Of a DNA stretch of 64,000 bases, positions 1 to 64,000 are shown one piece after another. This DNA comes from Hymenobacter aerophilus DSM 13606. Lineage in GTDB: Bacteria > Bacteroidota > Bacteroidia > Cytophagales > Hymenobacteraceae. The notes under the pieces are model-generated. The model was not told where the DNA came from, ran no database searches, and was given only the letters and a program-made list of their open reading frames with translations. Position numbers and translations under genes: made by a program. Numbering within the stretch: the stretch's first letter is position 1; each line of letters opens with the position of its first letter. Location: assembly GCF_000382225.1 (NCBI RefSeq), contig NZ_KB907801.1:62001-126000 (forward strand), given 5' to 3'.

Positions 1-122
1 ACCGGCACCTTGGTGTACTGCACCAGTGAGTGGAGCAGGTTGGCCGGCATGCGCTCATCCACCGCATCCCAGTCGCCCGACTGGTACTTGAGGCGCACGA
101 AGGTGAAGGCGGCAGCGGGCAT
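1..122 (-). CDS. DUF4159-type protein, partial (N-terminal 40 residues)
   Basis: Only the first 40 codons lie in the window and the gene runs off the left edge. The start is ATG at 122. The visible protein begins MPAAAFTFVRLKYQSGDWDA and continues through a DERMPANLLHSL stretch and a QYTKV stretch. The pattern F-x-R-L-x-Y-x-S-G-D-W-D followed by N-L-L is what I know from the start of DUF4159 proteins, which have no assigned reaction. It lies 92 bases downstream of the small membrane protein on the same strand. The family call rests on a short piece. A search with the full gene would settle it. Confidence 0.6.
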   Translation of the reverse strand, partial: MPAAAFTFVRLKYQSGDWDAVDERMPANLLHSLVQYTKVP

Positions 123-214
123 GAGGGCAGGTTGGGAAGGCAATAATACGGGCCGTGAAGCAAGGAAACGCCCCCACCGCCGAAGTTGCATCCATATCCG
201 GCTTTCCGGCTGGT

Positions 215-631
215 TTATCTGCCGAAAATCAGCAGTGCCCCTACGGCCAGCAACTGCGCCCCTACAACCACCGCCTGCCGCCGCACCAGCTGCCGGGCCC
301 CGTACCAGCGGCTTTCCGGTGGGCGCGATGGTGGCGTAGGGCGACCCCGAAACTCAGCCAGCGCCGCGTCAAATTCGGCCGTAGCTTCGGGCTGCTCGTG
401 CAACAGGGCGAAGAACTCGGCATCGAGGGCCACGCGCCACGCGTAGTACTTGGCCAGCGCGGCCAGCAGCAAGGCGCCGACCAGCCCGACCACCACGCCT
501 GATTCCAGCGGCAGCAATGTTCGCCCCAAAGTGGCCAGCAGCAACACCGACGAGGCCCCATCGAACACCCGGCCGGCCCGCAAAAACCCCTGGGTTACGC
601 GGTAGATCATGGCGTTTTGGGTCTCAGGCAT
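215..631 (-). CDS. Small membrane protein at the end of the ynb-like operon
   Basis: A 138-residue protein I do not recognise. Hydrophobic stretches at about 27-42, 44-62 and 120-137 suggest three membrane segments. Between them lies a charged, acidic part (about 65-95) that is probably cytoplasmic. The start ATG (629-631) shares one base with the stop codon of the phosphatase gene upstream (TGATG), so the two are probably translationally coupled. That makes it the last gene of the lipid operon. No catalytic motif is visible. It may be an accessory subunit of the membrane enzymes encoded upstream, which is inference from position only. Confidence 0.6.
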   Translation of the reverse strand: MPETQNAMIYRVTQGFLRAGRVFDGASSVLLLATLGRTLLPLESGVVVGLVGALLLAALAKYYAWRVALDAEFFALLHEQPEATAEFDAALAEFRGRPTPPSRPPESRWYGARQLVRRQAVVVGAQLLAVGALLIFGR

Positions 632-1971
632 CAGCTTAGGGTGGGTTGAGATTCGACAGCCAAAGTGGCCTGATACGCGGCCAGTACTGCCAGATGCCGC
701 TCAGTAAGATGCACCTGGGGCCGGGCGGCCCGCAGCTGCGCTACGGCCTCGGCGGGCGTAGCGGCGCGGCCGGTAGCCAGCAGCCAGGCAGCCACTACCA
801 GCGCGCTCCGCGAGTAGCCCAGGGCGCAATGCACCAGTACCGGCCGGTGCGGCCACAGCCGGTGCAGCGCCGCTACGGCAGCCTGCAGCTCCTCTAAAGA
901 AGGCAGCACCAAATCCAGCAGCGGCACGCTCTGGTGGGGCCGGGCGCGGGCCGTTTTGCTGAGATTGAACTCGGCTGTGAGGTCGAGAACTGAACCGTAG
1001 GTGGGTGTGGGCCAGTCGGCGCGGCCGGGGGCGCGGCCCAGCCAGAGGCCGGGCAGCACCTCGGCCGCGGGCGCCTGCCGGCGCGTGAACAGGCGCGAGG
1101 AAATCCAGGCGCTCAGCCGGTAAGGGGCCAGCAACAGCCGGGCCGCGAAGCTCTGACGGCCATCGAGCTTCTGAAACACCGAGGCGCCCAGCCCAGCGTA
1201 GGCCAACCCCACAAGCAGCAGCGCCCCGGCCGGCCACAGCAGCAGCCAGCCCCAGCCGCCCAGGGCCGTAGCCGCGGCCAGCAGCACCGCCGCGCCCAGC
1301 CCGTAGCCAGCGGCCAGCCGGCGGCGCCAGGGCCGGTCGGCAGGCGCGCGTACCGGCTGCCAGGCCCGCGGGGCATCCGGAAAAAGATACAGGCAGCAAA
1401 CGCCCACCGCTGCGCCGGCTACGCCATCAATAAAATGATGCTGGAAGGTGGTGTAAACTGACAACGCAATCAACCCGAACCACACCGCCAGCAGCCCCCG
1501 CAACAGGCCCCGCGAGTGGCGCCAGTACACCAGCCCCACCAGCAGCGCCAGACTCACGTGCAATGAGGGCGCCTGGTTGTAAGGCTTATCGAACCCCGCC
1601 AGCACCTCAAACAGCCAGCCATTGAGCCCTGCCACGGCCGGCCGTACGAAGCTGAACTGCAGCGGAAACAGCAGAAACCCCAGCACCGACAGCGCGCTGG
1701 CACTCAGCAGGCGCCGGGCGTGGGCGTCCAATTCGGCCCGGCTGGCACACAGGAAAAGCGAGCCGGCATACAATGCATCGAGCGACATATACGGCACGAT
1801 AGTCCAGGCCCAGAACGGAATGCGGTGCTCCCAGCCGAACACCAGTGAACCAACGTGGCCCAGCTGACCCGTCCACCAGTTGGCCAGGCCGTAGGAGAGG
1901 AAGAAGAACGGCCCCAGCAGCAACAGCCACCCCAGCGCCCGCGGCCAGGGGCGGTTTCGGAAGAAGTGCAT
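631..1971 (-). CDS. ynbD: PAP2 - dual specificity phosphatase fusion (YnbD-like)
   Basis: A 446-residue membrane protein with two phosphatase modules. The N-terminal part has about six hydrophobic helices and PAP2-type motifs: PSLHVS near 135-140 and HHFID near 178-182. This is the lipid phosphatase / inositolphosphotransferase pattern. The C-terminal part is a cysteine phosphatase with the P-loop HCALGYSRS (Cys382, Arg388). This architecture matches E. coli YnbD. Together with the three genes upstream it forms a ynbABCD-like set. I start at ATG 1971 (MHFFRNRPW). The frame stays open to 2142, but that stretch runs through an intergenic palindrome and has no sensible protein features. Likely role: dephosphorylating a membrane lipid product of the operon. 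The substrate is unknown. Confidence 0.85.
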   Translation of the reverse strand: MHFFRNRPWPRALGWLLLLGPFFFLSYGLANWWTGQLGHVGSLVFGWEHRIPFWAWTIVPYMSLDALYAGSLFLCASRAELDAHARRLLSASALSVLGFLLFPLQFSFVRPAVAGLNGWLFEVLAGFDKPYNQAPSLHVSLALLVGLVYWRHSRGLLRGLLAVWFGLIALSVYTTFQHHFIDGVAGAAVGVCCLYLFPDAPRAWQPVRAPADRPWRRRLAAGYGLGAAVLLAAATALGGWGWLLLWPAGALLLVGLAYAGLGASVFQKLDGRQSFAARLLLAPYRLSAWISSRLFTRRQAPAAEVLPGLWLGRAPGRADWPTPTYGSVLDLTAEFNLSKTARARPHQSVPLLDLVLPSLEELQAAVAALHRLWPHRPVLVHCALGYSRSALVVAAWLLATGRAATPAEAVAQLRAARPQVHLTERHLAVLAAYQATLAVESQPTLS

Positions 1972-1992
1972 AAAGGGTGTCTGAACGGTTTT

Positions 1993-2058
1993 GCGCAGAG
2001 GGTTTCGCAGAGGTACGCAGTGAACTTTCTCCGCGTACCTCTGCGAAACCCTCTGCGC
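1993..2058. repeat. Perfect 26-bp inverted repeat (GCGCAGAGGG family)
   Basis: Arms at 1993-2018 and 2033-2058 are exact reverse complements around a 14-base loop. The element sits between the ynbC-like and ynbD-like genes, which read in the same direction. A further CTCTGCG copy follows at once (2060-2068). It lacks a clear T-tract, so it is more likely an interspersed palindrome than a strong terminator. Confidence 0.9.
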
Positions 2059-2086
2059 TCCTCTGCGGAAAAGATATTGGGTCCTG

Positions 2087-3913
2087 TTACTCTGCCGAAA
2101 CCGCTGCTTCCGCAGCTTCAGCAGGCACTGCTGCTGCTTCACCTACCCGCCGGGCGATGGACACCGTGAAGATGCCCCACTGGTCGGTCAGTTGGTCGAG
2201 CTTCTCGAAGCCGGCCTGGGCTACCAACTCGTCCATTTCGGCCTGCACGCGGCGGCGCATCACCCAGGCGCCGTTGTCGCGGTGGCTGGTAAGCGAGCGG
2301 GCAATCATTTCGAGCTGGGGGTGCCAGGGCTGATTGGTGTAGAGCAGGTAACCGCCCGGTGCCACGGCCCCGGCCAGCCCGGCCAGCGACCGGCGCACCA
2401 AGTCGTTATCGGCGAACAGCTCGTAGAGGCCCGACACGATAGCCAGGGTTGGGCGGGGCTGCAAAGCGGCCAAATCAGCCGCGTCGAAGGCGTCGCCCTC
2501 CTCAAACCGGGCAACGCTGGCCAGGCCCTGCTCGGCAATCAGGCGGCGGCCGTCGGCTACGTTGGCGGGGCTGTAGTCGCGCAGCAGGATTTGCTCAACC
2601 TGGCCGGGGTGCCGGGCGGCGGCGGCCAGCGCGTAGCGGCCGTGGCCGGCGGCAATATCGAGCAGGCGCACCGGCTGGCCCGAGTCGCGCAGCAGGGCTA
2701 TGGCCCGGCCGATGAGCTGCTCCAGATGAATGCGGCGGATGCGGATGCCGCGCCAGCCGATGCTGTCGAGAAACACGCCGTCCACGATCCGGCCGATGGG
2801 TGTGAGGCCCTGGCGGCGGTTCTGGTACACGTAATCGAGGGTGCTGCCCGAGTCGAAGCCGGTGGCCAGCCCGTTTTTGATGCCTTTGGAAAACCGGCCG
2901 CCCACCTTAATCCAGAACCGTCCCAGGGCCCAGTACAGCCGGGCCAGGGCCGAGCCGGCGGGCTGGCTCAGCTGGTCGAATTCGGCTTTGGTGAAGCCCT
3001 GCCGGTGAGCATCGAGCAGGGTCAGGGGCCGGGCCGGGGCCTCGGCGAAAACCCGCTCGATGAACTTGCGAGCCAGCGCAATAGGCTTGGCGCGGCCCAG
3101 CTCGCCCAGCGTGTCGTGGCGAAAGCCGGGGAAGCGGTGGATTTCCTTGATGGGGCTGCTCAGGTTGCCAAAAAAGCGGTCCTGGGGTTCCTCGTACACC
3201 ACCTGGTCGTCGCCCGAAATCAGGATTTGGGCGGGCACGTGGATGGCGGCGGCATCGGCCACCACGCGCTGGCCGGCGTCGGCCACATCGAGCAGGATGT
3301 TGGCCGCAATGGGCCGGGTAATCAGCGAATCAGCTTCGTAGGTGGCCAGGCGGGCGGGGTCCTGGGTGAGCTGGGTGGGCTTCACGTACGACTTCACGAA
3401 GTAGTTACCGCGCACCGCGTACAGCAGCCGCAGCCCCGCCAGCGCCCCCGGCACAATGAGGTTGATGCTAAAGGCCGGGGCCGCCAGCACCATGCCGCGC
3501 AGCCGGGGCGCGTAGTCGTGCACCCAGGTGGCCAGCGTCACGGCCCCGAAGCTCTGCCCCACGGCTACGATATTCTCCAGCGCAATGCCGTGGGTCTGGC
3601 CGATGTGGCGCATGAACTCGTCCACGTCTTTCACCAGCACGCCGTAGTTTTCGGCCGCCCCCCGCTCGCCATCCGACAGGCCCAGGCCGCGCGCATCCCA
3701 GGCAAAAAAATCGAAGCCCGGCAGGCCAAACTCGTCGGCCAGATGGGCCATGCGCCCGCCGTGCTCGTGCCCTCGATGGAACAGCACCACGGCCCGGCGC
3801 GGACCATCAGCCGGCTCGGTGGCCGGCCAGTGCCGGTAGAACAGGTCAGCGTTATCAAACGACGAAAAACGGCGCTCCTCGCAGGGGCGGGCGGTGGCGT
3901 AGGTGGGCTGCAT
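2087..3913 (-). CDS. ynbC: Alpha/beta hydrolase - SAM methyltransferase fusion (YnbC-like)
   Basis: A 608-residue soluble-looking protein with two enzymes in one chain. Residues 1-300 are a serine hydrolase of the lysophospholipase/S33 type: an HRGHEHGGR oxyanion-region motif near 46-54 and the nucleophile elbow GQSFG with Ser121. From about 405 there is a class I methyltransferase: motif I LLDIAAGHGR near 417-426, followed by an acidic residue, and a late APGGYLLYTNQPW strand. E. coli YnbC has the same order of domains. Starting at ATG 3913, it ends with an Ala-rich tail. Position in the operon suggests it acts on a phospholipid or its head group (acyl removal plus methylation), but no substrate is known. 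Confidence 0.88.
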   Translation of the reverse strand: MQPTYATARPCEERRFSSFDNADLFYRHWPATEPADGPRRAVVLFHRGHEHGGRMAHLADEFGLPGFDFFAWDARGLGLSDGERGAAENYGVLVKDVDEFMRHIGQTHGIALENIVAVGQSFGAVTLATWVHDYAPRLRGMVLAAPAFSINLIVPGALAGLRLLYAVRGNYFVKSYVKPTQLTQDPARLATYEADSLITRPIAANILLDVADAGQRVVADAAAIHVPAQILISGDDQVVYEEPQDRFFGNLSSPIKEIHRFPGFRHDTLGELGRAKPIALARKFIERVFAEAPARPLTLLDAHRQGFTKAEFDQLSQPAGSALARLYWALGRFWIKVGGRFSKGIKNGLATGFDSGSTLDYVYQNRRQGLTPIGRIVDGVFLDSIGWRGIRIRRIHLEQLIGRAIALLRDSGQPVRLLDIAAGHGRYALAAAARHPGQVEQILLRDYSPANVADGRRLIAEQGLASVARFEEGDAFDAADLAALQPRPTLAIVSGLYELFADNDLVRRSLAGLAGAVAPGGYLLYTNQPWHPQLEMIARSLTSHRDNGAWVMRRRVQAEMDELVAQAGFEKLDQLTDQWGIFTVSIARRVGEAAAVPAEAAEAAVSAE

Positions 3914-3962
3914 GGCTATCAGGGCTTAGGAGTTAGGAACTTAGGGATTAGGGAAAGAGGTA

Positions 3963-4066
3963 GTCATGCTGAGTGAAGCGGAGCGCAGTCGAAGCATCTC
4001 TACCGCTATGCTTATCCTGTCGACTGCAACGAAGCGGTGGAGATGCTTCGACAAGCTCAGCATGAC
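3963..4066. repeat. Interspersed palindrome, GTCATGCTGAG type
   Basis: An imperfect inverted repeat that begins GTCATGCTGAG (3963-3973) and ends CTCAGCATGAC (4056-4066). The inner arms carry CGAAGCATCTC and GAGATGCTTCG. It fills the gap between the PlsC-type and YnbC-like genes. It is one of ten copies in the window sharing the same 11-base ends apart from one variable base. The other close copy is at 38349-38462. Confidence 0.85.
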
Positions 4067-4794
4067 ACGTTTTTTGTGAATTCTTCTGATTTTTCTTCTG
4101 CTCCAGACTGGTCTTCATCTTCCTCCGCGGGTGCCGGTGGCGCTACTTTGCCGCGCAGATACTCGAAGGCGTTGCGCAGCGAAACCAGGAAATCGGCCTT
4201 ATCGGGGAGTAGCGGCACGGGCTGGCCCACGGCTACTTTCACCTGGAAAGGCACCGGCACGAAACTGCCGCGGGGCAGCGCGCGGCCCAATCCGTGCATG
4301 AATACCGGCACGATGGGCACCTCGGGAAAGCGCCGGGCCAGGTGCCAGATGCCGGGCTTGAGTTCGGCCAGCTGCTCGGGCTGCCCGCGCGTGCCTTCGG
4401 GGAAGATGAGCAGAATTTGGCCGGCTTCCAGGGCCCGGTAGCACGCTGAGAGCGGGTCGGCTTCGCCCTTCTGGGCCCCGCCGCGCACAATTGGTAGGAT
4501 GCCCACGAAGTTGCGGGCCAGCCACTCAAACCACTTCACTTTGCAGAAGTAGTCGGCGGCGGCGGCCGGCCGCACCCGCGGTACGCTCAGGAAGGGAAAC
4601 AAGGAGAGCAGGACCATGAAATCGAGGTGGCTGTTGTGGTTGGCTACCACAATGGCCGGGCCCTGGGCGGGCAGTCGCTCGCGGTGCCGCACCCGTAACC
4701 CCAGCCCCAGCAGCACCAGCGGGTAGGCCACGAACAGCATAAACAGCCACCGCAACACCGCTTGACCAGCTTTCAGGAGGGGAGTGGTGGGCAT
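4057..4794 (-). CDS. 1-acyl-sn-glycerol-3-phosphate acyltransferase (PlsC family)
   Basis: A 245-residue acyltransferase. It has the HX4D motif (His53, Asp58 in ANHNSHLDF) and the phosphate-binding FPEGTR motif at 131-136. These are the two hallmarks of PlsC enzymes, which acylate lysophosphatidate to phosphatidate at the membrane. A hydrophobic N-terminal segment (about 14-34) would anchor it. The last 25 residues are acidic and lysine-rich. Its stop codon lies inside the palindrome that follows. Between the CdsA-like and YnbC-like genes it would supply phosphatidic acid for the operon. E. coli ynbABCD has no such gene, so this looks like a lineage-specific addition. Confidence 0.88.
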   Translation of the reverse strand: MPTTPLLKAGQAVLRWLFMLFVAYPLVLLGLGLRVRHRERLPAQGPAIVVANHNSHLDFMVLLSLFPFLSVPRVRPAAAADYFCKVKWFEWLARNFVGILPIVRGGAQKGEADPLSACYRALEAGQILLIFPEGTRGQPEQLAELKPGIWHLARRFPEVPIVPVFMHGLGRALPRGSFVPVPFQVKVAVGQPVPLLPDKADFLVSLRNAFEYLRGKVAPPAPAEEDEDQSGAEEKSEEFTKNVSC

Positions 4795-4841
4795 TTGGTT
4801 GAGGAGCTAGGGGACTGGGAATGAGAAGCCAAGTACAGTCT

Positions 4842-4938
4842 GTCATTCTGAGCGCAGCGAAGAATCTCGCGTGCAATGGTAACCTTACTGTGAGGATATA
4901 CTTCAGCACGCGAGATTCTTCGCTGCGCTCAGAATGAC
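4842..4938. repeat. Perfect 33-bp inverted repeat, GTCATTCTGAG type
   Basis: Arms 4842-4874 and 4906-4938 are exact reverse complements with a 31-base spacer. It lies between the CdsA-like and PlsC-like genes, both on the minus strand. Same family as 5931-6027, 16182-16285, 41221-41321 and 45362-45510. Confidence 0.92.
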
Positions 4939-4957
4939 AAATGGTGGCCTGAGTCCT

Positions 4958-5890
4958 TCAATAATAGAAGTAATAGATGAAGTGGAAGAACAGCGGGGCA
5001 GTGTAAGTAAGGGAGTCGAGCCGGTCGAGGGCGCCGCCGTGGCCGGGCAGCAGGCGGCCGGAGTCCTTCACGCCGATGTCGCGCTTGATGGCCGATATCA
5101 CCACGTCGCCGGTGAAGCCGCAGAGGCTGATGAGCAGGCCCGCCAGCACCGCGTCGCGCGCGCTGAACGGCGTAAGCCAGGGCGCCAGCAGCCAGGCCAG
5201 CAGCGTGGTAGTGAGGATGCCGCCGAGCAGGCCTTCGAGGGTTTTGTTGGGGCTCACGCGGGGCGCAATGGCGCGGCGGCCCAGCAGCTTGCCCCACAGG
5301 AATTGCGCCACGTCGTTTAGTTGGGTGAGCACGAGCAGGTAGAACACCAGTAGCTCGCCGCGCACCGGCCCGTGGGCGCCGGCGTGTTCGGGTAAGGCCA
5401 GCAAATAAGCTAGATGACTGATGCTGAAAACGGTCGTCATCAGGCCCCAGTGCAGGGTGCCGGCGGCCCGCAAAAAGCCCCGGGTTTCGCCGGCCACCAC
5501 CATGCGCAGGGGTAGCAGCAGGAATACATACACCGGAATAAAGATGATGAACATGCCGTACCAGGCCATGTGCACCCACAGGTACTGCACCGGAATGGCC
5601 AGATAGGCCAGCAGCAGCGTAGGGTTGTCGGCGGGCCGCGTCGGCACCAGCGACACGAATTCCTTGAAGCCCAGATAACTCACGAAAGCCGTCAGGCCCA
5701 GCGCCACCAGCGGGTCGAAGCTCAGGGCCAGAAACAGCAGCCCCGCCAGCCACCACCACGTCTGAATCCGCAGCTTCACCGACGTGTAGCTGCGCTCCGG
5801 CTGCCGCCGAATCAGCAGCGCCGTAACGGCCGAGGCCACTACCAGCAGCGCCAGAATTCCCCCGAAAGCATACGCCAGAATGCCGTGCAT
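4958..5890 (-). CDS. ynbB: Phosphatidate cytidylyltransferase (CdsA/YnbB-like)
   Basis: A 310-residue, very hydrophobic protein with about eight membrane helices. Near the C-terminus (about 262-290) it carries the cytidylyltransferase signature: SAIKRDIGVKDSG followed by PGHGGALDRLDS. This matches S-x3-KR-x4-KD-x5-PGHGG-x2-DR-x-D. These enzymes turn phosphatidate and CTP into CDP-diacylglycerol at the inner membrane. Length is somewhat above the typical 270-285. It sits directly between a CDP-alcohol phosphatidyltransferase and an acyltransferase, as expected for a self-contained phospholipid branch. Whether this is the only CdsA of the cell or a second, dedicated copy like YnbB cannot be told from the window. 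Confidence 0.9.
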   Translation of the reverse strand: MHGILAYAFGGILALLVVASAVTALLIRRQPERSYTSVKLRIQTWWWLAGLLFLALSFDPLVALGLTAFVSYLGFKEFVSLVPTRPADNPTLLLAYLAIPVQYLWVHMAWYGMFIIFIPVYVFLLLPLRMVVAGETRGFLRAAGTLHWGLMTTVFSISHLAYLLALPEHAGAHGPVRGELLVFYLLVLTQLNDVAQFLWGKLLGRRAIAPRVSPNKTLEGLLGGILTTTLLAWLLAPWLTPFSARDAVLAGLLISLCGFTGDVVISAIKRDIGVKDSGRLLPGHGGALDRLDSLTYTAPLFFHFIYYFYY

Positions 5891-5930
5891 ATTTTAGCGG
5901 TGATGAGGTGAGGGGTGAGAAGTGAGAGGA

Positions 5931-6027
5931 ACGTCATTCAGAGCGAAGCGAAGAATCTCGCCAGGGGCCGACAGGGTGTCGTTTCGATGTCAGCCCGCGA
6001 GATTCTTCGCTTCGCTCTGAATGACGT
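5931..6027. repeat. Perfect 30-bp inverted repeat, GTCATTCAGAG type
   Basis: Arms 5931-5960 and 5998-6027 are exact reverse complements. The element separates the CDP-alcohol transferase and CdsA-like genes. The outer arm carries CATTCAGAG rather than CATTCTGAG, a variant shared with 41221-41321. Confidence 0.92.
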
Positions 6028-6049
6028 CCCTCCACTGACAACTGACACC

Positions 6050-6646
6050 TTACCCCAACGCCTTGCGGGCGCGGTTGAAGCAGGTGAGCAGCAACAGTAG
6101 CGCTAGGGCCCCGAAGAGGTAGTTGAGGAAGGGCCCGACCGGCAGCCCCAGGCCCACGGCCAGCGCCAGGGCGCCGAATACTACGGCCCGGTCGCTTTTG
6201 CCGGCGGGGCCCTCGTAGCGGCGTTCCGTGCCCACCACCTGGCCCAGCACCCCCACAAATTCGGTGAGCACCGCCAGCACCACCACCAGGCCCACCAGGG
6301 CCGCCGACGAGCCCGGCAGCAGGGCAAAGGGCGCGTACAGGGCCGCATCGGACACCACGTCGCCGGTTTCGTTGAGGATGGCGCCGATGCGGCTTTGCTG
6401 GTTGAACTCGCGGGCCAGTAGGCCGTCGATGGCGTTGAGGGCCATGCGCAGCAGCAGAAACACGGGCAGCAACCCCCAGGCCCAGCGGCTGCCGGGAGCC
6501 AGCCATAGCCAGCCGCCGTAAGCCACCGAAGCTGCCGCGGCGGCCACCGTTACGGCGTTAGCCGTAATGCCGGCGCGGTGCAGGCCCGCCAATACCGGCC
6601 GCAGCAACTGCTGGAAAAGGGGCTTGAGTTGGTAGATAGAAGGCAT
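6050..6646 (-). CDS. ynbA: CDP-alcohol phosphatidyltransferase (YnbA-like)
   Basis: A 198-residue membrane enzyme, first gene of the ynb-like operon. It carries the CDP-alcohol transferase signature DGLLAR, eight residues, then GAILNETGD. The family pattern is DG-x2-AR-x8-G-x3-D-x3-D, so the third aspartate is an asparagine here. I believe this N-E-x-G-D variant occurs in other YnbA-type proteins, but that needs an alignment. The enzyme would replace the CMP of CDP-diacylglycerol with an alcohol head group. I chose ATG 6646 (MPSIYQLKP). The frame is open to 6775, but that extra part is polar and has no family features. The alcohol substrate is unknown. Confidence 0.82.
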   Translation of the reverse strand: MPSIYQLKPLFQQLLRPVLAGLHRAGITANAVTVAAAAASVAYGGWLWLAPGSRWAWGLLPVFLLLRMALNAIDGLLAREFNQQSRIGAILNETGDVVSDAALYAPFALLPGSSAALVGLVVVLAVLTEFVGVLGQVVGTERRYEGPAGKSDRAVVFGALALAVGLGLPVGPFLNYLFGALALLLLLTCFNRARKALG

Positions 6647-6889
6647 GGCGGAAGATAGGGAACCCAGCGCCGCTTGCACGGCTACCAGGTAGGAAGGCTG
6701 TGCAAAAGTGCTGCAACGCCAGTCTGCATACAAAGTAGAAAGGCTGTTGCGCAGACTTCTGAAACGTGGATTCAATCCGGTGAAAACGCCCTATATATTA
6801 CTCAGGCTGTAAAAATCGACAACTCTATCAGACTTTACATAGATGCTTTCAGAGAGAGTAGAAAGTCCCCCTCACCCACCGAAAGCTCG
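6647..6889. other. AT-richer leader/promoter region of the ynb-like operon
   Basis: No gene is visible between the CDP-alcohol transferase start and the terminator of the TldE gene. The stretch 6780-6860 is clearly richer in A and T than its surroundings. On the minus strand a TACTTTG heptamer (6731-6737) resembles the Bacteroidota -7 element, but no TTG box was found at the usual distance. The operon promoter is probably somewhere here. Confidence 0.4.
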
Positions 6890-6922
6890 AAAGCCCATCC
6901 GGCAACCTGCCAGACGGGCTTT
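6890..6922. terminator. Terminator-like hairpin after the TldE gene
   Basis: AAAGCCC (6890-6896) pairs with GGGCTTT (6916-6922), with an inner GGCA/TGCC pair. It lies 31 bases past the stop codon of the minus-strand TldE gene. The T-run is better on the plus strand, so strength for the TldE transcript is uncertain. Confidence 0.55.
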
Positions 6923-6952
6923 TGAATAGCGAAATCAATTCAACCTCAGCGC

Positions 6953-8278
6953 TTATACCGCGTCCGAGAGGCTGGTAAACGTGAAGTCGCGAATCTTCAA
7001 CGGGGGCACGAGGTTGCCACCGATGCGCACCGGGCGGCCGATGGCCTCCACGTTGTTGAGCATGATGACCGGCGACTCGTTGAAGCGGAAGTTTTTGATG
7101 GGAAACTTGATCTGACCGTTTTCGATGTAGAACGTACCGTCGCGCGTCAGGCCGGTGTAGAGCAGCGTCTGCGGGTCCACGTCGCGGATGTACCACAGGC
7201 GCGTGACCAGGATGCCTTTGGCGGTGCCTTTGATCAGGTCCTGCACGCTTTGGGTGCCACCTTCCATAATCCAGTTGCCGGGGAAAGCCGTGGCGGGCTT
7301 GCCGCTTTTCTGGCCCCAGTAGCGCGAGTAGTAGAGGTTGGAAACTTTCCCCTTGTCCACCCAGGTCATGCGCTTCACGGGCAGGCCCTCGCCATCGAAC
7401 ACGCCGCTGGGCACCTCGGCATTCAAGGGGTCGGAGTAGATGGTGATGCGCTCATCGAAGAGCTTGTCGCCGAGGCGGTTTCCTCCGCCCTTCTTGCTCA
7501 GAAACGAGCGGCCCTCGTCGGCTTCGCGGGCCCCGAGGCTGTACATGAGGTTGTTGAGCAGCCCTTCATCCGAAGCCAGCGCGGCAGGCTCCAGAATGAC
7601 GGTGTACTTGCCGGGCTCCAGGGCCTTGGCGTTGCGCGAACCGGCCGCTTTGTCGGCCGCCAGCTGGGTCAGGTTTTTGGCGCTGAACTTACTGGCGTCG
7701 GTGTAGTCGGCCGTGGCGTAGCCCGAGCCCGTGCCGTCGGGCGTGCGCACCGTGATGCTGAAATCGACGTTGGTGCTCTGCTGGTAGGCCTCCAGGCCCT
7801 TGTTGTTGCGCAGGGCCTGAAAGTAGGCGCCGTCTTCGAGGTAGCCGGCGGCCGTCAGGTTCTTGGCCGCGCACAGCGCAATACTGTCGCCGGCCGCCTG
7901 GGCCCGGAAATCGGGCGTGATGGCGGCGGTGCTGGCGGCGTAGGCCGTGGGCGTGAGGTACTGCTGGGGCCCGAGCAGGGGCATGTACTCGGCGTCTTCG
8001 GGGGCGAGGCGGGCAATTTCCTCGGCCCGCTGCACGCAGCGGCGCAGCGTGGCATCGTCGAACTCGTTGCAGGTGGCAATGCCCGAGCGTTTGCCAAACC
8101 GCGCTTCCACGGCCAGACTCACGTTGTCGGTGGCGCCGGCCGTGCTCACCGAGTTGCGGGCGTAGCGCACGTTGCCGGTGGTGCGCCCGCTCAGGTTGGC
8201 TTGGCACTCATCAGCTTTACTGAATCCCAGCACCTTTTTCAGGATGGCCTGGGCTTCGTCTTTGGAAAGGATAGCCAT
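6953..8278 (-). CDS. tldE: TldE/PmbA-family protein, copy A
   Basis: A 441-residue member of the TldD/PmbA (TldE) family. In E. coli, TldD and TldE form a heterodimeric protease that trims microcin precursors and the antitoxin CcdA, and TldD holds the zinc. This copy lacks the HExxxH motif, as expected for the TldE partner. It shares long stretches with copy B at 10207-11541, such as GILVTRLWYIR, LLYTGLTRDGTFYIENGQIK and PPLKIRDFTFTSLSDAV at the end. It has no signal peptide (MAILSKDEAQAILKK). It is the downstream gene of the pair with TldD copy A. Substrate unknown. Confidence 0.88.
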   Translation of the reverse strand: MAILSKDEAQAILKKVLGFSKADECQANLSGRTTGNVRYARNSVSTAGATDNVSLAVEARFGKRSGIATCNEFDDATLRRCVQRAEEIARLAPEDAEYMPLLGPQQYLTPTAYAASTAAITPDFRAQAAGDSIALCAAKNLTAAGYLEDGAYFQALRNNKGLEAYQQSTNVDFSITVRTPDGTGSGYATADYTDASKFSAKNLTQLAADKAAGSRNAKALEPGKYTVILEPAALASDEGLLNNLMYSLGAREADEGRSFLSKKGGGNRLGDKLFDERITIYSDPLNAEVPSGVFDGEGLPVKRMTWVDKGKVSNLYYSRYWGQKSGKPATAFPGNWIMEGGTQSVQDLIKGTAKGILVTRLWYIRDVDPQTLLYTGLTRDGTFYIENGQIKFPIKNFRFNESPVIMLNNVEAIGRPVRIGGNLVPPLKIRDFTFTSLSDAV

Positions 8279-8289
8279 GGTTTTTATTT

Positions 8290-8384
8290 AAGCTGTTAGC
8301 TGAGAGCTATTAGCCGTTAGCTTATCGGCAGAGCTTCCTGACAGAACAAGAATCTAACAGCCAACAGCTAATAGCTAACAGCTT
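8290..8384. repeat. Imperfect palindrome, AGCTGTTAGCTG family
   Basis: TAAGCTGTTAGCTG near 8289-8302 and CTAATAGCTAACAGCTTA near 8368-8385 form the ends of an imperfect inverted repeat between TldD and TldE of pair A. Related half-elements occur near 20573-20610 and 38304-38318. Confidence 0.7.
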
Positions 8385-10032
8385 AAATTTTACGGGCGGT
8401 GTTGATGACGTTCACGTTGTTGAAGCGCGTGGTGGCCGAGCCGTGGCTCACGGCCGAGCTCTGGCTGGGCTGGCCCTTGCCATCGTTGAAGAAGCCCGCC
8501 AGCCGGTAGTCCGATGCGTCGCAGGAGCCGGCGCAGGAACCCCAGAATTCCAGCGTGTTGGTCTGGTAAGCCACATCTTCGAGCATTTCCGTGATTTTGC
8601 CCTTCTCAATGGCGTAGAATACCTGGCCGCCGAACTGCGAGTTGTAGCGCTGCTGGTCGATGGAGAACGAGCCGTTGCCGGCAATGTAGATGCCCTTGTC
8701 GACACCCTTCACCAGCTCATCGACGCTCATTTTGGCGGTGCCAGGCTTGAGGCTGATGTTGGGCATGCGCTGGAACTGCACATCCTGCCACGACTGCGAG
8801 TAGCAGCAGCCGTCTGACTCCTTCTGGCCCACAATCATGGCCTGGTCGCGGATTTTCTGGTAGTCCACCAGCTTGCCCTGGTCGATGATGTTCCACTCCT
8901 TGGTTTTCACGCCTTCGTCGTCCCAGCCCACGGCGCCCAGCGAGTTGGGCTGGAGCTTGTCGGCCACAATGTTCACCTGCTTCGAGCCGTAGGGCTGGCC
9001 CTTGGCCTTCCACTCCAGCGTGGCAAACGAAGTGCCGGCGTAGTTGGCCTCGTAGCCCAGCACCCGGTCCAGCTCCGTGGGGTGGCCGACCGATTCGTGG
9101 ATGGTCAGGCCCAGGTGGTGCGGGTCGAGCACGAGGTCGTACTTGCCGGGCACTACCGACTTGCAGGTGAGCTTCTGCTTGGCCTGCTTGGCGGCGCGGG
9201 CGGCGTCTTCCAGCATATCGTAGCTGTTCTTGTAGCCGATTACGTCGGAGCCCTGAGGGCCGGCTACCTTGTCGGCGGCCTTGGGCTGCAAGTACTCGTA
9301 GCCCATGCCCATCGGCGCGCTCAGGGCCGAGCGCGAGCGGAACTTGCCCGTGCCGCGGTCCACCACCGTGACGCCGAATGTGGGGAAGATGCGGTGAATA
9401 TCCTGGTCGATATAGGAGCCGTCGGTGCTGGCGAAATACTTCTGCTCGTTCACGGCAAACAGCACCGAGTTCACGAACGAAGCGCCGTTACTCAGGGCGG
9501 CGGCGTTGGTGGCCAGCAGCAAATCCACCTTGTCTTTAATCGGCACCTCGAAGGTGTTGATTTTGATGGGCGCCTTCCACGAAACCTCCCCGAAACCCTT
9601 TTGCGGGGCCAGCTGCACCTGTTCTTTCTGCACCTTGCTGTTGGCCTTGGCAATCTGCACGGCCAGCTGGGCCGCTTTGGCAATGCCCGTGTCCGTCACG
9701 GTGTTGGTGGCCGCGAAGCCCCAGGTGCCGTTGGCAATGACGCGCACGCCCACCCCGAAACTCTCGGAGCTGACGATGTTCTGCACCTGCTTTTCGCGGG
9801 TGAACACGCCCTGGTTGAGGTAGCGCCCGATGCGCACGTCGGCGTACGATGCGCCCGCCGATTTAGCGGCGTTCAGCGCCACATCGGCCAGGCGCTTTTT
9901 GGCGGCCACGTCGAGGCCGGGCTCCAGCAGGCGCATGGGGTCAACCAGGTCGCCGGCAAAACCCGGAATAGCGGGCAGCCACAGGGCGCTGGCGGCCAGG
10001 CCCGTCAGGCCCACAAAATCACGTCGTTTCAT
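8383..10032 (-). CDS. tldD: TldD-family metalloprotease with twin-arginine-like signal, copy A
   Basis: A 549-residue TldD-type protein with the zinc motif HESVGH (312-317), followed by PTELDRVLGYEANYAGTSFA. Cys500 or Cys504 in the late GSCAGSC stretch is a candidate third zinc ligand, since E. coli TldD uses HExxxH plus a late cysteine. The N-terminus MKRRDFVGLTGLAASALWLP has the RR-x-F pattern and hydrophobic core of a Tat signal, ending near GFAGD. Classical TldD is cytosolic, so export would be a real difference. Upstream and downstream genes are the TldE copies. It is about 80 percent alike by eye to copy B, pointing to a tandem duplication of the pair. Confidence 0.87.
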   Translation of the reverse strand: MKRRDFVGLTGLAASALWLPAIPGFAGDLVDPMRLLEPGLDVAAKKRLADVALNAAKSAGASYADVRIGRYLNQGVFTREKQVQNIVSSESFGVGVRVIANGTWGFAATNTVTDTGIAKAAQLAVQIAKANSKVQKEQVQLAPQKGFGEVSWKAPIKINTFEVPIKDKVDLLLATNAAALSNGASFVNSVLFAVNEQKYFASTDGSYIDQDIHRIFPTFGVTVVDRGTGKFRSRSALSAPMGMGYEYLQPKAADKVAGPQGSDVIGYKNSYDMLEDAARAAKQAKQKLTCKSVVPGKYDLVLDPHHLGLTIHESVGHPTELDRVLGYEANYAGTSFATLEWKAKGQPYGSKQVNIVADKLQPNSLGAVGWDDEGVKTKEWNIIDQGKLVDYQKIRDQAMIVGQKESDGCCYSQSWQDVQFQRMPNISLKPGTAKMSVDELVKGVDKGIYIAGNGSFSIDQQRYNSQFGGQVFYAIEKGKITEMLEDVAYQTNTLEFWGSCAGSCDASDYRLAGFFNDGKGQPSQSSAVSHGSATTRFNNVNVINTARKI

Positions 10033-10209
10033 AAATCACAGATGTTGCAGATGGTGCAGATGACACAGATTCGTTCAAGTACAGGGATAAAGCCGAATTA
10101 TAGATGTTGCAGATAACGGGCTGGCGCATAGCCGTTTTACCGAAAGTACAAGGTGCGTCCGGCAGAACGAATCTGCGTTATCCCATCATCTGCAACATCT
10201 GTGATTTTA
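10033..10209. repeat. Imperfect palindrome, CAGATGTTGCAGATG family
   Basis: ATCACAGATGTTGCAGATGG (10035-10054) pairs imperfectly with CATCTGCAACATCTGTGAT (10188-10206). The AGATTCGTT and AACGAATCT parts pair as well. It fills the gap between the two TldD/TldE pairs and reaches the stop codon of TldE copy B. Confidence 0.75.
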
Positions 10210-11541
10210 GACGGCGTCCGACAAGCTGGTGAAGGTGAAGTCGCGGATTTTGAGCGGGGGCACGAGGTTGCCGCCCACGCGCACGGGCTTGCCGATGGCT
10301 TCGAGGTTGTTGAGCATGATAATCGGGCTCTCGTTGAAGCGGAAGTTCTTCACCGGAAACTTGATTTGGCCGTTTTCGATGTAGAACGTACCGTCGCGCG
10401 TCAGGCCGGTATACAGCAGCGTCTGGGGGTCGACGGGGCGGATGTACCACAGGCGGGTTACCAGAATGCCCTTGGCCGTGCTCTTGATAAGGTCGTTTAC
10501 GCTCTGGGTGCCGCCTTCCATAATCCAGCCTCCCGGGCGCGGAATGTCGGGGATACCGGCCTTCTGGGCCCAGAAGCGCGAGGTGTAGAGGTTCTTCACC
10601 ACGCCCTTCTCAATCCAGGTCATCTTCTGCTGGGGCCGGCCGTCGCCCGAAAACACGAGGTCGGGCACCTCAGCGTTGGCGGGGTCGGAGTAGATAGTCA
10701 CGCGCTCATCGAAGAGCTTTTCGCCCTTGCGGTTGCCGCCGCCTTTTTTGCTGAGAAACGAGCGGCCTTCGTCGGCGTTGCGGGCGTCGAGGGCGCTCAT
10801 CAGCGCCTGCATCAGCGAGGCGTCGGTGTTGGCCACCAGCGCGGCAGGCTCCAGGATAACGGTGTACTTGCCGGGCTCCAGGGCCTTGGCATTGCGCGAG
10901 CCGGCCGCTTTGTCGGCCGCAATGCGGGTCAGGGTCTTGGCGTCGAACTTGCTGGCGTCGTTGTAGTCGGCCGTAGCGTAGCCCGAGCCGGTGCCGTCGG
11001 GCGTGCGCACCGTCACGCTGAACTCCAGGCCCGACTGCTGCTGGTAGGCCTCCAGGCCCTTGCTGTTGCGCTTGGCCACAAAGCCCACCGAGTCGTTGAG
11101 GAAGGCCGCCGAGCTGAGCTTGCGCTCATCGCAGATAATCATGCTGCTGCCCACCTGCGCGGCGCGGTAGTCGGGCGTGATGTCGGCTGTGGCCTTGGCG
11201 AAGCTGGCCGTGGTGGGCAGGTATTTCTGGGGCCCGAGCAGGGGCATGTACTCGGGGCTCTCGGGGGCGAGGCGGGCAATTTCTTCGGCCCGCGTTACGC
11301 AGGTGCGCAGCGTGGCGTCGTCGAACTGGTTGCAGGTAGCCACGCCCGAGCGTTTACCAAAGCGGGCTTCCACCGCCAAACTCACGTTGTCGATGCCGCC
11401 GCTGGTGCTGATGGCGTTGCGCGCCGAGCGCACGTTGCCGCCCGACTGCCCGCTGAGCGTGGCTTCGCACTCGTCGGCTTTGCTGAAGCCGAGCACTTTC
11501 TTAAGAATTTCCTGGGCTTCGGTCTGGGAAAGGATGGCCAT
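10207..11541 (-). CDS. tldE: TldE/PmbA-family protein, copy B
   Basis: A 444-residue paralogue of the TldE-type protein at 6953-8278. The second half is near identical by eye (EPGKYTVILEPAALVAN, FLSKKGGGNRKG, GGTQSVNDLIKSTAKGILVT). The region around 100-160 is the most divergent, which may mark the part that recognises the partner or the substrate. It has no zinc motif and no signal peptide. It forms pair B with the TldD gene upstream. The 204-base gap between them holds a 48-bp perfect palindrome, so coupling by translation is not possible. Confidence 0.87.
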   Translation of the reverse strand: MAILSQTEAQEILKKVLGFSKADECEATLSGQSGGNVRSARNAISTSGGIDNVSLAVEARFGKRSGVATCNQFDDATLRTCVTRAEEIARLAPESPEYMPLLGPQKYLPTTASFAKATADITPDYRAAQVGSSMIICDERKLSSAAFLNDSVGFVAKRNSKGLEAYQQQSGLEFSVTVRTPDGTGSGYATADYNDASKFDAKTLTRIAADKAAGSRNAKALEPGKYTVILEPAALVANTDASLMQALMSALDARNADEGRSFLSKKGGGNRKGEKLFDERVTIYSDPANAEVPDLVFSGDGRPQQKMTWIEKGVVKNLYTSRFWAQKAGIPDIPRPGGWIMEGGTQSVNDLIKSTAKGILVTRLWYIRPVDPQTLLYTGLTRDGTFYIENGQIKFPVKNFRFNESPIIMLNNLEAIGKPVRVGGNLVPPLKIRDFTFTSLSDAV

Positions 11542-11583
11542 ATGGTTAATGTGTTGATGCGTGGATACTTTGTTCTGGCGTGC

Positions 11584-11729
11584 GCCTCACCCCCTAGCCC
11601 CCTCTCCGAAAAAGGAGAGGGGGGAACTAGATGCTAGCTTTCTAAAATTAAAGCAGCCGTGACTAGACTAGAAAATTAGATTCTAGTTCCCCCCTCTCCT
11701 TTTTCGGAGAGGGGGCTAGGGGGTGAGGC
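11584..11729. repeat. Perfect 48-bp inverted repeat, CCCCCTAGCCCCCTCTCC family
   Basis: Arms 11584-11631 and 11682-11729 are exact reverse complements, with a 50-base spacer. The arms carry an inner smaller palindrome (CTCTCC / GGAGAG around AAAAA). It separates TldD and TldE of pair B. It is the only copy of this family in the window. Confidence 0.93.
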
Positions 11730-11745
11730 GTAACGCCAGAACAGC

Positions 11746-13395
11746 TTAAATTTTACGGGCGGTGTTGATGACGTTCACGTTGTTGAAGCGCGTGGTGGCC
11801 GAGCCGTGGCTCACGGCCGACACCTGGCTGGGCTGGCCCTTGCCGTCGAAGAAGGAGCCGAACAGCCGGTAGTCCGAGGCGTCGCAGATGGCCGCGCAGG
11901 AGTTCCAGAACTCCAGCGTGTTGGTCTGGTAAGCCACGTCTTCGAGCATGCCGGAAATCTTGCCCTTGTCGATGGCATAGAACACTTGGCCGCCGAACTG
12001 GGAGTTGTAGCGCTGCTGGTCAATCGAAAACGAGCCGCGGCCGGCAATGTAAATGCCCTTGTCCACCTTGCTAATCATCTCATCCACGCTCAGCTTGCTG
12101 GTGCCGGGCTTGAGGCTGATGTTGGGCATGCGCTGGAACTGCACCGTGCTCCACGAGTCGGCGTAGCAGCAGCCGTCCGACTGCTTCTGGTCGACGATGT
12201 GCGCCTGGTCGCGGATTTTCTGGTAATCCACCAGCTTGCCCTGGTCGATGATGTTCCACTCCTTGGTCGGCACGCCCTCATCGTCCCAGCCCACGGCGCC
12301 CAGCGAGTTGGGCTGCAGCTTGTCGGCCACAATATTGACGAGCTTCGAACCATAAGGCTGGCCCTTGGCGCGCCAGTCGAGCGTGGCGAACGAGGTGCCG
12401 GCGTAGTTGGCCTCGTAGCCCAGCACCCGGTCGAGCTCCGTGGGGTGGCCCACCGATTCGTGGATGGTCAGGCCCAGGTGGTTGGGGTCGAGCACGAGGT
12501 CGTACTTGCCGGCCGTTACCGATTTGCAGGTGAGCTTTTCCTTGGCCTGCTTGGCGGCCAGGGCGGCATCGGCCAGCATATCGAAGCTGTTGCGGTAGCC
12601 GGTGAGGCCGGTGCCGGCCGGGCCCGCAATGCGGTCGGCGGCTTTGGGCTGCAGGTACTCGTAGCCCATGCCCATTGGGGCACTCAACGCATCGCGCGAG
12701 CGGAACTTGCCGGTGCTCCTATCAATAGCCGTTACCGAGAAGTTGGGCCAGATGCGATGAATGTCCTGGTCGATGTAGGAGCCGTCGGTGCTGGCGAAGT
12801 ACTTCTGCTCGTTCACCTGAAATAGCACCGAATTCACGAACGAAGCGCCGTTATCCAGAGCCGCGGCATTGGTGGCCAGCAGCAAGTCCACCTTGTCCTT
12901 CACCGGCACCTCGAAGGCGTTCACCTGAATCGGGGTTTTCCAGCTCACCACGCCCTGGCCTTTCTGGGCGGCAAGCTGCACGGGCTCTTTCTGCACTTTG
13001 CTGTTAGCCTTGGCAATCTGCACGGCCAGCTGGGCCGCTTTGGCCAGGCCGGCTTCGGTTACGGTGTTGGTGGAGGCGAAACCCCAGGTGCCGTTGGCAA
13101 TAACGCGCACGCCGGCGCCAAAACTCTCGCCGCTGGCAATGTTCTGCACCTGCTTTTCGCGGGTGAACACGCTCTGGTTGAGGTAGCGCCCGATGCGCAC
13201 ATCGGCGTAGGAGGCCCCGGCCGATTTAGCGGTGTTCAGGGCCACATCGGCCAGGCGTTTTTTGGCGGCTACGTCGAGGCCGGGCTCCAGCAGGCGCGCG
13301 GGGTCTACGAGCGAGCCGCCCAGGCCCGGCACGGCCGGCAGCCACAGGGCCCCGGCAGCCAGGCCCGTCAGGCCCACAAAGTCACGTCGTTTCAA
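11746..13395 (-). CDS. tldD: TldD-family metalloprotease with twin-arginine-like signal, copy B
   Basis: A 549-residue paralogue of the TldD protein at 8383-10032, same length and same motifs: HESVGH at 312-317 and a late SCAAIC cysteine pair. The start codon is TTG at 13395. It is supported by the identical N-terminus of the two copies (MKRRDFVGLTGLAA), while copy A uses ATG. The RR-x-F motif and hydrophobic core again suggest Tat export. As first gene of the four it is preceded by a 270-base gap. That gap holds a possible weak promoter (TTG, 21 bases, TACCTTCT on the minus strand near 13437-13468) and a palindrome. Confidence 0.87.
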   Translation of the reverse strand: MKRRDFVGLTGLAAGALWLPAVPGLGGSLVDPARLLEPGLDVAAKKRLADVALNTAKSAGASYADVRIGRYLNQSVFTREKQVQNIASGESFGAGVRVIANGTWGFASTNTVTEAGLAKAAQLAVQIAKANSKVQKEPVQLAAQKGQGVVSWKTPIQVNAFEVPVKDKVDLLLATNAAALDNGASFVNSVLFQVNEQKYFASTDGSYIDQDIHRIWPNFSVTAIDRSTGKFRSRDALSAPMGMGYEYLQPKAADRIAGPAGTGLTGYRNSFDMLADAALAAKQAKEKLTCKSVTAGKYDLVLDPNHLGLTIHESVGHPTELDRVLGYEANYAGTSFATLDWRAKGQPYGSKLVNIVADKLQPNSLGAVGWDDEGVPTKEWNIIDQGKLVDYQKIRDQAHIVDQKQSDGCCYADSWSTVQFQRMPNISLKPGTSKLSVDEMISKVDKGIYIAGRGSFSIDQQRYNSQFGGQVFYAIDKGKISGMLEDVAYQTNTLEFWNSCAAICDASDYRLFGSFFDGKGQPSQVSAVSHGSATTRFNNVNVINTARKI

Positions 13396-13544
13396 ATTGA
13401 TGGATTTTGGGTGAAGGGAGGAAGGAATTCGGCAAGAAGGTACGGCCTTCGTTGCATTTGTCGCAACCCACAGACAAAAAACCCGTAGCGGGGCTGCATT
13501 TAGGTTGGAGTCAAGAAGAAAAAGTAAAAAATACCTACGGGCTT

Positions 13545-13631
13545 GTCATCCTGAGCGCAGCGAAGGACCTATACAGAAGGTGCTATTTGATGTTAGCCTC
13601 TGTATAGGTCCTTCGCTGCGCTCAGGATGAC
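13545..13631. repeat. Perfect 32-bp inverted repeat, GTCATCCTGAG type
   Basis: Arms 13545-13576 and 13600-13631 are exact reverse complements. It lies between the McrC stop and the TldD copy B start. Close relatives with the CGAAGGACCT core are at 47247-47345 and 50857-50981. Confidence 0.92.
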
Positions 13632-13666
13632 AGAATTTCTAAACAGTTTCTTTGACTTCAGCAATG

Positions 13667-14698
13667 CTACGCCACCAGCGCCAGCAAATCGGCCGCAATG
13701 GCTTCCCAGGGCTGGTTCAGGTCGATGGTGACCACGCGCACGGGGTGGCCGCCGAGGGTGTAGCGCAAATCCACGGCCTGGGCCGCGGCGGGATAGAGCA
13801 GGATGCCTTCGAGCTGCTGACCGGATTGGGCGGGCTGGTTTTGCAGGTAGGCGTAGAGTTGGTAGAGGTGGGGCGAAATCAGCCGGGCCTGGTCGTGGTG
13901 GCGCCGCAGGGCGGCGGCGTAGTACTTGGTGTCGAGGATGATTTTGCGCGTCGGACTTTCCAGGCTGGTATCGGTAATCATGGCCGGCAGCAGCGCCAGG
14001 GCCTCGGGCGTTTCGGCCGCCGCCTGCCAGGCAATGGTTTCCGAGCTCGCCCGAAACTGCCGTTGCTCCAGCCGGTAAAAGTTGCGCACGAACTGCTCGA
14101 ACAGCCGGGCCATTAGCGCCTCGTCGCGCCGGAAGTCGCGGAAGCGGGCCGGGCCTTCGGCGTCGGGCGCGGGCAGGGCGCTCAGATGCAGCAGCTCGCA
14201 CACGTTCAGCAGAAACCCGCCCAGCCCGCCCGGCCGCAACCGCCGCACCGCCCGTAGGCTGGCCGCTCCCAACGGCCGCGCCACCACGGCCGCCGGAAAC
14301 CGCCGTAGCGTCAGCCGGATTTGCTGGCGCTGCTCAGCCGGTAGGGCCCGGCTGCGGCTCAGCTGCTGCAAGGTTCCCAGTAGCAGCCCGGCCAGCGGCG
14401 CGTCGGGGCTCAGCTCATCAAAAGCGCACACGGCCCGGCCCCGGCGCGGCAAATCCTGGCTGAGCGTGGGCGTGAGCAGCACCCGGCCGCGCAGTTCGGG
14501 CAGCTCCTGCACCCGCTCGGCGTAGGCCACCGGCAGGCCCCGGGCCAGCAGCCGGCGCGTGCCGCTCAGCAGCACCTGGGCCAGCAGTGGCACCGACCGC
14601 TTGAACGCCTGCCCGCTCACCGCCCGCACCTCTGCCTCCTCGGGCAGCCGGTTCCAGGCGTAGCACAGCAGATAATACAGGTTCTGGATGGGTATCAT
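13667..14698 (-). CDS. mcrC: McrC-family subunit of an McrBC-type restriction system
   Basis: A 343-residue McrC homologue. It starts MIPIQNLYYLLCYAWN, the typical McrC opening. It has the LFEQFVRNFYR helix (199-209) and a PD-(D/E)xK nuclease core with ITDTSL (241-246) and ILDTKYY (254-260; Asp256, Lys258). McrC is the nuclease subunit that cuts DNA carrying modified cytosines when McrB translocates on it. It is encoded just downstream of McrB on the same strand, with a TTAGGG-rich palindrome in the 84-base gap. I see no lesion, so the system is probably functional. Confidence 0.88.
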   Translation of the reverse strand: MIPIQNLYYLLCYAWNRLPEEAEVRAVSGQAFKRSVPLLAQVLLSGTRRLLARGLPVAYAERVQELPELRGRVLLTPTLSQDLPRRGRAVCAFDELSPDAPLAGLLLGTLQQLSRSRALPAEQRQQIRLTLRRFPAAVVARPLGAASLRAVRRLRPGGLGGFLLNVCELLHLSALPAPDAEGPARFRDFRRDEALMARLFEQFVRNFYRLEQRQFRASSETIAWQAAAETPEALALLPAMITDTSLESPTRKIILDTKYYAAALRRHHDQARLISPHLYQLYAYLQNQPAQSGQQLEGILLYPAAAQAVDLRYTLGGHPVRVVTIDLNQPWEAIAADLLALVA

Positions 14699-14700
14699 TC

Positions 14701-14800
14701 TTAGGTTTTAGGGCTTAGGGACTTAGGGCTTAGATTTTCAATGGATAAAATGAAAGAGGAGGTGTCTCTAAGCCCTAAGTCCCTAAGACCTAAAACCTAT
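14701..14800. repeat. Imperfect palindrome, CTTAGGGACTTAGGG family
   Basis: TTAGGTTTTAGGGCTTAGGG (14701-14720) pairs with CCCTAAGTCCCTAAG near 14772-14786 and ACCTAAAACCT near 14788-14798. It lies between McrB and McrC and reaches into the last codons of the McrB gene. A short unpaired relative is near 3926-3955. Confidence 0.75.
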
Positions 14801-16147
14801 CAGCAGCTTCTTTTTCTGTGCGGCGGATTTGGCCGGCTCATCGAGCCAGTAGTCGTCCAGCAGCGGGCCGATTTCCTGCTCCATAATCAGGCGCAGCCAC
14901 TCGGGGGCTTCGGCGGGGTGGGTGGGAGGCTGGCAGAAGTAGCTGTGGCCCACGCAGAAATCGGGGCCCAGCTCGGGGTCGTCGGCAATGGTCTGGTTGA
15001 GGTCGGTGAGGCGGCTGGTGAGTTGGGTTATGAGGCCGGCCGGTACGTTTTGGGCTGCCAGCAGCGCCCGCAGCGGCTCGCCGAATTCGGGTCGTAGGCT
15101 CACGAAGGCGAATCGGCGGCGCAGGGCGTAATCGAGCGGGGCCAGGCTGCGGTCGGCCAGGTTCATGGTGCCGATGACGAACACGTTTTCGGGCACGAAG
15201 AAGGGTGGGCTGCCGGCCTCGGCGTAGGGCAGGCGCACGGCGTGGGCGGGCCCGCGCTTGTCGGCCTCCAGCAACAGCAGCAACTCGCCGAAAATGCGGG
15301 CCACGTTGCCGCGGTTTAGCTCGTCAATCAGCAGAAAGTACGGCTGCCCGGGGTCCAGAGCGGCGCGGCGGCAGAACTCCACCAGCAGGCCGTCGCGCAG
15401 CCGAAAGCCGCCCTGGTTGTCGGGCCGGAAACCCTGCACGAAATCCTCGTAGCTGTAGCTGGGGTGGAACTGCACCAGCTCGATGCGGGCCGCGTCGGTG
15501 GCGCCCAGCGCCAGCCAGGCCAGCCGCCGCGCCAGAAACGTTTTGCCCGTGCCCGGCGGGCCCTGCAGCAGCAAATTGCGCCGCCGCGCCAAAGCCGCCC
15601 GCGCCGCTGCCAGCTCTTCATCCGATAAAAACAGCTCGGCCCGCGCCATCTCCGGCGTATAGGGCTGCGGGGCCGGCCGCTCGTAACCGGCTGCTGGCTC
15701 GTGCGCTTCAGTCGGCTCGGTGGTCAGGGCTTCGTCAGCTCCCGCAGCGGGTGAGGCCTCTGTGGAAGCAGACTTCGCGCGGGCTTTTTTAGGCAGCGTG
15801 GTTTCGCGGGCCGAGCCAGTGTAGAGGGCCTCCAAATCCTGCTGAGCCGCTACGTCGCCGTTGAGCAGGGGCGAGTTTTCGAGCGTGGGGCGCTTGGTGG
15901 CAATCGTGAAATCCAACGCCTCCAGGGCCTGGTTGGTGGGCTCGCCGGCCCGCAGCGGCCACTTAGCCCCGGTTCCGGTGGCCAACTCGTAGGCGCGCTG
16001 GGCCACCCGGCGCGGGGCGTAGCGCCGGCCCCGGTACACCAGGTCGTACACCGTGCTCAACGGCATCCGCGGCCCCTCGGCATCCAGCTCGCGCAGGGCC
16101 TGTAGCACCTGTTCGCGGGTGATGAGGGGGGTGACGGGAGCAGGCAT
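14783..16147 (-). CDS. mcrB: McrB-family AAA+ GTPase/ATPase of a restriction system
   Basis: A 454-residue McrB-type motor. The AAA+ part has Walker A GPPGTGK (196-202), the McrB-typical QFHPSYSYEDFVQG (226-239), IDELNRGNVARIFGE (274-288), the GTMNLADRS sensor (326-334) and RRRF (343-346). Energy from nucleotide hydrolysis drives DNA translocation before McrC cuts. Residues 10-90 form a small separate domain with VYDLVYRGRRYAPRRVAQRA and a later conserved-looking N-x2-L-x2-LDF. It is joined to the motor by a low-complexity linker (about 115-165). That N-terminal domain is not the classical E. coli McrB DNA-binding domain as far as I can see. It probably reads the modified base or site. Confidence 0.88.
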   Translation of the reverse strand: MPAPVTPLITREQVLQALRELDAEGPRMPLSTVYDLVYRGRRYAPRRVAQRAYELATGTGAKWPLRAGEPTNQALEALDFTIATKRPTLENSPLLNGDVAAQQDLEALYTGSARETTLPKKARAKSASTEASPAAGADEALTTEPTEAHEPAAGYERPAPQPYTPEMARAELFLSDEELAAARAALARRRNLLLQGPPGTGKTFLARRLAWLALGATDAARIELVQFHPSYSYEDFVQGFRPDNQGGFRLRDGLLVEFCRRAALDPGQPYFLLIDELNRGNVARIFGELLLLLEADKRGPAHAVRLPYAEAGSPPFFVPENVFVIGTMNLADRSLAPLDYALRRRFAFVSLRPEFGEPLRALLAAQNVPAGLITQLTSRLTDLNQTIADDPELGPDFCVGHSYFCQPPTHPAEAPEWLRLIMEQEIGPLLDDYWLDEPAKSAAQKKKLLIGFRS

Positions 16148-16326
16148 TTAGTGACTTGGTGATTTAGTGACTATAAAGAACGTCATTCTGAGCAGCGCGA
16201 AGAATCTCGCGGGCTGACGTTGTAGGGATACGTAACGGTTGAAATTACTACAGCACGCGAGATTCTTCGCTTCGCTCAGAATGACAGGGCTTTTACCTTC
16301 ACTCATTCACCAAGTCACTCACTCAC
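16146..16326. repeat. Nested palindromes: TTAGTGACTTGGTGA outer, GTCATTCTGAG inner
   Basis: The inner element runs 16182-16285, GTCATTCTGAG to CTCAGAATGAC, with a mismatched block in the arms. An outer, less perfect pair (TTTAGTGACTTGGTG near 16147-16161 and CACCAAGTCACT near 16306-16317) surrounds it. The outer arm overlaps the last codons of the sigma54-type regulator gene. It separates that gene from McrB. Confidence 0.8.
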
Positions 16327-18417
16327 CATAACCGTGCGCTGGATGCCCAGCTTTTTCATGCGGGCTTCGAGAGTTTTGGGGTTGATATCGAGCAGAACGG
16401 CGGCGCCCTGGGGGCCGCTCACGCGGCCGCCGGTGCGGTGTAGGGCCGCCAGAATATGGTCGCGCTCCTGCTCCTTCAACGTTTTCAGCGTGCCATCCGA
16501 CTCGGCGGGGGCGGTGGCCGCCGTGCCGGTGGCGCCGGCCGCAAAGCTCTGGAACTCCAGAAACCGGCCCTGGCTGACAATTACGGCCTGCTCCATTACG
16601 TGCTCCAGCTCGCGCACATTGCCCGGCCAGCTGTACTGGCGCAGGGCCCGCAAATCGGGCTCGCGCAGGCGGCGCACGGGCTTGCCCATCTGCTTGGTGA
16701 AGCGCTCCAGAAAGTGGCGCACCAGCGGCTCCACATCCTCGGGCCGCTCGCGCAGGGCCGGCAGGCGCACCTCAAACACGTTGAGGCGGTAGTACAGGTC
16801 GGCCCGGAAACGGCCAGCGGCTACCTCCTGCTCCAGCACCCGGTTGGTGGCGGCAATTACGCGCACGTCGGTGCTGATGACGCGGCGGCCGCCCAGGCGC
16901 TCGAACTCCTTTTCCTGCAGCACCCGCAGCAGCTTGGCCTGCAAATCAAGCGGCAGCTCGCCCACTTCATCCAGGAAAATCGTGCCCTTATCGGCCAGCT
17001 CAAACTTGCCGATGCGGCGCTCCACGGCCCCGGTAAAGGCGCCCTTCTCATGGCCGAACAGCTCGCTTTCGATGAGCTGGGCGGGCAAAGCGGCGCAGTT
17101 GAGCTTGACAAGGGCGCGCTCGTGGCGGGGCGAAAGCTGGTGCAGGGCGCGGGCCACCAGCTCTTTGCCGGTGCCGGTTTCGCCGGTTATCAGCACCGTG
17201 GTGTCGGTGGGGGCCACCTGGGCCAGGCGGGTGTATACCTGTTGCATCACGGCGCTGCCGCCCACAAAATCGTCGAGGCGGGCGGCGGCGGCGGTGTTGA
17301 TTTCGTCGATGAGGTAGGTTCTTTCGCGCTCCAGCTGGGCGCGCAGGGCGTCAATCTGCTCGAAGGCCCACACGTTCTGGAGCGCCAGCCGAATCTGGGG
17401 CATCAGCGTCTGCATCAGCTCCAGATGCTCCTCGGTAAAAGCCTGGGGCTCACTGCTGGCCAGAATCAGGGCCGTGGGCGGCTCGTTGGGCGCGTCGAGC
17501 GGGGTGCACAGCAGCGAGCGGGTGCCGTAGCTGGCTTCGATGTAGGCCAGCAGCGTGTAGTGGCGGGCCATCTGCTGGAAAACTACGCCGCCGTACACGC
17601 CGGGTCGCACGAATATCTCGGCCACGGCCTGCTGGGCCTGCTCGGCGTCGGGCAGGGCGTCGTAGCGGTTTTCGTCGGGCGGGGCGAAGGTGCCGTCGGG
17701 CTGCTTGCGGAACTCGGCCAGGGTGCGCACCGGCGAATCGGGCTCGCGCACGCGCAGCCCGAAATAGTCGCAGGGCACCACCCGGTTGATTTCAACGGCA
17801 ATGGTCCGAAACAGCTCGTGCCGCTCCTTGATGCGCAGCAGCGCATTGCTCAGGGCCAGCTGCATGGTTTTTTCCTGCTCGCGGTGGGCCACTTCCTCGA
17901 AGGCCAGCGTGTTGGTGACGGCCACGGCCACTAAGCTCCCGATTTTTTCGAGCAGCCGCACATCCTGGGGCGAGAAATCGGGCCGCCGCCGCGCCACCAT
18001 CGACAGCAGCCCGATAAGCCGCCCGCCGGTGCGCAGCGGCACGGCCGTCAGGTAGCGCATATTGGCCTCGAACAACCCCTGGAAGGGCTGAAAATCGGGG
18101 TAGTCGCGCAGCAGCTCGGTGAGCTCGAACTGCTGCAGATGGGGCGAGCGGATGAACTGCTCGATGGGCGTGTTCTCGATGCTCGTGCGGGCCGGCCGGG
18201 CGGCGATACTGGCCGGCAACAGCACTTCGCCTAAGTAGTCGCGCAGAAATACGCGGCGGTACTGCAGCTCGGCATCGAGGGTAATAATGGTGATGGCATC
18301 AAAGGGAAAGATGAGCCGCAGCTTCTCCGTAACGCTGCGAAACAGGTCTTCCTTGTTGCGGGTGGTGGCAATGGCTTCGTTGAGCCGCAGCAGCAGCGAG
18401 TCGTCCTGGTCAGGCAT
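16315..18417 (-). CDS. Sigma54-dependent regulator with two GAF domains and Fis HTH
   Basis: A 700-residue enhancer-binding protein. Residues about 20-170 and 195-350 are GAF-like sensor domains. The AAA+ motor has Walker A GETGTGKE (412-419), the sigma54-contact loop GAFTGA (459-464) and Walker B TIFLDEVGE. A Fis-type helix-turn-helix lies at about 651-691. There is no receiver domain with a phosphorylated aspartate, so control is probably by a ligand bound to the GAF domains, as in FhlA or NorR. It is divergent from the TolC/EmrAB efflux cluster. Two matching palindromes lie in between, so the efflux genes are its likely target and it may repress itself. No ligand can be named. Confidence 0.9.
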   Translation of the reverse strand: MPDQDDSLLLRLNEAIATTRNKEDLFRSVTEKLRLIFPFDAITIITLDAELQYRRVFLRDYLGEVLLPASIAARPARTSIENTPIEQFIRSPHLQQFELTELLRDYPDFQPFQGLFEANMRYLTAVPLRTGGRLIGLLSMVARRRPDFSPQDVRLLEKIGSLVAVAVTNTLAFEEVAHREQEKTMQLALSNALLRIKERHELFRTIAVEINRVVPCDYFGLRVREPDSPVRTLAEFRKQPDGTFAPPDENRYDALPDAEQAQQAVAEIFVRPGVYGGVVFQQMARHYTLLAYIEASYGTRSLLCTPLDAPNEPPTALILASSEPQAFTEEHLELMQTLMPQIRLALQNVWAFEQIDALRAQLERERTYLIDEINTAAAARLDDFVGGSAVMQQVYTRLAQVAPTDTTVLITGETGTGKELVARALHQLSPRHERALVKLNCAALPAQLIESELFGHEKGAFTGAVERRIGKFELADKGTIFLDEVGELPLDLQAKLLRVLQEKEFERLGGRRVISTDVRVIAATNRVLEQEVAAGRFRADLYYRLNVFEVRLPALRERPEDVEPLVRHFLERFTKQMGKPVRRLREPDLRALRQYSWPGNVRELEHVMEQAVIVSQGRFLEFQSFAAGATGTAATAPAESDGTLKTLKEQERDHILAALHRTGGRVSGPQGAAVLLDINPKTLEARMKKLGIQRTVMVSE

Positions 18418-18433
18418 TAATCAGCTTGGTTTT

Positions 18434-18480
18434 TCCTGAAATAACAGGAACAAAAATAAGGAAATCCTGAAATAGCAGGA
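18434..18480. promoter_or_regulatory. Pair of 16-bp palindromes, likely operator/enhancer
   Basis: TCCTGAAATAACAGGA (18434-18449) and TCCTGAAATAGCAGGA (18465-18480) differ by one base. Each has TCCTG/CAGGA half-sites. Centres are 31 bases apart, about three helix turns, so both dimers would bind the same face. They lie between the regulator and the efflux cluster, about 110-160 bases upstream of a weak sigma54-like site. That is the usual distance for a Fis-type enhancer-binding protein. Confidence 0.72.
18451..18458 (-). promoter_or_regulatory. -7 element of the regulator gene, between the two palindromes
   Basis: TATTTTTG on the minus strand fits TAnnTTTG, 34 bases before the ATG of the sigma54-type regulator. 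No good TTG box was found upstream. Binding at either flanking palindrome would block it, so the gene is probably autorepressed (inference). Confidence 0.5.
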
Positions 18481-18588
18481 GGATAAATTGGTGCTCAGGA
18501 TAGCTATGCGGACCAAGTAGAAAAAATATTCGCCTTTTGCAGCCAATGGAAGCTGTTTTTGCGGCTTTGCGCAAGGGCGGATTGGGGC

Positions 18589-18603
18589 TGGCACAACTTT
18601 CGG
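18589..18603 (+). promoter_or_regulatory. Weak sigma54-like promoter before the TolC gene
   Basis: TGGCAC, five bases, then TCGG, compared with the sigma54 pattern TGGCAC-N5-TTGC. The -24 half is perfect. The -12 half has TCGG in place of TTGC (two differences). It lies 33 bases before the TolC ATG and downstream of the palindrome pair. Confidence 0.35.
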
Positions 18604-18636
18604 ATAGCAGCCCGCACGACCAAGCCGCCGTATCCT

Positions 18637-19965
18637 ATGCTTTTCCGACCAACTTTTGCCGCTTCTTCTCTGGCCCTGGGCCTGCTGCTGACGGCCGGCG
18701 CGGCCCACGCCCAGCAGGGGCCGGTTATTTCCGACTCGCTCAGCCTCGACGGCACCATCCGCTCGGTGCTCGATGCCAACCCGGCCATTACTACGCTCGA
18801 AGAAGAGTTGAACGCCGCCACCAGCCGCGTAACACAGACGCGCGGCGGATTTCTGCCCCAGGTAACGGGCACGGCTACCTACACCCGCATCGACCCGGTA
18901 GTAAAGCTGCAGCTGGCCCCCGAGTCGCCGGCCTTCCAGTTTGCCCCCAACAACAACTACGACGTGCATATCACGGCCCAGTACGGGCTGCTCGATTTCG
19001 GCAAGCGCGTTGCCACTTCCAACCTGGCCGAAAGCCGCCGCGTGACGGCTTCCGACCAGATTGCCGTAACGCGCCGCGACCTGGCCTACTCGGCGGCCCA
19101 GAGCTACTACAACATCCTGTTTGTGCGCGAAAGCATCCGGGTGCAGGATGCCCAGATTGCCTCGCTGCAGCGCCACCAGAACGACATGCAGAAGCGGGTG
19201 GAAGCGGGCGTGAGCACCAATTTCGATGTAACGACCACGCAGGTGCGCATTACGCAGGCCCGCAACACGCGCATCGATTTGGTGAACCAGCTGCAGAACC
19301 AGCAGGTGCAGCTGGCCCGCCTGCTGCACAAACCCGACTACGCTAACGTGCCCGTGCGGGGCGTTTTCGAGTATCAGCCCCAGCCCGTTGATGTAACCGG
19401 CGCGCTGGCCGAGGCCCTGGCCAATCGGCCCGAAGTGAAGCTGGCCCGCGACGCCGAGCAGACCGCTAACCTCAACCTCAAGCTTATCGAGCGTAGCAAT
19501 ATGCCGCTGCTGGGCGTGGGCGCGCAGGTGGGCGGCAAGAACGGCTACCAGCCCAACCTCGACAAGTTCCGGCCCAACACGGTGGGCGTGGTGCAGCTTT
19601 CGGTGCCGATTTACGACGGCAACAAGAACAAAAACCAGCGCCTCGAAGCCGCCGCCAATATCCGCGGCGCCCAGGCCCGCATTCAGGACACCGAGGAGCA
19701 GATTCGGGCCGATGTGCGGCAGGCGGCCAACAACCTCAACTCCAACGCCGAGCGCTACGACAACTCGCTCCAGCAGATTGCCCAGGCCACCGACGCGCTC
19801 AACCGCGCCCAGGGCCGCTACCGCTACGGCGTAGGCAGCAACCTCGACGTGCTCGACGCCGAAACCCAGCTGCTGCAGGCCCGCCTGGCCCGCCTGCAGG
19901 CCATCTACAACTACACCCTCGGCCAGTACCAGCTCAAGCGCGCCACCGGTGCGGTGATTTGGTAG
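18637..19965 (+). CDS. TolC-family outer membrane factor of an EmrAB-type pump
   Basis: A 442-residue outer membrane channel. A signal peptide (MLFRPTFAASSLALGLLLTA, cleaved after AHA) is followed by two outer-membrane-efflux repeats rich in long helices. Typical family patterns are TQVRITQARNTRIDLVNQL in the first repeat and VGVVQLSVPIYDGNKNKNQR in the second, plus the late YGVGSNLDVLDAETQLLQA. I chose ATG 18637, because the frame upstream to 18559 has no signal sequence. Genes for USP, membrane fusion protein and MFS pump follow, so it would be the exit duct of that pump. It is divergent from a sigma54-type regulator with operator-like palindromes between them. Confidence 0.9.
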   Translation: MLFRPTFAASSLALGLLLTAGAAHAQQGPVISDSLSLDGTIRSVLDANPAITTLEEELNAATSRVTQTRGGFLPQVTGTATYTRIDPVVKLQLAPESPAFQFAPNNNYDVHITAQYGLLDFGKRVATSNLAESRRVTASDQIAVTRRDLAYSAAQSYYNILFVRESIRVQDAQIASLQRHQNDMQKRVEAGVSTNFDVTTTQVRITQARNTRIDLVNQLQNQQVQLARLLHKPDYANVPVRGVFEYQPQPVDVTGALAEALANRPEVKLARDAEQTANLNLKLIERSNMPLLGVGAQVGGKNGYQPNLDKFRPNTVGVVQLSVPIYDGNKNKNQRLEAAANIRGAQARIQDTEEQIRADVRQAANNLNSNAERYDNSLQQIAQATDALNRAQGRYRYGVGSNLDVLDAETQLLQARLARLQAIYNYTLGQYQLKRATGAVIW

Positions 19966-20150
19966 CGGTGAGATGGTGAGATAGTGAAATGGCGAGTTGA
20001 TGTTTCGGAAGCCTGGCAGCGCAAATCTCCTGTTAGAAACTACATCGGAAGTCAGCCCAAAACAGAACCCACTTCAACCATCCGCACTATCGCGCATTTC
20101 ACGCCGCCCGAACATCAACTCACCACGTCACTATTTCACCATCTCACCGC
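19966..20150. repeat. Palindrome, GTGAGATGGTGAAATGG...GTTGATGTT family
   Basis: The left arm GTGAGATAGTGAAATGGCGA (near 19976-19995) and GTTGATGTTTC pair with CATCAACTCACCACGTCACT and ATTTCACCATCTCACC (20113-20148). The right arm ends three bases before the ATG of the USP gene. Other members: 21766-21900, 29158-29434, and one-sided copies at 20632-20665 and 22334-22365. Confidence 0.8.
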
Positions 20151-20151
20151 C

Positions 20152-20568
20152 ATGACCATCCTGTGCCCGATTGATTTTTCGGCCGTTACGGAGAAGCTGG
20201 TAACCTACGCGGCGGCGTTGGCGGCCGGCACGGGGGCCGAGCTGCGGCTGCTGCACGTGCTGGAAGCCGCCGGCGAGCCGCTGCCCGATTTGCAGGTGGC
20301 CCACGCGCTGGCCCGTCACCGCGAAGCGGCCCGGCAGGCCGGCGCCCGCGTAACCACGGCCGTGGCGCAGGGCGAGGCGGCCGCCGAAATAGTGGCCGAC
20401 GCCCGCCTGCATCCGGCCGACATGCTGATTATCGGGGCGCACGGCCAGACGGGCCTCACGCGGTTTCTGATGGGCAGCACCGCCGAAACCGTGGTGCGCA
20501 CTGCTCCCTGCGTGACGCTGCTCGTGAAACCCGGCTGCCCCGAGCAGGCCCTGCGCCCCACGGGCTGA
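20152..20568 (+). CDS. Universal stress protein (UspA family)
   Basis: A 138-residue single-domain USP. It opens MTILCPIDFSAVTEKLVTYA and carries the ATP-binding pattern G-x2-G-x9-G-S/T in IGAHGQTGLTRFLMGST near 104-121, so it probably binds ATP. I use ATG 20152, since the frame upstream reads through the palindrome. It lies between the TolC and EmrA-type genes of the efflux cluster on the same strand, with repeat elements on both sides. Its role there is unknown; a stress-linked modulator of the pump is a guess. Its start codon is preceded by CACCATCTCACCGCC, a leader shared with its neighbours. Confidence 0.88.
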   Translation: MTILCPIDFSAVTEKLVTYAAALAAGTGAELRLLHVLEAAGEPLPDLQVAHALARHREAARQAGARVTTAVAQGEAAAEIVADARLHPADMLIIGAHGQTGLTRFLMGSTAETVVRTAPCVTLLVKPGCPEQALRPTG

Positions 20569-20572
20569 TTTT

Positions 20573-20667
20573 AATAAGCTGTTAGCTGACAGCTAGTAGC
20601 TATCAGCTCTTCGTTCGGGCTACCTGAACGGCAACTCACCATCTCACTACTCACCATCTCACCTTAC
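20573..20667. repeat. Repeat-filled gap: AGCTGTTAGCTG and CTCACCATCTCACC elements
   Basis: A short AGCTGTTAGCTGACAGCTAG / AGCTATCAGCT palindrome (20576-20609) is followed by two copies of CTCACCATCTCA-like sequence (20635-20665). The second copy ends three bases before the ATG of the EmrA-type gene. Confidence 0.7.
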
Positions 20668-21765
20668 ATGGCAACTTCTTTCTCGAACGACCCGGCCGTA
20701 ACGCCCATTCCTACTGCCCCCGAGCCGGTGGTGGAAGAACAGAAAGGTTCTAAACGCCCCATTATCCTCGTTATTCTGGCCCTGGCGCTGCTGGTGGGCG
20801 GCTACTTCGGCTGGCAGCGCTTCCAGTTTGGCCTGGCCCACGAAGAAACCGACGACGCCCAGGTTGAGGGCGACGTGTACCCGATCATTCCGAGCGTAAG
20901 CGGCCCCGTGCTCGAAGTGAAAGTGGCCGACAACCAGGCCGTGAAGAAGGGCGACGTGCTGGTAACCGTTGACCCCGCCGACTATCAGCAGCGCGTGAAT
21001 GCCGCCGAGGCCGCCCTGGCCGCCGCCCGCGCCAATGTGGTGGCCGCCCGCGCCGGCGTGGGTACGGCCCAGGCCAACGTGAGCACCGCCCGCGCCGCCA
21101 TCGGCGTGAGTGCCGCCACCCGCGCCCGCCTCGAAAAAGACCTCAAGCGCAGCAAGTTTCTGCGGCAGCAGGATATTATTCCGCAGAGCGAGTACGACGC
21201 CGTGCAGGCCAGTCTGAACTCGACCAGCGCCCAGCGCGCCACCGCCGAGCAGCAGGTGCTGGTGGCCCAGCAGCAGGTGGCGGCCGCCCAGCAGCAGATT
21301 GCCGTGGCCGAAGCCGTGGTAAAGCAGCGCCAGGCCGACCTCGAAAACGCCCAGCTCCAGCTGAGCTACGCCACCATCACGGCGCCCGTAAACGGCGTGG
21401 TGAGCCGCAAAAACGTGCAGCCCGGCCAGAACATCGGCCCCGGCCAGCAGCTCATGGGCCTCGTGGCCTCGGGCGACACCTGGGTGATTGCCAACTTCAA
21501 GGAAACCCAGCTCGAAAACATGCGCGTGGGCCAGCCCGTGACGATTGAGGTGGATGCTTACCCCAACGAAGAGTTTGCCGGCGAAGTCCAGTCGCTCTCG
21601 GCCGCTACCGGCGCCCGCTTCGCCCTGCTGCCCCCCGACAACGCCTCGGGCAACTTCGTGAAAGTGGTGCAGCGCGTCCCCGTCAAAATCACGCTCACCA
21701 AGAAAGACGCCGAGCACCCCCTGCGCGCCGGCATGAGCGTACGCGCCATCGTCAAGGTGAAATAG
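20668..21765 (+). CDS. emrA: HlyD/EmrA-type membrane fusion protein
   Basis: A 365-residue adaptor. A short cytoplasmic tail is followed by one membrane anchor (about 29-49). The first biotinyl-lipoyl-like half (ETDDAQVEGDVYPIIPSVSG) comes next, then a long Ala/Gln-rich coiled-coil hairpin (about 110-225), the second lipoyl half (ATITAPVNGVVSRKNVQPGQ) and a beta-barrel. It would link the MFS pump encoded at 22367 to the TolC-type channel encoded at 18637. The MFS gene is not adjacent: a gene on the opposite strand lies between the two. Confidence 0.92.
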   Translation: MATSFSNDPAVTPIPTAPEPVVEEQKGSKRPIILVILALALLVGGYFGWQRFQFGLAHEETDDAQVEGDVYPIIPSVSGPVLEVKVADNQAVKKGDVLVTVDPADYQQRVNAAEAALAAARANVVAARAGVGTAQANVSTARAAIGVSAATRARLEKDLKRSKFLRQQDIIPQSEYDAVQASLNSTSAQRATAEQQVLVAQQQVAAAQQQIAVAEAVVKQRQADLENAQLQLSYATITAPVNGVVSRKNVQPGQNIGPGQQLMGLVASGDTWVIANFKETQLENMRVGQPVTIEVDAYPNEEFAGEVQSLSAATGARFALLPPDNASGNFVKVVQRVPVKITLTKKDAEHPLRAGMSVRAIVKVK

Positions 21766-21900
21766 TGAGATGGTGAAATGGTGAGTTGATGTTTTAGCGG
21801 CGCGAAATGTGCGGCTTGCCCTGACGGTTCAAAGTGATAAAGCCACGCCGTTAGGCCCCAAGAACATCAACTCACCATTTCACCAACTCACCATTTCACC
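21766..21900. repeat. Palindrome, GTGAGATGGTGAAATGG...GTTGATGTT family
   Basis: GTGAGATGGTGAAATGGTGA (21766-21785) and GTTGATGTT pair with AACATCAACTCACCATTTCA and CTCACCATTTCACC (21863-21899). It lies between the EmrA-type gene and the opposing four-helix-bundle gene, at a convergent junction. Confidence 0.85.
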
Positions 21901-22279
21901 TCTCCCTAGGCTTCGCTTTTTTGCGGGCGGTGGCCAGTACAGCCAGAATTTCGGTGTACTCGGTTTCAAGGCTTTGCAGGCGGGATTTGGGCATAATGCC
22001 GGCGTCGCCGAGCAATTCCAGCCAGAACAATGTTTCGTCGGCTTCCTCGACGCAGATACACAGCTTGGCGTACCATTCGGCCGGCGAACGGCCCCGGCAA
22101 GCGGCCCGAAAGTTAGCCGCCACTGAGGTGGCTGCCCGTAGCAATTGCTTCCCCAGCACGGCCGCTTCGCCGGAGCGCGGCAGCTGCTGAAACAGCCGAA
22201 TCACACGCAACGAAGCTTCCTTGGTTCGGACCCGGTAAGTTTCATTAAAAGAACTGGATGCTAACGTTTCCTCATTCAT
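21896..22279 (-). CDS. Four-helix bundle protein (23S intervening-sequence family)
   Basis: A 127-residue helical protein. The patterns AAVLGKQLLRAATSVAANFR and WYAKLCICVEEADETLFWLE are those of the family first seen in intervening sequences of 23S rRNA genes and common as free-standing genes in Bacteroidota. Function is unknown; the bundles form pentamers and some may bind nucleic acid. It lies on the opposite strand inside the efflux cluster, between the membrane fusion protein and its pump, with GTGAGATGG-type repeat sequence on both sides. This suggests later insertion together with the repeat. Confidence 0.88.
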   Translation of the reverse strand: MNEETLASSSFNETYRVRTKEASLRVIRLFQQLPRSGEAAVLGKQLLRAATSVAANFRAACRGRSPAEWYAKLCICVEEADETLFWLELLGDAGIMPKSRLQSLETEYTEILAVLATARKKAKPRER

Positions 22280-22333
22280 AAAACAAGTGACTGGCTGAGC
22301 CTTATCTGCCTATCAGGCAAATAAGAACATAAA

Positions 22334-22366
22334 ACTCACCATCTCACCATTTCACTATTTCACCTC
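22334..22366 (+). repeat. One-sided CTCACCATCTCACC element ending at a start codon
   Basis: CTCACCATCTCACCATTTCA (22335-22354) and CTATTTCACCTC run directly into the ATG of the MFS gene at 22367. The matching left arm is on the far side of the four-helix-bundle gene (21766-21794). The two arms thus bracket that gene. Confidence 0.6.
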
Positions 22367-23935
22367 ATGGAAACCGGCGCTAGAAAGTGGATTATTGTCA
22401 TTACTGTGGTGCTGTGCGCGCTGCTGGAGCTCATTGATACCAGCATCGTAAACGTGGCCCTCACGCAGATGATGGGCAACCTGTCGGCCACGCTCTCGGA
22501 AGTGAGCTGGGTTATTGCCTCCTACGCCATTGCCAACGTGATTGTGGTGCCCATGACCGGCTTTTTGTCGGAGCAGTTCGGGCGCCGCAACTACTTCGGC
22601 TTCTCGGTGATTCTGTTCACGCTGGCCTCCATTGCCTGCGGGCAGAGCACCAACATCTGGGAGTTGGTGGCCTTCCGCTTTATTCAGGGCGTGGGCGGCG
22701 GCGCCCTCATGGCCACGTCGCAGTCGATTTTGATTGACACCTTCCCGCCCAAGCAGCTGGCGCTGGGGCAGGCCCTGTTCGGCATGGGCGTGATTATCGG
22801 CCCCACCATCGGCCCCACGCTCGGCGGCTTTATCGTCGATAACTACGACTGGCCCTGGATTTTCTACGTGAACGTGCCGGTGGGCATTCTGGCCACCATC
22901 TTCACCTTCCTGTTCATCAAAGACCCCGAATCCATTGCCAACGCCATTCCGCGGCCGTTGCGGCAGCTCGACTGGGCCGGCATTTTCCTGCTGATTCTGG
23001 GCGTGGGCTCGTTGCAGTTCGTGCTCGAAAAAGGTGAAACCGAGGACTGGTTTGAGTCGGGCCTGATTGTTACGTTCAGCGTACTGGCCGTTATCGGTGT
23101 CATCGGTTTCATCTGGCGCGAGCTGACGGCCAAAAATCCCATCGTCGATTTGCGGGTGCTTACCCGGAGCCGCAACCTGGCGCTGGGAGCCATCCTGTCG
23201 TTTATTCTGGGCTTCGGGCTGTTTGCGTCGGTGTTCATCTTCCCCATCTTCACCCAGCGGATTCTGGGCTTCACGGCCGCCCAAACGGGTTATCTGCTGC
23301 TGCCGGGCGCGCTGCTGTCGGGCTTTATGATGCCGGTTATCGGCAAGGCGCTGCAGGCGGGCATCCCGCAGAAGTACATGCTGCCCTTTGGCTTCGGCAT
23401 CTTCTTCATTTTCACCTTCTGGATGAGCCAGAAGATTACCGGTTCGGCCGGCGAAGACGACTTCTACTGGCCCCTGATGCTGCGCGGCCTGGGCCTGAGT
23501 TTGCTGTTTCTGCCCGTTACGACCATGTCGCTGCAGGGCCTGCGCGGCAAAGACGGCGCCCAGGCGGCGGGCCTGACGGGCATGCTGCGCCAGCTCGGCG
23601 GCTCGTTTGGGGTGGCCATCGTGGGCACCTACCTGGAGCGCAACATTGCCTACAACCGGGTGGCGCTGCTGCCCAATATCTCGCTCTACGACCCCGAAAC
23701 GCAGCAGCGCGTGCAGGCTTTCACCCAGAACTTCCTCAGCAAGGGCTTCAGCCTCGAACAGGCCAAGCAGCAGGCCTACCAGGTGCTCGATTTTACCCTC
23801 ATGAAGGAAGCCTCGCTCATTACCTACGCCCAGACGTTTACCATGCTGGGCCTGTTTTTCCTGGCCTGCATTCCGCTCATCATCTTCGTCAAGCGCGTCC
23901 GCGACGCCGGCCCTATCGACTTGGCCGCCCACTAG
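22367..23935 (+). CDS. emrB: MFS drug exporter, DHA2 (EmrB/QacA) family
   Basis: A 522-residue transporter with about 14 membrane helices. Helix 1 carries LIDTSIVNVAL, the DHA2 signature near residues 23-33. The loop after helix 2 has GFLSEQFGRRNYFG, a motif A variant, and motif C-like GMGVIIGPTIGPTLGG follows in helix 5. Such pumps use the proton gradient to export lipophilic drugs, and with EmrA and TolC partners they span both membranes. It would be the engine of the cluster started by the TolC-type gene at 18637. Its start codon abuts a repeat arm, so its translation leader may come from that repeat. Confidence 0.92.
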   Translation: METGARKWIIVITVVLCALLELIDTSIVNVALTQMMGNLSATLSEVSWVIASYAIANVIVVPMTGFLSEQFGRRNYFGFSVILFTLASIACGQSTNIWELVAFRFIQGVGGGALMATSQSILIDTFPPKQLALGQALFGMGVIIGPTIGPTLGGFIVDNYDWPWIFYVNVPVGILATIFTFLFIKDPESIANAIPRPLRQLDWAGIFLLILGVGSLQFVLEKGETEDWFESGLIVTFSVLAVIGVIGFIWRELTAKNPIVDLRVLTRSRNLALGAILSFILGFGLFASVFIFPIFTQRILGFTAAQTGYLLLPGALLSGFMMPVIGKALQAGIPQKYMLPFGFGIFFIFTFWMSQKITGSAGEDDFYWPLMLRGLGLSLLFLPVTTMSLQGLRGKDGAQAAGLTGMLRQLGGSFGVAIVGTYLERNIAYNRVALLPNISLYDPETQQRVQAFTQNFLSKGFSLEQAKQQAYQVLDFTLMKEASLITYAQTFTMLGLFFLACIPLIIFVKRVRDAGPIDLAAH

Positions 23936-24065
23936 CGGCGGGTTGCTGTTTCGGGGCCTGATAAGCCAGACCGGCGTTGGTTTTTGCGGCTAGGCAGCCC
24001 GTGCTGTTGCTAATGGCCGCCGGTTTGCCTAGCTTCCCCCCAAACTGGCCGTTGGCACCTCCCGC

Positions 24066-24503
24066 ATGTATCACTTGGTTTACACGAGCACCGCAACCGT
24101 TCAGTTTAGCACCGCCGAGCTGCTGCAGTTTCTGGGCTGGTGGCGGACCAATAACAGCCGGCTGGGCATAACCGGAATCCTGCTGTATAGCAACGAAGGC
24201 GACTTTATGCAGGTGCTGGAGGGCGAGCAGGCGCAGGTGGACGCCCTGTTTGCCGGCATCGAGCTGGATTCGCGCCACCGCAACATCATCAAGCTGGCTG
24301 CCGGCCCCATCGGGCAGCGGCTGTTCGGCGAGTGGGCCATGGGCTTCCGGCGCCTCGATTCGGCCGCGTTTCACGCGCTGGCCGGCTACGCCGACCCCGA
24401 CGAGGCCACCTTCCTGCCCGCCATCGGCCCCGATACCGACACCGACCTGCTGCATCTGCTGCGCGAATTTGCCAACGTGCGCCCCGACGAGCTGCCGAGC
24501 TGA
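24066..24503 (+). CDS. Stand-alone BLUF blue-light photoreceptor
   Basis: A 145-residue protein made of one BLUF domain plus a short helical tail. Flavin-site residues are in place: Tyr6 (LVYTST), Asn30 (RTNNSRLGITGILLY), Gln49 (FMQVLEG), and Trp90 with Met92 (EWAMGF). In BLUF proteins light shifts the hydrogen bonds among Tyr, Gln and flavin. No output domain is fused, so it must signal through a partner, as in short PixD-like proteins. It lies 130 bases after the MFS gene on the same strand and ends at a shared terminator. A link between light and the efflux cluster is only a position-based guess. Confidence 0.92.
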   Translation: MYHLVYTSTATVQFSTAELLQFLGWWRTNNSRLGITGILLYSNEGDFMQVLEGEQAQVDALFAGIELDSRHRNIIKLAAGPIGQRLFGEWAMGFRRLDSAAFHALAGYADPDEATFLPAIGPDTDTDLLHLLREFANVRPDELPS

Positions 24504-24526
24504 AAAAGCACCGCCACCTTAAACAC

Positions 24527-24558
24527 AAAGCCCCCGACGTTGCAACGTCGGGGGCTTT
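24527..24558. terminator. Bidirectional terminator between BLUF and lipoprotein genes
   Basis: A 14-bp perfect stem: AAAGCCCCCGACGT (24527-24540) pairs with ACGTCGGGGGCTTT (24545-24558) around TGCA. It has T-runs on both strands and sits at a convergent gene junction. Confidence 0.9.
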
Positions 24559-24580
24559 TGCCTGGTCAGGAATCGGTAGC

Positions 24581-25618
24581 CTACTGATACTGCACGTAGA
24601 GCGGCGAGGGCTTGAGGGCAATCACCTCTTCCGGCGTCATGATGTGGTGGGGCTTGGGGCGGGCGTCGTACTCGTAGAACAGCTTGAAGCCGGTGTACTG
24701 CACGGGCTCGTTCACGATGTAGTGCTGGTAAGAGTCCTTCTTGAGCGTGGGGTCGCCGTGGCCGTCCATGTGCATGACTACCTGCACGCGCGGGTCGAGC
24801 TTGATGTTTTTGTAGTTGGTCACCATTTTCCGGGTGAAGCGGTGCACCGTCAGCACCTTGGGCGGCAGCTTGTTTTCGCTCACGATGCGCGCCAGGTAGT
24901 TGATGGTGAAGTTGATATCCTTGGCATCGAGGGTGCCGATTTTCTGGTTGGGGCGCACGCCGGGCATGGTAGCCAGCGAGAACTCGGGGTCGATGCCCAG
25001 GTGTACGATGGGGTCTTTGAGGTACTGCTCCAGCTTGGGCAGCTCGACCTGCAGAGTGCTGTGGCCCGGCTGCACATCGAGGAATACGATGTAGTTATTC
25101 TCCTTGCCCCAGTTGATTACCTCCTCAATAGTGGCCTTGGAGTTCATCAGGCGCCACTTGCCGTCTTTGCCGGCCGTGCCCTGGGCCGTAATGGTGACGT
25201 TGTGGATGGCGCCCTGCACGGGACGGCTGGGGTCGGCGGCCTGCCACTCGCCCAGCACCTTTTTCAGCTTGCGGAACATCTGGTCCTTGGGCTCGCGGCC
25301 CAGAATGCCCATGCCCTTCGCCCGGATGTTGCCATAGAAAGCTACGATGCGGTGGCCGGGCAGAATGGCGCCCGGTAGCACGCCGCTCACCTTGGCAATC
25401 GAGTCGGCCACGAGCGAGTCGCGGCGCATGGCCAGGCGCTGCAGCGCGGCCGAATCAAGCGGGGCGGGCTGCTGCACGGTATCGGCGGCCACGGTGGCTT
25501 TTTCGGAATCGGTGGCCGAGCGCGAGCCGCAGCCGGGCAGCGTGGTGAGGGTGAAGGCGAGGCCCAGAGAGGCCAGCGCGGGGGCCGTCAGGCGGGTAAG
25601 CGTCGAGAGGTAAGCCAC
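24581..25618 (-). CDS. Exported lipoprotein of unknown function
   Basis: A 345-residue protein that starts with GTG. It has a lipoprotein-type signal with the cysteine in LPGCGSRS at about residue 30, then a Ser/Thr/Ala-rich spacer to about 55. The body begins GHRIVAFYGNIRAKGMGILG and contains YIVFLDVQPGHSTLQVELP, HLGIDPEFSLA and VVMHMDGHGDP. Alternating strands and helices with acidic and His residues at strand ends (FLDVQ, LGIDPE, VHRFT, MHMDGHGD) suggest a TIM-barrel enzyme, perhaps acting on glycans. I cannot place it in a named family. It is convergent with the BLUF gene and shares its terminator. Confidence 0.7.
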   Translation of the reverse strand: MAYLSTLTRLTAPALASLGLAFTLTTLPGCGSRSATDSEKATVAADTVQQPAPLDSAALQRLAMRRDSLVADSIAKVSGVLPGAILPGHRIVAFYGNIRAKGMGILGREPKDQMFRKLKKVLGEWQAADPSRPVQGAIHNVTITAQGTAGKDGKWRLMNSKATIEEVINWGKENNYIVFLDVQPGHSTLQVELPKLEQYLKDPIVHLGIDPEFSLATMPGVRPNQKIGTLDAKDINFTINYLARIVSENKLPPKVLTVHRFTRKMVTNYKNIKLDPRVQVVMHMDGHGDPTLKKDSYQHYIVNEPVQYTGFKLFYEYDARPKPHHIMTPEEVIALKPSPLYVQYQ

Positions 25619-25718
25619 TAAAACAACGGGGATTGAAGGCGAATGGAACCACGAAGGTGCGGCTTTTGCGGCTGACTTTCAACTTCATTGCAACTTCACC
25701 CAGGCATACCTATACAGA

Positions 25719-25750
25719 AAACGCCGCCCGCAGTAGCACGGGCGGCGTTT
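25719..25750. terminator. Terminator of the BlaI/M56 operon
   Basis: AAACGCCGCCCG (25719-25730) pairs with CGGGCGGCGTTT (25739-25750), loop of eight bases. It lies 23 bases past the stop codon of the minus-strand M56 gene, with T-rich sequence following on that strand. Confidence 0.85.
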
Positions 25751-25772
25751 CAAGGATTTGAATGAGTAATTG

Positions 25773-27155
25773 CTATTTAACTAAAAACGTAATAGGTATA
25801 GTGAAATATACCGGCACTGCTTTACCGCCCTGGCGGCCCGGCGTCCATTTGCCCGGCAGGTTGCGCACGGCGTACAGGGCCGCGTCGTCGAGCTGTTGGG
25901 CCAGTTCAGGAGAAACTTTAGGGTTGTCTTTTCCCGCGCCCTTCTGCACCTCGGCGGCCTGAATTTTACCATCGGCACTCACCACGAATTTCACAAAGGC
26001 CCGGCCCTCTACCTTAGCTGCTAGTGCGCCAGGCGGGTATTTAACCAGCTTACTGACGTCATCTAATAATTGCTCCTGGCCACCCTCGTACATCGGCATT
26101 TGCTCCACATATGTGTAGGGGTCGCCAGGCTTGTGGCGTGCGGCCTCGACGGTAGAGGCGGCAGAAACCAAAGCAGGCGGCGGTGGGGGAGGAATGGCAT
26201 TGTCCAACTCTGTTTCGCAGGCAACCAGGCCCAGCAACAAAACAGCACTCAAAGGCAGCGGCAGCCAGCGTTTCCAGCGGCGGAGGGGGGCGGCGGTAGT
26301 CAGCATACGGATACGGGTTAGGGTGAAGGATTGGGTGAACGAATGAGTCAGGGGTAAATCGGGTCGGAACTGGGCCAGCGCCAGCCTCGCCAGCAGGGCC
26401 GGGTAGGCGGCCGGCGCGGCGGTGGCGCGGCCGGGGGCCGGCGCCTCAACGGTGGCCTGTACGGCGGCGGCATCGGCCAGAAATTCGTGGAGCTGGGCCA
26501 GCGCCGGGGGCAGCAGGTGCACAAACGGCACCGGCCAGAGCAGCGCCCGCGCCATTTCCAGCAGCAGCCGCTCGCGGGTGTGGTGGCCGCGCACGTGGGC
26601 CAGCTCGTGGGCCAGCACCGCCCGGGCCTCGGCGGGCGTCAGGGGCGCGGTTTCATCCCAGAACACCCGCCGGCCAAACGAGCTAATGGGCCGCTGCCCG
26701 CCCGTGTGCACCAGCACATAATCGGGGTGAATTTTGCGGGTAAAATGGCGGGTGCTGAAGTGCAGGTGCAGCAGCTGCGCCGCCAGCCGCAACAGCAGCA
26801 GCACCACGCCGGCCCCGTACAGCCCCAGCAGCCAGGGCAGCGGTCCGGTCAGCGGGCCGTTGCTCAGCTCGCGCACCGTAATGACCGGCAACACGCCCCC
26901 GCTCAACAGCCCCACGCTGCCGGGCGCCGGCGTCGGTAGCCAGGCGCTCAGCCACTGGCCCGGCTCGGTGGCCGCGAGCAGCGGCGGCACCAGCAGCGCC
27001 ACCCAGGGCAGGCCCAGCAAAAAGCGCCGGTTGAAATCGAAAAACCGCTCCTGGCGCAGCACGTAGCGGTAGAGCAGCCAGCCCGCGCCCAGCAGCAGCG
27101 TACTTTGCAGGGCCCAGCTAAGCAGGCTGGTCGTGGTCGGAAGCAGCTGGAGCAT
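25773..27155 (-). CDS. M56 (BlaR1-type) metallopeptidase with TonB-type C-terminus
   Basis: A 460-residue membrane protein. About four N-terminal helices surround a zinc peptidase domain with HELAH at 183-187 and a downstream LHEFLADAAA glutamate. A fifth hydrophobic segment (about 295-313) is followed by a Pro-rich linker and a TonB C-terminal-like domain (PMYEGGQEQL, EGRAFVKFVVSADGKI). Classical BlaR1 carries a penicillin-binding sensor at this end, so here a different periplasmic sensor is used. I choose ATG 27155, which overlaps blaI by 38 bases; another ATG is at 27161. The frame is open much further upstream but antisense-like there. Likely role: cleaving the BlaI-type repressor on an envelope signal. 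Confidence 0.87.
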   Translation of the reverse strand: MLQLLPTTTSLLSWALQSTLLLGAGWLLYRYVLRQERFFDFNRRFLLGLPWVALLVPPLLAATEPGQWLSAWLPTPAPGSVGLLSGGVLPVITVRELSNGPLTGPLPWLLGLYGAGVVLLLLRLAAQLLHLHFSTRHFTRKIHPDYVLVHTGGQRPISSFGRRVFWDETAPLTPAEARAVLAHELAHVRGHHTRERLLLEMARALLWPVPFVHLLPPALAQLHEFLADAAAVQATVEAPAPGRATAAPAAYPALLARLALAQFRPDLPLTHSFTQSFTLTRIRMLTTAAPLRRWKRWLPLPLSAVLLLGLVACETELDNAIPPPPPPALVSAASTVEAARHKPGDPYTYVEQMPMYEGGQEQLLDDVSKLVKYPPGALAAKVEGRAFVKFVVSADGKIQAAEVQKGAGKDNPKVSPELAQQLDDAALYAVRNLPGKWTPGRQGGKAVPVYFTIPITFLVK

Positions 27156-27549
27156 CGGCATCGGACGGGTTGTTAGGGGTGGATGTTTGAGCGTGGCGCA
27201 GCAGTTCTTCCAGCTGGGCCGCGTCGAGGTTTTCTTCCTGGGCGAAAAACGACACCAGCCGGCTGAACGAGCCGCCGAAGTAGCCGCCCAGCAGCTTGCC
27301 CAACGAGAAGCGCCGGTATTCGTCGCGGGCCACCAGGGCGTGGTAGCGGTGGGTGCGCCCGAAGGCCTCGTGGCCCACAAAGCCTTTCTGCGCCAGAATG
27401 CGGATGATGGTGGACACCGTGGTGACGGCTGGGCGGGGCTCGGGCAGCTGTGGCACCACATCCTTCACAAAGGCGGGGCCGTGCTGCCAGAGCACCTGCA
27501 TTACCTGTTCTTCGGCGCGGGTTAGTTCGGGGAAAGCGGGGCCGGGCAT
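27118..27549 (-). CDS. blaI: BlaI/MecI-family transcriptional repressor
   Basis: A 143-residue winged-helix repressor. It starts MPGPAFPELTRAEEQVMQVL and has the recognition-helix region RPAVTTVSTIIRILAQKGFV, then a dimerisation part and a low-complexity acidic tail. These proteins bind palindromes over promoters until a partner M56 protease inactivates them. The partner gene overlaps its 3' end. I use ATG 27549, since the frame to 27651 upstream has no BlaI features. Its own promoter region holds an 18-bp palindrome exactly between the -33 and -7 boxes, so autoregulation is very likely. Confidence 0.9.
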   Translation of the reverse strand: MPGPAFPELTRAEEQVMQVLWQHGPAFVKDVVPQLPEPRPAVTTVSTIIRILAQKGFVGHEAFGRTHRYHALVARDEYRRFSLGKLLGGYFGGSFSRLVSFFAQEENLDAAQLEELLRHAQTSTPNNPSDADAPAASDHDQPA

Positions 27550-27587
27550 GGGGTGGCTGATTGGTTTGGGAGTTAAGCTGTAAAGGC

Positions 27588-27688
27588 GCGACCCATCGCG
27601 TCTCATCGTTGCGGAGGTTGAGTGGAACGCGCCGGTGTTCACATCATTCAAACGGGCCGTTCAACGCCCAGACGCGATGGGCCGCGTC
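27588..27688. repeat. Palindrome, GCGACCCATCGCGTCTC family
   Basis: GCGACCCATCGCGTCT (27588-27603) pairs with AGACGCGATGGGCCGCGTC (27670-27688), with one mismatch. It lies in the 5' leader of blaI. A second copy is at 32763-32843. Confidence 0.75.
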
Positions 27689-27751
27689 TCTGCAGCCAGC
27701 GGGCAGGAACAGCATCGAATGCTGATTCCCGGCGGCGCTGGGTCGGTAGAT

Positions 27752-27782
27752 CAAATATGTAACTAATTTTTTAGTTATACAA
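27752..27782 (-). promoter_or_regulatory. Promoter of blaI-M56 with an 18-bp operator in its spacer
   Basis: On the minus strand, TTG (27780-27782), a 20-base spacer, and CATATTTG (27752-27759, one base off TAnnTTTG). The spacer contains the perfect palindrome TAACTAATTTTTTAGTTA (27760-27777). A second palindrome, TTAGTTATACAACTAA (27771-27786), overlaps it, and a third AACTAATTTTTT follows. A repressor bound here would block RNA polymerase. Confidence 0.75.
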
Positions 27783-27889
27783 CTAATTTTTTGGCTGAAA
27801 TATGAAAAGGTGCGGAATCAGTTCGCCGGAACACATAGCCGCCGCACCGCGTTGGGTGGTTTGCTGCTTTCACTAACTCGTATTTTTCT

Positions 27890-29140
27890 GTGCTGAATAC
27901 TCTGCTTCCTCGTTTTTTCGCTGCCGGCTGGGCCGTGGCGCTGCTGTGCCTGTCGACGCTCGGGGCCGCCGGCTGCAAGAGCAACTCGCCCGAGCCGGCC
28001 GTCGTCGGGAGTCCACCCACGACCCAGCCGCCCACGACCCCGCCGCCGGTCTCCCCGTCTGCGCCGGTGCTGTTGGGTAGCACCCTGATTGGCGAGTTCA
28101 CTACCGCTCAGCTGGCGGCCCGAGTGTCGGATATTCCGCTGGTGGGCACGCTGGCCCGCTACCCGGTGCGTGTGTATCGGCTCACCTACACCACCCCCAA
28201 CACCGACGGCCAACCGGTAACGGCCTCGGGCGCCGTGCTGGTGCCGGTGGCCCCGGCGGCGGTGCCGGTCATCAGCTACCAGCACGGCACGCTGCAGCCC
28301 GATGAGGAAACCCGGGCCCCTTCGTATTACAGTTCGCGCAGTGAAATCTGGTCGGCCGTATCGGTGCTGGCCGCTACCGGCTACGTGGTGTCGGCGCCCG
28401 ATTACATTGGCTACGGCGCTTCCAAAGCGCTGCCGCACCCTTACGAGCACGGCGCCTCGCTGGCTTCGGCCTCGGCCGATATGCTGCGGGCCACCCGCGA
28501 GTTCTGCGCGCAGCAGAAAATCAGCGTCAACCAGAAGAACTTCCTGCTGGGCTACTCGGAGGGCGGCTACGCCACGATGGCGCTGCACAAGCTACTGGAG
28601 GAAAAGTACACCACCACGCTGCCCGTTACGGCCAGCGCGCCCGGCGCCGGGGCCTACCACAAATCGGCCTTCGCCCGGTACATTCTTAACTCGACCGAGC
28701 CGCTGAATTTCCTGAGCACCTACGTGTGGGTGCTGCGCACCTACGACCGGGTGTACCAGCTCAACCGTCCGCTCAGCTACTACTACCAGGAGCCCTACGC
28801 CACCCGCCTGCAGGCCGACCCGTTCAGCGCCGTGCCCCAGCAGGCGGCCGAGCTGTTCGCGCCCACGTTCCGCCAGGCCGTGCTCACCGGCTCCGACCCG
28901 GCCCTGACGGCCACGCTCACCGCCAACGACGTGTACGACTGGCAGCCGCGCGCCCCGCTGGCCCTGTTCCACGGCACCGCCGACGACTATGTGCCCTTCT
29001 TCAACTCGCAGGACGCCTACAACGCCATGCGCGCCCGCGGCGCCACCAACGTAGAGCTGCGCCCCATCCAGGGCGGCACCCACTTCACCGCCGCCCCAGT
29101 GTACACGCTGCAGGCCTACGCCTTCATCTCGCAGTTTTAA
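27890..29140 (+). CDS. Secreted lipase-like alpha/beta hydrolase (lipoprotein)
   Basis: A 416-residue protein that starts with GTG. A signal with a lipoprotein cysteine (LGAAGCKSN, about residue 29) is followed by a Pro/Thr-rich linker (about 38-60). The hydrolase fold has ISYQHGTL (oxyanion region), the nucleophile elbow GYSEGGYA, FHGTADDYVPF (catalytic Asp) and GGTHF (catalytic His). The layout resembles the secretory lipase family. It would act at the outer membrane or outside on esters; the substrate is unknown. It is divergent from blaI. The TAACTAA-type palindromes lie in the shared region, so the same repressor may control it. Confidence 0.85.
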   Translation: MLNTLLPRFFAAGWAVALLCLSTLGAAGCKSNSPEPAVVGSPPTTQPPTTPPPVSPSAPVLLGSTLIGEFTTAQLAARVSDIPLVGTLARYPVRVYRLTYTTPNTDGQPVTASGAVLVPVAPAAVPVISYQHGTLQPDEETRAPSYYSSRSEIWSAVSVLAATGYVVSAPDYIGYGASKALPHPYEHGASLASASADMLRATREFCAQQKISVNQKNFLLGYSEGGYATMALHKLLEEKYTTTLPVTASAPGAGAYHKSAFARYILNSTEPLNFLSTYVWVLRTYDRVYQLNRPLSYYYQEPYATRLQADPFSAVPQQAAELFAPTFRQAVLTGSDPALTATLTANDVYDWQPRAPLALFHGTADDYVPFFNSQDAYNAMRARGATNVELRPIQGGTHFTAAPVYTLQAYAFISQF

Positions 29141-29157
29141 CGGTGACATGACCTAAG

Positions 29158-29434
29158 GTGAGATAGTGAGGTGGTGAAATGGTGAGTTGATGTTTTGGGT
29201 CCCTGGCACAGAGGGCAGCCCCAGCGGGGCGGCATATTGGTAGCAAATCAACCAAGCAGATAAGCAAAGCCCCAGCGGGGCGACACCACCGGCTCAACGA
29301 TTGGTGTCGCCCCGCTGGGGCTTTTTCTATTTATCGATGCGTGGCCGCTACCGATATGCCGCCCCGCCGGGGCTGGCCCCTGTGCCAGGAAACCAGAACA
29401 TCAACTCACCATTTCACCACCTCACCATCTCACT
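29158..29434. repeat. Nested palindromes filling a convergent junction
   Basis: The outer layer is GTGAGATGG family: GTGAGGTGGTGAAATGGTGA and GTTGATGTTTT (29166-29196) pair with AACATCAACTCACCATTTCA and CACCTCACCATCTCAC (29397-29433). The middle layer is GCCCCAGCGGGGCGGCATAT (29218-29237) with ATATGCCGCCCCGCCGGGGC (29354-29373), and TCCCTGGCACAG with CTGTGCCAGGA. The core (29266-29324) is listed as a terminator. Elements of two families are stacked inside one another. Confidence 0.85.
29266..29324. terminator. Perfect 23-bp stem (CCCCAGCGGGG family) acting as terminator
   Basis: Arms 29266-29288 and 29302-29324 are exact reverse complements with a 13-base loop, bounded by AAAG and CTTTTTC. 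It lies between the convergent lipase and membrane-protein genes, so it could end both transcripts. The same sequence family recurs at 32554-32711. Confidence 0.75.
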
Positions 29435-29769
29435 TTGAGCCACGCGCCGGCCAGCGCCGCCAGGCCGCCCACCAGCCCGGCCAGCAGGCCCGACAGCAGT
29501 ACCAATAGCCAGGAGTTGCCACCCAGCGGCAGCAGCGTGGCCACCCGGCCGGCCAGCAAACCCGCGCCGTTGAGGTTAAGCCAGGCGGCGGGCAGCCACC
29601 AGCTGCAAGCCACGCCCAGCAGCCCGGCCCCAAAGGCGGCCCCGGCCGAACCGCCACGCCACGTGGCCAGCCCCAGACACAGCGGCAGTACCACCCACCA
29701 CGGTAGAAAAAACTGGGCCAGACTGGAAAGCACGAAAACCAGCAGGAAAAGGCTGAGGAAGGATTTCAT
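29422..29769 (-). CDS. Small membrane protein downstream of penicillin acylase
   Basis: A 115-residue, almost wholly hydrophobic protein with about four membrane segments (roughly 1-20, 24-40, 42-60, 84-112) and Gly/Leu/Ala-rich loops. I do not recognise a family. Its start lies 21 bases after the stop of the penicillin acylase gene on the same strand, so the two are probably one transcript. The 3' end overlaps the arm of a repeat element. No functional residue stands out. Confidence 0.6.
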   Translation of the reverse strand: MKSFLSLFLLVFVLSSLAQFFLPWWVVLPLCLGLATWRGGSAGAAFGAGLLGVACSWWLPAAWLNLNGAGLLAGRVATLLPLGGNSWLLVLLSGLLAGLVGGLAALAGAWLKVRW

Positions 29770-29790
29770 TGTAGTTGGGAATAAGCGGGC

Positions 29791-32286
29791 CTATTTCTCC
29801 AGCCGCCACGCGGCTTGCAGGCGGGGGTGGTTTTCGTCGGCGGCCTGCAGAAACACCAGTTCGTCAAGGCGGCCGGTGCGCCAGCTTTCCAGCATGTCGT
29901 CGTAGTAGGCGGAGGCGGGGTTGCCGCTCTGGCCGCCGGGGAAGATGCCGTAAGCCCGCACCGGCGGGGCCAAATCCACGACCATGCGCCAGGAGGGGCC
30001 GTTGCGCGGGCCGGTGGCATTTACGCTGCTGGGGCTGCCGCCGCACCACACGTCCTGGTGGCCGAAGCCGGGTAGCTGGGCCAAATGGTTGATGTCGGTG
30101 CTTTTCTGGTGGGCCCAGGCCCACTTGGGGCCCAGCGGCCCAAACTTGCGGGTCAGCGAATCCATGGCAAATTGCAACGAAGTGGTGAGCAGGTCGGGGG
30201 CGGTTTCGCGTTGCGCCGTGCGACAGTCGTCCAGCCAGGGGCTGCGGGGCTCGGCCAATAGTAGCTGGTTGGTCCGGTCGCGGGAGGGGTAGCGCATCTC
30301 CAAACCTGTAGCCTGCTTGCCGAAGTCATCTTTCCAGAGTTTATGCACCAGTTCCTGGTACCATAGTTCGAAGACGGTGGCGGCCACCGCATCGGCCCCG
30401 TAATGGTAGTTCCAGCGGGCCAGCAGGCGGCGGGCGGCAGCCACGGAGGCCGTCGGCGCAGTAGTGGCGGCCGTAGCCGGTGCTGTGCCAGGGGCTCCAG
30501 CGGCCGTAGCGGCGGGCAGATTTGCCAGCATCCAGGGCAGCATCAGTTGCGCGTTCAGGCCCAAATCGTCGTTCTGCAGCACCCGCAAAGTGTCGGCGGT
30601 GGCGCGGTGCATCTGGCTTAGCTGCTGGTTGATGCGGTGGGCCCGGTCCCAGGGGGCGTAATCCCAGCCGAGGTAATACGGGTAGCCGGGGCCGGCCGAG
30701 TGCTGGTTGGCCGACGATACGTAGCCGCGGGCCGGGTTGAGGACGCGTGGGGTCTGGCTCATCGGAATCCAGCCCGGCCAGTCCTGGCGCGGGTCGGAGC
30801 CGTCGAGAATAAACTTGCCCTGCTCGGCGTATTTGAGCGGGAAGCGGCCGTTGGGCCGGATGGCTACGTCGCCCTGGCGGCTGGCAAAGATGAAGTTCTG
30901 GGCCGGCGAGGCGTAGGTGCGCAGGGCCCGGTCGTAGTCCTGGTAGTTGCGGGCGTGGTTTAGCTTCACGAAGGCCAGCACCTCGTTGGCCCCGGCGGCG
31001 TCGTGGGCGGTCCAGCGCAGGGCGTGGCGCACGGGTGTTTGGGCGTTGAAGACTTTCTCGTTCTGGTCGTACACCACCGGGCCGTGGTGGGTGTAGAGGA
31101 CGGTATCGAGGCGGTCGGGGTGGCCGCGCACGGCAATGCGCTCCACTACGCGGCGCACCGGTTTCCAGCGGCCGGCGTGCCAGTACTCGCGGCGGCTCGC
31201 GTCGCGGAACTTGAGCTGGTACCAATCGAGCACGTCGCCGCCCACGTTGGTGACGCCCCAGGCCACATCAGAGTTGAAGCCGATGATGACGGCCGGGGCG
31301 CCCGGAATCGTGACGCCGTACACGTTCTGGCCGGGCGAATTCAGCTGCACCTGATACCAGATGCTGGGCAGGTTGAGTTGCAGGTGCGGGTCGTTGGCCA
31401 GCAGCGGCTTGCCCGAGGCGGTGCGGCTGCCGGCCAGGGCAAAGTTGTTGGAGCCCAGCTCGGCATCGGGCTCGCGGCTCGGCACCAGGCCCGACACGGC
31501 GGCGGCAAACGGCGCGGGCGGGGCGGGCGGCACGGGCAGGGGCTGGAAATCGAGCGGCGTGCCTTCGGGCACCACCGGGTCGGCGCGGAAGGGGAAGTCG
31601 GGAAACAGGTCGCGGGTGACGGCGGGGCCGTATTTGCTGAGGATGTTGCTCAGGCGCAAATCGTCGGAGCGGCCGCTCAGGTCCCAGGCCATCAGCTTGA
31701 GCAGCAGGGCCGATTTGAGCGGCGCCCAGGGCTCGGGGGCGTAGTCGAGCAGCTTGTATTCAAACGGATACGTGCGGGGGCTCAGCTGACTGATGTAGGC
31801 GTTCACGCCCGCCGAATATGACTCCAGCACCAGCCGCGTAGTGTCGTTTTTGAGCATCTCGCGCAGCGAGTTTTCGGCCCCGAAGGGCAGGCCCATGCGG
31901 CGCTGAAACCGGTCGTACTCCAGGGCCCGCTCGCCCACCACTTCCGAAATGCGGCCGGCGGCTACGCGGGTCATGAACTCCATCTGCCAGAGCCGGTCGC
32001 GGGCCGTGAGGTAACCCTGGGCGTAGTAGAGGTCGTGGTCGTTTTCGGCGAAGATGTGGGGCACGCGCCGGTCGTCGAAGCGCACGCGCACGGTTTGGTG
32101 CAGGCCGGGCAGGCGCAGGGTCTGTTGGGCGGGGAAGTCGGCGGCCGTTTCGCCGTTGAGCCAGAAGCCCTGGTAGGGGCTCAGCAGCCGGCCCAGCGGC
32201 GGCACCTGGCCCTGTTGGGTGTTCAGCACCCCGGCCAGCACAAGGGCCGCGAACAGGGCCAGGGCAGGTTTCAGCCAACGCAGCAT
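29791..32286 (-). CDS. Penicillin acylase family Ntn-hydrolase
   Basis: An 831-residue precursor. An N-terminal hydrophobic segment (about 7-22) gives export or an anchor. The family layout is alpha chain, spacer and beta chain, where the beta chain starts at the catalytic serine. Here that is Ser279 in ELGSNNFALAG, followed by GKPLLANDPHLQLNLPS. Other patterns include VRFDDRRVPHIFAENDHDLY near the start and GDVLDWYQLKF. Members of this family cleave amides such as beta-lactam side chains or acyl-homoserine lactones; which one cannot be told. I prefer ATG 32286 to the TTG six bases upstream. A 21-bp minisatellite lies just upstream. Confidence 0.9.
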   Translation of the reverse strand: MLRWLKPALALFAALVLAGVLNTQQGQVPPLGRLLSPYQGFWLNGETAADFPAQQTLRLPGLHQTVRVRFDDRRVPHIFAENDHDLYYAQGYLTARDRLWQMEFMTRVAAGRISEVVGERALEYDRFQRRMGLPFGAENSLREMLKNDTTRLVLESYSAGVNAYISQLSPRTYPFEYKLLDYAPEPWAPLKSALLLKLMAWDLSGRSDDLRLSNILSKYGPAVTRDLFPDFPFRADPVVPEGTPLDFQPLPVPPAPPAPFAAAVSGLVPSREPDAELGSNNFALAGSRTASGKPLLANDPHLQLNLPSIWYQVQLNSPGQNVYGVTIPGAPAVIIGFNSDVAWGVTNVGGDVLDWYQLKFRDASRREYWHAGRWKPVRRVVERIAVRGHPDRLDTVLYTHHGPVVYDQNEKVFNAQTPVRHALRWTAHDAAGANEVLAFVKLNHARNYQDYDRALRTYASPAQNFIFASRQGDVAIRPNGRFPLKYAEQGKFILDGSDPRQDWPGWIPMSQTPRVLNPARGYVSSANQHSAGPGYPYYLGWDYAPWDRAHRINQQLSQMHRATADTLRVLQNDDLGLNAQLMLPWMLANLPAATAAGAPGTAPATAATTAPTASVAAARRLLARWNYHYGADAVAATVFELWYQELVHKLWKDDFGKQATGLEMRYPSRDRTNQLLLAEPRSPWLDDCRTAQRETAPDLLTTSLQFAMDSLTRKFGPLGPKWAWAHQKSTDINHLAQLPGFGHQDVWCGGSPSSVNATGPRNGPSWRMVVDLAPPVRAYGIFPGGQSGNPASAYYDDMLESWRTGRLDELVFLQAADENHPRLQAAWRLEK

Positions 32287-32348
32287 ACGCAACCGGAGTT
32301 TTTAGGGAGCCGGAAGGTAGTAAATGCCGGGCGTTGTTGCAGTTGGAA

Positions 32349-32546
32349 TCATCTGGCAAGCCGTGGGAGACATCTGGCAGGTCGTGGGAGATGTCTGGCA
32401 GGTCGTGGGAGCCATCTGGCAAGCAGTAGGAGTTGTCTGACAACTGATTTGGGCTATCTGGCAAGCGGTGGGAGACATCTGGCAGGTCGTGGGAGATGTC
32501 TGACAACCGATTTGGGCTATCTGGCAGGTCGTGGGGGCTATCTGCC
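32349..32546. repeat. 21-bp tandem repeat, nine units plus a partial
   Basis: TCTGGCA or TCTGACA starts at 32352, 32373, 32394, 32415, 32436, 32457, 32478, 32499, 32520 and 32541, always 21 bases apart. A typical unit is TCTGGCAGGTCGTGGGAGAT plus one base. Units vary by a few bases, and three of them (32436, 32499 and neighbours) share a CAACTGATTTGGGCTA-type variant. So there are at least two unit types, partly in repeated order. It lies 60 bases upstream of the penicillin acylase start. Confidence 0.92.
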
Positions 32547-32553
32547 GCATTTT

Positions 32554-32711
32554 AGCCCCAGCGGGGCGACATGTCGGTAGCAACCGGGCGCACATACAGC
32601 TAAAGCCCCAGCGGGGCGACACCAATCGTTCGACAGATTGTGTCGCCCCACTGGGGCTTTACCGTTCAATAAACTGCTTTTCTACCGACATGCCGCCCCG
32701 CTGGGGCTTTC
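32554..32711. repeat. CCCCAGCGGGGCGACA palindrome group
   Basis: Two left copies (GCCCCAGCGGGGCGACATGT near 32555 and AAAGCCCCAGCGGGGCGACA near 32603) face two right copies (TGTCGCCCCACTGGGGCTTT, 32640-32659, and GACATGCCGCCCCGCTGGGG, 32688-32707). Same family as 29218-29373, and nested in the same way. Confidence 0.85.
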
Positions 32712-32762
32712 GACCGGCCTTCTGTATCTTCTATCCAGGGCAACTACCGGATTACAGAACGA

Positions 32763-32843
32763 GTGTAGCGGCGCGACCCATCGTGTCTCGGCGTTGCACG
32801 GTAGCTGTTCAACGACGCGACGCGAGGGGTCGCGTCGCTACAC
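32763..32843. repeat. GTGTAGCGGCGCGACCCATC palindrome
   Basis: GTGTAGCGGCGCGACCCATC (32763-32782) pairs with GAGGGGTCGCGTCGCTACAC (32824-32843), with a few mismatches. Second copy of the family seen in the blaI leader. Confidence 0.75.
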
Positions 32844-32907
32844 CCGTCCACAGATTCGGAAACTGGTCTGATTAAGAGCCCTGCCGGGGCAGCAAGCCGC
32901 TTGGGCG

Positions 32908-33498
32908 CTAGTTGCGGGGCAGGTAGATGCGGAAGCCCAGGTTGAGGCTCAGGGCACCGCTACCGGAGTCGTGGTTGCCGCTGATGCGCTGGTAGGCCAG
33001 CAGGCCCTCCAGGCCCACGGCCGGCGTGATGAAGTAGGAATAGCCCAGCCCGGCACTGCCGGCAAAACTTACGTCGGTGCTGGAGTAGTTGATGCCGCTA
33101 ATACCTCCGTCGGCGTGTGAACTGGTCAGTACGCCGCCCGCGCTCAATTCGCCAAACAGCCGGTGCTTGCTTTCCGAAGGCAGGTAATACCGCAGCCAGG
33201 GTAGCACTCCCACGCTCAAGGCGCGATTGGTTATGCCGTCGGCCACATCAACCTTTAGGCGGTTGTAACTGATTGGCACGGCAACCCCCAAGGCCACATT
33301 ATCAGCCAGGAATACGCCGGCGGTTGGGATTAGGGTACCAGAAAAGCGCTTGGTCAGGTCGGATTTCTGATACGTGAAACTACCGCCGCTCAAGCCCAGT
33401 ACGTGGGTGCCCTGAGTGGTTTGGGCCTGGGCTGCACTACCGCCGGCTAGCAATGCGGCCGCCAGCAGTGACAAGGGAAGAAATCGAGGTGTTAGCAC
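32908..33498 (-). CDS. Outer membrane beta-barrel protein
   Basis: A 196-residue protein with a signal peptide (LTPRFLPLSLLAAALLAGGS, cleaved after AQA). It is followed by alternating amphipathic strands typical of an eight-stranded barrel: VLGLSGGSFTYQ, SVGVLPWLRYYLP, FAGSAGLGYSYFITP and a final LNLGFRIYLPRN. Porin-like barrels of this type are common in Bacteroidota and mostly uncharacterised. I take GTG 33498 as start. The frame can be read from a TTG at 33531, but that stretch overlaps a likely -7 element (CATCTTTG, 33519-33526, minus strand). Upstream lies the terminator of the RND operon. Confidence 0.72.
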   Translation of the reverse strand: MLTPRFLPLSLLAAALLAGGSAAQAQTTQGTHVLGLSGGSFTYQKSDLTKRFSGTLIPTAGVFLADNVALGVAVPISYNRLKVDVADGITNRALSVGVLPWLRYYLPSESKHRLFGELSAGGVLTSSHADGGISGINYSSTDVSFAGSAGLGYSYFITPAVGLEGLLAYQRISGNHDSGSGALSLNLGFRIYLPRN

Positions 33499-33518
33499 TA
33501 TATAGAAAGTAAGAGATG

Positions 33519-33526
33519 CAAAGATG
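33519..33526 (-). promoter_or_regulatory. Probable -7 element of the beta-barrel gene
   Basis: CATCTTTG on the minus strand is one base off TAnnTTTG and lies 20 bases before the GTG start at 33498. A TTTTTAAA stretch is near the -30 region, but no exact TTG. Confidence 0.35.
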
Positions 33527-33550
33527 CGCAAATAACGGCCTTTAAAAACG

Positions 33551-33598
33551 AAAATTGCCCCGCCAGCACCGATTCTAACGGGCTAGCGGGGCAATTTT
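33551..33598. terminator. Terminator after the RND efflux operon
   Basis: AAAATTGCCCCGC (33551-33563) pairs exactly with GCGGGGCAATTTT (33586-33598), loop of 22 bases, T-runs on both sides. It lies 70 bases past the stop of the outer membrane factor gene. Confidence 0.85.
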
Positions 33599-33667
33599 CA
33601 ATGGGGCTTACTAGGCAAGAAAGAGGTTTTGGAATGAGGCTGCCTATCGCGACCTTATTCCAATACC

Positions 33668-35104
33668 CTAGTTCCAGCCGCCGCCGAGGGCGCGGTAGAC
33701 GTTGACCTGGGCGTTGAGCTGCTTCATTTTCAGCTCGATGAGGTCGTACTTGGCTTCGAGGGCGTCGCGCTGGGTGAACAGCACTTCGGTGTACTCGGCG
33801 CGGGCCGAGCGGAAGAGGGAGTTGGAGATGGTGACCGACTGATTGAGGGCGGCTACGGCGCGGGCCTTCTCGTCGTAGCTCTGGCCCAGGTTGCGCAGGC
33901 TGGCCAGCTGGTTGCTCACTTCCACGTAGGCGTTCAGCACGGTGCGCTCGTAGTTGTAGGCGGTCTGAATCTGGCTGGCGTTGGCGCTGCTGTAGACCGA
34001 TTTGATGCCGTTGCGGTTGATGAGCGGGGCCATCAGGTCGCCGGCCGCCGAAAACAGCATAGACTGGGGCGAAGTGAACAGCAAACCGGGCCGGAAGGCC
34101 TCGAAGCCGGCCGAGCCGGTAATGCGCAGCGCCGGGTAGAAGGCGGCGCGGGCCACCTGCACATCGAGGTTGGAGGCCAGCAGGCGCTGCTCGGCCTGCC
34201 GGATGTCGGGGCGGTTTTGCAGCAGCTGGGCCGGCACGCCCGCACGCACCAGCTGGGGCACCAGGGCATTGAACGAGGAGTCGTTGCGGGCTACGGGCTG
34301 GGGGTAGCGGCCCACCAGGAAGTTGATGCGGTTCTCGGTTTCCGTGATTTGCTGCTGGATGGTGAACTGGTTGCTGAGCGTGTTGTGCAGCTGGGCCTCG
34401 AAGCGCTGCACGGCCAGCTCGGTGGTGCGGGCCGACTCCTTCTGCAGCTTCACCAGCTGCAGGGCGTTGCGCTGAATGTCGATGTTCTGGCGCGTAATGG
34501 CCAGCTGGTTATCCAGGGCCAGTAGCTCGTAGTAGGAGGTAGCAACTTCGGCAATCAGGTTGGTAACGGCGAAGTTCCGGCCCTCCACGCTGGCCAGGTA
34601 GCGCAGCGCGGCGGCCTTGCGGGCGTTGCGCAGCCGGTGCCAGATGTCCACTTCCCAGCTGGCAAACGCGCCCACCTGGTGGTTGGCCAGCGGCTCGGGG
34701 TTTTTGTGGTCTTCCTCGATGCGCACCTGCTCCTCGGTGGCGCCGCGCAGGGTGTAGCGGCCGGGTTTATCCACGTCGGAGCGCACGCCCACGCCCAGAA
34801 ACGGCAGGTACTCGCCCTTGCGCACCTGCACTTCGTTTTTCGAAAGCTGGATTTCCTGCAGCGCGATGTTCAGCTCCTGGCTGTTGCGCAGGGCCGTGTC
34901 GATGAGGGTGGTAAGGTTGGGGTCGGTGAAAAACTCCTGCCAGCGCAGCTGGGCCGTGTTGGTGGTATCGGTGAGGGCGCTGCCGTAGCTGGCCGGCACC
35001 GCGTGGCTGGCCGTGCGGGGCACGATGCCCGGCGTAACGCAGCCCGTGAGGGCCACCGCGAAGGCGGCGGCCCCGAAAAAGGTAATCAGGCTCTTCTTAC
35101 GCAT
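33668..35104 (-). CDS. RND efflux outer membrane factor (NodT-type lipoprotein)
   Basis: A 478-residue TolC-like channel. A lipoprotein signal (FAVALTGCVTPG, cysteine near residue 22) is followed by two efflux repeats: LNIALQEIQLSKNEVQVRKG in the first, then RPDIRQAEQRLLASNLDVQV, the NodT hallmark. It ends ALGGGWN, as these proteins do. I use ATG 35104, since the TTG at 35113 gives only three more residues. The start overlaps the end of the RND pump gene by 8 bases, which indicates translational coupling. It is the third gene of an adaptor-pump-channel operon and completes a tripartite pump. Confidence 0.92.
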   Translation of the reverse strand: MRKKSLITFFGAAAFAVALTGCVTPGIVPRTASHAVPASYGSALTDTTNTAQLRWQEFFTDPNLTTLIDTALRNSQELNIALQEIQLSKNEVQVRKGEYLPFLGVGVRSDVDKPGRYTLRGATEEQVRIEEDHKNPEPLANHQVGAFASWEVDIWHRLRNARKAAALRYLASVEGRNFAVTNLIAEVATSYYELLALDNQLAITRQNIDIQRNALQLVKLQKESARTTELAVQRFEAQLHNTLSNQFTIQQQITETENRINFLVGRYPQPVARNDSSFNALVPQLVRAGVPAQLLQNRPDIRQAEQRLLASNLDVQVARAAFYPALRITGSAGFEAFRPGLLFTSPQSMLFSAAGDLMAPLINRNGIKSVYSSANASQIQTAYNYERTVLNAYVEVSNQLASLRNLGQSYDEKARAVAALNQSVTISNSLFRSARAEYTEVLFTQRDALEAKYDLIELKMKQLNAQVNVYRALGGGWN

Positions 35105-38100
35105 GAGTGGCAACTTGGTCTTCTAGCTCGGTTACAGTTACGCGGGGTTCGAATTCCGACAAAGGGTTCTCGTTTTCGTCGTTGATGAGCTTGCGGCCGG
35201 CTGCTATGCTGCCGAAGATGTAGTAGAGGCCGGGGATGAGCACCACGCCGAACACGGTGCCGAACAGCATGCCGCCCAGGGCCGCGGCCCCGATAGTGCG
35301 GTTGCCCGCCGCGCCCGCGCCGGTGGCCACAATCAGCGGAATCAGGCCGGCAATGAAGGCGAAGGAGGTCATCAGGATGGGCCGGAAACGAACCTTCGCG
35401 CCCTCAATGGCGGCCTCGCGCACGCTCAGGCCCTCCTCGTGCTTCTGCACGGCAAACTCCACAATCAGCACCGCGTTCTTGCCCAGCAAACCTACCAGCA
35501 TCACCAGGCCCACCTGGGCGTAGATGTTGTTGGCCAGGCCCAGCACCTTAATCAGCAGGAACGAGCCGAAAATACCGGCCGGCAAACTCAGAATAACCAC
35601 CAGCGGCAACAGGAAGCTTTCGTACTGGGCGGCCAGCACCAGGTACACGAAGCCCAGCACGATAAGGAAGATGACGACGGCCTCGTTGCCGCGGCCCACT
35701 TCGTCCTTGCTCAGCCCGCCCCAGTCGATGTCGTAGCCGCGGGGCAGGGTTTGCTTGGCCACGTCCTGCACCACTTTCAGGGCCTCGCCCGAGCTGTAGC
35801 CGGCGGCGGCGTCGCCCCGGATGGAGGCCGTGGTGTACATGTTGTAGCGGTTGATTTCGTTGGCGCCCTGGGTTTTCACCACCTTCATGAAGGCCGAAAA
35901 CGGCACCATTTCGCCGTGGTCGTTCTTCACCCACATGTCCAGCACGTCCTTGGGCAGCTTGCGGTACTCGGGCGAAGCCTGCACGTACACCTTGAAAAAG
36001 CGCTGGTATTTGATGAAGCCCAGCTCGTAGGTCGAGCCAATCATAATCGACAGCGTATTCATGGCGTTGCCGATGCTCACGCCCTTCTGCATGGCCAGCT
36101 GGTTGTCAATCTGCAGCTCGTACTGGGGGTATTTGGCCGAGTAGAACGTGAACAGGCCGGCCAGCTCTTTGCGCTTTTTGAGGGCGGCCAGAAACTCGTC
36201 GTTTACCTTTTCGAGGGCCTTGTAGTCGCCAGTGTTGGTTTTGTCGAGCAGCTGCAGCTGGAAGCCGCCCGCCGCGCCGTAGCCCGGCACCGCCGGCGGC
36301 TCGAAGAACTCGATGTTGGCGCCCGGAATCTTCTTGGCCCGCTTTTCCAGCTCCTCAATTACGTCGTGGACGGTTTCCTTGCGCTCCGACCAGGGCTTGA
36401 GGTTGATCAGGCAGGTGCCGGCGTTGGAGCCGCGGCCCTCGGTGAGCACCTCGTAGCCGGCCAGCGTGGAAATGCTGGCAATGCCCGGCACGTCCTCGGC
36501 GAGCTTCTGCAGCTCCTGGGCAATGGCGTTGGTGCGCTCCAGCGTCGAGCCGGGGGGCGTCTGCACAATGGCGTAGAGCATGCCCTGGTCTTCGCTCGGA
36601 ATAAAGCCCGAGGGCAGCACCAGCGCCAGCCCGTAGATGCCGGCCACAAAGCCCAGCGTCAGTAGCACCGTCACCACGCGCCGGCTCACGATGGCGCCGA
36701 GCAAACCCACGTACCTGTCGGTGAGGCGCTCGAAGCCGCGGTTGAACCAGTCGAGGAAGCGGTTCATCAGCGAGCGGGAGCGGGGCTGGCCGTGGGTATT
36801 CTTCAGAATCATGGCGCAGAGCACCGGCGTGAGCGTGAGGGCCACCACGCCCGAGATGATGATACTGGCGGCCATCGTGATGGAGAACTGCCGGTAGAAA
36901 ATGCCCACCGGCCCGCTCATAAAGGCCACTGGCACGAACACGGCCGTCATCAGAATGGTAATGGCGATGATGGCGCCCCCGATTTCGCCCACCACCTCGC
37001 GCACGGCCCCGTAGGGCGAGAGGTGCCGCTCGGCCATCTTCACGTGCACGGCTTCCACCACCACAATGGCGTTATCCACCACGATACCAATGGCCAGCAC
37101 CAGCGCAAACAGGGTAATCATATTAATGGTGAGGCCGAACGCCTGCATGGCCGAAAACGCGCCAATCAGCGACACGGGCACAGCCAGAATCGGAATCAGC
37201 GTCGAGCGCCAGTCGCCCAGAAACAGGAACACCACAATGGCCACCAGAATAAAGGCGTCGCGCAGGGTGTGGAGCACGTTTTCGGTCGAGGCGTTGAGGA
37301 AGTTCGACACGTCGTAGCTGATTTTGTAGTCCATGCCGGGCGGCATGGTCTTCTTCAGCTCCTCCAGCTTGGCCTTCACGTCGCGGATTACGTCGCTGGC
37401 GTTCGAGCCGTAGGTTTGCTTGAGCACGATGGCCGCCGAGGGGTAGCCGTCGAGGTTGGAGTAGATGTCGTAGAACTCGGAGCCCAGCTCCACGTTGGCC
37501 ACATCCTTGAGGTGCAGCATCTCGCCGTCGGCATTCGACTTGAGAATCACGTTCTTGTACTGGTCTACGTCGTTGAAGCGGCCCTGATACGTCAGCACAT
37601 ATTCGAGCGCCTGCGAGCTTTTGCCGTCGGCGCGGCCGATGCGGCCGGGCGAGCCAATCACGCTCTGCTCATCGAGGGCCTTCATCACGTCGTCGGCCGA
37701 AATGTTGTAGGCCCGCATGCGGTCGGGCTTGAGCCAGATGCGCATGGCGTACTGCCGGCTGCCCAGAATGGAGGCCCGCCCGATGCCGTTGATGCGCTGG
37801 ATTTCGGGTATCATGTTCACCCCGGCAAAGTTGAACAGGTACTTCATGTCCGTGTTCTTGTCCTTGCTGTATAGGTTCACATACATGAGCATGTTGGGCA
37901 CCACGCGGTTCACAATCACGCCCTCGCGCTGCACCAGAATGGGCAGGCGGTTGAGCACCTGGGCAATGCGGGTGTTCACGTTCACCACGGCCTGGTCGGG
38001 GTCGGTGCCCAGGTTGAACACAATCTGGATGTTGGCCTCGCCCGCACTCACGGCGTCGGAGGTCATGTACTTCATGCCCGGCACGCCGTTCACGGCCTGC

Positions 38101-38297
38101 TCCAAGGGTATCAGCACCGACTCGGTGAGCACCTTGGCGCTGGCGCCCGGATAGGCGGCGCTCACCATTACCATGGGCGGCGAAATCTCCGGAAACTGCG
38201 AGGTAGGCAGCGTGTAAATAGCCAGCGTCCCCAGAAACAGGATGACGATGGAAATGACGATGGCAAAAACCGGCCGTCGAATGAATTTACTGAACAT
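35097..38297 (-). CDS. RND multidrug efflux pump, HAE1 (AcrB/MexB) family
   Basis: A 1066-residue inner membrane pump, close to AcrB (1049). It starts MFSKFIRRPVFAIVISIVIL. Twelve membrane helices frame two large periplasmic loops. Typical patterns are PTSQFPEISPPMVMVSAAYP, LALVLAIGIVVDNAIVVVEA with the proton-relay Asp pair in helix 4, and GLLGKNAVLIVEFA with the Lys of helix 10. It exports hydrophobic drugs by proton influx. The adaptor gene is upstream, separated by a palindrome, and the channel gene overlaps its 3' end. I see no frameshift. Confidence 0.95.
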   Translation of the reverse strand: MFSKFIRRPVFAIVISIVILFLGTLAIYTLPTSQFPEISPPMVMVSAAYPGASAKVLTESVLIPLEQAVNGVPGMKYMTSDAVSAGEANIQIVFNLGTDPDQAVVNVNTRIAQVLNRLPILVQREGVIVNRVVPNMLMYVNLYSKDKNTDMKYLFNFAGVNMIPEIQRINGIGRASILGSRQYAMRIWLKPDRMRAYNISADDVMKALDEQSVIGSPGRIGRADGKSSQALEYVLTYQGRFNDVDQYKNVILKSNADGEMLHLKDVANVELGSEFYDIYSNLDGYPSAAIVLKQTYGSNASDVIRDVKAKLEELKKTMPPGMDYKISYDVSNFLNASTENVLHTLRDAFILVAIVVFLFLGDWRSTLIPILAVPVSLIGAFSAMQAFGLTINMITLFALVLAIGIVVDNAIVVVEAVHVKMAERHLSPYGAVREVVGEIGGAIIAITILMTAVFVPVAFMSGPVGIFYRQFSITMAASIIISGVVALTLTPVLCAMILKNTHGQPRSRSLMNRFLDWFNRGFERLTDRYVGLLGAIVSRRVVTVLLTLGFVAGIYGLALVLPSGFIPSEDQGMLYAIVQTPPGSTLERTNAIAQELQKLAEDVPGIASISTLAGYEVLTEGRGSNAGTCLINLKPWSERKETVHDVIEELEKRAKKIPGANIEFFEPPAVPGYGAAGGFQLQLLDKTNTGDYKALEKVNDEFLAALKKRKELAGLFTFYSAKYPQYELQIDNQLAMQKGVSIGNAMNTLSIMIGSTYELGFIKYQRFFKVYVQASPEYRKLPKDVLDMWVKNDHGEMVPFSAFMKVVKTQGANEINRYNMYTTASIRGDAAAGYSSGEALKVVQDVAKQTLPRGYDIDWGGLSKDEVGRGNEAVVIFLIVLGFVYLVLAAQYESFLLPLVVILSLPAGIFGSFLLIKVLGLANNIYAQVGLVMLVGLLGKNAVLIVEFAVQKHEEGLSVREAAIEGAKVRFRPILMTSFAFIAGLIPLIVATGAGAAGNRTIGAAALGGMLFGTVFGVVLIPGLYYIFGSIAAGRKLINDENENPLSEFEPRVTVTELEDQVATHA

Positions 38298-38348
38298 AGG
38301 TTTTGAGCTGTTAGCTGAGAGACTTGGTTGGGCTGGGCGAGGGCCCTG

Positions 38349-38462
38349 TCATGCTGAGCTTGTCGAAGCATCTCTACCGCTTCGTTGTCAAACTAACCTG
38401 ACGTTAGGATTACCACTGCGGTAGAGATGCTTCGGCTGCGCTCCGCTTCGCTCAGCATGACA
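38349..38462. repeat. Interspersed palindrome, GTCATGCTGAG type
   Basis: GTCATGCTGAG (38349-38359) and CTCAGCATGAC (38452-38462) are the ends. The inner GAAGCATCTCTACCGC pairs with GCGGTAGAGATGCTTC. It separates the adaptor and pump genes of the RND operon. It is asymmetric in the middle of the arm, as is the copy at 3963-4066. Confidence 0.85.
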
Positions 38463-38486
38463 CTTTTCGGGAGGCCTCAAACCATG

Positions 38487-39569
38487 CTACTCGGCGTAGG
38501 TGTGCAGGCCGGCCAGCACCTTTTTGGGGGCCTCAAAAGTGAAGGCAATCTTGTCGCCGTCCTTCACCTTGCGGATGCCTTCGAGCATGATTTTGTCGCC
38601 CGCTTTCAGGCCGCTTTTCACCACGTACAGGTCGGGCATTTCGGAGCCGATGGCCACCTCGCGCTGGTGCACCTTGTTCTTGGCGTCCACCACGTACACG
38701 TACTTTTTCTCCAGGATTTCGAAGGTGGCTTTCTGCGGGATGATGAGGGCGTTTTTAAGCGGCACGGTCATCAGCACGTTGCCCGTTTCGCCGCTGCGCA
38801 GCAGGCCGTCGGGGTTAGGGAAGGTAGCGCGGAAGGCGATGTTGCCGGTTTCGTTGTTGAAGTCGGCCTCGATGGTCTGCACCACGCCGGGGTACTTGAA
38901 CTGCTCGTTGTTGGCCATCAGCAGCTTCACGTTGGGCTGGTTGTTGGCCTTGGCGTTGGTCTTGAACGACAGGTATTCGGCCTCGGGCACGTTGAAGTAC
39001 ACCCACATCTGGCTGTTGTCGGAAAGTGTCGTCAGCAAATCGCCCTCGTCCACCAGGCTGCCCAGCCGCACCTCAAAGTGGTCCATGATGCCGTTGAAGG
39101 GCGCCTTGATGGTGGTAAACGAGAGGTGCGTTTTGGCCAGCGACACTTCGGCTTCGGCCTTGCCCACCTTGGCGGCGGCCAGGTCCAGCTCGCTCTTCGA
39201 CACCACGTTGCTCTCGGCCAGGCGCTTGGTGTTCTGGTACTCGATGCCCACGTACTTGGCCTCGGCCTCCGATTTCTTCAGCTCGGCCTGGTACATGAGG
39301 GGCATAATCTGGAACATGGGCTGGCCCTTGTGCACCATCTGGCCCTCGTCCACGTAAATCTTTTCGAGGTAGCCCTTCTCCAGCGCCCGTAGCTCGATGT
39401 GCTGAATGGCGTGCACCTGGGCCACATACTCCTTGGTGATGGTCGTGTCCTGCAGCAGCGGGCTGGTCACCAGGTATTTGGCCGTTTCTTCCTTTACTTC
39501 TTCGTGCTTGGTGCAGGCCGTGCTGAAGCACAGCGCGCCGAAACCAAGCAAAACGAGGGATTTTTTCAT
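38487..39569 (-). CDS. RND efflux periplasmic adaptor (AcrA/MexA type)
   Basis: A 360-residue lipoprotein. Signal MKKSLVLLGFGALCFSTACT, with the lipid-anchored cysteine at 19. Lipoyl halves (ALEKGYLEKIYVDEGQMVHK and TTIKAPFNGIMDHFEVRLGS) flank a short helical hairpin, followed by beta-barrel and membrane-proximal domains ending near the C-terminus. I use ATG 39569; the longer frame to 39791 has no signal and crosses a GC-rich gap. First gene of the RND operon. The hairpin (about 110-150) is short, as in AcrA-type adaptors, unlike the long one of the EmrA-type protein elsewhere in the window. Confidence 0.92.
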   Translation of the reverse strand: MKKSLVLLGFGALCFSTACTKHEEVKEETAKYLVTSPLLQDTTITKEYVAQVHAIQHIELRALEKGYLEKIYVDEGQMVHKGQPMFQIMPLMYQAELKKSEAEAKYVGIEYQNTKRLAESNVVSKSELDLAAAKVGKAEAEVSLAKTHLSFTTIKAPFNGIMDHFEVRLGSLVDEGDLLTTLSDNSQMWVYFNVPEAEYLSFKTNAKANNQPNVKLLMANNEQFKYPGVVQTIEADFNNETGNIAFRATFPNPDGLLRSGETGNVLMTVPLKNALIIPQKATFEILEKKYVYVVDAKNKVHQREVAIGSEMPDLYVVKSGLKAGDKIMLEGIRKVKDGDKIAFTFEAPKKVLAGLHTYAE

Positions 39570-39894
39570 GAATGCGTAAACTCCGGTAAGTGGTGGTGAG
39601 AGCTTGGCAACCAGGCGCCAGGAAGGCCCTGAGGGCCGATGCACGGCGGATGCCGGCCAGCAAACGGCACAAAGCACGCGCCCACTACATGAAGCCGGTA
39701 TGAAGCCGGCGCGGGCCCCGCAGAAAAGTTTCTGCCCCAAGCAGCCCGCGCCTCCGCGCCCGCACCGTCCCGAAAAACACGGGTACCACAAAGCCCCAAA
39801 GCCCGTCGCGCCGCCTCCCCCAAGGGAAGCGGCGCGACGGGCTTGGTTAAGCAGAAACTAGAGCAGTTTTCAGGTCGTTGTACAGGTAGCGCAT
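39570..39894. other. Gene-free stretch upstream of the RND operon
   Basis: About 325 bases without a supported gene. It should hold the RND promoter, but I found no convincing -7/-33 pair. It contains a 16-bp perfect hairpin at 39799-39844 and GC-rich unique sequence. Confidence 0.5.
39799..39844. terminator. 16-bp perfect hairpin, possible terminator of the rlpA transcript
   Basis: AAGCCCGTCGCGCCGC (39799-39814) pairs exactly with GCGGCGCGACGGGCTT (39829-39844), loop of 14 bases. It lies past a second palindrome downstream of rlpA. The T-run is short on both strands. Confidence 0.5.
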
Positions 39895-39979
39895 GTAGCG
39901 CGAACTTTGTAGTTCGCGTCCCCGCGCCGTGTGGGCGGCTCCACTGGCGCGGGGACGCGAACTACAAAGTTCGCGCTAC
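39895..39979. repeat. Perfect 34-bp inverted repeat, GCGCGAACTTTGTAGTTCGCG family
   Basis: Arms 39895-39928 and 39946-39979 are exact reverse complements with a 17-base loop. Each arm is itself partly palindromic (CGCGAACT / AGTTCGCG). Single copy in the window. Confidence 0.92.
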
Positions 39980-40057
39980 TGCCCACCGGCCCCATATGCT
40001 GTACACTAATTTGAAAACCGCTGTAAGCAGCGCGGTGGCGCGCCAAAAGCGTGGGCG

Positions 40058-40873
40058 CTAGAGGTTTTCGCTCTGGCGCACCAGGCCGGCCACCCCGGCG
40101 CGGGCCAGGCGCAGGCGCACGGCGTTGGCCTCGGCGGCGGTGGCAAAGCGGCCCACTACCACCCGGTTGAGGGTTTTGCCCTGGGCCGAAGCGCTGGTGA
40201 GCGTGGTAACGAACAGCCCCGGCTCCAGGCCCTGAATCTTCTCGATGGTGGCGCGGGCGTTGCGCACGTCGCCGAAGGTGCCGGCCTGCACGGTGTAGGA
40301 GGCGGTGGGTTCGGCCGTCACGGCTACGTCGGCGTCCTCGGTGCTGCCGGCCACGATGTTGGTGTGCAACGCGGCCAGCTCGGCGGGGTCAACGGCCAGG
40401 GCCTGCAGGTCGTCGGGGGCGTTGGTGGGGCCCAGGGGCGTGGTGTCGGGCACTATTTCAGCCACCACCGATACGGCGCCGTGCGTAACGATGCCCAGCG
40501 GGCGGGCCGCTACTTCGGCCAGATCGAGGATGCGCTGGTGGCGGAACGGGCCGCGGTCGGATACGCGCACCACCACGGCCTCGCCGGTTTTGGGGTTCGA
40601 TACGCGCAGGCGGGTGCCGAAGGGCAGGGTTTTGTGGGCGCAGGTGTACTGGTGGCGGTCGAACCGCTCGCCGCTGCTGGTGCGGCGACCCTGGAATTCA
40701 CGGCCGTACCAGGAGGCGCGGCCCCGCAGAATAGTGCTCTTTTTGGCGGTAGTGGCCGCTTTTTCGTCGTCCGTCAATCGGGCCGAACTGGCCGTGGCCG
40801 TTTGCAGTGTCAGCAGGGCCGTCAGGCCAACTAGCAGCAGGCTTGACACATACCGTCGGTAGAGCACTTTCAT
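40058..40873 (-). CDS. rlpA: RlpA-family protein with SPOR domain
   Basis: A 271-residue exported protein. The signal peptide (VSSLLLVGLTALLTLQTATA) is followed by the double-psi beta-barrel of RlpA: RASWYGREFQGRRTSSGERF, CAHKTLPFGTRLRVSNPKTG and VRVSDRGPF with the conserved Asp. A C-terminal SPOR domain (about 200-271; YTVQAGTFGDVRNARATIEK) binds denuded septal glycans. RlpA enzymes are lytic transglycosylases that help daughter-cell separation. I use ATG 40873; the 14 extra residues upstream are polar and unneeded. A -7 element lies just upstream, so it is probably transcribed alone. Confidence 0.9.
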   Translation of the reverse strand: MKVLYRRYVSSLLLVGLTALLTLQTATASSARLTDDEKAATTAKKSTILRGRASWYGREFQGRRTSSGERFDRHQYTCAHKTLPFGTRLRVSNPKTGEAVVVRVSDRGPFRHQRILDLAEVAARPLGIVTHGAVSVVAEIVPDTTPLGPTNAPDDLQALAVDPAELAALHTNIVAGSTEDADVAVTAEPTASYTVQAGTFGDVRNARATIEKIQGLEPGLFVTTLTSASAQGKTLNRVVVGRFATAAEANAVRLRLARAGVAGLVRQSENL

Positions 40874-40897
40874 CCGGGAGTCGGTTGGTGAGTGCGA

Positions 40898-40905
40898 CAA
40901 ATCTA
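40898..40905 (-). promoter_or_regulatory. -7 element of rlpA
   Basis: TAGATTTG on the minus strand is an exact TAnnTTTG match 25 bases before the rlpA ATG. A TTG lies 25 bases further upstream, slightly more than the usual distance. Confidence 0.5.
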
Positions 40906-41185
40906 GAAGCACCAACCAAAGCAGAGCTTACAAGCCAAATCAGGCCTGTGTCCCGACTGTTGATGAATTGACCTTTTCCAATAATCCTTGTATTTAAATA
41001 ATTCAGCCCGGCTATGCTCAAATAACCGTTTGTGTTTAGTTGAGACGCTTTTTGCATTCTTTTCAGAAGCTGGAAGGATGCGCGCCGGAATACGACTATC
41101 CGCCGGTGAAAAAATTCGGGCCTGGTCCCGCCTAAGTAGCCGGCCGGGTGGTTGCAAAAGTCCGGGAAATGTGCTAATGAGTAAT
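40906..41185. other. AT-richer gene-free stretch between rlpA and the DUF72 gene
   Basis: About 280 bases with no supported gene. It is richer in A and T than the flanks and probably holds promoter and upstream sequence of rlpA. No repeat family or RNA gene was recognised. Confidence 0.4.
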
Positions 41186-41357
41186 GAGTTGCCAGTCGCC
41201 AGTTGCCAGCTGTCAGCAGGAACGTCATTCAGAGCGAAGCGAAGAATCTCGCTTCCAATTTTTGAACTGACTTCTCACAACGTCAGCACGCGAGATTCTT
41301 CGCTTCGCTCTGAATGACGTTCATGCTGGCAACTGGCGAATGGCGACTGGCAACTCT
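41186..41357. repeat. Nested palindrome: GAGTTGCCAGTCGCC outer, GTCATTCAGAG inner
   Basis: The inner arms 41221-41251 and 41291-41321 are exact reverse complements (31 bp). Outer arms GAGTTGCCAGTCGCCAGTTG (41186-41205) and GGCGACTGGCAACTC (41343-41357) pair imperfectly. The whole element ends 19 bases before the DUF72 start codon. Confidence 0.88.
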
Positions 41358-41376
41358 CAACCGAGTATCTTCGGGG

Positions 41377-42291
41377 ATGGATTTTGGCCGCCTTTCCGAC
41401 CTGCGCTACGTTGATTTCCGGCTGCCCGCCGACCACCCCGAAACGGCCGCCGTGCTGGCCCGTGCCCTGGCCACGCAGCCCGCCCCGCCGGCCGTGTACG
41501 TGGGCTGTCCCATCTGGACCAACAAGGCCTGGCTGGGCTCCTACTTCCCGCAGGGCATCAAGGACAGCGAGTATCTGCACCACTACGCCCGGCAGTTCAA
41601 CAGCATCGAGCTCAACACCACCCACTACCGCATCCCCGACGCGCCTACCGTGCGCAAGTGGCGCGAGGCGGTGCCGGCCTCGTTCAAATTCTGCCCCAAA
41701 ATCCCGCAAATTATCAGCCACGACCGGGCCCTGTACAACGCCGACGACCTGACCGTGAGCTTCTGCCGGGCCCTGGAGGGCCTGGGACCCACGCTGGGCC
41801 ACACTTTTTTACAACTGCCACCTACTTTCGGCCCCGAGCACCTGCGGCGGCTGGAGCGCTACCTGCTCGATTTCCCGGCCTTCGTGCCGCTGGCCGTGGA
41901 GTTGCGGCACCCCGGCTGGTTTTCCGATGCCGGCCTGCTGGCCACCGTCACGGCCATGCTCGAAGCCCTGAACAAGCCGCTGGTGATAAGCGACGTGGCC
42001 GGCCGCCGCGACGCGCTGCACCAGCGCCTGACCGCGCCCGTGGCCTTCGTGCGCCTCAACGGCCACGGCCTCATCGACTCTGACTTCCGCCGCGCCGACG
42101 ACTGGGCCGCCCGCATTGCCAGCTGGCTCGAAGCGGGTCTGCACACGGCCTATGTCTTCATCCATCAGAAAGACATCATGCACTCACCGCTCTGGGCCGA
42201 GCACTTCCTGCGCCGCCTGCACGAGCTGACCGGCCTGACCGTACACCCGCCCCGCGTGATTCCGCAGCCGGTGCAGGGCAGCCTATTTTAG
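41377..42291 (+). CDS. DUF72 domain-containing protein
   Basis: A 304-residue protein of the DUF72 (YecE-like) family, a TIM-barrel fold of unknown function. Family patterns are VYVGCPIWTNKAWLGSYFP, HYARQFNSIELNTTHYRIPD, FKFCPKIPQIISHDRALYN and VAFVRLNGHGLIDSDFRRAD. The start ATG 41377 gives MDFGRLSDLRYVDF. The upstream part of the frame lies in a repeat and is not coding. No operon partner is obvious: the gene ends 26 bases before a convergent outer membrane protein gene. Confidence 0.88.
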   Translation: MDFGRLSDLRYVDFRLPADHPETAAVLARALATQPAPPAVYVGCPIWTNKAWLGSYFPQGIKDSEYLHHYARQFNSIELNTTHYRIPDAPTVRKWREAVPASFKFCPKIPQIISHDRALYNADDLTVSFCRALEGLGPTLGHTFLQLPPTFGPEHLRRLERYLLDFPAFVPLAVELRHPGWFSDAGLLATVTAMLEALNKPLVISDVAGRRDALHQRLTAPVAFVRLNGHGLIDSDFRRADDWAARIASWLEAGLHTAYVFIHQKDIMHSPLWAEHFLRRLHELTGLTVHPPRVIPQPVQGSLF

Positions 42292-42317
42292 CAGGCCGGC
42301 CTGGCACTCTGGGGCGA

Positions 42318-43037
42318 CTACCGCTTGTTGGTCAGGCTGATTTTAACGCCCAGCTCCAGGCCCAGGTCCAGCACCCGGCTCTGGTCGTACCTGGAGGCGG
42401 CGGGGTTGAAGCGGTAGATGCGCGAGTTGGCCACCCCGGCGCCGAGGTAGGCATCCAGGAGGCCCCGACCGCCCAGGCGGCGCTGCACGCCCCAACGCGC
42501 AGTCAGGCTGCTGTAGTCGTACTCGAAAGCGCGTTGGCTGAAATTATAGGGTAGGTCGCGGCGGAAGTAGTTGTTGAGCTGCAGGGCCACGTAGGGCCCC
42601 TCGTAGGGGCCCGTCCGGCGGCCTTTGGTGCGGCGCTTTTCCTGGTTGTAATAACGGCGGATGCCCGCATCGAGGCCCAACTGCTCCAGCTTAAGTCCCT
42701 CCCGGTCCGTCGAGGAGCTGTTGCGCCGCTCGCCGATATTCCAGAGGCTGGAGCCGTTGAGCGTGGCCGTCCACCCGGGCGCCAACTGCTGCTCAACGCC
42801 CAGCACCAACGGCAGCGACAAACCCAGAAAGCTACCGTAGCCCGAGCCATCCGACAGGCCCGTTCCCAGCTTGAACAGTGGTCCGGGCCGGGTGGGAGCT
42901 TCGGCGGCCGCAGCGGTGGGGTTTCCGGGCGTTGCAGTGGCTGGGGCGGTGGGGGCCTGCTGGGCGAAAACGGCCGGGCCGGCCAGCAACAGGGCGGCCG
43001 TAAATAAACCAATGGGAGCGAGCGGGAAGAAACGCAT
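42318..43037 (-). CDS. Predicted outer membrane beta-barrel protein
   Basis: A 239-residue exported protein. Signal peptide MRFFPLAPIGLFTAALLLAG, cleaved after VFA, then a Pro/Ala/Thr-rich linker (about 29-58). Aromatic-ending alternating strands follow (GSGYGSFLGLSLPLVLGVEQ, PYVALQLNNYFRR, GRGLLDAYLGAGVANSRIYR, LGLELGVKISLTNKR), a pattern for a barrel or self-associating surface protein. No named family recognised. Start ATG 43037, because the upstream frame has no signal. Divergent from the secreted metalloprotease gene. Confidence 0.7.
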   Translation of the reverse strand: MRFFPLAPIGLFTAALLLAGPAVFAQQAPTAPATATPGNPTAAAAEAPTRPGPLFKLGTGLSDGSGYGSFLGLSLPLVLGVEQQLAPGWTATLNGSSLWNIGERRNSSSTDREGLKLEQLGLDAGIRRYYNQEKRRTKGRRTGPYEGPYVALQLNNYFRRDLPYNFSQRAFEYDYSSLTARWGVQRRLGGRGLLDAYLGAGVANSRIYRFNPAASRYDQSRVLDLGLELGVKISLTNKR

Positions 43038-43237
43038 ACGTAACGGAAAGTGGCTAAAAGTGGCCGGAGCGCTATAGCAGCAGCAAGGAGTTGCCAGCAG
43101 GAGCCCGGGCCGGCGCCGGCAGGTTGCATACCGGCGCCGAAAGCAGCATAAAACTGTTGGCGCGCCGGGCAATCGGGGCGCCGAAATACCGTACTTTGAC
43201 AACCGCGCAGCCAGCCGGCTGGCGTATGTATCCCGGT

Positions 43238-45343
43238 ATGAAATTCTCCGCTCTTTCGCTGCTCTCGTTTTCGCTGCTGCCGGCGCTGCCCCTGGCGGCG
43301 CAAACGGTGGCCCAACCTGCCGCTTCCCTGGTAGCCGCCCCGGCTACCCACTGCCTGCTGGTGCCCCTCGACCCCGCCCTGCGAGCCGCCCGCGCCAGCC
43401 GCATCGTGGAGGCCGCCGTCGTCAGCAGCCAGGGGGAGCGCGCGCCCAACGGCCGGCTCTACACGCGCCACCGGCTGCGGGTGTTCCGCCAGCTGAAAGG
43501 GCCGGCCGACTCGGTGCTGACCGTGTTTACCGAAGGCGGCACGCTGGGCCTGCGCCGCGAGCAGCTCACCAACACGCTGCAGCTGGCCGTGGGCGAGCAG
43601 GGCCTGTTCTTTCTGGAACCCGCGGCGGCCACAACCGGCTGGCAGGTGTACGGCAGCCAACAGGGCTTTATTCGATACGACTTAGCCGACCTGTCGGCTG
43701 CCGAGCCGTTTCGGCGCTACCCTACGCTCGATGAAGCGGTAGAAGTGCTGGCCACCGCAACCGCCGCGCCCCGCGTGGTGCAGGCCAACCCGGCCCTGGC
43801 GGCGGCCCGGCAGCAGCTCAGCCGGCCGCTGGCTGCCCGGCCCCAGGCCGTGGTTATCAGTGGGCTGAGCCCGAGTAGCCTGACGGCCGGCACCGGCGCC
43901 GTACTCACTATTACGGGCAGCGGCTTCGGCAGCCGCCGGGGCACGGGCGGCAGCGTGGAATTTCGCAACGCCGACGACGGGGGCAGCACCTTCACCAAAG
44001 CCAACGACGACGATTACCTGAGCTGGACCGACACCCAGATTCAGGTGCGGGTGCCGGCCCTGAGCGCCAGCGGCAGCCCCGCCGGCAGCGGGCCGGTGCG
44101 CGTAACGCCCGATGGCGCGGGCCAGCCGCCGGTGCAGAGCCCTCAGACGGTTACCGTGGTGTTTGCGGCTACCAACGTGCGCGACACGAAAACCGGCCAG
44201 CGCGCCGTGCCCGCCCACCGCGACCAGAACGGCACCGGCGGCCTCACGTTCCGTTTCGAGCCAGGCTTTGCGACCAACAGCGCGGCGGCCGCGGCCTGGG
44301 GCCGGGCCCTGAACACCTGGCGCTGCCAGACGGGCATCAACTGGGAGTTGGGGCCGCCGCGCACCAAAACCGGCGTGGCCGACGACGGCGAAAACTCGGT
44401 GGGCTTTGATGCGGGCGGCGCGCTGCCGGCCGGCGTGCTGGGCCGCACCACCAGCTACTACGAGGGCTGCTACCGCCCCGATGGCACGGTGGCATTCTTC
44501 GTGCACGAAATCGATACGCAGTTCAGCGAGGCGGCCAGCTTCCAGTTCGGGCCGGCCGCGCCGGTGAGTCCGCAGCTGGATTTTGAGTCGGTGGCGGTGC
44601 ACGAGCTGGGACACGCCCAGCAGCTGTCGCACCTGATTCGGCCCACCGCCATCATGCACTACGCCATTGCCCGCGGCCAGCGCAGCCGCGAGCTGAGCCC
44701 CTTGAGCGACGTGGCCGGTGGCCGCTACGTGCTGCGCGCCCGTAGCTTCCGGCCCGATGTGTGCGGCCTGCCGGCCATGCTGCCCGCCCCGCTAACCAGC
44801 CAGCAGGCCACGGCTGGCTCCGCGGGCATCGAAGTGAGCTGGACTACCCGCGACGAGTGCTATTTGAAGAGCTTTCTGCTGGAACGCGCCCGCCTCGATA
44901 GCACGGCCGGCTGGCAGCTGGTGACGAAGGTAGCGGCCGGCGCGCCGGCCGGCCAGTACCGCGCCCTCGACCCCGACCCGTTGCCCGGCCTGAGCTACTA
45001 CCGGCTGCGCGCAGAACGGCCCGACGGCTCGTTTGACGCGGCCCGGCCCCTGCTGGTGAGCCGCGACGCCGCAGCGCAAACCGGCCTGACGGTGTTTCCC
45101 AACCCGTTCAGCAATACCGAGCCCGCGCTGCGCCTGCAATACGGCGCCGGAACAGCCGCCGGCTCGCTTACGGTGCTGTTCTACGATGCCGTGGGCCGCT
45201 ACATCTACGGCCGCCGCCTCGATTACACGCCCGGCCTGAATCTGCTCAACCTCACGCCCCCCAGCCTCCGCGCCGGCCTCTACCTGCTCCGCTGGACCGA
45301 CTCAAACGGCCCCCAGGGCACCACGCGGCTGGCAGTAGAATAG
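43238..45343 (+). CDS. Secreted zinc metalloprotease with IPT/TIG and T9SS sorting domains
   Basis: A 701-residue exported protein. After a signal peptide (MKFSALSLLSFSLLPALPLA) comes a domain of unknown role (about 25-190). An IPT/TIG-like Ig fold (about 205-305; ISGLSPSSLTAGTGAVLTIT) is next, then a zincin domain with HELGHAQQLSH (His455, Glu456, His459, His465). The final 80 residues form a type IX secretion sorting domain (TVFPNPFSN, then SLRAGLYLLRWTDSNG). The zinc motif is HExxHxxxxxH with Leu where matrixins have Gly. The protein would be carried by T9SS to the cell surface or released. ATG 43226 is an alternative start. A TACTTTG (43192-43198) may be its -7 element. Confidence 0.85.
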   Translation: MKFSALSLLSFSLLPALPLAAQTVAQPAASLVAAPATHCLLVPLDPALRAARASRIVEAAVVSSQGERAPNGRLYTRHRLRVFRQLKGPADSVLTVFTEGGTLGLRREQLTNTLQLAVGEQGLFFLEPAAATTGWQVYGSQQGFIRYDLADLSAAEPFRRYPTLDEAVEVLATATAAPRVVQANPALAAARQQLSRPLAARPQAVVISGLSPSSLTAGTGAVLTITGSGFGSRRGTGGSVEFRNADDGGSTFTKANDDDYLSWTDTQIQVRVPALSASGSPAGSGPVRVTPDGAGQPPVQSPQTVTVVFAATNVRDTKTGQRAVPAHRDQNGTGGLTFRFEPGFATNSAAAAAWGRALNTWRCQTGINWELGPPRTKTGVADDGENSVGFDAGGALPAGVLGRTTSYYEGCYRPDGTVAFFVHEIDTQFSEAASFQFGPAAPVSPQLDFESVAVHELGHAQQLSHLIRPTAIMHYAIARGQRSRELSPLSDVAGGRYVLRARSFRPDVCGLPAMLPAPLTSQQATAGSAGIEVSWTTRDECYLKSFLLERARLDSTAGWQLVTKVAAGAPAGQYRALDPDPLPGLSYYRLRAERPDGSFDAARPLLVSRDAAAQTGLTVFPNPFSNTEPALRLQYGAGTAAGSLTVLFYDAVGRYIYGRRLDYTPGLNLLNLTPPSLRAGLYLLRWTDSNGPQGTTRLAVE

Positions 45344-45361
45344 GTGATTCGGCGGTTTGGT

Positions 45362-45510
45362 GAGAAAAGAACGTGTCATTCTGAGCGAAGGCGCAGCCGG
45401 AGTCGAAGAATCTCGCGTGCAATGGCAACCCTATCGTCAGGATTTACTTTGGCACGCGAGATTCTTCGACTCCGGCTACGCCTTCGCTCAGAATGACACG
45501 TTCTTTTCTC
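45362..45510. repeat. 59-bp near-perfect inverted repeat, GTCATTCTGAG type
   Basis: Arms 45362-45420 and 45452-45510 pair with a single visible mismatch, spacer 31 bases. It has the longest arms in the window, extended by GAGAAAAGAACGT at the outer ends. It lies at the convergent junction of the metalloprotease and FabH-type genes. Confidence 0.92.
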
Positions 45511-45516
45511 ACCATC

Positions 45517-46464
45517 TCACCGCTCCAGCAGCATGGCGCCGTAGGAGTAGCCGCCGCCGAATACGGTTACGACCACCTGATTGCCGGGCTGCAGGTCGGG
45601 CCAGGTGCTGGCCAGGGCAATGGCCGCGCCCGCGCAGCCGGTGTTGCCTAAATCCTCGATGTTGGATACGGCCCGCTCGTCGGGCAGGCCCAGTTGCTGA
45701 AGCACGTTTTTGGTGATGCGCAGGTTGGCCTGGTGCGGAATCAGGTAGGTCAGCTCCTCCACCGGCACCTCGTTGCGGGCCAGGATTTCCTGGGTTACCC
45801 GCGTCATGTAGGTGCAGGCGTGAATGAACACGTCCTTGCCGTAGGGCATCACAATGCCCTTTTCTACGGGCTTGAGCGTCACCGATTCGTCGGCCTTGCC
45901 GATGTTGCCGGCCCCGCCGGTGCGGATGTCGCGCACCCGCAGGTCGGTGGGGGCGAGGCGCTCTTTGGAGATGAGCAGGGCCGCCGCGCCGTCGCCCCAG
46001 AGGTGGCCGGCCACCGTGTCGTCCTCGTTATTGTAGGCTGTGTTGTGCTCGCTCACGATTACCAGCGCCCGCTGCGCCTTGCCCATCGCGAAGTAGCCCT
46101 CTACGATTTCGATGGCGTTCAGCAGCGACGAGCAGGCCGAGGAAATGCTCACCACCGGAATATCCGACACGTTGATTTCGCGCTGCACGGCGTGGGCCAC
46201 GGTGTAAATCGTGTCGTGGGGCGTGTAGGTGCCGGCCACAATCAGGTCCACGGCGGCGGCCGCGAAATCAGTGGTCTGGGCCAGCACCCGGCGGGTGGCC
46301 TCAATGGCCATGGTATTGGTGTTTTCGCCGGCAGAAGCCTTGCGGCGCGCCCGGATGCCAGTGCGCTCAGTTATCCACTCGTTCGAGAGTCCGTTGAGGC
46401 GGGTGAAATGGGCGTTGTCGATGACGTCGGCGGGCAGATAGGCCGCGACCTGATGAATATACAC
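45517..46464 (-). CDS. 3-oxoacyl-ACP synthase III (FabH-like ketosynthase)
   Basis: A 315-residue thiolase-fold condensing enzyme. The Cys-His-Asn triad is present: Cys111 (SISSACSS), His244 (LIPHQANLRI) and Asn274 (DLGNTGCAGA). FabH enzymes join acetyl-CoA or another starter to malonyl-ACP at the start of fatty acid synthesis. Relatives make specialised lipids or pigments. The start is GTG 46464 (MYIHQVAAYLP). There is no plsX, fabD or acpP next to it, so it is outside a classical fab cluster and could serve a secondary pathway. The gene upstream is divergent. Confidence 0.88.
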   Translation of the reverse strand: MYIHQVAAYLPADVIDNAHFTRLNGLSNEWITERTGIRARRKASAGENTNTMAIEATRRVLAQTTDFAAAAVDLIVAGTYTPHDTIYTVAHAVQREINVSDIPVVSISSACSSLLNAIEIVEGYFAMGKAQRALVIVSEHNTAYNNEDDTVAGHLWGDGAAALLISKERLAPTDLRVRDIRTGGAGNIGKADESVTLKPVEKGIVMPYGKDVFIHACTYMTRVTQEILARNEVPVEELTYLIPHQANLRITKNVLQQLGLPDERAVSNIEDLGNTGCAGAAIALASTWPDLQPGNQVVVTVFGGGYSYGAMLLER

Positions 46465-46623
46465 GGGTGGGTGGAGCGGTAGGGGGCGGGCGAAAAATAA
46501 GGCCGCAAGGTACGCGGTTTAGGCAGAGCGCGACGTTATTGCGCCCAACCGACGTACTTTGTACCTCGCTGGTTGCCTCAACGCGCAGCCCCGCGCCGGG
46601 TTCAAACGCCCCTTCATAAGATT

Positions 46624-47214
46624 ATGACCTTTTTGCCTTTTTTGCCCCCCCGCGGGCGCCACGCCGGTCTGCTGGCCGGACTCCTGACGGCGGCCACGGC
46701 CGCACTGGCCCCCTCGGGCGCCTTCGCCCAGAAATACATTACCGCTGCCGGCCTGCGGATAGGCGGCGGCCAGTACGGCCTCTCGGTGCAGCAGAAAATC
46801 CTGCCCAAGGCCACGCTCGAAGGGCTGGCGCTGGCCAGCTCGCGCGAACTGAGCGCCACGGTGCTGGCCGAGCGCCACTTCGGTATCCTGGGCCCCAGCC
46901 TCAATTACTACCTCGGCGCGGGCGGCCACCTCGGCCACCACAAAGACGACGGCACCTTCGGCGGCTTCGACGCCATCATCGGGGCCGAATACAAAGTGGC
47001 CTTCGTGCCGCTCGTGCTCAGCGTCGATTTCAAGCCCACCGTCGAAATCAACAGCGCCGACTGGGCCCGCTTCCCCACCGCCTTTTCGGTGCGCTATATT
47101 ATCATCAAGGAGAAAACCAGTTTCCTGGGCGGCATCTTCGATGGCAAGGACAAGAAGAAGTCCAAGCCCAAAAAGAAGGACAAGAACAAAGGTGGCGGAC
47201 TGTTCGACTTTTGA
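46624..47214 (+). CDS. Exported protein of unknown function with Lys-rich tail
   Basis: A 196-residue protein. A positively charged start and hydrophobic core (RHAGLLAGLLTAATAALAPS, cleavage after AFA) form a signal peptide. The mature part has strands such as LRIGGGQYGLSVQQK, SLNYYLGAGGHLGHH and PLVLSVDFKPTVEINS, the look of an outer membrane barrel. The last 45 residues end in a run of lysines and GGGLFDF. No family recognised. A TACTTTG (46551-46557) upstream may be a -7 element. Start ATG 46624 is chosen for the signal peptide. Confidence 0.65.
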   Translation: MTFLPFLPPRGRHAGLLAGLLTAATAALAPSGAFAQKYITAAGLRIGGGQYGLSVQQKILPKATLEGLALASSRELSATVLAERHFGILGPSLNYYLGAGGHLGHHKDDGTFGGFDAIIGAEYKVAFVPLVLSVDFKPTVEINSADWARFPTAFSVRYIIIKEKTSFLGGIFDGKDKKKSKPKKKDKNKGGGLFDF

Positions 47215-47222
47215 GAAACTAG

Positions 47223-47364
47223 AAGCTAGGAGCCAGTATAAACCCTGTCATCCTGAGCGCAGCGAAGGACCTTATCCCACGAAAACGAGCCGTTGTTACG
47301 GCCACTCTTGCGAGATAAGATCCTTCGCTGCGCTCAGGATGACAGGGTCTATGCTGGCTCCTAA
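47223..47364. repeat. Palindrome, GTCATCCTGAG type with AAGCTAGGAGCCAG outer arms
   Basis: Inner ends GTCATCCTGAG (47247-47257) and CTCAGGATGAC (47333-47343) carry the CGCAGCGAAGGA core. Outer AGCTAGGAGCCAGTATA and ATGCTGGCTCCTA pair imperfectly. It lies at a convergent junction between the exported protein and the GIN-domain gene. Confidence 0.85.
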
Positions 47365-47382
47365 CTCCTGACTCCTGGCTTC

Positions 47383-48099
47383 TCAAATCTTATGCACCCG
47401 GCCGCTGCCGGCGGTGGAGCTGCTGATGCGCGGGTTGCCGCGCACAAACACGCCGCCCGAACCGGCGAGGCGGGCGTTGAGGCTTTCGGTAGCCTGCACC
47501 CGGCAGCTACCCGAGCCGGCCACGCGCACGTCGCAGGTTTTGGAGGCCAGCGCCTCGGCCTGCACGCCGCCCGAGCCGCTGATGCTGATTTCCTGACTGG
47601 TGGCCGAGCCACCGCCGATTTTAAGACTGCCCGAACCGGCCACCGACGAGTCGATGGTTTCGGCCGTGACGCCGGCCAGCACCAGGCTGCCCGAGCCGCC
47701 CACGGATAGCCGCAGCTTGTCGGCCCGGATGGGCTCGGCGGCCCGTAGGCTACCCGAGCCGCCCACGCTCAGGGCCGTAACGGTGGGCGCGGTTACGTAA
47801 ATCACCACCTTGCTTTTGAAGTTATAGCCGCTGAACGCGCGGCTTTCGCGCACCGCGTTGATGCGCAGCTTGCCGTTTTCAACCATGGTTTCGAGGTGGG
47901 TTAAATCTTCGGCGTCGCCCTGCACTTCTACTTTCTGGGGGCTGCCCTGGCGGAAAATCACCTGCATCGAACCGCCCAGACTAACGGCCGTAAAGGGCGC
48001 CACGGTGCGCGTTTCGCGGGTGTCGGCGGCGAAGGTCTGGAAGGCGGTCAGCAGCAAAGCGAGCAGCAAACCGGGCAGCAGAAAACGGGGGCTTTTCAT
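47383..48099 (-). CDS. GIN-domain (DUF2807) exported protein
   Basis: A 238-residue protein. Signal peptide (FLLPGLLLALLLTAFQTFAA), then a head domain beginning VAPFTAVSLGGSMQVIFRQG. The whole second half is a ladder of short beta turns with G-S-G-S at each step (VGGSGSL, VAGSGSLKI, ISGSGGV, VAGSGSCRV, LAGSGGV, TAGSGRV). This is the right-handed helix of the putative auto-transporter adhesin head GIN family. Function is not established; members are thought to be surface-exposed or periplasmic. Start ATG 48099. Confidence 0.88.
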   Translation of the reverse strand: MKSPRFLLPGLLLALLLTAFQTFAADTRETRTVAPFTAVSLGGSMQVIFRQGSPQKVEVQGDAEDLTHLETMVENGKLRINAVRESRAFSGYNFKSKVVIYVTAPTVTALSVGGSGSLRAAEPIRADKLRLSVGGSGSLVLAGVTAETIDSSVAGSGSLKIGGGSATSQEISISGSGGVQAEALASKTCDVRVAGSGSCRVQATESLNARLAGSGGVFVRGNPRISSSTAGSGRVHKI

Positions 48100-48227
48100 G
48101 GCAGAGGGGTTGAAAGGTGGAGGACTGGCGGGGTAGATGCGGCGAAGCAACCGGCCGTTGCCCGACCCCGGAAAATAAGCGGGCCGGGCAACGGGGCCGG
48201 TCTGTTTTTCGGGCTATTCGGCTTGAA

Positions 48228-50267
48228 TTACCAGATTTTCACCCGCGCCGAATCGGGGCGGTAGAACTTGTCGCCGGGTTTCACGTCGAAGGCCTCATAG
48301 AAGGCGGGCACGTCGGCGAAGGGGCCGTTGATGCGGTACTGGGCCGGCGAGTGCACATCGGTGAGCAGGGCCTGGGCCAGCCGTTCCTGGCGCTGGTGCA
48401 CCTGCCAGCCCAGCGCGTAGCCCAAAAAGTAGCGCTGCACCGGCGTCAGGCCGCCAATTTTCTCGCCTTTCTTGTACTGCTCGGTTTTCTTGAAGGCATC
48501 GAGCCCAATCACGATGCCACCCAAATCGGCAATGTTCTCGCCGGCCGTGGCCTTCCCGTTGATGTGCAGTGAATCGAGGGCCTGGTAGCCGTTGAACTGG
48601 CGCACGATGCCGCGCACGCGCTGGTCGAAGGCCTGGCGGTCGGCCTTGGTCCACCAGCTGCGCAGGTTGCCTTTCTCATCAAACTGGCTGCCCTCGTCGT
48701 CGAAGCCGTGGGTGAGCTCGTGGCCGATGGTGCTGGCCCCCGCGTAGCCGTAGATGATGGCGTCGTCGGCGTCGGCATCGAGCAGGCCGGGAATGGAGAA
48801 GATGGCGGCCGGCAACACGATTTCGTTGTTGCTGGGGTTGTAGTAGGCGTTGTAAGTCTGCGGCGTCATGCCCCATTCGGTGCGGTCGACGGGCTGGCCG
48901 AGCTTGCGGGCCTCGTAGCGGTAGCGCCACTGGTTGGCCCGCATCACGTTGGCCGCGTACGAGTCGCGCTTGATTTCGAGCGACGAGTAGTCCTTCCACT
49001 TGTCGGGGTAGCCCACCTTGCGCGTAATTTTGCCCAGCTTCACCAGCGCCTTCTGCTTGGTCGAGTCGCTCATCCAATCCAGCGCCCCGATATGCTCGCG
49101 GAACGAGGCCATGATGTTTTCGGTGAGCTTCTCGTAGCGCTGCTTGGTCTCGGGCGTGAAGTACTCCTTCACGAACTGCTGGCCCAGCACCTCGCCCAGG
49201 GCTTCTTCCTCGGTGTCGAGCACCCGTTTCCAGCGGGGGCGCTGCTCGGTGGCGCCCTGCAGCACGGTGCCGTAGAAGCGGAAGTTTTCCTGGTCGAAAT
49301 CGTGGCTCAGGGTGGGGGCGTAGGCGTGCACCAGCTGCCACTGCAGGTAGGCCTGCCAGTCGGCGAGCGGGGCGGTGCGCAGCAGGCGGGCGGCCTCCTG
49401 GTAGAACTCGGGCTGGCCCACAATCACGGTGTCGGCCTTGGCGAAGGCCATTTCGGCCAGCCAGGGCTTCCAGTTGAGGCCGGGCGTGAGGTTGTCGAGC
49501 TGGGCCAACGACATCTTGTGGTAGTTGGCGTAAGGGTCGCGCAGGGCTTCGAGCTTGCGCGAGGCGCCGGCCAGCTTGGTTTCCAGCGCCATAACCCGCC
49601 TGGTGCTGGCCTGGGCCGTAGCCGCATCCTGGCCCAGCAGCCCGAACATTTTGGTCAGGTGCTTCTCATATTCCTGCCGGATGTTGGCCGTGCGCGCATC
49701 CTTGTTGAAGTAATAGTCGCGGTTGGGCAGCCCCAGGCCCGCCTGCCAGAGCTGCAGGGCCATCTTCTCGCTGTTCTTGGCGTCCTGGCCCACGTAGGGG
49801 CCAATCAGCGCGTTCACGCCCAACTGCTGCAGCCGCGCAATGGCGGCCTGCACGCCCGTCACGGTCGTGATGTTTTGGATGCTCGTCAGCTCGGTTTGCA
49901 GCGGCGCGACGCCCTGCTTGTTCACCGTGGCGCTGTCCATGCCGGTGGCCCAGAAGTCGCCGAGCTTCTGCTCCGTGCTGCCGGGGGCGGCATTGGCTTG
50001 GGCCGCATCTTCGTTGAGCTTGCGCAGGCGGGCGTAGATTTCGTTCTGCACTTCCTTGCCGATGCCCCAGTTGCTTTCGGAGGCCGGAATCGGGTGCTGC
50101 TTGAACCAGGCGCCGTTGGCGTAGTTGTAGAAGTCGTCGCCGGGCCGCACGGTGGTGTCGAGGTTGGCGCTAAGCAAATCGGGCTTGGCAGCGCCGGTTT
50201 TGCTGTTGGGTCCGCAGGCCACTACGGCCAGCCCCAGCAGCGGGGCCGCCCAAAACAGGTATTTCAT
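48228..50267 (-). CDS. M13-family metallopeptidase (neprilysin/PepO-like lipoprotein)
   Basis: A 679-residue zinc peptidase. The lipoprotein signal ends in AVVACGPNS (cysteine near residue 18). The mature chain starts with DDFYNYANGAWFKQHPIPAS, which is typical of M13. Zinc site: HELTH at 516-520 and Glu577 in GENIADLGG. The C-terminal PDSARVKIW fits the conserved end. Such enzymes cleave oligopeptides at hydrophobic residues. Here it would sit in the periplasm or on the surface, held by the lipid anchor. It appears to be a single gene; the neighbours do not suggest a pathway. Confidence 0.93.
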   Translation of the reverse strand: MKYLFWAAPLLGLAVVACGPNSKTGAAKPDLLSANLDTTVRPGDDFYNYANGAWFKQHPIPASESNWGIGKEVQNEIYARLRKLNEDAAQANAAPGSTEQKLGDFWATGMDSATVNKQGVAPLQTELTSIQNITTVTGVQAAIARLQQLGVNALIGPYVGQDAKNSEKMALQLWQAGLGLPNRDYYFNKDARTANIRQEYEKHLTKMFGLLGQDAATAQASTRRVMALETKLAGASRKLEALRDPYANYHKMSLAQLDNLTPGLNWKPWLAEMAFAKADTVIVGQPEFYQEAARLLRTAPLADWQAYLQWQLVHAYAPTLSHDFDQENFRFYGTVLQGATEQRPRWKRVLDTEEEALGEVLGQQFVKEYFTPETKQRYEKLTENIMASFREHIGALDWMSDSTKQKALVKLGKITRKVGYPDKWKDYSSLEIKRDSYAANVMRANQWRYRYEARKLGQPVDRTEWGMTPQTYNAYYNPSNNEIVLPAAIFSIPGLLDADADDAIIYGYAGASTIGHELTHGFDDEGSQFDEKGNLRSWWTKADRQAFDQRVRGIVRQFNGYQALDSLHINGKATAGENIADLGGIVIGLDAFKKTEQYKKGEKIGGLTPVQRYFLGYALGWQVHQRQERLAQALLTDVHSPAQYRINGPFADVPAFYEAFDVKPGDKFYRPDSARVKIW

Positions 50268-50411
50268 GCTGGTTTATGGTTATTGGTTTTTGGTGGGTGG
50301 TAGCCGCCGGTTCCTGAAACCCTTTCGATTCGGGAAGCTACGCAGTAGATTGACAAATAGCACGTCCTCACCAGGTGCGGCCATCAACCATAAACCACTC
50401 ACCAAAAACCA

Positions 50412-50834
50412 ATGCCCCATCTGCTGCTACTCAACTTCGGCCTGGCCGCTTACCTCACCGGCCTTATCTGGACGGTGCAGCTCGTGCACTACCCCGGCTT
50501 TGCCCGCGTGGCGCCCGAACAATTTGCGCAGTTTCATCGCGAGCATTCCACCCGCATCAGTTGGGTAGTAATGGCCCCGATGCTGCTGGAGCTGGGCGCG
50601 GCCGGCTGGCTGGCTTGGCAGGGCGCGGCCCTGAGCCCGGCGGCCCGCTGGGGCCAGTTGGCGCTGGTGCTGCTGGCCTGGGCCAGCACCTTTCTGCTCA
50701 GCGTTCCGTTTCACAACCGCCTCGCCCGCGACGGCTACAGCTACATTGCCATCGACGGCCTCGTGCGCACCAACTGGCCCCGCACCCTCGCCTGGACCAC
50801 CCGCCTAGGGCTGCTGGGGTGGCTGTTGTGGTGA
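50412..50834 (+). CDS. Four-helix membrane protein of unknown function
   Basis: A 140-residue hydrophobic protein with four predicted membrane segments (about 2-22, 50-70, 80-98, 122-140). Charged or polar residues between them include LVHYPGFARV and SVPFHNRLARDGYSY. The His/Tyr-rich loops may bind a small molecule or haem, but that is a guess. I cannot name a family. ATG 50412 gives a clean start. It is transcribed away from the M13 gene and followed by a long palindrome. Confidence 0.65.
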   Translation: MPHLLLLNFGLAAYLTGLIWTVQLVHYPGFARVAPEQFAQFHREHSTRISWVVMAPMLLELGAAGWLAWQGAALSPAARWGQLALVLLAWASTFLLSVPFHNRLARDGYSYIAIDGLVRTNWPRTLAWTTRLGLLGWLLW

Positions 50835-50856
50835 AATTGTCTGTCATCCTAACATA

Positions 50857-50981
50857 CTGTCATCCTGAGCATGTTGCGCTTAGAGCAAGGACGAAGGACC
50901 TATCCAGAAGGTAGTATCAAGTAATAGCTTCTGGATAGGTCCTTCGTCCTTGCTCTAAGCGCAACATGCTCAGGATGACAG
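50857..50981. repeat. Perfect 54-bp inverted repeat, GTCATCCTGAG type
   Basis: Arms 50857-50910 and 50928-50981 are exact reverse complements with a 17-base loop. It has the GTCATCCTGAG ends and GAAGGACCT core of the family, with an insert (CATGTTGCGCTTAGAGCAAG) in both arms. It ends about 30 bases before the arfB start. Confidence 0.93.
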
Positions 50982-51013
50982 TATCTTTACCTACTCATTC
51001 CAGCCCTCCCCGC

Positions 51014-51421
51014 ATGCTTCCTGCCGCCGCCGACTTCCTGCCCGAACTCCAGTTCCAGACCAGCCGCAGCAGCGGCCCGGGCGGCCAGAACGTGAACAAG
51101 GTGGAAAGCCGCGTCGAGTTGCGCTTCCGCATTGCCGACTCGCAGCTGCTCAGCGACGAGCAGAAACAGACGCTGCTCGAAAAGCTGGCCTCACGCCTCA
51201 CGCAGGAAGGCGAGCTGCTGGTAACGGCCCAGGAAGACCGCAGCCAGCTGCGCAACCGCGAAACGGCGCTACTCAAGTTTCATCAGCTGCTCGTCAAAAC
51301 TCTGCACCGCCCCAAAACCCGCCGGCCCACCAAGCCCGGCAAAGGCGCCGTGCGCAAACGCCTGGAATCCAAGAAAAAGCACGGCGACAAAAAGGTTAAC
51401 CGTGGCCGGGTGGATTTTTAA
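51014..51421 (+). CDS. arfB: Ribosome rescue peptidyl-tRNA hydrolase ArfB (YaeJ family)
   Basis: A 135-residue release-factor-like protein. The catalytic GGQ loop is present as RSSGPGGQNVNKVESRVEL (about 17-35). A long basic C-terminal tail (PKTRRPTKPGKGAVRKRLES and KKKHGDKK) follows, the part that enters the mRNA channel of stalled ribosomes. There is no codon-recognition domain, as expected for ArfB, which frees stalled peptides without a stop codon. The start ATG 51014 gives MLPAAADFLPEL. Single gene; a palindrome lies upstream. Confidence 0.92.
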   Translation: MLPAAADFLPELQFQTSRSSGPGGQNVNKVESRVELRFRIADSQLLSDEQKQTLLEKLASRLTQEGELLVTAQEDRSQLRNRETALLKFHQLLVKTLHRPKTRRPTKPGKGAVRKRLESKKKHGDKKVNRGRVDF

Positions 51422-51479
51422 CTAGATATTGGATGGTTTCTGCATAAATAATCGAACCTAAAGTGCTAAGCATAAAATA

Positions 51480-52151
51480 ATGAACAGAATATTCTTGCTC
51501 TTGTATCTGCTTCTCATGGCTGCTGGTACGAATGCACAATCAGCTTTCGATTACGCTGTTGATTATCCTAGAATCGTTGCGCAATCCTCTGACCCTAAAA
51601 GCACGAATTACTATCCTGCGCTACGTAAGCGCTTCGTGGCCAACGACCCAAAGCTGACGAGTAATGAGCTACTGGCGTTGCAGATTGGACATACCCGCCA
51701 GCCTGCATACCACCCTTATGCCGACATAGATGTGGAACGGGGATTGTATGACCTGAACGCTGGCGGGCATTTTACGGCGGCCTTAGAACTGGCGGCTTCG
51801 TACCAGCGCAGAAACCCGTTGAGCCTCATGCTTAATCTGGAAAAAGCCTACGCATTGAGCAAAGCCGGACAAGCTGATAGCGCTGCTATTTACCTCAATA
51901 ACTACAAGCGCTTAATGGAAACACTGTTGGCTAGTGGGGATGGGGATAAAAAACCTTATTTCGTGCTAAGTCCGATTGATGGGCAGATACTAATTACTCG
52001 GTTCTGGCAGGGTGAACTCGGGGTGATGGGCTCCAGTTTTGATAAAAAAGGTAACATGCTGGATATGCTGGAGATGAAGAGTAAATCGAAGGAAAAAACG
52101 AAAGTTTACCTGTTTAATATTCAGCATGCCCGGGTTACAATGCTGAAGTAA
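51480..52151 (+). CDS. DUF4919 domain-containing exported protein
   Basis: A 223-residue protein with a short signal peptide (LLLYLLLMAAGTNA). The family patterns are DYPRIVAQSSDPKSTNYYPA, LRKRFVANDPKLTSNELLAL and IGHTRQPAYHPYADID. Alternating helices in the middle (ALELAASYQRRNPLSLMLNL) look TPR-like. DUF4919 is found mainly in Bacteroidota and has no known role. Base composition is clearly more AT-rich than the neighbours, so it may be a recent arrival. A strong hairpin after the gene is shared with the convergent gene downstream. Confidence 0.82.
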   Translation: MNRIFLLLYLLLMAAGTNAQSAFDYAVDYPRIVAQSSDPKSTNYYPALRKRFVANDPKLTSNELLALQIGHTRQPAYHPYADIDVERGLYDLNAGGHFTAALELAASYQRRNPLSLMLNLEKAYALSKAGQADSAAIYLNNYKRLMETLLASGDGDKKPYFVLSPIDGQILITRFWQGELGVMGSSFDKKGNMLDMLEMKSKSKEKTKVYLFNIQHARVTMLK

Positions 52152-52164
52152 AGTTGCAAACAAG

Positions 52165-52203
52165 AGCCCCCGGCCGCTGCCACATATGGCACAACCGGGG
52201 GCT
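52165..52203. terminator. Terminator between convergent genes
   Basis: AGCCCCCGG (52165-52173) pairs with CCGGGGGCT (52195-52203). It lies between the DUF4919 gene and the small conserved gene on the minus strand. The T-run is on the plus side (TTTGCTTT). Confidence 0.75.
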
Positions 52204-52226
52204 TTGCTTTGCAACGGAATGCCAGA

Positions 52227-52589
52227 CTATACCCGCTGGAAGTGCGAGGCCTGGCGCAGCGTCCGCTCGGAGCCCGAGTTGGGGTCGTTGTAGGTGTAGT
52301 CGCCCACTTCTACCGACAGCTTCTTGCCGATGAGCTGCTTGGTATCGAGGTCCTGGCCGGCCTTGGGCTCGATGCCGACCGTTTCGTAGAGGCCCATAAT
52401 CACGGGTCGGCCGGCGTCGGAGAGGTAAAAGCGCTGGAGCACGAAGCCTTCGTCGTTTTCCATGCGGGCGGCGAAGTAGGGAATGCCCTGGTTTTCGCTC
52501 TTGCCTTCTTCGATATCGGTGATTTCGACCGTGTGGCGGCCGTCGGACAGGAATCCTTTCTCCTGGCCTTTTTTAACTGGAATTTTCAT
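52227..52589 (-). CDS. Small soluble protein of unknown function
   Basis: A 120-residue, acidic, soluble-looking protein. It opens MKIPVKKGQEKGFLSDGRHT and continues VEITDIEEGKSENQGIPYFA, then FVLQRFYLSDAGRPVIMGLY. A strand-rich layout with the theme of a measured effect that depends on a partner (SENQGIPYF) loosely recalls phage DUF669-type proteins, but the match is too weak to claim. No signal peptide or membrane segment. Start ATG 52589. It lies alone between a terminator and the mgtE gene. Confidence 0.6.
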   Translation of the reverse strand: MKIPVKKGQEKGFLSDGRHTVEITDIEEGKSENQGIPYFAARMENDEGFVLQRFYLSDAGRPVIMGLYETVGIEPKAGQDLDTKQLIGKKLSVEVGDYTYNDPNSGSERTLRQASHFQRV

Positions 52590-52749
52590 GAGTTCAATGC
52601 TAAGTGAGGTTCTGCATTGCTAACGAAAATAGGCACAGGAAAGTTGGCTAATTTTTATAGCAAGATCAGGTCTTTAAGCTGCTGGTCTTGAAATTCCGTT
52701 GAAACGAAAAGCTGTCGGCCATCAGCTAAAAGCCAGCAGCTTAAAAAAC

Positions 52750-54135
52750 CTACAGCAACGTGCCCCGCAGTACCATGGTGGCTACGGTGAAGTAGATTAT
52801 GAGGCCCGTTACGTCGACCAGCGTGGCCACGAAGGGCGCCGAGGAAGTGGCGGGGTCGAGGCCCACGCGCTTGAGCAGCAGCGGCAGCATGGCCCCCGAC
52901 AGCGCCCCCCACAGCACAATGCCCAGCAACGACACGCCCACGGTTATGGCAATAAGGGCCCAGTAGGGGCCGAAGTACCCGGGGTTGATGTACTTGGCCC
53001 ACAGGATGATACGCAACGAGCCGACCACGCCCAGCACGGCGCCCAGCATCAGGCCCGCCAGCAGCTCGCGCCGCAGAATCAGCCACCAGTCGCCGAGCCG
53101 GAACTCGCCCAGGCTCAGGGCCCGGATGATGAGCGTGGTGGCCTGCGAGCCGGCGTTGCCGCCCGCCGAAATGATGAGCGGAATGAACAACGCCAGGACC
53201 GCGGCCTTCTGCAGGTCATCCTCGAAATGGTGCATGGCCGAGGTGGTCAGCATCTCGCCCAGCAGCAGAATCACGAGCCAGCCGCCGCGCTTCTTCACCA
53301 TCCGGAAGATGGATATATCGAGGTAGGGCTCGTCCAGGGCCTCCGATCCGCCTAGCTTCTGAATGTCCTCGGTGTCCTCTTCTTCCCGAATGTTGAGGAT
53401 GTCGTCAATCGTGACGATGCCGAACAGCACGCCTTCGCTGTTGATAACCGGCAGGGCCACCCGGTCGTTGCGCCGGAAGTCGTCGATGGCGTCTTCCTGG
53501 TCCTGCATGGTGTTGAGGGCCACAAAACGACGGTTGAGCAGCGCGCTCACGGCCGTGTCGGGGGCGGCCAGCAGCAAATCCCGGATGCTCACGTCGTCGA
53601 TGAGTTTGCCCCGCTCGTCGGTCACGTACAGCACGCTCAGCGTTTCCGACTGCCCGCCGTGGCGGCGGATGTAGTCGAACACCTGCTGCACCGTCCAGTG
53701 CTCGCGAATGGCAATGTAGTTGGGCGTCATCAGCCGGCCCACCGACGACTCGGGGTAGCCCAGCAGCTCGAGCGTAATCTTGCGCTCGGGCTCCGAGAGG
53801 CGCTGAATCAGCTCGCGCACCAGGTCGTCGGGCAGAAACTCCAGCAGCGTCGTGCGGTCGTCGGGCGACATCTCGTTGAGAATGTCCGACATCTTGTCCT
53901 GGCTGAGGTTGGCCAGAAAGTGCTTCTGAATATCGAGGCTCAGAAACTCGAACACCTCGGTGGCCAGCTGCAGCGGCAGCAGCCGGAAAATGATGAGCTG
54001 CTCGCGTTCTTCCTCCTCTTCCAGCAGCTCCACCACCTCGGCGGGCTCAAAGCGCTTGAGGGCTTCCTTGAGTTTGAAAAACTCGCCTTCCTGAATCAGG
54101 GACGTAATGTGTTCGAGGGTCGGGTGCTGATTCAT
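52750..54135 (-). CDS. mgtE: Magnesium channel MgtE
   Basis: A 461-residue protein. The N-terminal helical domain (about 30-130; FEPAEVVELLEEEEEREQLI, LPDDLVRELIQRLSEPER) is followed by two CBS domains (about 135-260) and five C-terminal membrane helices (about 285-460). Pore motifs are PLIISAGGNAGSQATTLIIR and the late ALSGAMLPLLLKRVGLDPAT. MgtE lets Mg2+ in along its gradient; the cytosolic domains sense Mg2+ and close it. Full length for the family (about 450). A TAnnTTTG element lies 70 bases upstream. Confidence 0.94.
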   Translation of the reverse strand: MNQHPTLEHITSLIQEGEFFKLKEALKRFEPAEVVELLEEEEEREQLIIFRLLPLQLATEVFEFLSLDIQKHFLANLSQDKMSDILNEMSPDDRTTLLEFLPDDLVRELIQRLSEPERKITLELLGYPESSVGRLMTPNYIAIREHWTVQQVFDYIRRHGGQSETLSVLYVTDERGKLIDDVSIRDLLLAAPDTAVSALLNRRFVALNTMQDQEDAIDDFRRNDRVALPVINSEGVLFGIVTIDDILNIREEEDTEDIQKLGGSEALDEPYLDISIFRMVKKRGGWLVILLLGEMLTTSAMHHFEDDLQKAAVLALFIPLIISAGGNAGSQATTLIIRALSLGEFRLGDWWLILRRELLAGLMLGAVLGVVGSLRIILWAKYINPGYFGPYWALIAITVGVSLLGIVLWGALSGAMLPLLLKRVGLDPATSSAPFVATLVDVTGLIIYFTVATMVLRGTLL

Positions 54136-54204
54136 GGACTGAAGGGAAGAAGCAGTTTTTCGCTAGGCAGAAGCTATTGGTGATGGCCGAACCGAACCGG
54201 CGCG

Positions 54205-54212
54205 CAAAAGTA
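54205..54212 (-). promoter_or_regulatory. -7 element of mgtE
   Basis: TACTTTTG on the minus strand fits TAnnTTTG exactly, 70 bases before the mgtE ATG. The nearest TTG upstream is 26 bases away, longer than usual. No Mg2+ riboswitch fold could be recognised in the 70-base leader by eye. Confidence 0.45.
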
Positions 54213-54399
54213 CGGCTTTCCGCCCCGAATCGGTTCGGCAAAGCCCGACTTTCTGCCACCAGCCCGCCGGTTTGGCCCGCATGCCATGTCGAATAGGCAG
54301 CCTGTTCTACGGGCGCCAGCCAACCTGGGGGCAGCCGCTACAGCCCAGCTCGGCCGGGTTCTGCGGTTCGCTGGCCACTGCCGGCCACCGGCAGCGGGC

Positions 54400-54429
54400 T
54401 TGCCGAATCCGATGGGGGGTGTACTTTTG
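54400..54429 (+). promoter_or_regulatory. Promoter of the cyanophycinase gene
   Basis: TTG (54400-54402), a 19-base spacer and TACTTTTG (54422-54429), an exact Bacteroidota-type promoter. The ATG follows at 54453, so the leader is only about 15-18 bases. Confidence 0.75.
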
Positions 54430-54452
54430 GCCTTCGCCTCCGCCGCTTCGCC

Positions 54453-55271
54453 ATGCCCCAACCGCCCGCCGCCCTTCCCCTCGGCACGCTCGTCGCCCTT
54501 GGCGGCGGCGACGATGACGCCATGCTGGCTCTGCTCGGCGAGCTGCTGCCCACCCCCGAAACGCCGGTCGAAATCGTGACGGCGGCTTCGTGGCGCAATG
54601 CGGCCCGAACCGGCACGGCCTACGAGCGGTCGTTTCGCGAGCTGGGTTGCCCGGCCGCCCGGCATATGCCCGTCAGTGAGCGGCAGCCGGCCGATGCGCC
54701 GGCCAACCTGCGCCGCCTGGCCAAAGCGGGCCTCGTGTTCTTCTCGGGCGGCGACCAGGAGCGGCTGATGCAGCTGCTGGCCGATACCGAATTCGCCCGC
54801 CAGCTGCGCCAGCGCTTCTACGAGGACGAAAACTTTATTGTGGCCGGCACCAGCGCCGGGGCCGCGGCCCTGGCCGAGCAGATGATTGTGGATGGTTACG
54901 GCTGGCGGTCCTTGCGCAAGGGCGGCATCCAGACGGGGCCGGGCCTGAACCTGCTGCCGCGCCTGTTTATTGACCAGCACTTTGCCGAGCGCGGTCGTTT
55001 TGGGCGGCTGGCCCACGCGCTGCTGGCGCACCCCGCCTGCCTGGGCCTGGGTTTGGCCGAAGAAACCGGCATTATCATCCGCGGCGGCCGCCACGCCACC
55101 GTGTTCGGCGACGGCGTGGCCACCGTGATGGATGCGCGCGAGGCGCACGACACCAACGTGGGCCGCATCGGGCGGGGCGAGCCCGTGAGCGGCCAGGACC
55201 TGCGCCTGCACCTGCTCGTGGCCGGCCAGCAGCTCGATTTAGTTTCCCGCGAAATCCTTCCTTCGGCCTAA
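54453..55271 (+). CDS. Cyanophycinase (peptidase S51 family)
   Basis: A 272-residue serine exopeptidase-like protein. It starts LGTLVALGGGDDD. It has FFSGGDQERL (97-105), the nucleophile Ser134 in AGTSAGAAALAEQM, and LFIDQHFAERGRFGRL (171-186). These are the S51 cyanophycinase landmarks. The enzyme splits the Asp-Arg polymer cyanophycin to dipeptides. No cyanophycin synthetase (cphA) or isoaspartyl dipeptidase is in the window, so the polymer may come from elsewhere or the true substrate may be another beta-linked peptide. No signal peptide is seen, so it is probably cytosolic. Confidence 0.88.
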   Translation: MPQPPAALPLGTLVALGGGDDDAMLALLGELLPTPETPVEIVTAASWRNAARTGTAYERSFRELGCPAARHMPVSERQPADAPANLRRLAKAGLVFFSGGDQERLMQLLADTEFARQLRQRFYEDENFIVAGTSAGAAALAEQMIVDGYGWRSLRKGGIQTGPGLNLLPRLFIDQHFAERGRFGRLAHALLAHPACLGLGLAEETGIIIRGGRHATVFGDGVATVMDAREAHDTNVGRIGRGEPVSGQDLRLHLLVAGQQLDLVSREILPSA

Positions 55272-55435
55272 GTATCAGCACCTAATCTTCCGACGGTTGC
55301 CCGGTAAATCAAGTGGGCTATTGCATGCCCGTTTGGGTGGTGCTGCAAATTTGTTCGGCTTGCCTACTACAGCTTGTCTTTTTGCTTACATTTAGGGGCG
55401 TTAAGCCCCCAAATTCTCACTCTTTCACCCTTTGT

Positions 55436-56689
55436 ATGAAATTTAAGTCTCTACTTCTGGCAGGAAGTGCGCTGCTTTCGGCTACCGCGGCCTCGGCGGG
55501 TGGCTACCAGGTAACCCTGGCCGGCATCAAAAACAACGGCATGGGCGGCGTTGGCGTGGGATTATCCCTCGACCAGGCTGCGATGTTCTACAACCCCGGC
55601 GCCCTGGCCATGGTGCGCGAGCGGGGGGTGCAGGTGGGCGCCAACTTCACGTTTGCCCGCAACTCGTTTGTAGCCGAAGGCAGCAACCAGCAGCGCGAGC
55701 TACGCAACAGCGTAGTGACGCCAGTGAGTTTGTTTGCCGGTTTCGGTCCTCAGGAAGGGAAATTCCGGGCGGGTATTGCCGTGTACACGCCCTTCGGCAG
55801 CAAGCTACAGTACGCCGATGGCTGGGAAGGCCGCACGGCCCTGACCGATATCGACCTGAAATCGGTGTTCGTGCAGCCCACCGTGAGCTACGCCATCACC
55901 GACCAGCTGAGCATCGGTGCCGGCCTGGTGGTATTGGCCCATGGCTCGGTAAACCTGCAGCGCGACATTCCGCTGCCCGACTCCTACGGCCACATTGAGC
56001 TCGACGGCAAGGCCGAAACCAAGCTGGGTTTCAATGCCGGTATCTTCTTCAAGCCTTCCGAAAAGCTGAGCGTCGGTATCAACTACCGCTCGAAGATTGA
56101 CGCTCATGTAAAGGACGGCGACGTTACGTTCAGCGGCATCGATTCGCCGGTGTTTGCCCCACGCTTCCCGAGTGGCACCAAGTTCTCGGCTACGCTGCCG
56201 CTGATTGCCACTACCAGCATCGGTTTCGGCATTATGCCCACCGAAAACCTGACCATCGGCATTGATGCCAGCCTGGCCAACTGGAGCGCCTACCGCACCC
56301 TGCGCTTCGATTTCACCCAGGACATCAACGGTTCGAAGGTGAGCGAGTCGAAGCGCGAGTACCAGGATGCCCTGACCTTCCGCGTGGGCGGCCAGTACAA
56401 GCTGACCAGCGGCCTGACGTTGCGCGCCGGCGGCTCGTATGACGAGAGCCCCGTGAAGGATGGCTTCGTAACGCCCGAAACGCCCGACAACGACCGTCTA
56501 GGCGGTACCATCGGCGCCTCCTACAACTTCGGCAAGTTCGGGGTTGATCTGTCGGCCCAGTATGTCGGCATCAAGAAGCGCACCCAGACCCAGCAGGATT
56601 TGCTGACCAATGGTACGACTGACCGCATCGCCGGCACCTACAAGACCAACATCGTGATTCCCGGCATCGGCCTGAATTACACGTTCTAA
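55436..56689 (+). CDS. OmpP1/FadL/TodX-family outer membrane transporter
   Basis: A 417-residue outer membrane protein. Signal peptide (KFKSLLLAGSALLSATAASA), then GGYQVTLAGIKNNGMGGVGV, the N-terminal part that plugs the barrel, and GLSLDQAAMFYNPGALAMVR with the NPA motif of FadL. About 14 strands follow and it ends GIGLNYTF, closing on an aromatic residue. FadL-type channels take up fatty acids or other hydrophobic compounds. The SGNH hydrolase gene 27 bases downstream is probably co-transcribed and may release the lipids that are taken up. Possible -7 element TACATTTA (55387-55394). Confidence 0.92.
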   Translation: MKFKSLLLAGSALLSATAASAGGYQVTLAGIKNNGMGGVGVGLSLDQAAMFYNPGALAMVRERGVQVGANFTFARNSFVAEGSNQQRELRNSVVTPVSLFAGFGPQEGKFRAGIAVYTPFGSKLQYADGWEGRTALTDIDLKSVFVQPTVSYAITDQLSIGAGLVVLAHGSVNLQRDIPLPDSYGHIELDGKAETKLGFNAGIFFKPSEKLSVGINYRSKIDAHVKDGDVTFSGIDSPVFAPRFPSGTKFSATLPLIATTSIGFGIMPTENLTIGIDASLANWSAYRTLRFDFTQDINGSKVSESKREYQDALTFRVGGQYKLTSGLTLRAGGSYDESPVKDGFVTPETPDNDRLGGTIGASYNFGKFGVDLSAQYVGIKKRTQTQQDLLTNGTTDRIAGTYKTNIVIPGIGLNYTF

Positions 56690-56716
56690 TTCTCACCGCG
56701 CTTCATCTCCGATTTC

Positions 56717-58162
56717 ATGACTACTACTTTGTTCCGCAAAACCGCGCCGATGCTGGCCCTGCTGGGCCTAGGTCTGAGCGCCTGCCAGCCCGACCTGGAA
56801 AAGGATTTCGAGCCCAGCAGTGGCACGGCCGATTTCACCACTTACGTTGCCGTAGGTAACTCCCTGACGTCCGGCTTCTCCGATGGCGGCCTGTATCTGG
56901 AAGGCCAGCAGAACTCGTTTCCTTCCATTCTGGCGCAGCAGTTCGCCAAAGCCGGTGGCGGCGAATTTCAGCAGCCCCTGTTTCCGGATAACGGATTCAA
57001 TGGCGGGGGATATTTGAAGATTACGGGCTTCAACAACGGCTCACCAACCATCGGTCCGGAAACCGCCAACCTCGCCATTGTAGGTTTGGGCGCTGATGGT
57101 AAAACGCCATTGTTGTCCCGCTACGATGGTACTGGCAACCAGAACCTCGGCGTACCCGGCATTCGGGTGGCCGATGTGCTGACGCCGGGCTATGGGCTGA
57201 ACAACCCTTTGGGCTTCAACCAGTACTTCGAGCGCCTGCTCCCGGCCAGCAGTCCTTCAACCTACTTGCAGTACGTGCAGGAGCGGGTGGCTACGTTGAA
57301 GCCTACCTTCTTCACCAACTGGCTGGGCAACAACGATGTATTGGGCTACGCCAGTTCGGGCGGCACTGCTGCGCCACTCACGGAGGTGGGCGAGTTCACT
57401 ACCAAATACGACCAGGTGCTTGACGCACTGACGACGAGTGGCGCTAAAGGTTTGGTAGTTACTATTCCGAATGTTAGCAATGTACCGCTCTTCACTACTG
57501 TGCCTACTGCAGGGGTAATAGCTCAGGTGCAGGGTACGCCAATCCCCCCAGAGTTGGTGCCTGTTATTGGGGCCAGTTTGGGTTTGCCTGCCGGAGCTCC
57601 ATTGCCAGAAGGCACTCGTTTTGGCCTGTACATAAAAACCAGCGATGCGAAGAAGCCAATCCGGGAAGCTACGGCCAAAGACCTGATCCTGCTTCCAGCT
57701 AGTAGCTTCATCAACTCGGCACCGGTATCACCCAATCTGTTCCCAGGTGGAATCGGCCTGGTAATTCCGGGTGCATCTGCTGAAGTAGCCGGCGCACTGG
57801 CCGCTATTTCCAATGCACTGCCTAACAACTTGGTGCTCGATGAAGCTGAAGCAAAGAATGTAGCCACCCGCACGGGAGAGCTAAACGCGGCCATCAAGGC
57901 CAGTGCCAGTGCCCGCGGTTTGGCCGTGTTCGATGCCAACGCGTTCTTCGCTACAGTGGCCTCCAATGGCATTGTAGCAAATGGTGTGAACAACACGGCT
58001 GGCTTCGTAAGCGGCAACCTGTTCTCGCTCGACGGGGTGCACCCCACGCCCCGCGGCTACGCCATTATAGCCAACGAGATGATCAAGGTTATCAACTCGA
58101 CCTACGGTGCCAAGGTGCCCACGGTAAACCCCAACGACTACCGGGGCGTGAAGTTCCCATAA
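56717..58162 (+). CDS. SGNH/GDSL-type hydrolase lipoprotein
   Basis: A 481-residue lipoprotein (LGLGLSACQPDLEK; cysteine near 23). Block I reads YVAVGNSLTSGFSDGG, so the usual GDS is GNS with the serine kept. Block III is WLGNNDVLGYA. Block V is SLDGVHPTPRGYA with the catalytic Asp and His. Family members are esterases or lipases. Between blocks III and V is a long insert (about 205-390) with TTVPTAG and PGGIGLVIPGASAEVAGALA stretches. It follows the FadL-type gene by 27 bases, a pairing I believe is recurrent in Bacteroidota. It ends at a strong terminator. Confidence 0.88.
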   Translation: MTTTLFRKTAPMLALLGLGLSACQPDLEKDFEPSSGTADFTTYVAVGNSLTSGFSDGGLYLEGQQNSFPSILAQQFAKAGGGEFQQPLFPDNGFNGGGYLKITGFNNGSPTIGPETANLAIVGLGADGKTPLLSRYDGTGNQNLGVPGIRVADVLTPGYGLNNPLGFNQYFERLLPASSPSTYLQYVQERVATLKPTFFTNWLGNNDVLGYASSGGTAAPLTEVGEFTTKYDQVLDALTTSGAKGLVVTIPNVSNVPLFTTVPTAGVIAQVQGTPIPPELVPVIGASLGLPAGAPLPEGTRFGLYIKTSDAKKPIREATAKDLILLPASSFINSAPVSPNLFPGGIGLVIPGASAEVAGALAAISNALPNNLVLDEAEAKNVATRTGELNAAIKASASARGLAVFDANAFFATVASNGIVANGVNNTAGFVSGNLFSLDGVHPTPRGYAIIANEMIKVINSTYGAKVPTVNPNDYRGVKFP

Positions 58163-58185
58163 CCAGCAGCGTTCCTACTTACTGA

Positions 58186-58217
58186 AAAGCGCCCGCCTCA
58201 GCTGAGGTGGGCGCTTT
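58186..58217. terminator. Terminator of the FadL-SGNH operon
   Basis: A 16-bp stem without loop bases: AAAGCGCCCGCCTCAG (58186-58201) faces CTGAGGTGGGCGCTTT (58202-58217), with one G-T-type mismatch, then a run of T. It also serves the convergent ypdA gene. Confidence 0.9.
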
Positions 58218-58242
58218 TTTTGCGTTCGGGCTTGCTGAGGTT

Positions 58243-59262
58243 TCAGCTTGCTAGCTGCACCGGCTGCACCACGCTGGGCAGGGCCGGGGCCGGCTCGCCG
58301 GCCAGACGGGCAGCAATGAGTTGGGCGTGGTAACGGCCGTTTTCAATAAACCAGCGGCTGGTGTTGCGGCCGCCGCATACGGTGCCGGCCAGGTACAGGC
58401 CGGGCCGGTTGGTTTCGAGTGTTTCGGCGTTGTGGGCGGGTGTCTGGGCCGCATCGGTGCCACAGGCTACGCCCAGTGCGCTCAGAAACGAGAAATCGGG
58501 GTGGTAGCCGGTGAGGGCATACACGAACTGCGCCGGCAGCGTTTGCGGGCCGTTGGGCGTGGCCACCTCCACGGCACCGGGCGTTATACGCGTGGCGGTA
58601 CTGTTGAACAGGGCACCGATGCGCCCTTCTTTGATCCGGTTGACGAGGTCGGGCCGGATCCAGTACTTGACGGACTCGGGAATTTCGGGGCCGCGCACGA
58701 GCAGGGTGGGGCGGGCACCGGCGCGCAGCAACTGCAGCGCCGCTTTAGCCGCCGAGTTCTTGGCCCCGATAATCACCACATCCTGCCCCACATGGGCGTA
58801 GGGCTCCTTGTAGTAGTGCGACACGTGGGACAGGTCTTCGCCCGGTACGTTCAGGTAGTTGGGCAGGTCGTAGAAGCCGGTGGCTACCACTACGTAGCGC
58901 GTGTGCAGCCGGCCCTTATCGGTGACGACGGTGAAATTATCCTGTTCGCCTTCCAGCCCGATTACGCGCTCGTAGAGACGCAGCGTGAGGTTTTCGGCCT
59001 GGGCCACGCGGCGGTAGTAGTCGAGGGCATCTTCGCGCAGGGGTTTGTAGTGCAGCGTACTCATGGGGTAGCCCCCGATTTCGAGCAGCTCGGGCGTCGA
59101 GAAGAACTCCATGTTGGTGGGGTAGCCGACCAGTGAGTTCACCAGCGCGCCCTTGTCGAGCACCACCACGCGCAGGCCGCGCCGCTGCACCTCCAGGGCG
59201 CAGGCCAGCCCCACCGGCCCGGCCCCGATTACGGCCACATCGAAGGAAAGAGAATCTTGCAT
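58243..59262 (-). CDS. ypdA: YpdA-family bacillithiol disulfide reductase
   Basis: A 339-residue flavoprotein. It has the FAD-binding GAGPVGLACA (13-22) near the start, a second dinucleotide site VVIIGAKNSAAKAAL (about 160-174) for NADPH, and the late LYLAGTVCGGRNTSRWFIEN. This fits YpdA, which recycles oxidised bacillithiol to the thiol form in Firmicutes and Bacteroidota. There is no CxxC pair of the thioredoxin reductase type, which is right for YpdA. The start ATG 59262 (MQDSLSFDVAVIG) is preferred over 59289. Its presence suggests this organism uses bacillithiol. Confidence 0.9.
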   Translation of the reverse strand: MQDSLSFDVAVIGAGPVGLACALEVQRRGLRVVVLDKGALVNSLVGYPTNMEFFSTPELLEIGGYPMSTLHYKPLREDALDYYRRVAQAENLTLRLYERVIGLEGEQDNFTVVTDKGRLHTRYVVVATGFYDLPNYLNVPGEDLSHVSHYYKEPYAHVGQDVVIIGAKNSAAKAALQLLRAGARPTLLVRGPEIPESVKYWIRPDLVNRIKEGRIGALFNSTATRITPGAVEVATPNGPQTLPAQFVYALTGYHPDFSFLSALGVACGTDAAQTPAHNAETLETNRPGLYLAGTVCGGRNTSRWFIENGRYHAQLIAARLAGEPAPALPSVVQPVQLAS

Positions 59263-59500
59263 AGTACCCGTAGTAACAGCCGCTGGCAACCTGAGGTTGT
59301 GCGGCGGCGGGAGTGGTTGACACTACTGCTCGGCTTCAAGTAGCTATTTTTGATGCAACTGGACTGGATAACCGGAAATTCAAAAGTCCCGGAATAGTTA
59401 GTGTACCCTGTTGGTAATGAAAGTATTAATAGGACGCCCGGCTAAAATGTAGCGTCTGAAATATGCAGATTGTTTTTTCCGGAGGCCCTAAAAAGGAAGC
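59263..59500. other. Gene-free stretch between ypdA and the lipocalin-like gene
   Basis: About 240 bases, AT-rich from 59390 onwards, with no supported gene. It should contain the ypdA promoter on the minus strand, though no clear match was found. It ends in the -7 element of the lipoprotein gene. Confidence 0.4.
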
Positions 59501-59508
59501 TATATTTG
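59501..59508 (+). promoter_or_regulatory. -7 element of the first lipocalin-like gene
   Basis: TATATTTG is an exact TAnnTTTG match, 77 bases before the ATG at 59586. At the -33 position there is TTTTTT (59473-59478) rather than TTG. Confidence 0.5.
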
Positions 59509-59585
59509 AGAAATCGGTAATCGACAATTTTAAAGGCGTTGGTGACCGGCTATCCGTTTCCTTTTATCACCTCTTTCCACCTATT

Positions 59586-60059
59586 ATGAAGAAGAACTCC
59601 TTTCTGCTGCTGGCTTTGGCGGCCGCTGGTACCCTGACTGGTTGCGGCGACGATAAAAAATCGGAAGCGCCCAAGCCTAAAACGAAGGCGGAACTGTTGG
59701 CGGCTCACGACTGGATCCTGAGCGAAGCGACTGTTACAGTCGGGGGCCAAACCGGAGATGCTTTCGATGCGGGGCTGTATGAAGAGTGCGATAGAGATGA
59801 CTACTACCGTTTTACCAACACCAACAACGGCGGCACCTATACGCTCAACGATAATACCAACGTGTGTAGCCCGCCGAACGCCGAAACAGGAGCTTGGTCG
59901 CTGAATGCGGACCAATCGAAGCTTACGCTTACCCCGCAGGGTGATGATGCCGAGGAGCTGACGGTGACTGAGCTAACAGATTCATCGCTGAAACTCAGCG
60001 CAACGGGAGACATCTTTGGCAACGCCGTTACCTTTAAGCTGAGTTATAAAGTGAAGTAA
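59586..60059 (+). CDS. Lipocalin-like lipoprotein, copy 1
   Basis: A 157-residue lipoprotein (signal MKKNSFLLLALAAAGTLTGC, lipid cysteine at 20), then a Lys/Pro spacer. The body reads KAELLAAHDWILSEATVTVG, CDRDDYYRFTNT, GTYTLNDNTNVC and WSLNADQSKLTLTPQ. This up-and-down strand pattern with a conserved Cys pair resembles the lipocalin-like family of Bacteroidota. Function unknown; such barrels bind small hydrophobic molecules. The next gene is a diverged paralogue with the same order of motifs. Confidence 0.78.
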   Translation: MKKNSFLLLALAAAGTLTGCGDDKKSEAPKPKTKAELLAAHDWILSEATVTVGGQTGDAFDAGLYEECDRDDYYRFTNTNNGGTYTLNDNTNVCSPPNAETGAWSLNADQSKLTLTPQGDDAEELTVTELTDSSLKLSATGDIFGNAVTFKLSYKVK

Positions 60060-60252
60060 AACAACGGAAATGAGCCTAATCTGACCTTCGGACGAAGGTT
60101 GGTTTTCTGCCCGGCTTGGTTGCCAGAACTGGCGCAACTCAATCATTTAGCATTTTGGCCTACGGAGTTCCTGCAATTTCCTGCCAGAAAGCTGGAGCCA
60201 GATTGTTGCTTATTTGCACCGCATTATTCACGTTCAATTATTCCCTTCGCTA

Positions 60253-60720
60253 ATGAAAAAGTACTCGTTGCTGGCAGCTGTTGCTATGCTCACTGTTGGG
60301 TCGTTCACCTCGTGCAGCAAAGACGATGATCCGAACCCGGTTACCAAAACCGAACTGCTCACGGCCCACAACTGGCGCATTTCCTCTTTTACTGTCAAGC
60401 TGGGCAGCGCACCAATAGAGGATATTTACAAGGATTCGCCGAAGTGCCAACAGGACGATTTTTACCAGTTCAAGACCGATAAAACATTCGTTTTTGACCA
60501 AGGCAAGGAACGGTGCGACCCAACCGAACCGCAAACCACAGTTAGCGGCTGGGATATCAATGCTGATGGCACGATTCTACTGCTACTGGAAATGAAAGGC
60601 ACCACCAGCGCGGAACTCTACGAAATCAAGGAACTCACGAAAGACAAGTTACGCATTGGCCAGACGCTGACGGAAGACGGTGAAAGCCTGATGGCCGAAA
60701 TTACGTTTACCGGCCTCTAA
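60253..60720 (+). CDS. Lipocalin-like lipoprotein, copy 2
   Basis: A 155-residue lipoprotein (LTVGSFTSCSKDDDPN, cysteine near 19). It aligns end to end with the protein before it: KTELLTAHNWRISSFTVKLG, CQQDDFYQFKTDKTFVFDQG, a second Cys in KERCDPTEP and WDINADGTILLLLE. So a tandem duplication is likely, though the two have drifted far apart. A 193-base gap without repeats separates them. The transcript ends at the terminator at 60743. Confidence 0.78.
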   Translation: MKKYSLLAAVAMLTVGSFTSCSKDDDPNPVTKTELLTAHNWRISSFTVKLGSAPIEDIYKDSPKCQQDDFYQFKTDKTFVFDQGKERCDPTEPQTTVSGWDINADGTILLLLEMKGTTSAELYEIKELTKDKLRIGQTLTEDGESLMAEITFTGL

Positions 60721-60742
60721 ACATCATTATTACGATTAGACA

Positions 60743-60774
60743 AACGTCTCGCTGGCTCCGGCCGGCGAGACGTT
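60743..60774. terminator. Terminator between lipocalin-like and DoxX genes
   Basis: AACGTCTCGC (60743-60752) pairs with GCGAGACGTT (60765-60774), loop of 12 bases, at a convergent junction. Confidence 0.75.
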
Positions 60775-60803
60775 CTCATTGAATAACAGCCCAGAAGCCA
60801 GGC

Positions 60804-61229
60804 TCAGGTCCGACGGGCCAGCAGGGCCTTTAGTGCCCCGGTGCTCCACAGCGCCCAGCCAATCAGCACGGGCTGGAAGTACAGGCGACCCAGGCGCTTG
60901 GCATCGGTATCGAGGCCGAAGGCGGACAGGTGGTGGGTGTACTGGTGAATATTGCCCGGAAACACGGCCGCGTAGAACAGCCCGAGCCCCAGGCCCATGC
61001 GTACCCGGTTACGGCCCTTGAGTAACAGCAGCCCCAGGCCCAGCCCGATTTCCACTACGCCCGAAGCCAGCACGGTAGTGTCTTTATCGAGCGGGATAAA
61101 GTCGGGTACCTGCGCCTGAAACGCTCGGCGCTGAAAGGTGAGGTGGCCGGTGCCGGCCACGACCATAAAGGTGCCCAGCAGCCCGCGGGCTACGTTTTGG
61201 AGCGTGGTAGTATGGAGTTGTTGGGGCAT
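60804..61229 (-). CDS. DoxX-family membrane protein
   Basis: A 141-residue protein with four hydrophobic segments (about 12-28, 52-70, 76-92, 115-135). It has the DoxX-like themes GTFMVVAGTGHLTF in helix 1, VVEIGLGLGLLLL in helix 2 and GLGLFYAAVFPGNIHQYTHH in the loop after helix 3. DoxX proteins are small quinone-related or redox membrane proteins with poorly known roles. Single gene between a terminator and polA; not co-directional coupling that I can prove, but polA on the same strand ends beyond 61296 upstream of it. Confidence 0.72.
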   Translation of the reverse strand: MPQQLHTTTLQNVARGLLGTFMVVAGTGHLTFQRRAFQAQVPDFIPLDKDTTVLASGVVEIGLGLGLLLLKGRNRVRMGLGLGLFYAAVFPGNIHQYTHHLSAFGLDTDAKRLGRLYFQPVLIGWALWSTGALKALLARRT

Positions 61230-61295
61230 AGCAGGAAGCCAGGAGAGGCCCGGCTCCCTGCTATACGGCCTATCACCTAGCCCAGATACTCTAAG

Positions 61296-64000
61296 CTAGT
61301 GCGCCTGCAGCCAGTTCTCGCCGGTACCTACTTCTACCTCCAGCGGCACGCCGTGGGGCAGCAGCAGGGCCGTGGCCATCAACTCCTTTATTTTGGGCGT
61401 GATGTAGTCAACCTCCTCGCGCACGGCGTCGAATACGAGTTCGTCGTGCACCTGCAGAATCATGCGGGTGCCGAGCTTTTCCTGCACCAGCCACTCGTGG
61501 ATGTTGATCATGGCCTTCTTGATAATGTCGGCCGCGGTGCCCTGGATGGGGGCGTTGATGGCATTGCGCTCGGTGTAGCCGCGCAGCGTGGCGTTGCGCG
61601 AGTTGATGTCGCGCAGGTAGCGGCGGCGGCCGAGCAGGGTTTCGGCGTACTCCAGCTCGCGGGCCCGGTTGATGCTCTCATCCATGAACTGCTTGATGGA
61701 CGGAAACTCCTCGAAATAGGTCTCGATGATGTCGGTGGCTTCCTTGCGGCCGATGCCGATGCGCTGGGCCAGGCCGAAGGCCGAAATGCCGTAGATGATG
61801 CCGAAGTTGACGGTTTTGGCCTTGCGCCGCATCTCCCCATCGACCTCGCTCAGCGGCACTTTGAACACCTTGCTGGCCGTGCTGGTGTGAATGTCCTGGC
61901 CAAGGCGGAAGGCCTCAATCATCGTCTGGTCGCCCGCGAAGTCAGCCATGATGCGCAGCTCCACCTGCGAGTAGTCAGCCGCCAATAACAGATGGTCGGC
62001 GTCGCGGGGCACAAAGGCCTTGCGGATTTCGCGGCCCTTCTCGGTGCGGATGGGGATGTTTTGGAGGTTGGGGTTGGTGCTGCTGAGCCGGCCGGTGGCC
62101 GTTACGGCCTGGTTGAAGCTGGTGTGTACGCGCCCATCCAGCTCGCACACCAGCTGGGGCAGGGCCTCGACGTAGGTAGAGCGCAGCTTGCTGAGCTGGC
62201 GGTATTCCAGAATCAGGCCCGCAATGGGGGCATCGGCGGCCAGCTGGCTCAGAATTTCCTCGCCGGTGGCGTACTGACCGGTTTTGGTTTTCTTGATTTT
62301 CTTGCCGCCCAGGTCCATTTTATCAAACAGGATTTCGCCGAGCTGCTTGGGCGAGCCGATGTTGAACTCCTCGCCGGCCTCCTGGTAAATCTGGCTTTCC
62401 AGCTCCGTGATGTAGCCCTGCAGCTCGGCCGAATACTCGCCCATGGCTGCTGAGTCAATCTTCACGCCTTCGTACTCGATGGCCGCCAGCACCGGCACCA
62501 GCGGGTTTTCCACCTCGTTCAGCAAGTCCAGCAAACCCACTTCCTTCAGCAGCGGCTCGAAGACGTGCTTGAGCTGTAGCGTTACGTCGGCATCCTCGCA
62601 GGCGTAATCCGATACCTCGGCGGGCGGCAGGTCGGCCATGGTTTTCTGGTTCTTGCCCTTGGGGCCGATGAGGGCCGTAATGGGCACCGGCGTGTAGTGC
62701 AGGTAGGTTTCGGCCAGCACGTCCATGCCGTGGCGCATGTCGGGCTCCAGCAGGTAGTGGGCCAGCATGGTGTCAAACAGCGGCCCCCGGATTTCGACGC
62801 CGTAGTGCTTAAGGATGGTGAGGTCGTACTTGATGTTCTGGCCCACCTTCACAATCTGCTCGGCGTCGAAAAACGGCCGGAACTCGTCTACCAGCGCCTG
62901 GGCGGCTTCCTCGTTGTCCTGGGGCACGGGCACGTAGTAGGCCTCGCCGGGCAGCCAGCAGAACGAGAGGCCCACGAGCCGCGAGGTCATGGTGTCGAGG
63001 CCGGTGGTTTCGGTGTCGAAGCTGACTTCGGTTTGCAGCAGCAGAAACTCCAGCAGCTCGGCCCGCAGCGCGGGCGTATCCATCAAATGGTACTGATGGG
63101 CCACGTTTTCGAGGGTGCGGCGGGGGCCGGCGGGCGCGCCCGCGTGGCCGGTGCCACCTTCCTCGGCGCCAATAGCCACGGCCGCATCGGAAGAGGCCCC
63201 GAACAGGCTACCTTGACCGGCGGTGGCTACCTTGGGCCGCCGGGCGCCGCGCGGGGTGGGGGTGCCGCCGAGGGTCACGCCGGGCGCCGCGGCCCCGTCG
63301 CCGAGCACGCGGGCGGCCAGCTGCCGGAACTCCAACTCATCAAACAGGCGGCGCAGCTCGTCCATGTCGGGCTGGTCGATGATGAGTTTGTCGGCCTCAA
63401 ACTCAATGGGTACGTTGCGGTGAATGGTGGCCAGCTCCTTGCTCATCAGGCCCTGCTCGGCAAACTCGCGCACGTTCTGCTGCTGCTTGCCCTTGAGCTT
63501 ATCGACGTTGGCAATCAGCCCTTCCACCGAGCCGTACTCCTGAATCAGCTTCTTGGCCGTTTTCTCGCCGATGCCCGGAATGCCCGGAATGTTGTCGGAG
63601 GCGTCGCCCTGCAAGCCCAGAATGTCAATTACCTGCTCCACGCGCTCAATCTCGAAGCGCTGGAGCACGTGGGCCACATCAAGGATTTCGGCGGCGTTGC
63701 CCATAAAGGCCGGCCGGTAGATTTTCACGCACTCGGTTACCAGCTGGCAATAGTCCTTGTCGGGCGTCATCATGTACACCTCGCCGAAGCCCTGCTCCTC
63801 GGCTCGGCCGGCCAGCGTGCCAATCACGTCGTCAGCCTCGAAGCCCTCCACCATCAGAATGGGAATGTGAAAGGCCTTGATAATCTGCTTGATATACGGA
63901 ATAGCCAGGCCGATATCCTCGGGCATGGCCTGGCGCTGGGCCTTGTAATCGGCGTACTGCTCGTGGCGGAAGGTTTTCTTGGCCGCATCGAAGGCCACGC
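61296..64000 (-). CDS. polA: DNA polymerase I (PolA), partial: N-terminus outside the window
   Basis: About 900 residues are visible. The first 60-70 of a typical PolA are beyond the right edge, so the ATG at 63998 (MAFDAAKKTFRHEQYADYKA) is internal. Order of domains: 5'-3' nuclease (FEADDVIGTLAG, GDASDNIPGIPGIGEKTAKK), 3'-5' exonuclease with SFDTETTGLD, QNIKYDLTIL and YACEDADVT, and polymerase with DYSQVELRIMADFAGD, KTVNFGIIYGISAFG and QVHDELVFD. The proofreading acidic residues are all present, so this exonuclease should be active, unlike in several Gram-positive PolA enzymes. It functions in Okazaki fragment processing and repair. A low-complexity linker (about 240-290) separates the nuclease domains. 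Confidence 0.96.
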   Translation of the reverse strand, partial: VAFDAAKKTFRHEQYADYKAQRQAMPEDIGLAIPYIKQIIKAFHIPILMVEGFEADDVIGTLAGRAEEQGFGEVYMMTPDKDYCQLVTECVKIYRPAFMGNAAEILDVAHVLQRFEIERVEQVIDILGLQGDASDNIPGIPGIGEKTAKKLIQEYGSVEGLIANVDKLKGKQQQNVREFAEQGLMSKELATIHRNVPIEFEADKLIIDQPDMDELRRLFDELEFRQLAARVLGDGAAAPGVTLGGTPTPRGARRPKVATAGQGSLFGASSDAAVAIGAEEGGTGHAGAPAGPRRTLENVAHQYHLMDTPALRAELLEFLLLQTEVSFDTETTGLDTMTSRLVGLSFCWLPGEAYYVPVPQDNEEAAQALVDEFRPFFDAEQIVKVGQNIKYDLTILKHYGVEIRGPLFDTMLAHYLLEPDMRHGMDVLAETYLHYTPVPITALIGPKGKNQKTMADLPPAEVSDYACEDADVTLQLKHVFEPLLKEVGLLDLLNEVENPLVPVLAAIEYEGVKIDSAAMGEYSAELQGYITELESQIYQEAGEEFNIGSPKQLGEILFDKMDLGGKKIKKTKTGQYATGEEILSQLAADAPIAGLILEYRQLSKLRSTYVEALPQLVCELDGRVHTSFNQAVTATGRLSSTNPNLQNIPIRTEKGREIRKAFVPRDADHLLLAADYSQVELRIMADFAGDQTMIEAFRLGQDIHTSTASKVFKVPLSEVDGEMRRKAKTVNFGIIYGISAFGLAQRIGIGRKEATDIIETYFEEFPSIKQFMDESINRARELEYAETLLGRRRYLRDINSRNATLRGYTERNAINAPIQGTAADIIKKAMINIHEWLVQEKLGTRMILQVHDELVFDAVREEVDYITPKIKELMATALLLPHGVPLEVEVGTGENWLQAH

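Follow-up and report, generated by a model that had tools for sequence, protein, structure and literature searches.

A six-gene ynb-type cluster in Hymenobacter aerophilus, best read as a dedicated route to a phospholipid, with a remodelled metal site predicted in YnbA

A six-gene cluster of Hymenobacter aerophilus DSM 13606 is best read as a dedicated phospholipid pathway in which the CDP-alcohol phosphotransferase, YnbA, has a predicted remodelled metal site. The cluster occupies positions 215-6646 on the minus strand of the window (the whole stretch of 64,000 nucleotides analysed) and encodes YnbA-, YnbB-, PlsC-, YnbC- and YnbD-like proteins and a small membrane protein, S. With moderate confidence, we regard this set, common to many Pseudomonadota, as a phospholipid pathway running beside the housekeeping one. 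Two results go beyond the preliminary description of this DNA: asparagine stands at D1 and D3 of the catalytic signature in every YnbA examined, and a small number of genus members likely acquired the cluster horizontally.

The YnbA-like CDP-alcohol phosphotransferase (198 aa; 6050-6646) matched PF01066 with 39.6 bits (cut-off 22), and its gene was followed by those for a YnbB/CdsA-like CDP-diacylglycerol synthase homologue (310 aa; 4958-5890; PF01148, 216.5 bits) and a PlsC-type acyltransferase (245 aa; 4057-4794; PF01553, 89.6 bits) with the motifs HNSHLD and FPEGTR. The YnbC-like protein (608 aa; 2087-3913) joins a monoacylglycerol-lipase-like alpha/beta-hydrolase (PF12146, 204.9 bits) to a class I methyltransferase (PF12147, 467.6 bits; cut-off 21), and the YnbD-like protein (446 aa; 631-1971) joins a PAP2_3 membrane phosphatase/transferase (PF14378, 47.4 bits) to a dual-specificity phosphatase with HCALGYSR (PF00782, 45.5 bits), both above cut-off; these Pfam matches confirmed the two double-enzyme fusions noticed earlier. 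The S gene (138 aa; 215-631) overlapped the YnbD-like gene before it by one base, and its product had two strongly hydrophobic stretches in hydropathy. All six genes lay where they had been placed. The proposed likeness to ynbABCD also held, with the same four protein types in the same order on one strand as in E. coli MG1655 and near full-length identities of 50% (A), 46% (B), 52% (C) and 44% (D). The E. coli K-12 operon (b1408-b1411; 44-52% identity) thus resembles the window in protein types, order, fusions and the Asn/Asn motif of YnbA, but it has neither PlsC nor S, whereas the window set is complete and lies in another phylum. In K-12, BglJ-RcsB is reported to activate ynbA (PMC12871917). 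Four of the five intergenic gaps held hairpin elements of 65-107 bases (A-B gap, 5926-6032; B-plsC, 4841-4939; plsC-C, 3988-4052; C-D, 1993-2058), so that co-transcription of the six genes is not assured. No RNA element scored above threshold.

Recurrence was assessed in 81 loci, namely the best 80 of at least 530 confirmed YnbC places plus E. coli, a sample biased towards relatives of the query; counts over 82 rows include the window. The six genes occurred together in 75 of these 81 loci, bearing out the view that their joint presence is not due to chance. There were two main orders among the loci: A-C-D-S-P-B in 59 of the 81 and A-B-P-C-D-S in 8. The window has the latter order, with PlsC between B and C as in those eight related loci. 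In the 59 A-C-D-S-P-B loci (Pseudomonas, Mesorhizobium, Lysobacter, Cupriavidus and others) the six genes stand together as in the window but in a different order, and in five loci compared YnbB and PlsC were 41-45% and 31-38% identical to those of the window. Among the same best 80 of at least 530 places, B and P were divergent in six Burkholderia loci and A in two Ochrobactrum loci. Genes that are reordered yet still kept together point to one pathway. PlsC had been thought inserted at this locus and S a local addition coupled at the end; neither view can be kept, because plsC was present in 77 of the 81 loci (78 of 82 rows with the window) and S was detected by profile in 77, its end lying about 300-800 bases past D in 76. 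S belongs to the core of the set, and the E. coli operon ynbABCD, with neither PlsC nor S, is a reduced version. The absence of P and S from E. coli, and of P from Aquabacterium, indicates that the two are not always required.

The signature of CDP-alcohol phosphotransferases is D1xxD2GxxAR...GxxxD3xxxD4. The window YnbA departs from its four aspartates, reading NAIDGLLARE...GAILNETGDV; Asn71 and Asn92 replace D1 and D3, and Asp74 and Asp96 are kept. N71, D74, N92, E93 and D96 were present in all 81 YnbA aligned (the window and loci from the best 80 of at least 530 places plus E. coli). A PF01066 census of 20 ynb genomes and the host gave 79 matches, 57 with Asp/Asp and 22 with Asn/Asn at D1/D3. 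The 22 comprised 21 YnbA and one paralogue (L164) in the ynb neighbourhood of Xanthomonas bonasiae, the single exception among the 58 non-YnbA CDP-alcohol phosphotransferases of the 21 genomes, 57 of which had Asp at both positions. In MtPgsA1, the ligands of Mg-1 are D1, D2 and D3 and those of Mg-2 are D3 and D4 (PMC6506517), showing that the Asn changes fall on the metal site, and in hCEPT1 the substitutions D136A and D154A of the same motif almost abolished activity (PMC10156783). With two metal ligands lost, YnbA could be unable to catalyse. Replacement of two of the four metal-ligand aspartates in 81 of 81 YnbA (loci from the best 80 of at least 530) would fit a pseudoenzyme that binds lipid or serves the other enzymes as a scaffold subunit. 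We consider this quite unlikely, however, as D2, G1, AR, G2, D4 and the basic pocket were invariant in 32 of 32 aligned YnbA, unlike the drift of decaying sites. Asparagine can, moreover, still bind Mg through its oxygen. We infer that YnbA is active and that its metal site is remodelled, the Mg ions being held by Asp74, Asp96, both Asn and perhaps the invariant Glu93. If present, such a site would revise what catalysis is taken to require in a family whose members make phospholipids in each of the three domains. Published activity of YnbA, YnbC or YnbD was not found in the literature searched.

The YnbA model (pLDDT 91.6) matched several CDP-alcohol phosphotransferase structures with a Foldseek probability of 1.00; the closest fold was RsPIPS (5d92; TMq 0.80), and PG-phosphate synthase gave TMq 0.39-0.49. 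The best NCBIfam matches were archaetidylinositol-phosphate synthase (74.9 bits; cut-off 180) and PIP synthase (60.1 bits; cut-off 170). These likenesses, and the pairing of PIPS with a phosphatase known in Bacteroides (PMC9246714), favour a phosphatidylinositol pathway in which YnbA is a PIP synthase and the YnbD phosphatase releases phosphatidylinositol, as in Bacteroides thetaiotaomicron. That pathway is nevertheless very improbable. YnbA scored far under both cut-offs (180 and 170 bits), and R94, which is required for inositol phosphate and conserved in the inositol-phosphate enzymes of the family (PMC6506517), was replaced by V, I, L or A in 81 of 81 YnbA (loci from the best 80 of at least 530). 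In addition, inositol-phosphate synthase (PF01658) was missing in the host and in 19 of the 20 ynb genomes (20 of 21); E. coli was not among the controls that matched in this search, and external inositol may be taken up as a supply. An inositol head group was rejected on the NCBIfam score, the R94 position and the synthase search. YnbA thus shares with RsPIPS and MtPgsA1 its fold, its size and the retained D2 and D4, and MtPgsA1 R155 aligns with the Arg of the YnbA GKSDR motif, but it differs in Asn at D1 and D3, in V at the R94 equivalent and in a host without inositol-phosphate synthase. The inositol-lipid cluster BT_1522-BT_1526 of B. thetaiotaomicron, also from Bacteroidota, likewise combines a CDP-alcohol phosphotransferase with a lipid phosphatase and more lipid enzymes (PMC9246714). 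Its phosphatase is PgpA-like, whereas that of the window is PAP2-DSP, and the available text of that source describes no hydrolase-methyltransferase, which the window has; unlike BT_1522-BT_1526, the window cluster contains no inositol-phosphate synthase.

The residue after D4 bears on the acceptor. It is K or R in PgsA and PIP synthase (PMC6506517). When proteins were typed by motif (DPxAD, PgsA-type; DSLxD, PssA-type; checked by NCBIfam on three examples), it was K in 20 of 20 DPxAD proteins, hydrophobic in 25 of 25 DSLxD proteins and A, Y, L, M or I in 12 others. In YnbA it was V, I or L in 21 of 21 from the census, and V in 60, I in 18, L in 2 and A in 1 of the 81 (loci from the best 80 of at least 530). 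This hydrophobic, PssA-like residue argues against an acceptor bearing a phosphate that a phosphatase would have to remove afterwards. Unlike those of PgsA and PIP synthase, the acceptor would probably not be phosphorylated; it would carry an anionic or zwitterionic group, to which the invariant R142, K150, R153 and R192 would bind. YnbA and PssA were the only two CDP-alcohol phosphotransferases found in the host. A plain PgsA duplicate was rejected, since YnbA has no K after D4 (20 of 20 DPxAD proteins do) and resembles PIPS more closely in fold.

YnbB retained its C-terminal signature KRDIGVKDSGRLLPGHGGALDRLD, with the CdsA signature present and the Pfam cut-off exceeded; K269, R270, K275, D276, H284 and D289 were kept in 80 of 80 rows, and the last signature Asp in 79 of 80 (best 80 of at least 530). 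Synthesis of CDP-diacylglycerol by E. coli YnbB in vitro is cited in PMC7018664. YnbB might supply CDP-diacylglycerol for a glycolipid such as MPIase and make GlcNAc-PP-DAG, which the other genes would tune or recycle; MPIase rises when E. coli YnbB is overproduced, and YnbB has been called its backup (PMC6362211, PMC7018664). This supply role is improbable as the purpose of the cluster. An E. coli ynbB knockout had MPIase not significantly changed (PMC6362211), and in a search for the cluster's own six gene types the constant partners are a CDP-alcohol phosphotransferase, an acyltransferase, a lipase-methyltransferase, phosphatases and S. Against the dedicated pathway itself, the same knockout grew like its parent, YnbB did not substitute for CdsA (PMC6362211), and a review states that the knockout has no phospholipid defect (PMC7018664). 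The YnbB of the MPIase work belongs to the same CdsA-like family with the signature intact, but the cluster suggests that its CDP-diacylglycerol goes to YnbA, a protein that the available text of those two papers does not mention. The six-gene form offers YnbB a partner that is more probable than the backup function for MPIase. In PlsC, the HX4D residues H53 and D58 were present in 78 of 78 rows (best 80 of at least 530), and FPEGTR in all displayed rows but L010 (FPEGSR). Its score against 1-acylglycerol-3-phosphate acyltransferase (TIGR00530) was 70.4 bits, below the cut-off of 102.95, so that 1-acylglycerol-3-phosphate is a putative substrate.

The YnbC hydrolase had a monoacylglycerol-lipase fold in structure model comparison, the matches listed falling on the hydrolase part. 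S121, D236 and H266, which we take to be the catalytic triad, were present in 82 of 82 rows (best 80 of at least 530), so both the fold and the conserved Ser, Asp and His agree with monoacylglycerol lipases. PDB homology of the methyltransferase was weak (9sls, E 1.2e-4; 24uw, FPP methyltransferase, E 0.036). Anti-phage defence was rejected; the sole PADLOC match among the six proteins, mad2 (2.3e-7), fell on this domain and was read as generic. For YnbD, the PAP2 residues H138, H179 and D182 were found in 82 of 82 rows, and C382 and R388 in 81 of 82 with one gap (best 80 of at least 530). Some rows read CC in the phosphatase motif, outside the pattern HC.....R. Among the motif patterns counted over the cluster's proteins, DxAAGHGR matched in 79 of 82 rows (best 80 of at least 530). 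The lipase fold, the acyltransferase within the cluster, the two phosphatase domains of YnbD and the altered YnbA site would all suit lipid remodelling or turnover with no new head group. Here the YnbC lipase would strip membrane lipids of acyl chains, PlsC would add new ones, the phosphatases would recycle phosphatidate together with the CdsA-like enzyme, and YnbA would have an accessory part. We judge this unlikely. YnbA was present in 80 of the 81 loci (best 80 of at least 530, plus E. coli; the other lies on a truncated contig) and its core does not vary, which exceeds what an accessory role calls for; nor would a plain remodelling cycle have any use for the methyltransferase.

The dedicated pathway would run from PlsC, yielding phosphatidate, through the YnbB-like enzyme, converting it to CDP-diacylglycerol, to the YnbA-like enzyme, passing the phosphatidyl group to an acceptor likely other than inositol phosphate. 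Further steps on lipids of the same pathway, namely deacylation, methylation and dephosphorylation, would likely fall to the YnbC- and YnbD-like enzymes, the YnbD phosphatase domain being probably cytoplasmic and its PAP2 domain periplasmic. The complete lipid branch of the preliminary description stands in part: the chain from PlsC through CdsA to the CDP-alcohol phosphotransferase is its natural reading, but dephosphorylation of the product is uncertain given the hydrophobic residue after D4. A bolder proposal, which we put forward only tentatively, is that YnbA represents a class of its own among CDP-alcohol phosphotransferases, its metal site composed of two Asp and two Asn, and that the product of the module is a methylated phospholipid whose head group has so far not been described from bacteria; the module would have spread in Pseudomonadota, undergone reduction in E. 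coli and entered Hymenobacter. Because E. coli K-12 holds the ynb set, an entire lipid branch may have been overlooked in the best-known of all bacteria, and the six-gene form reveals the parts absent there, PlsC and S. The literature searched, mostly without subscription papers, did not describe ynbABCD as a lipid pathway, and the papers found on the E. coli operon did not establish its function.

In the host lineage, PF12147 was found in 1 of 395 Bacteroidota genomes and in 10 of 120 genomes of the host genus. The junction between TldD and DUF4159 measured 0.1-3.2 kb in 21 of 22 genus members without the cluster and 6.8 kb in the window. This sporadic occurrence, together with the filling of a junction that is short elsewhere, makes horizontal acquisition likely, from Pseudomonadota. 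The A and B trees placed Hymenobacter beside the A-B-P order group. The C tree did not, and the C and D identities did not favour that group either; to judge from these sequence comparisons, parts of the cluster may have mixed histories.

The six genes lie on the minus strand of the window and encode a YnbA-like CDP-alcohol phosphotransferase (A, 6050-6646), a YnbB/CdsA-like protein (B, 4958-5890), PlsC (P, 4057-4794), a YnbC-like hydrolase-methyltransferase fusion (C, 2087-3913), a YnbD-like fusion of PAP2 and dual-specificity phosphatase (D, 631-1971) and a small membrane protein (S, 215-631). The host assembly, from which the window is taken, comprises 62 contigs and 4.25 Mb. Compared with E. 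coli MG1655 ynbABCD, A was 50%, B 46%, C 52% and D 44% identical. Hairpin elements filled four of the five gaps of the cluster (window 1993-2058, 3988-4052, 4841-4939 and 5926-6032); two were of one sequence type, also present at window 16258 and 41226-41291; another type was repeated at 38350-38424. Some cluster genes overlapped or almost touched in other loci, e.g., L044 and L046. Downstream of S, a series of genes continued on the same strand (L165 1260-8191, below window position 191), presumably coding for DUF4159, MoxR-like ATPase, DUF58 and VWA-type membrane proteins. Since the first of these started just 23 bases after S, read-through into the downstream genes is possible. Upstream (window 6953-13395) lay four PmbA/TldD-like metallopeptidase genes arranged as two tandem pairs; two of the four were assigned by Pfam and two seen as open reading frames.

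When the YnbC alignment was scanned against one genome per species, the best 80 of at least 530 confirmed places were kept and, together with E. coli, made up 81 loci. All six genes occurred together in 75 of these 81 loci, confirming that the set recurs in other bacterial genomes. Among the six exceptions, the E. coli locus was without P and S, P was not found in the Aquabacterium locus, S was not found in the Pseudochrobactrum locus, and three were short contigs ending inside the set. S was missed or scored below 20 bits in 34 of the 81 loci in the single-sequence search; the profile found it in 77, ending approximately 300-800 bases past D in 76. The preliminary description had regarded PlsC as inserted and the small membrane protein as an addition to a ynbABCD-like operon; these frequencies instead indicate that both are core parts and that E. 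coli is the reduced case. Gene order varied among the loci: the window order A-B-P-C-D-S was present in eight loci (three Hymenobacter, Chromobacterium, Aquitalea, Chitiniphilus, Andreprevotia and one MAG), but A-C-D-S-P-B was commoner (59/81). B and P were divergent in six Burkholderia loci and A in two Ochrobactrum loci, all with the six genes together. At YnbD residue 381, before the catalytic Cys, 67 of 82 rows had Cys and 10 had His, the other 5 showing a gap or a different residue; among 13 displayed rows, those with His were E. coli and the loci of the A-B order.

At E ≤ 1e-40, PF12147 (the YnbC methyltransferase family) was detected in one of 395 Bacteroidota genomes, namely the host; within the host's genus, 10 of 120 genomes had it. 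YnbA was present in the same 10 genomes, sharing a contig with YnbC in nine. In the host and in Hymenobacter loci L004 and L005, the cluster was flanked by a TldD-like gene on one side and, on the other, by what we take to be a DUF4159 gene. The distance between these flanks, obtained by subtracting match positions, was 6.8 kb in the host and 0.1-3.2 kb in 21 of 22 genus members without PF12147, the remaining member having neither match. The first PmbA/TldD-like gene had 1-3 matches at E ≤ 1e-60 in 21 of 22 other genus members. The TldD-like protein was 97-98% and YnbC 90-91% identical to the L004 and L005 counterparts, on which grounds the host was assigned to Hymenobacter. In L006, a further Hymenobacter locus, the cluster occupied another site, with neither a TldD-like nor a DUF4159 neighbor within its 20 kb. 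The A and B trees divided by gene order (A, 99 starred; B, 79 unstarred), and Hymenobacter fell in the same part as Chromobacteriaceae, Chitinibacteraceae and E. coli. The C tree differed, setting Hymenobacter apart from that group, and C and D identities to the group were no higher than to other loci. The cluster was likely transferred from Pseudomonadota into the host lineage, and its genes may differ in origin. The YnbD match in L004 (11931-13270, Hymenobacter sp. CCM 8763) was divided between two overlapping frames, reflecting a frameshift that lies either in the gene itself or in its assembled sequence.

CDP-alcohol phosphotransferases share the signature D1xxD2GxxAR...GxxxD3xxxD4. In MtPgsA1, D1, D2 and D3 bind Mg-1, D3 and D4 bind Mg-2, and D4 is the presumed base (PMC6506517). 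All 81 YnbA sequences, E. coli included, carried N-A-x-D-G-x-x-A-R-E...L-N-E-x-x-D, with N71, D74, N92, E93 and D96 (YnbA numbering) each in 81/81; L018, cut at a contig end, contributed no A. For the control, all PF01066 matches were collected from the host (2) and from 20 genomes picked for spread among those of the 80 loci (77). Of these 79, 57 were Asp/Asp and 22 Asn/Asn at D1/D3, the latter being 21 YnbA and one paralogue (L164) from the Xanthomonas bonasiae ynb neighborhood. Both aspartates were therefore retained by 57 of 58 non-YnbA enzymes, showing that the Asn change was limited, in this sample, to YnbA and one neighboring gene. A second such phosphotransferase-like gene was observed in Xanthomonas/Lysobacter clusters (L011 14568-15680, L021 8420-9073 and L029 15024-15776, the last assigned from similarity alone); in L011 and L021 it had Asn at D1, Asn or Ser at D3 and Arg after D4, and was preceded by a gene encoding a Gly-rich membrane protein.

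The YnbA structure model (pLDDT 91.6) was nearest in fold to RsPIPS (TMq 0.80), compared with 0.39-0.49 for PG-phosphate synthase and 0.34-0.37 for PS synthase. MtPgsA1 R94, directly after D4, is required for inositol phosphate (PMC6506517); this position was V, I, L or A in 81/81 YnbA. Inositol-phosphate synthase was missing from the host genome, and among 20 ynb genomes only that of Mesorhizobium ciceri had it. On both grounds, inositol phosphate is an unlikely acceptor. In the control, the residue after D4 was K in 20/20 DPxAD (PgsA-type) enzymes, and hydrophobic in 25/25 DSLxD (PssA-type) enzymes, the 12 others having A, Y, L, M or I. NCBIfam cut-offs were reached by one DPxAD example (pgsA) and two DSLxD examples (pssA). 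The hydrophobic residue suggests that YnbA resembles enzymes with an unphosphorylated acceptor. MtPgsA1 R155 aligned with the Arg of the YnbA GKSDR motif (R153), indicating that one phosphate-binding Arg is retained; a phosphorylated acceptor is nevertheless disfavored. R142, Y144, G146-P147, G149-K150-S151-D152-R153-A154 and R192 were invariant in 32/32 aligned YnbA and likely form the acceptor pocket.

The simplest reading is that the cluster encodes a dedicated pathway leading from lysophosphatidate to a putative phospholipid, in which predicted YnbA catalysis would use a probably unphosphorylated acceptor. The YnbC and YnbD fusions would contribute acyl trimming, methylation and lipid-phosphate removal. 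In a transposon screen concerned with phosphoglyceride-linked enterobacterial common antigen, E. coli ynbB (L003 8227-9123) was among five genes flagged but is reported not to be required for synthesis of this antigen (PMC8609368). Only two CDP-alcohol phosphotransferases were found in the host, YnbA and one PssA, so the cluster would supply a second CDP-diacylglycerol-derived lipid. PgsA was not found among them, indicating that phosphatidylglycerol may be absent. The three other Hymenobacter genomes searched also had two such enzymes each.
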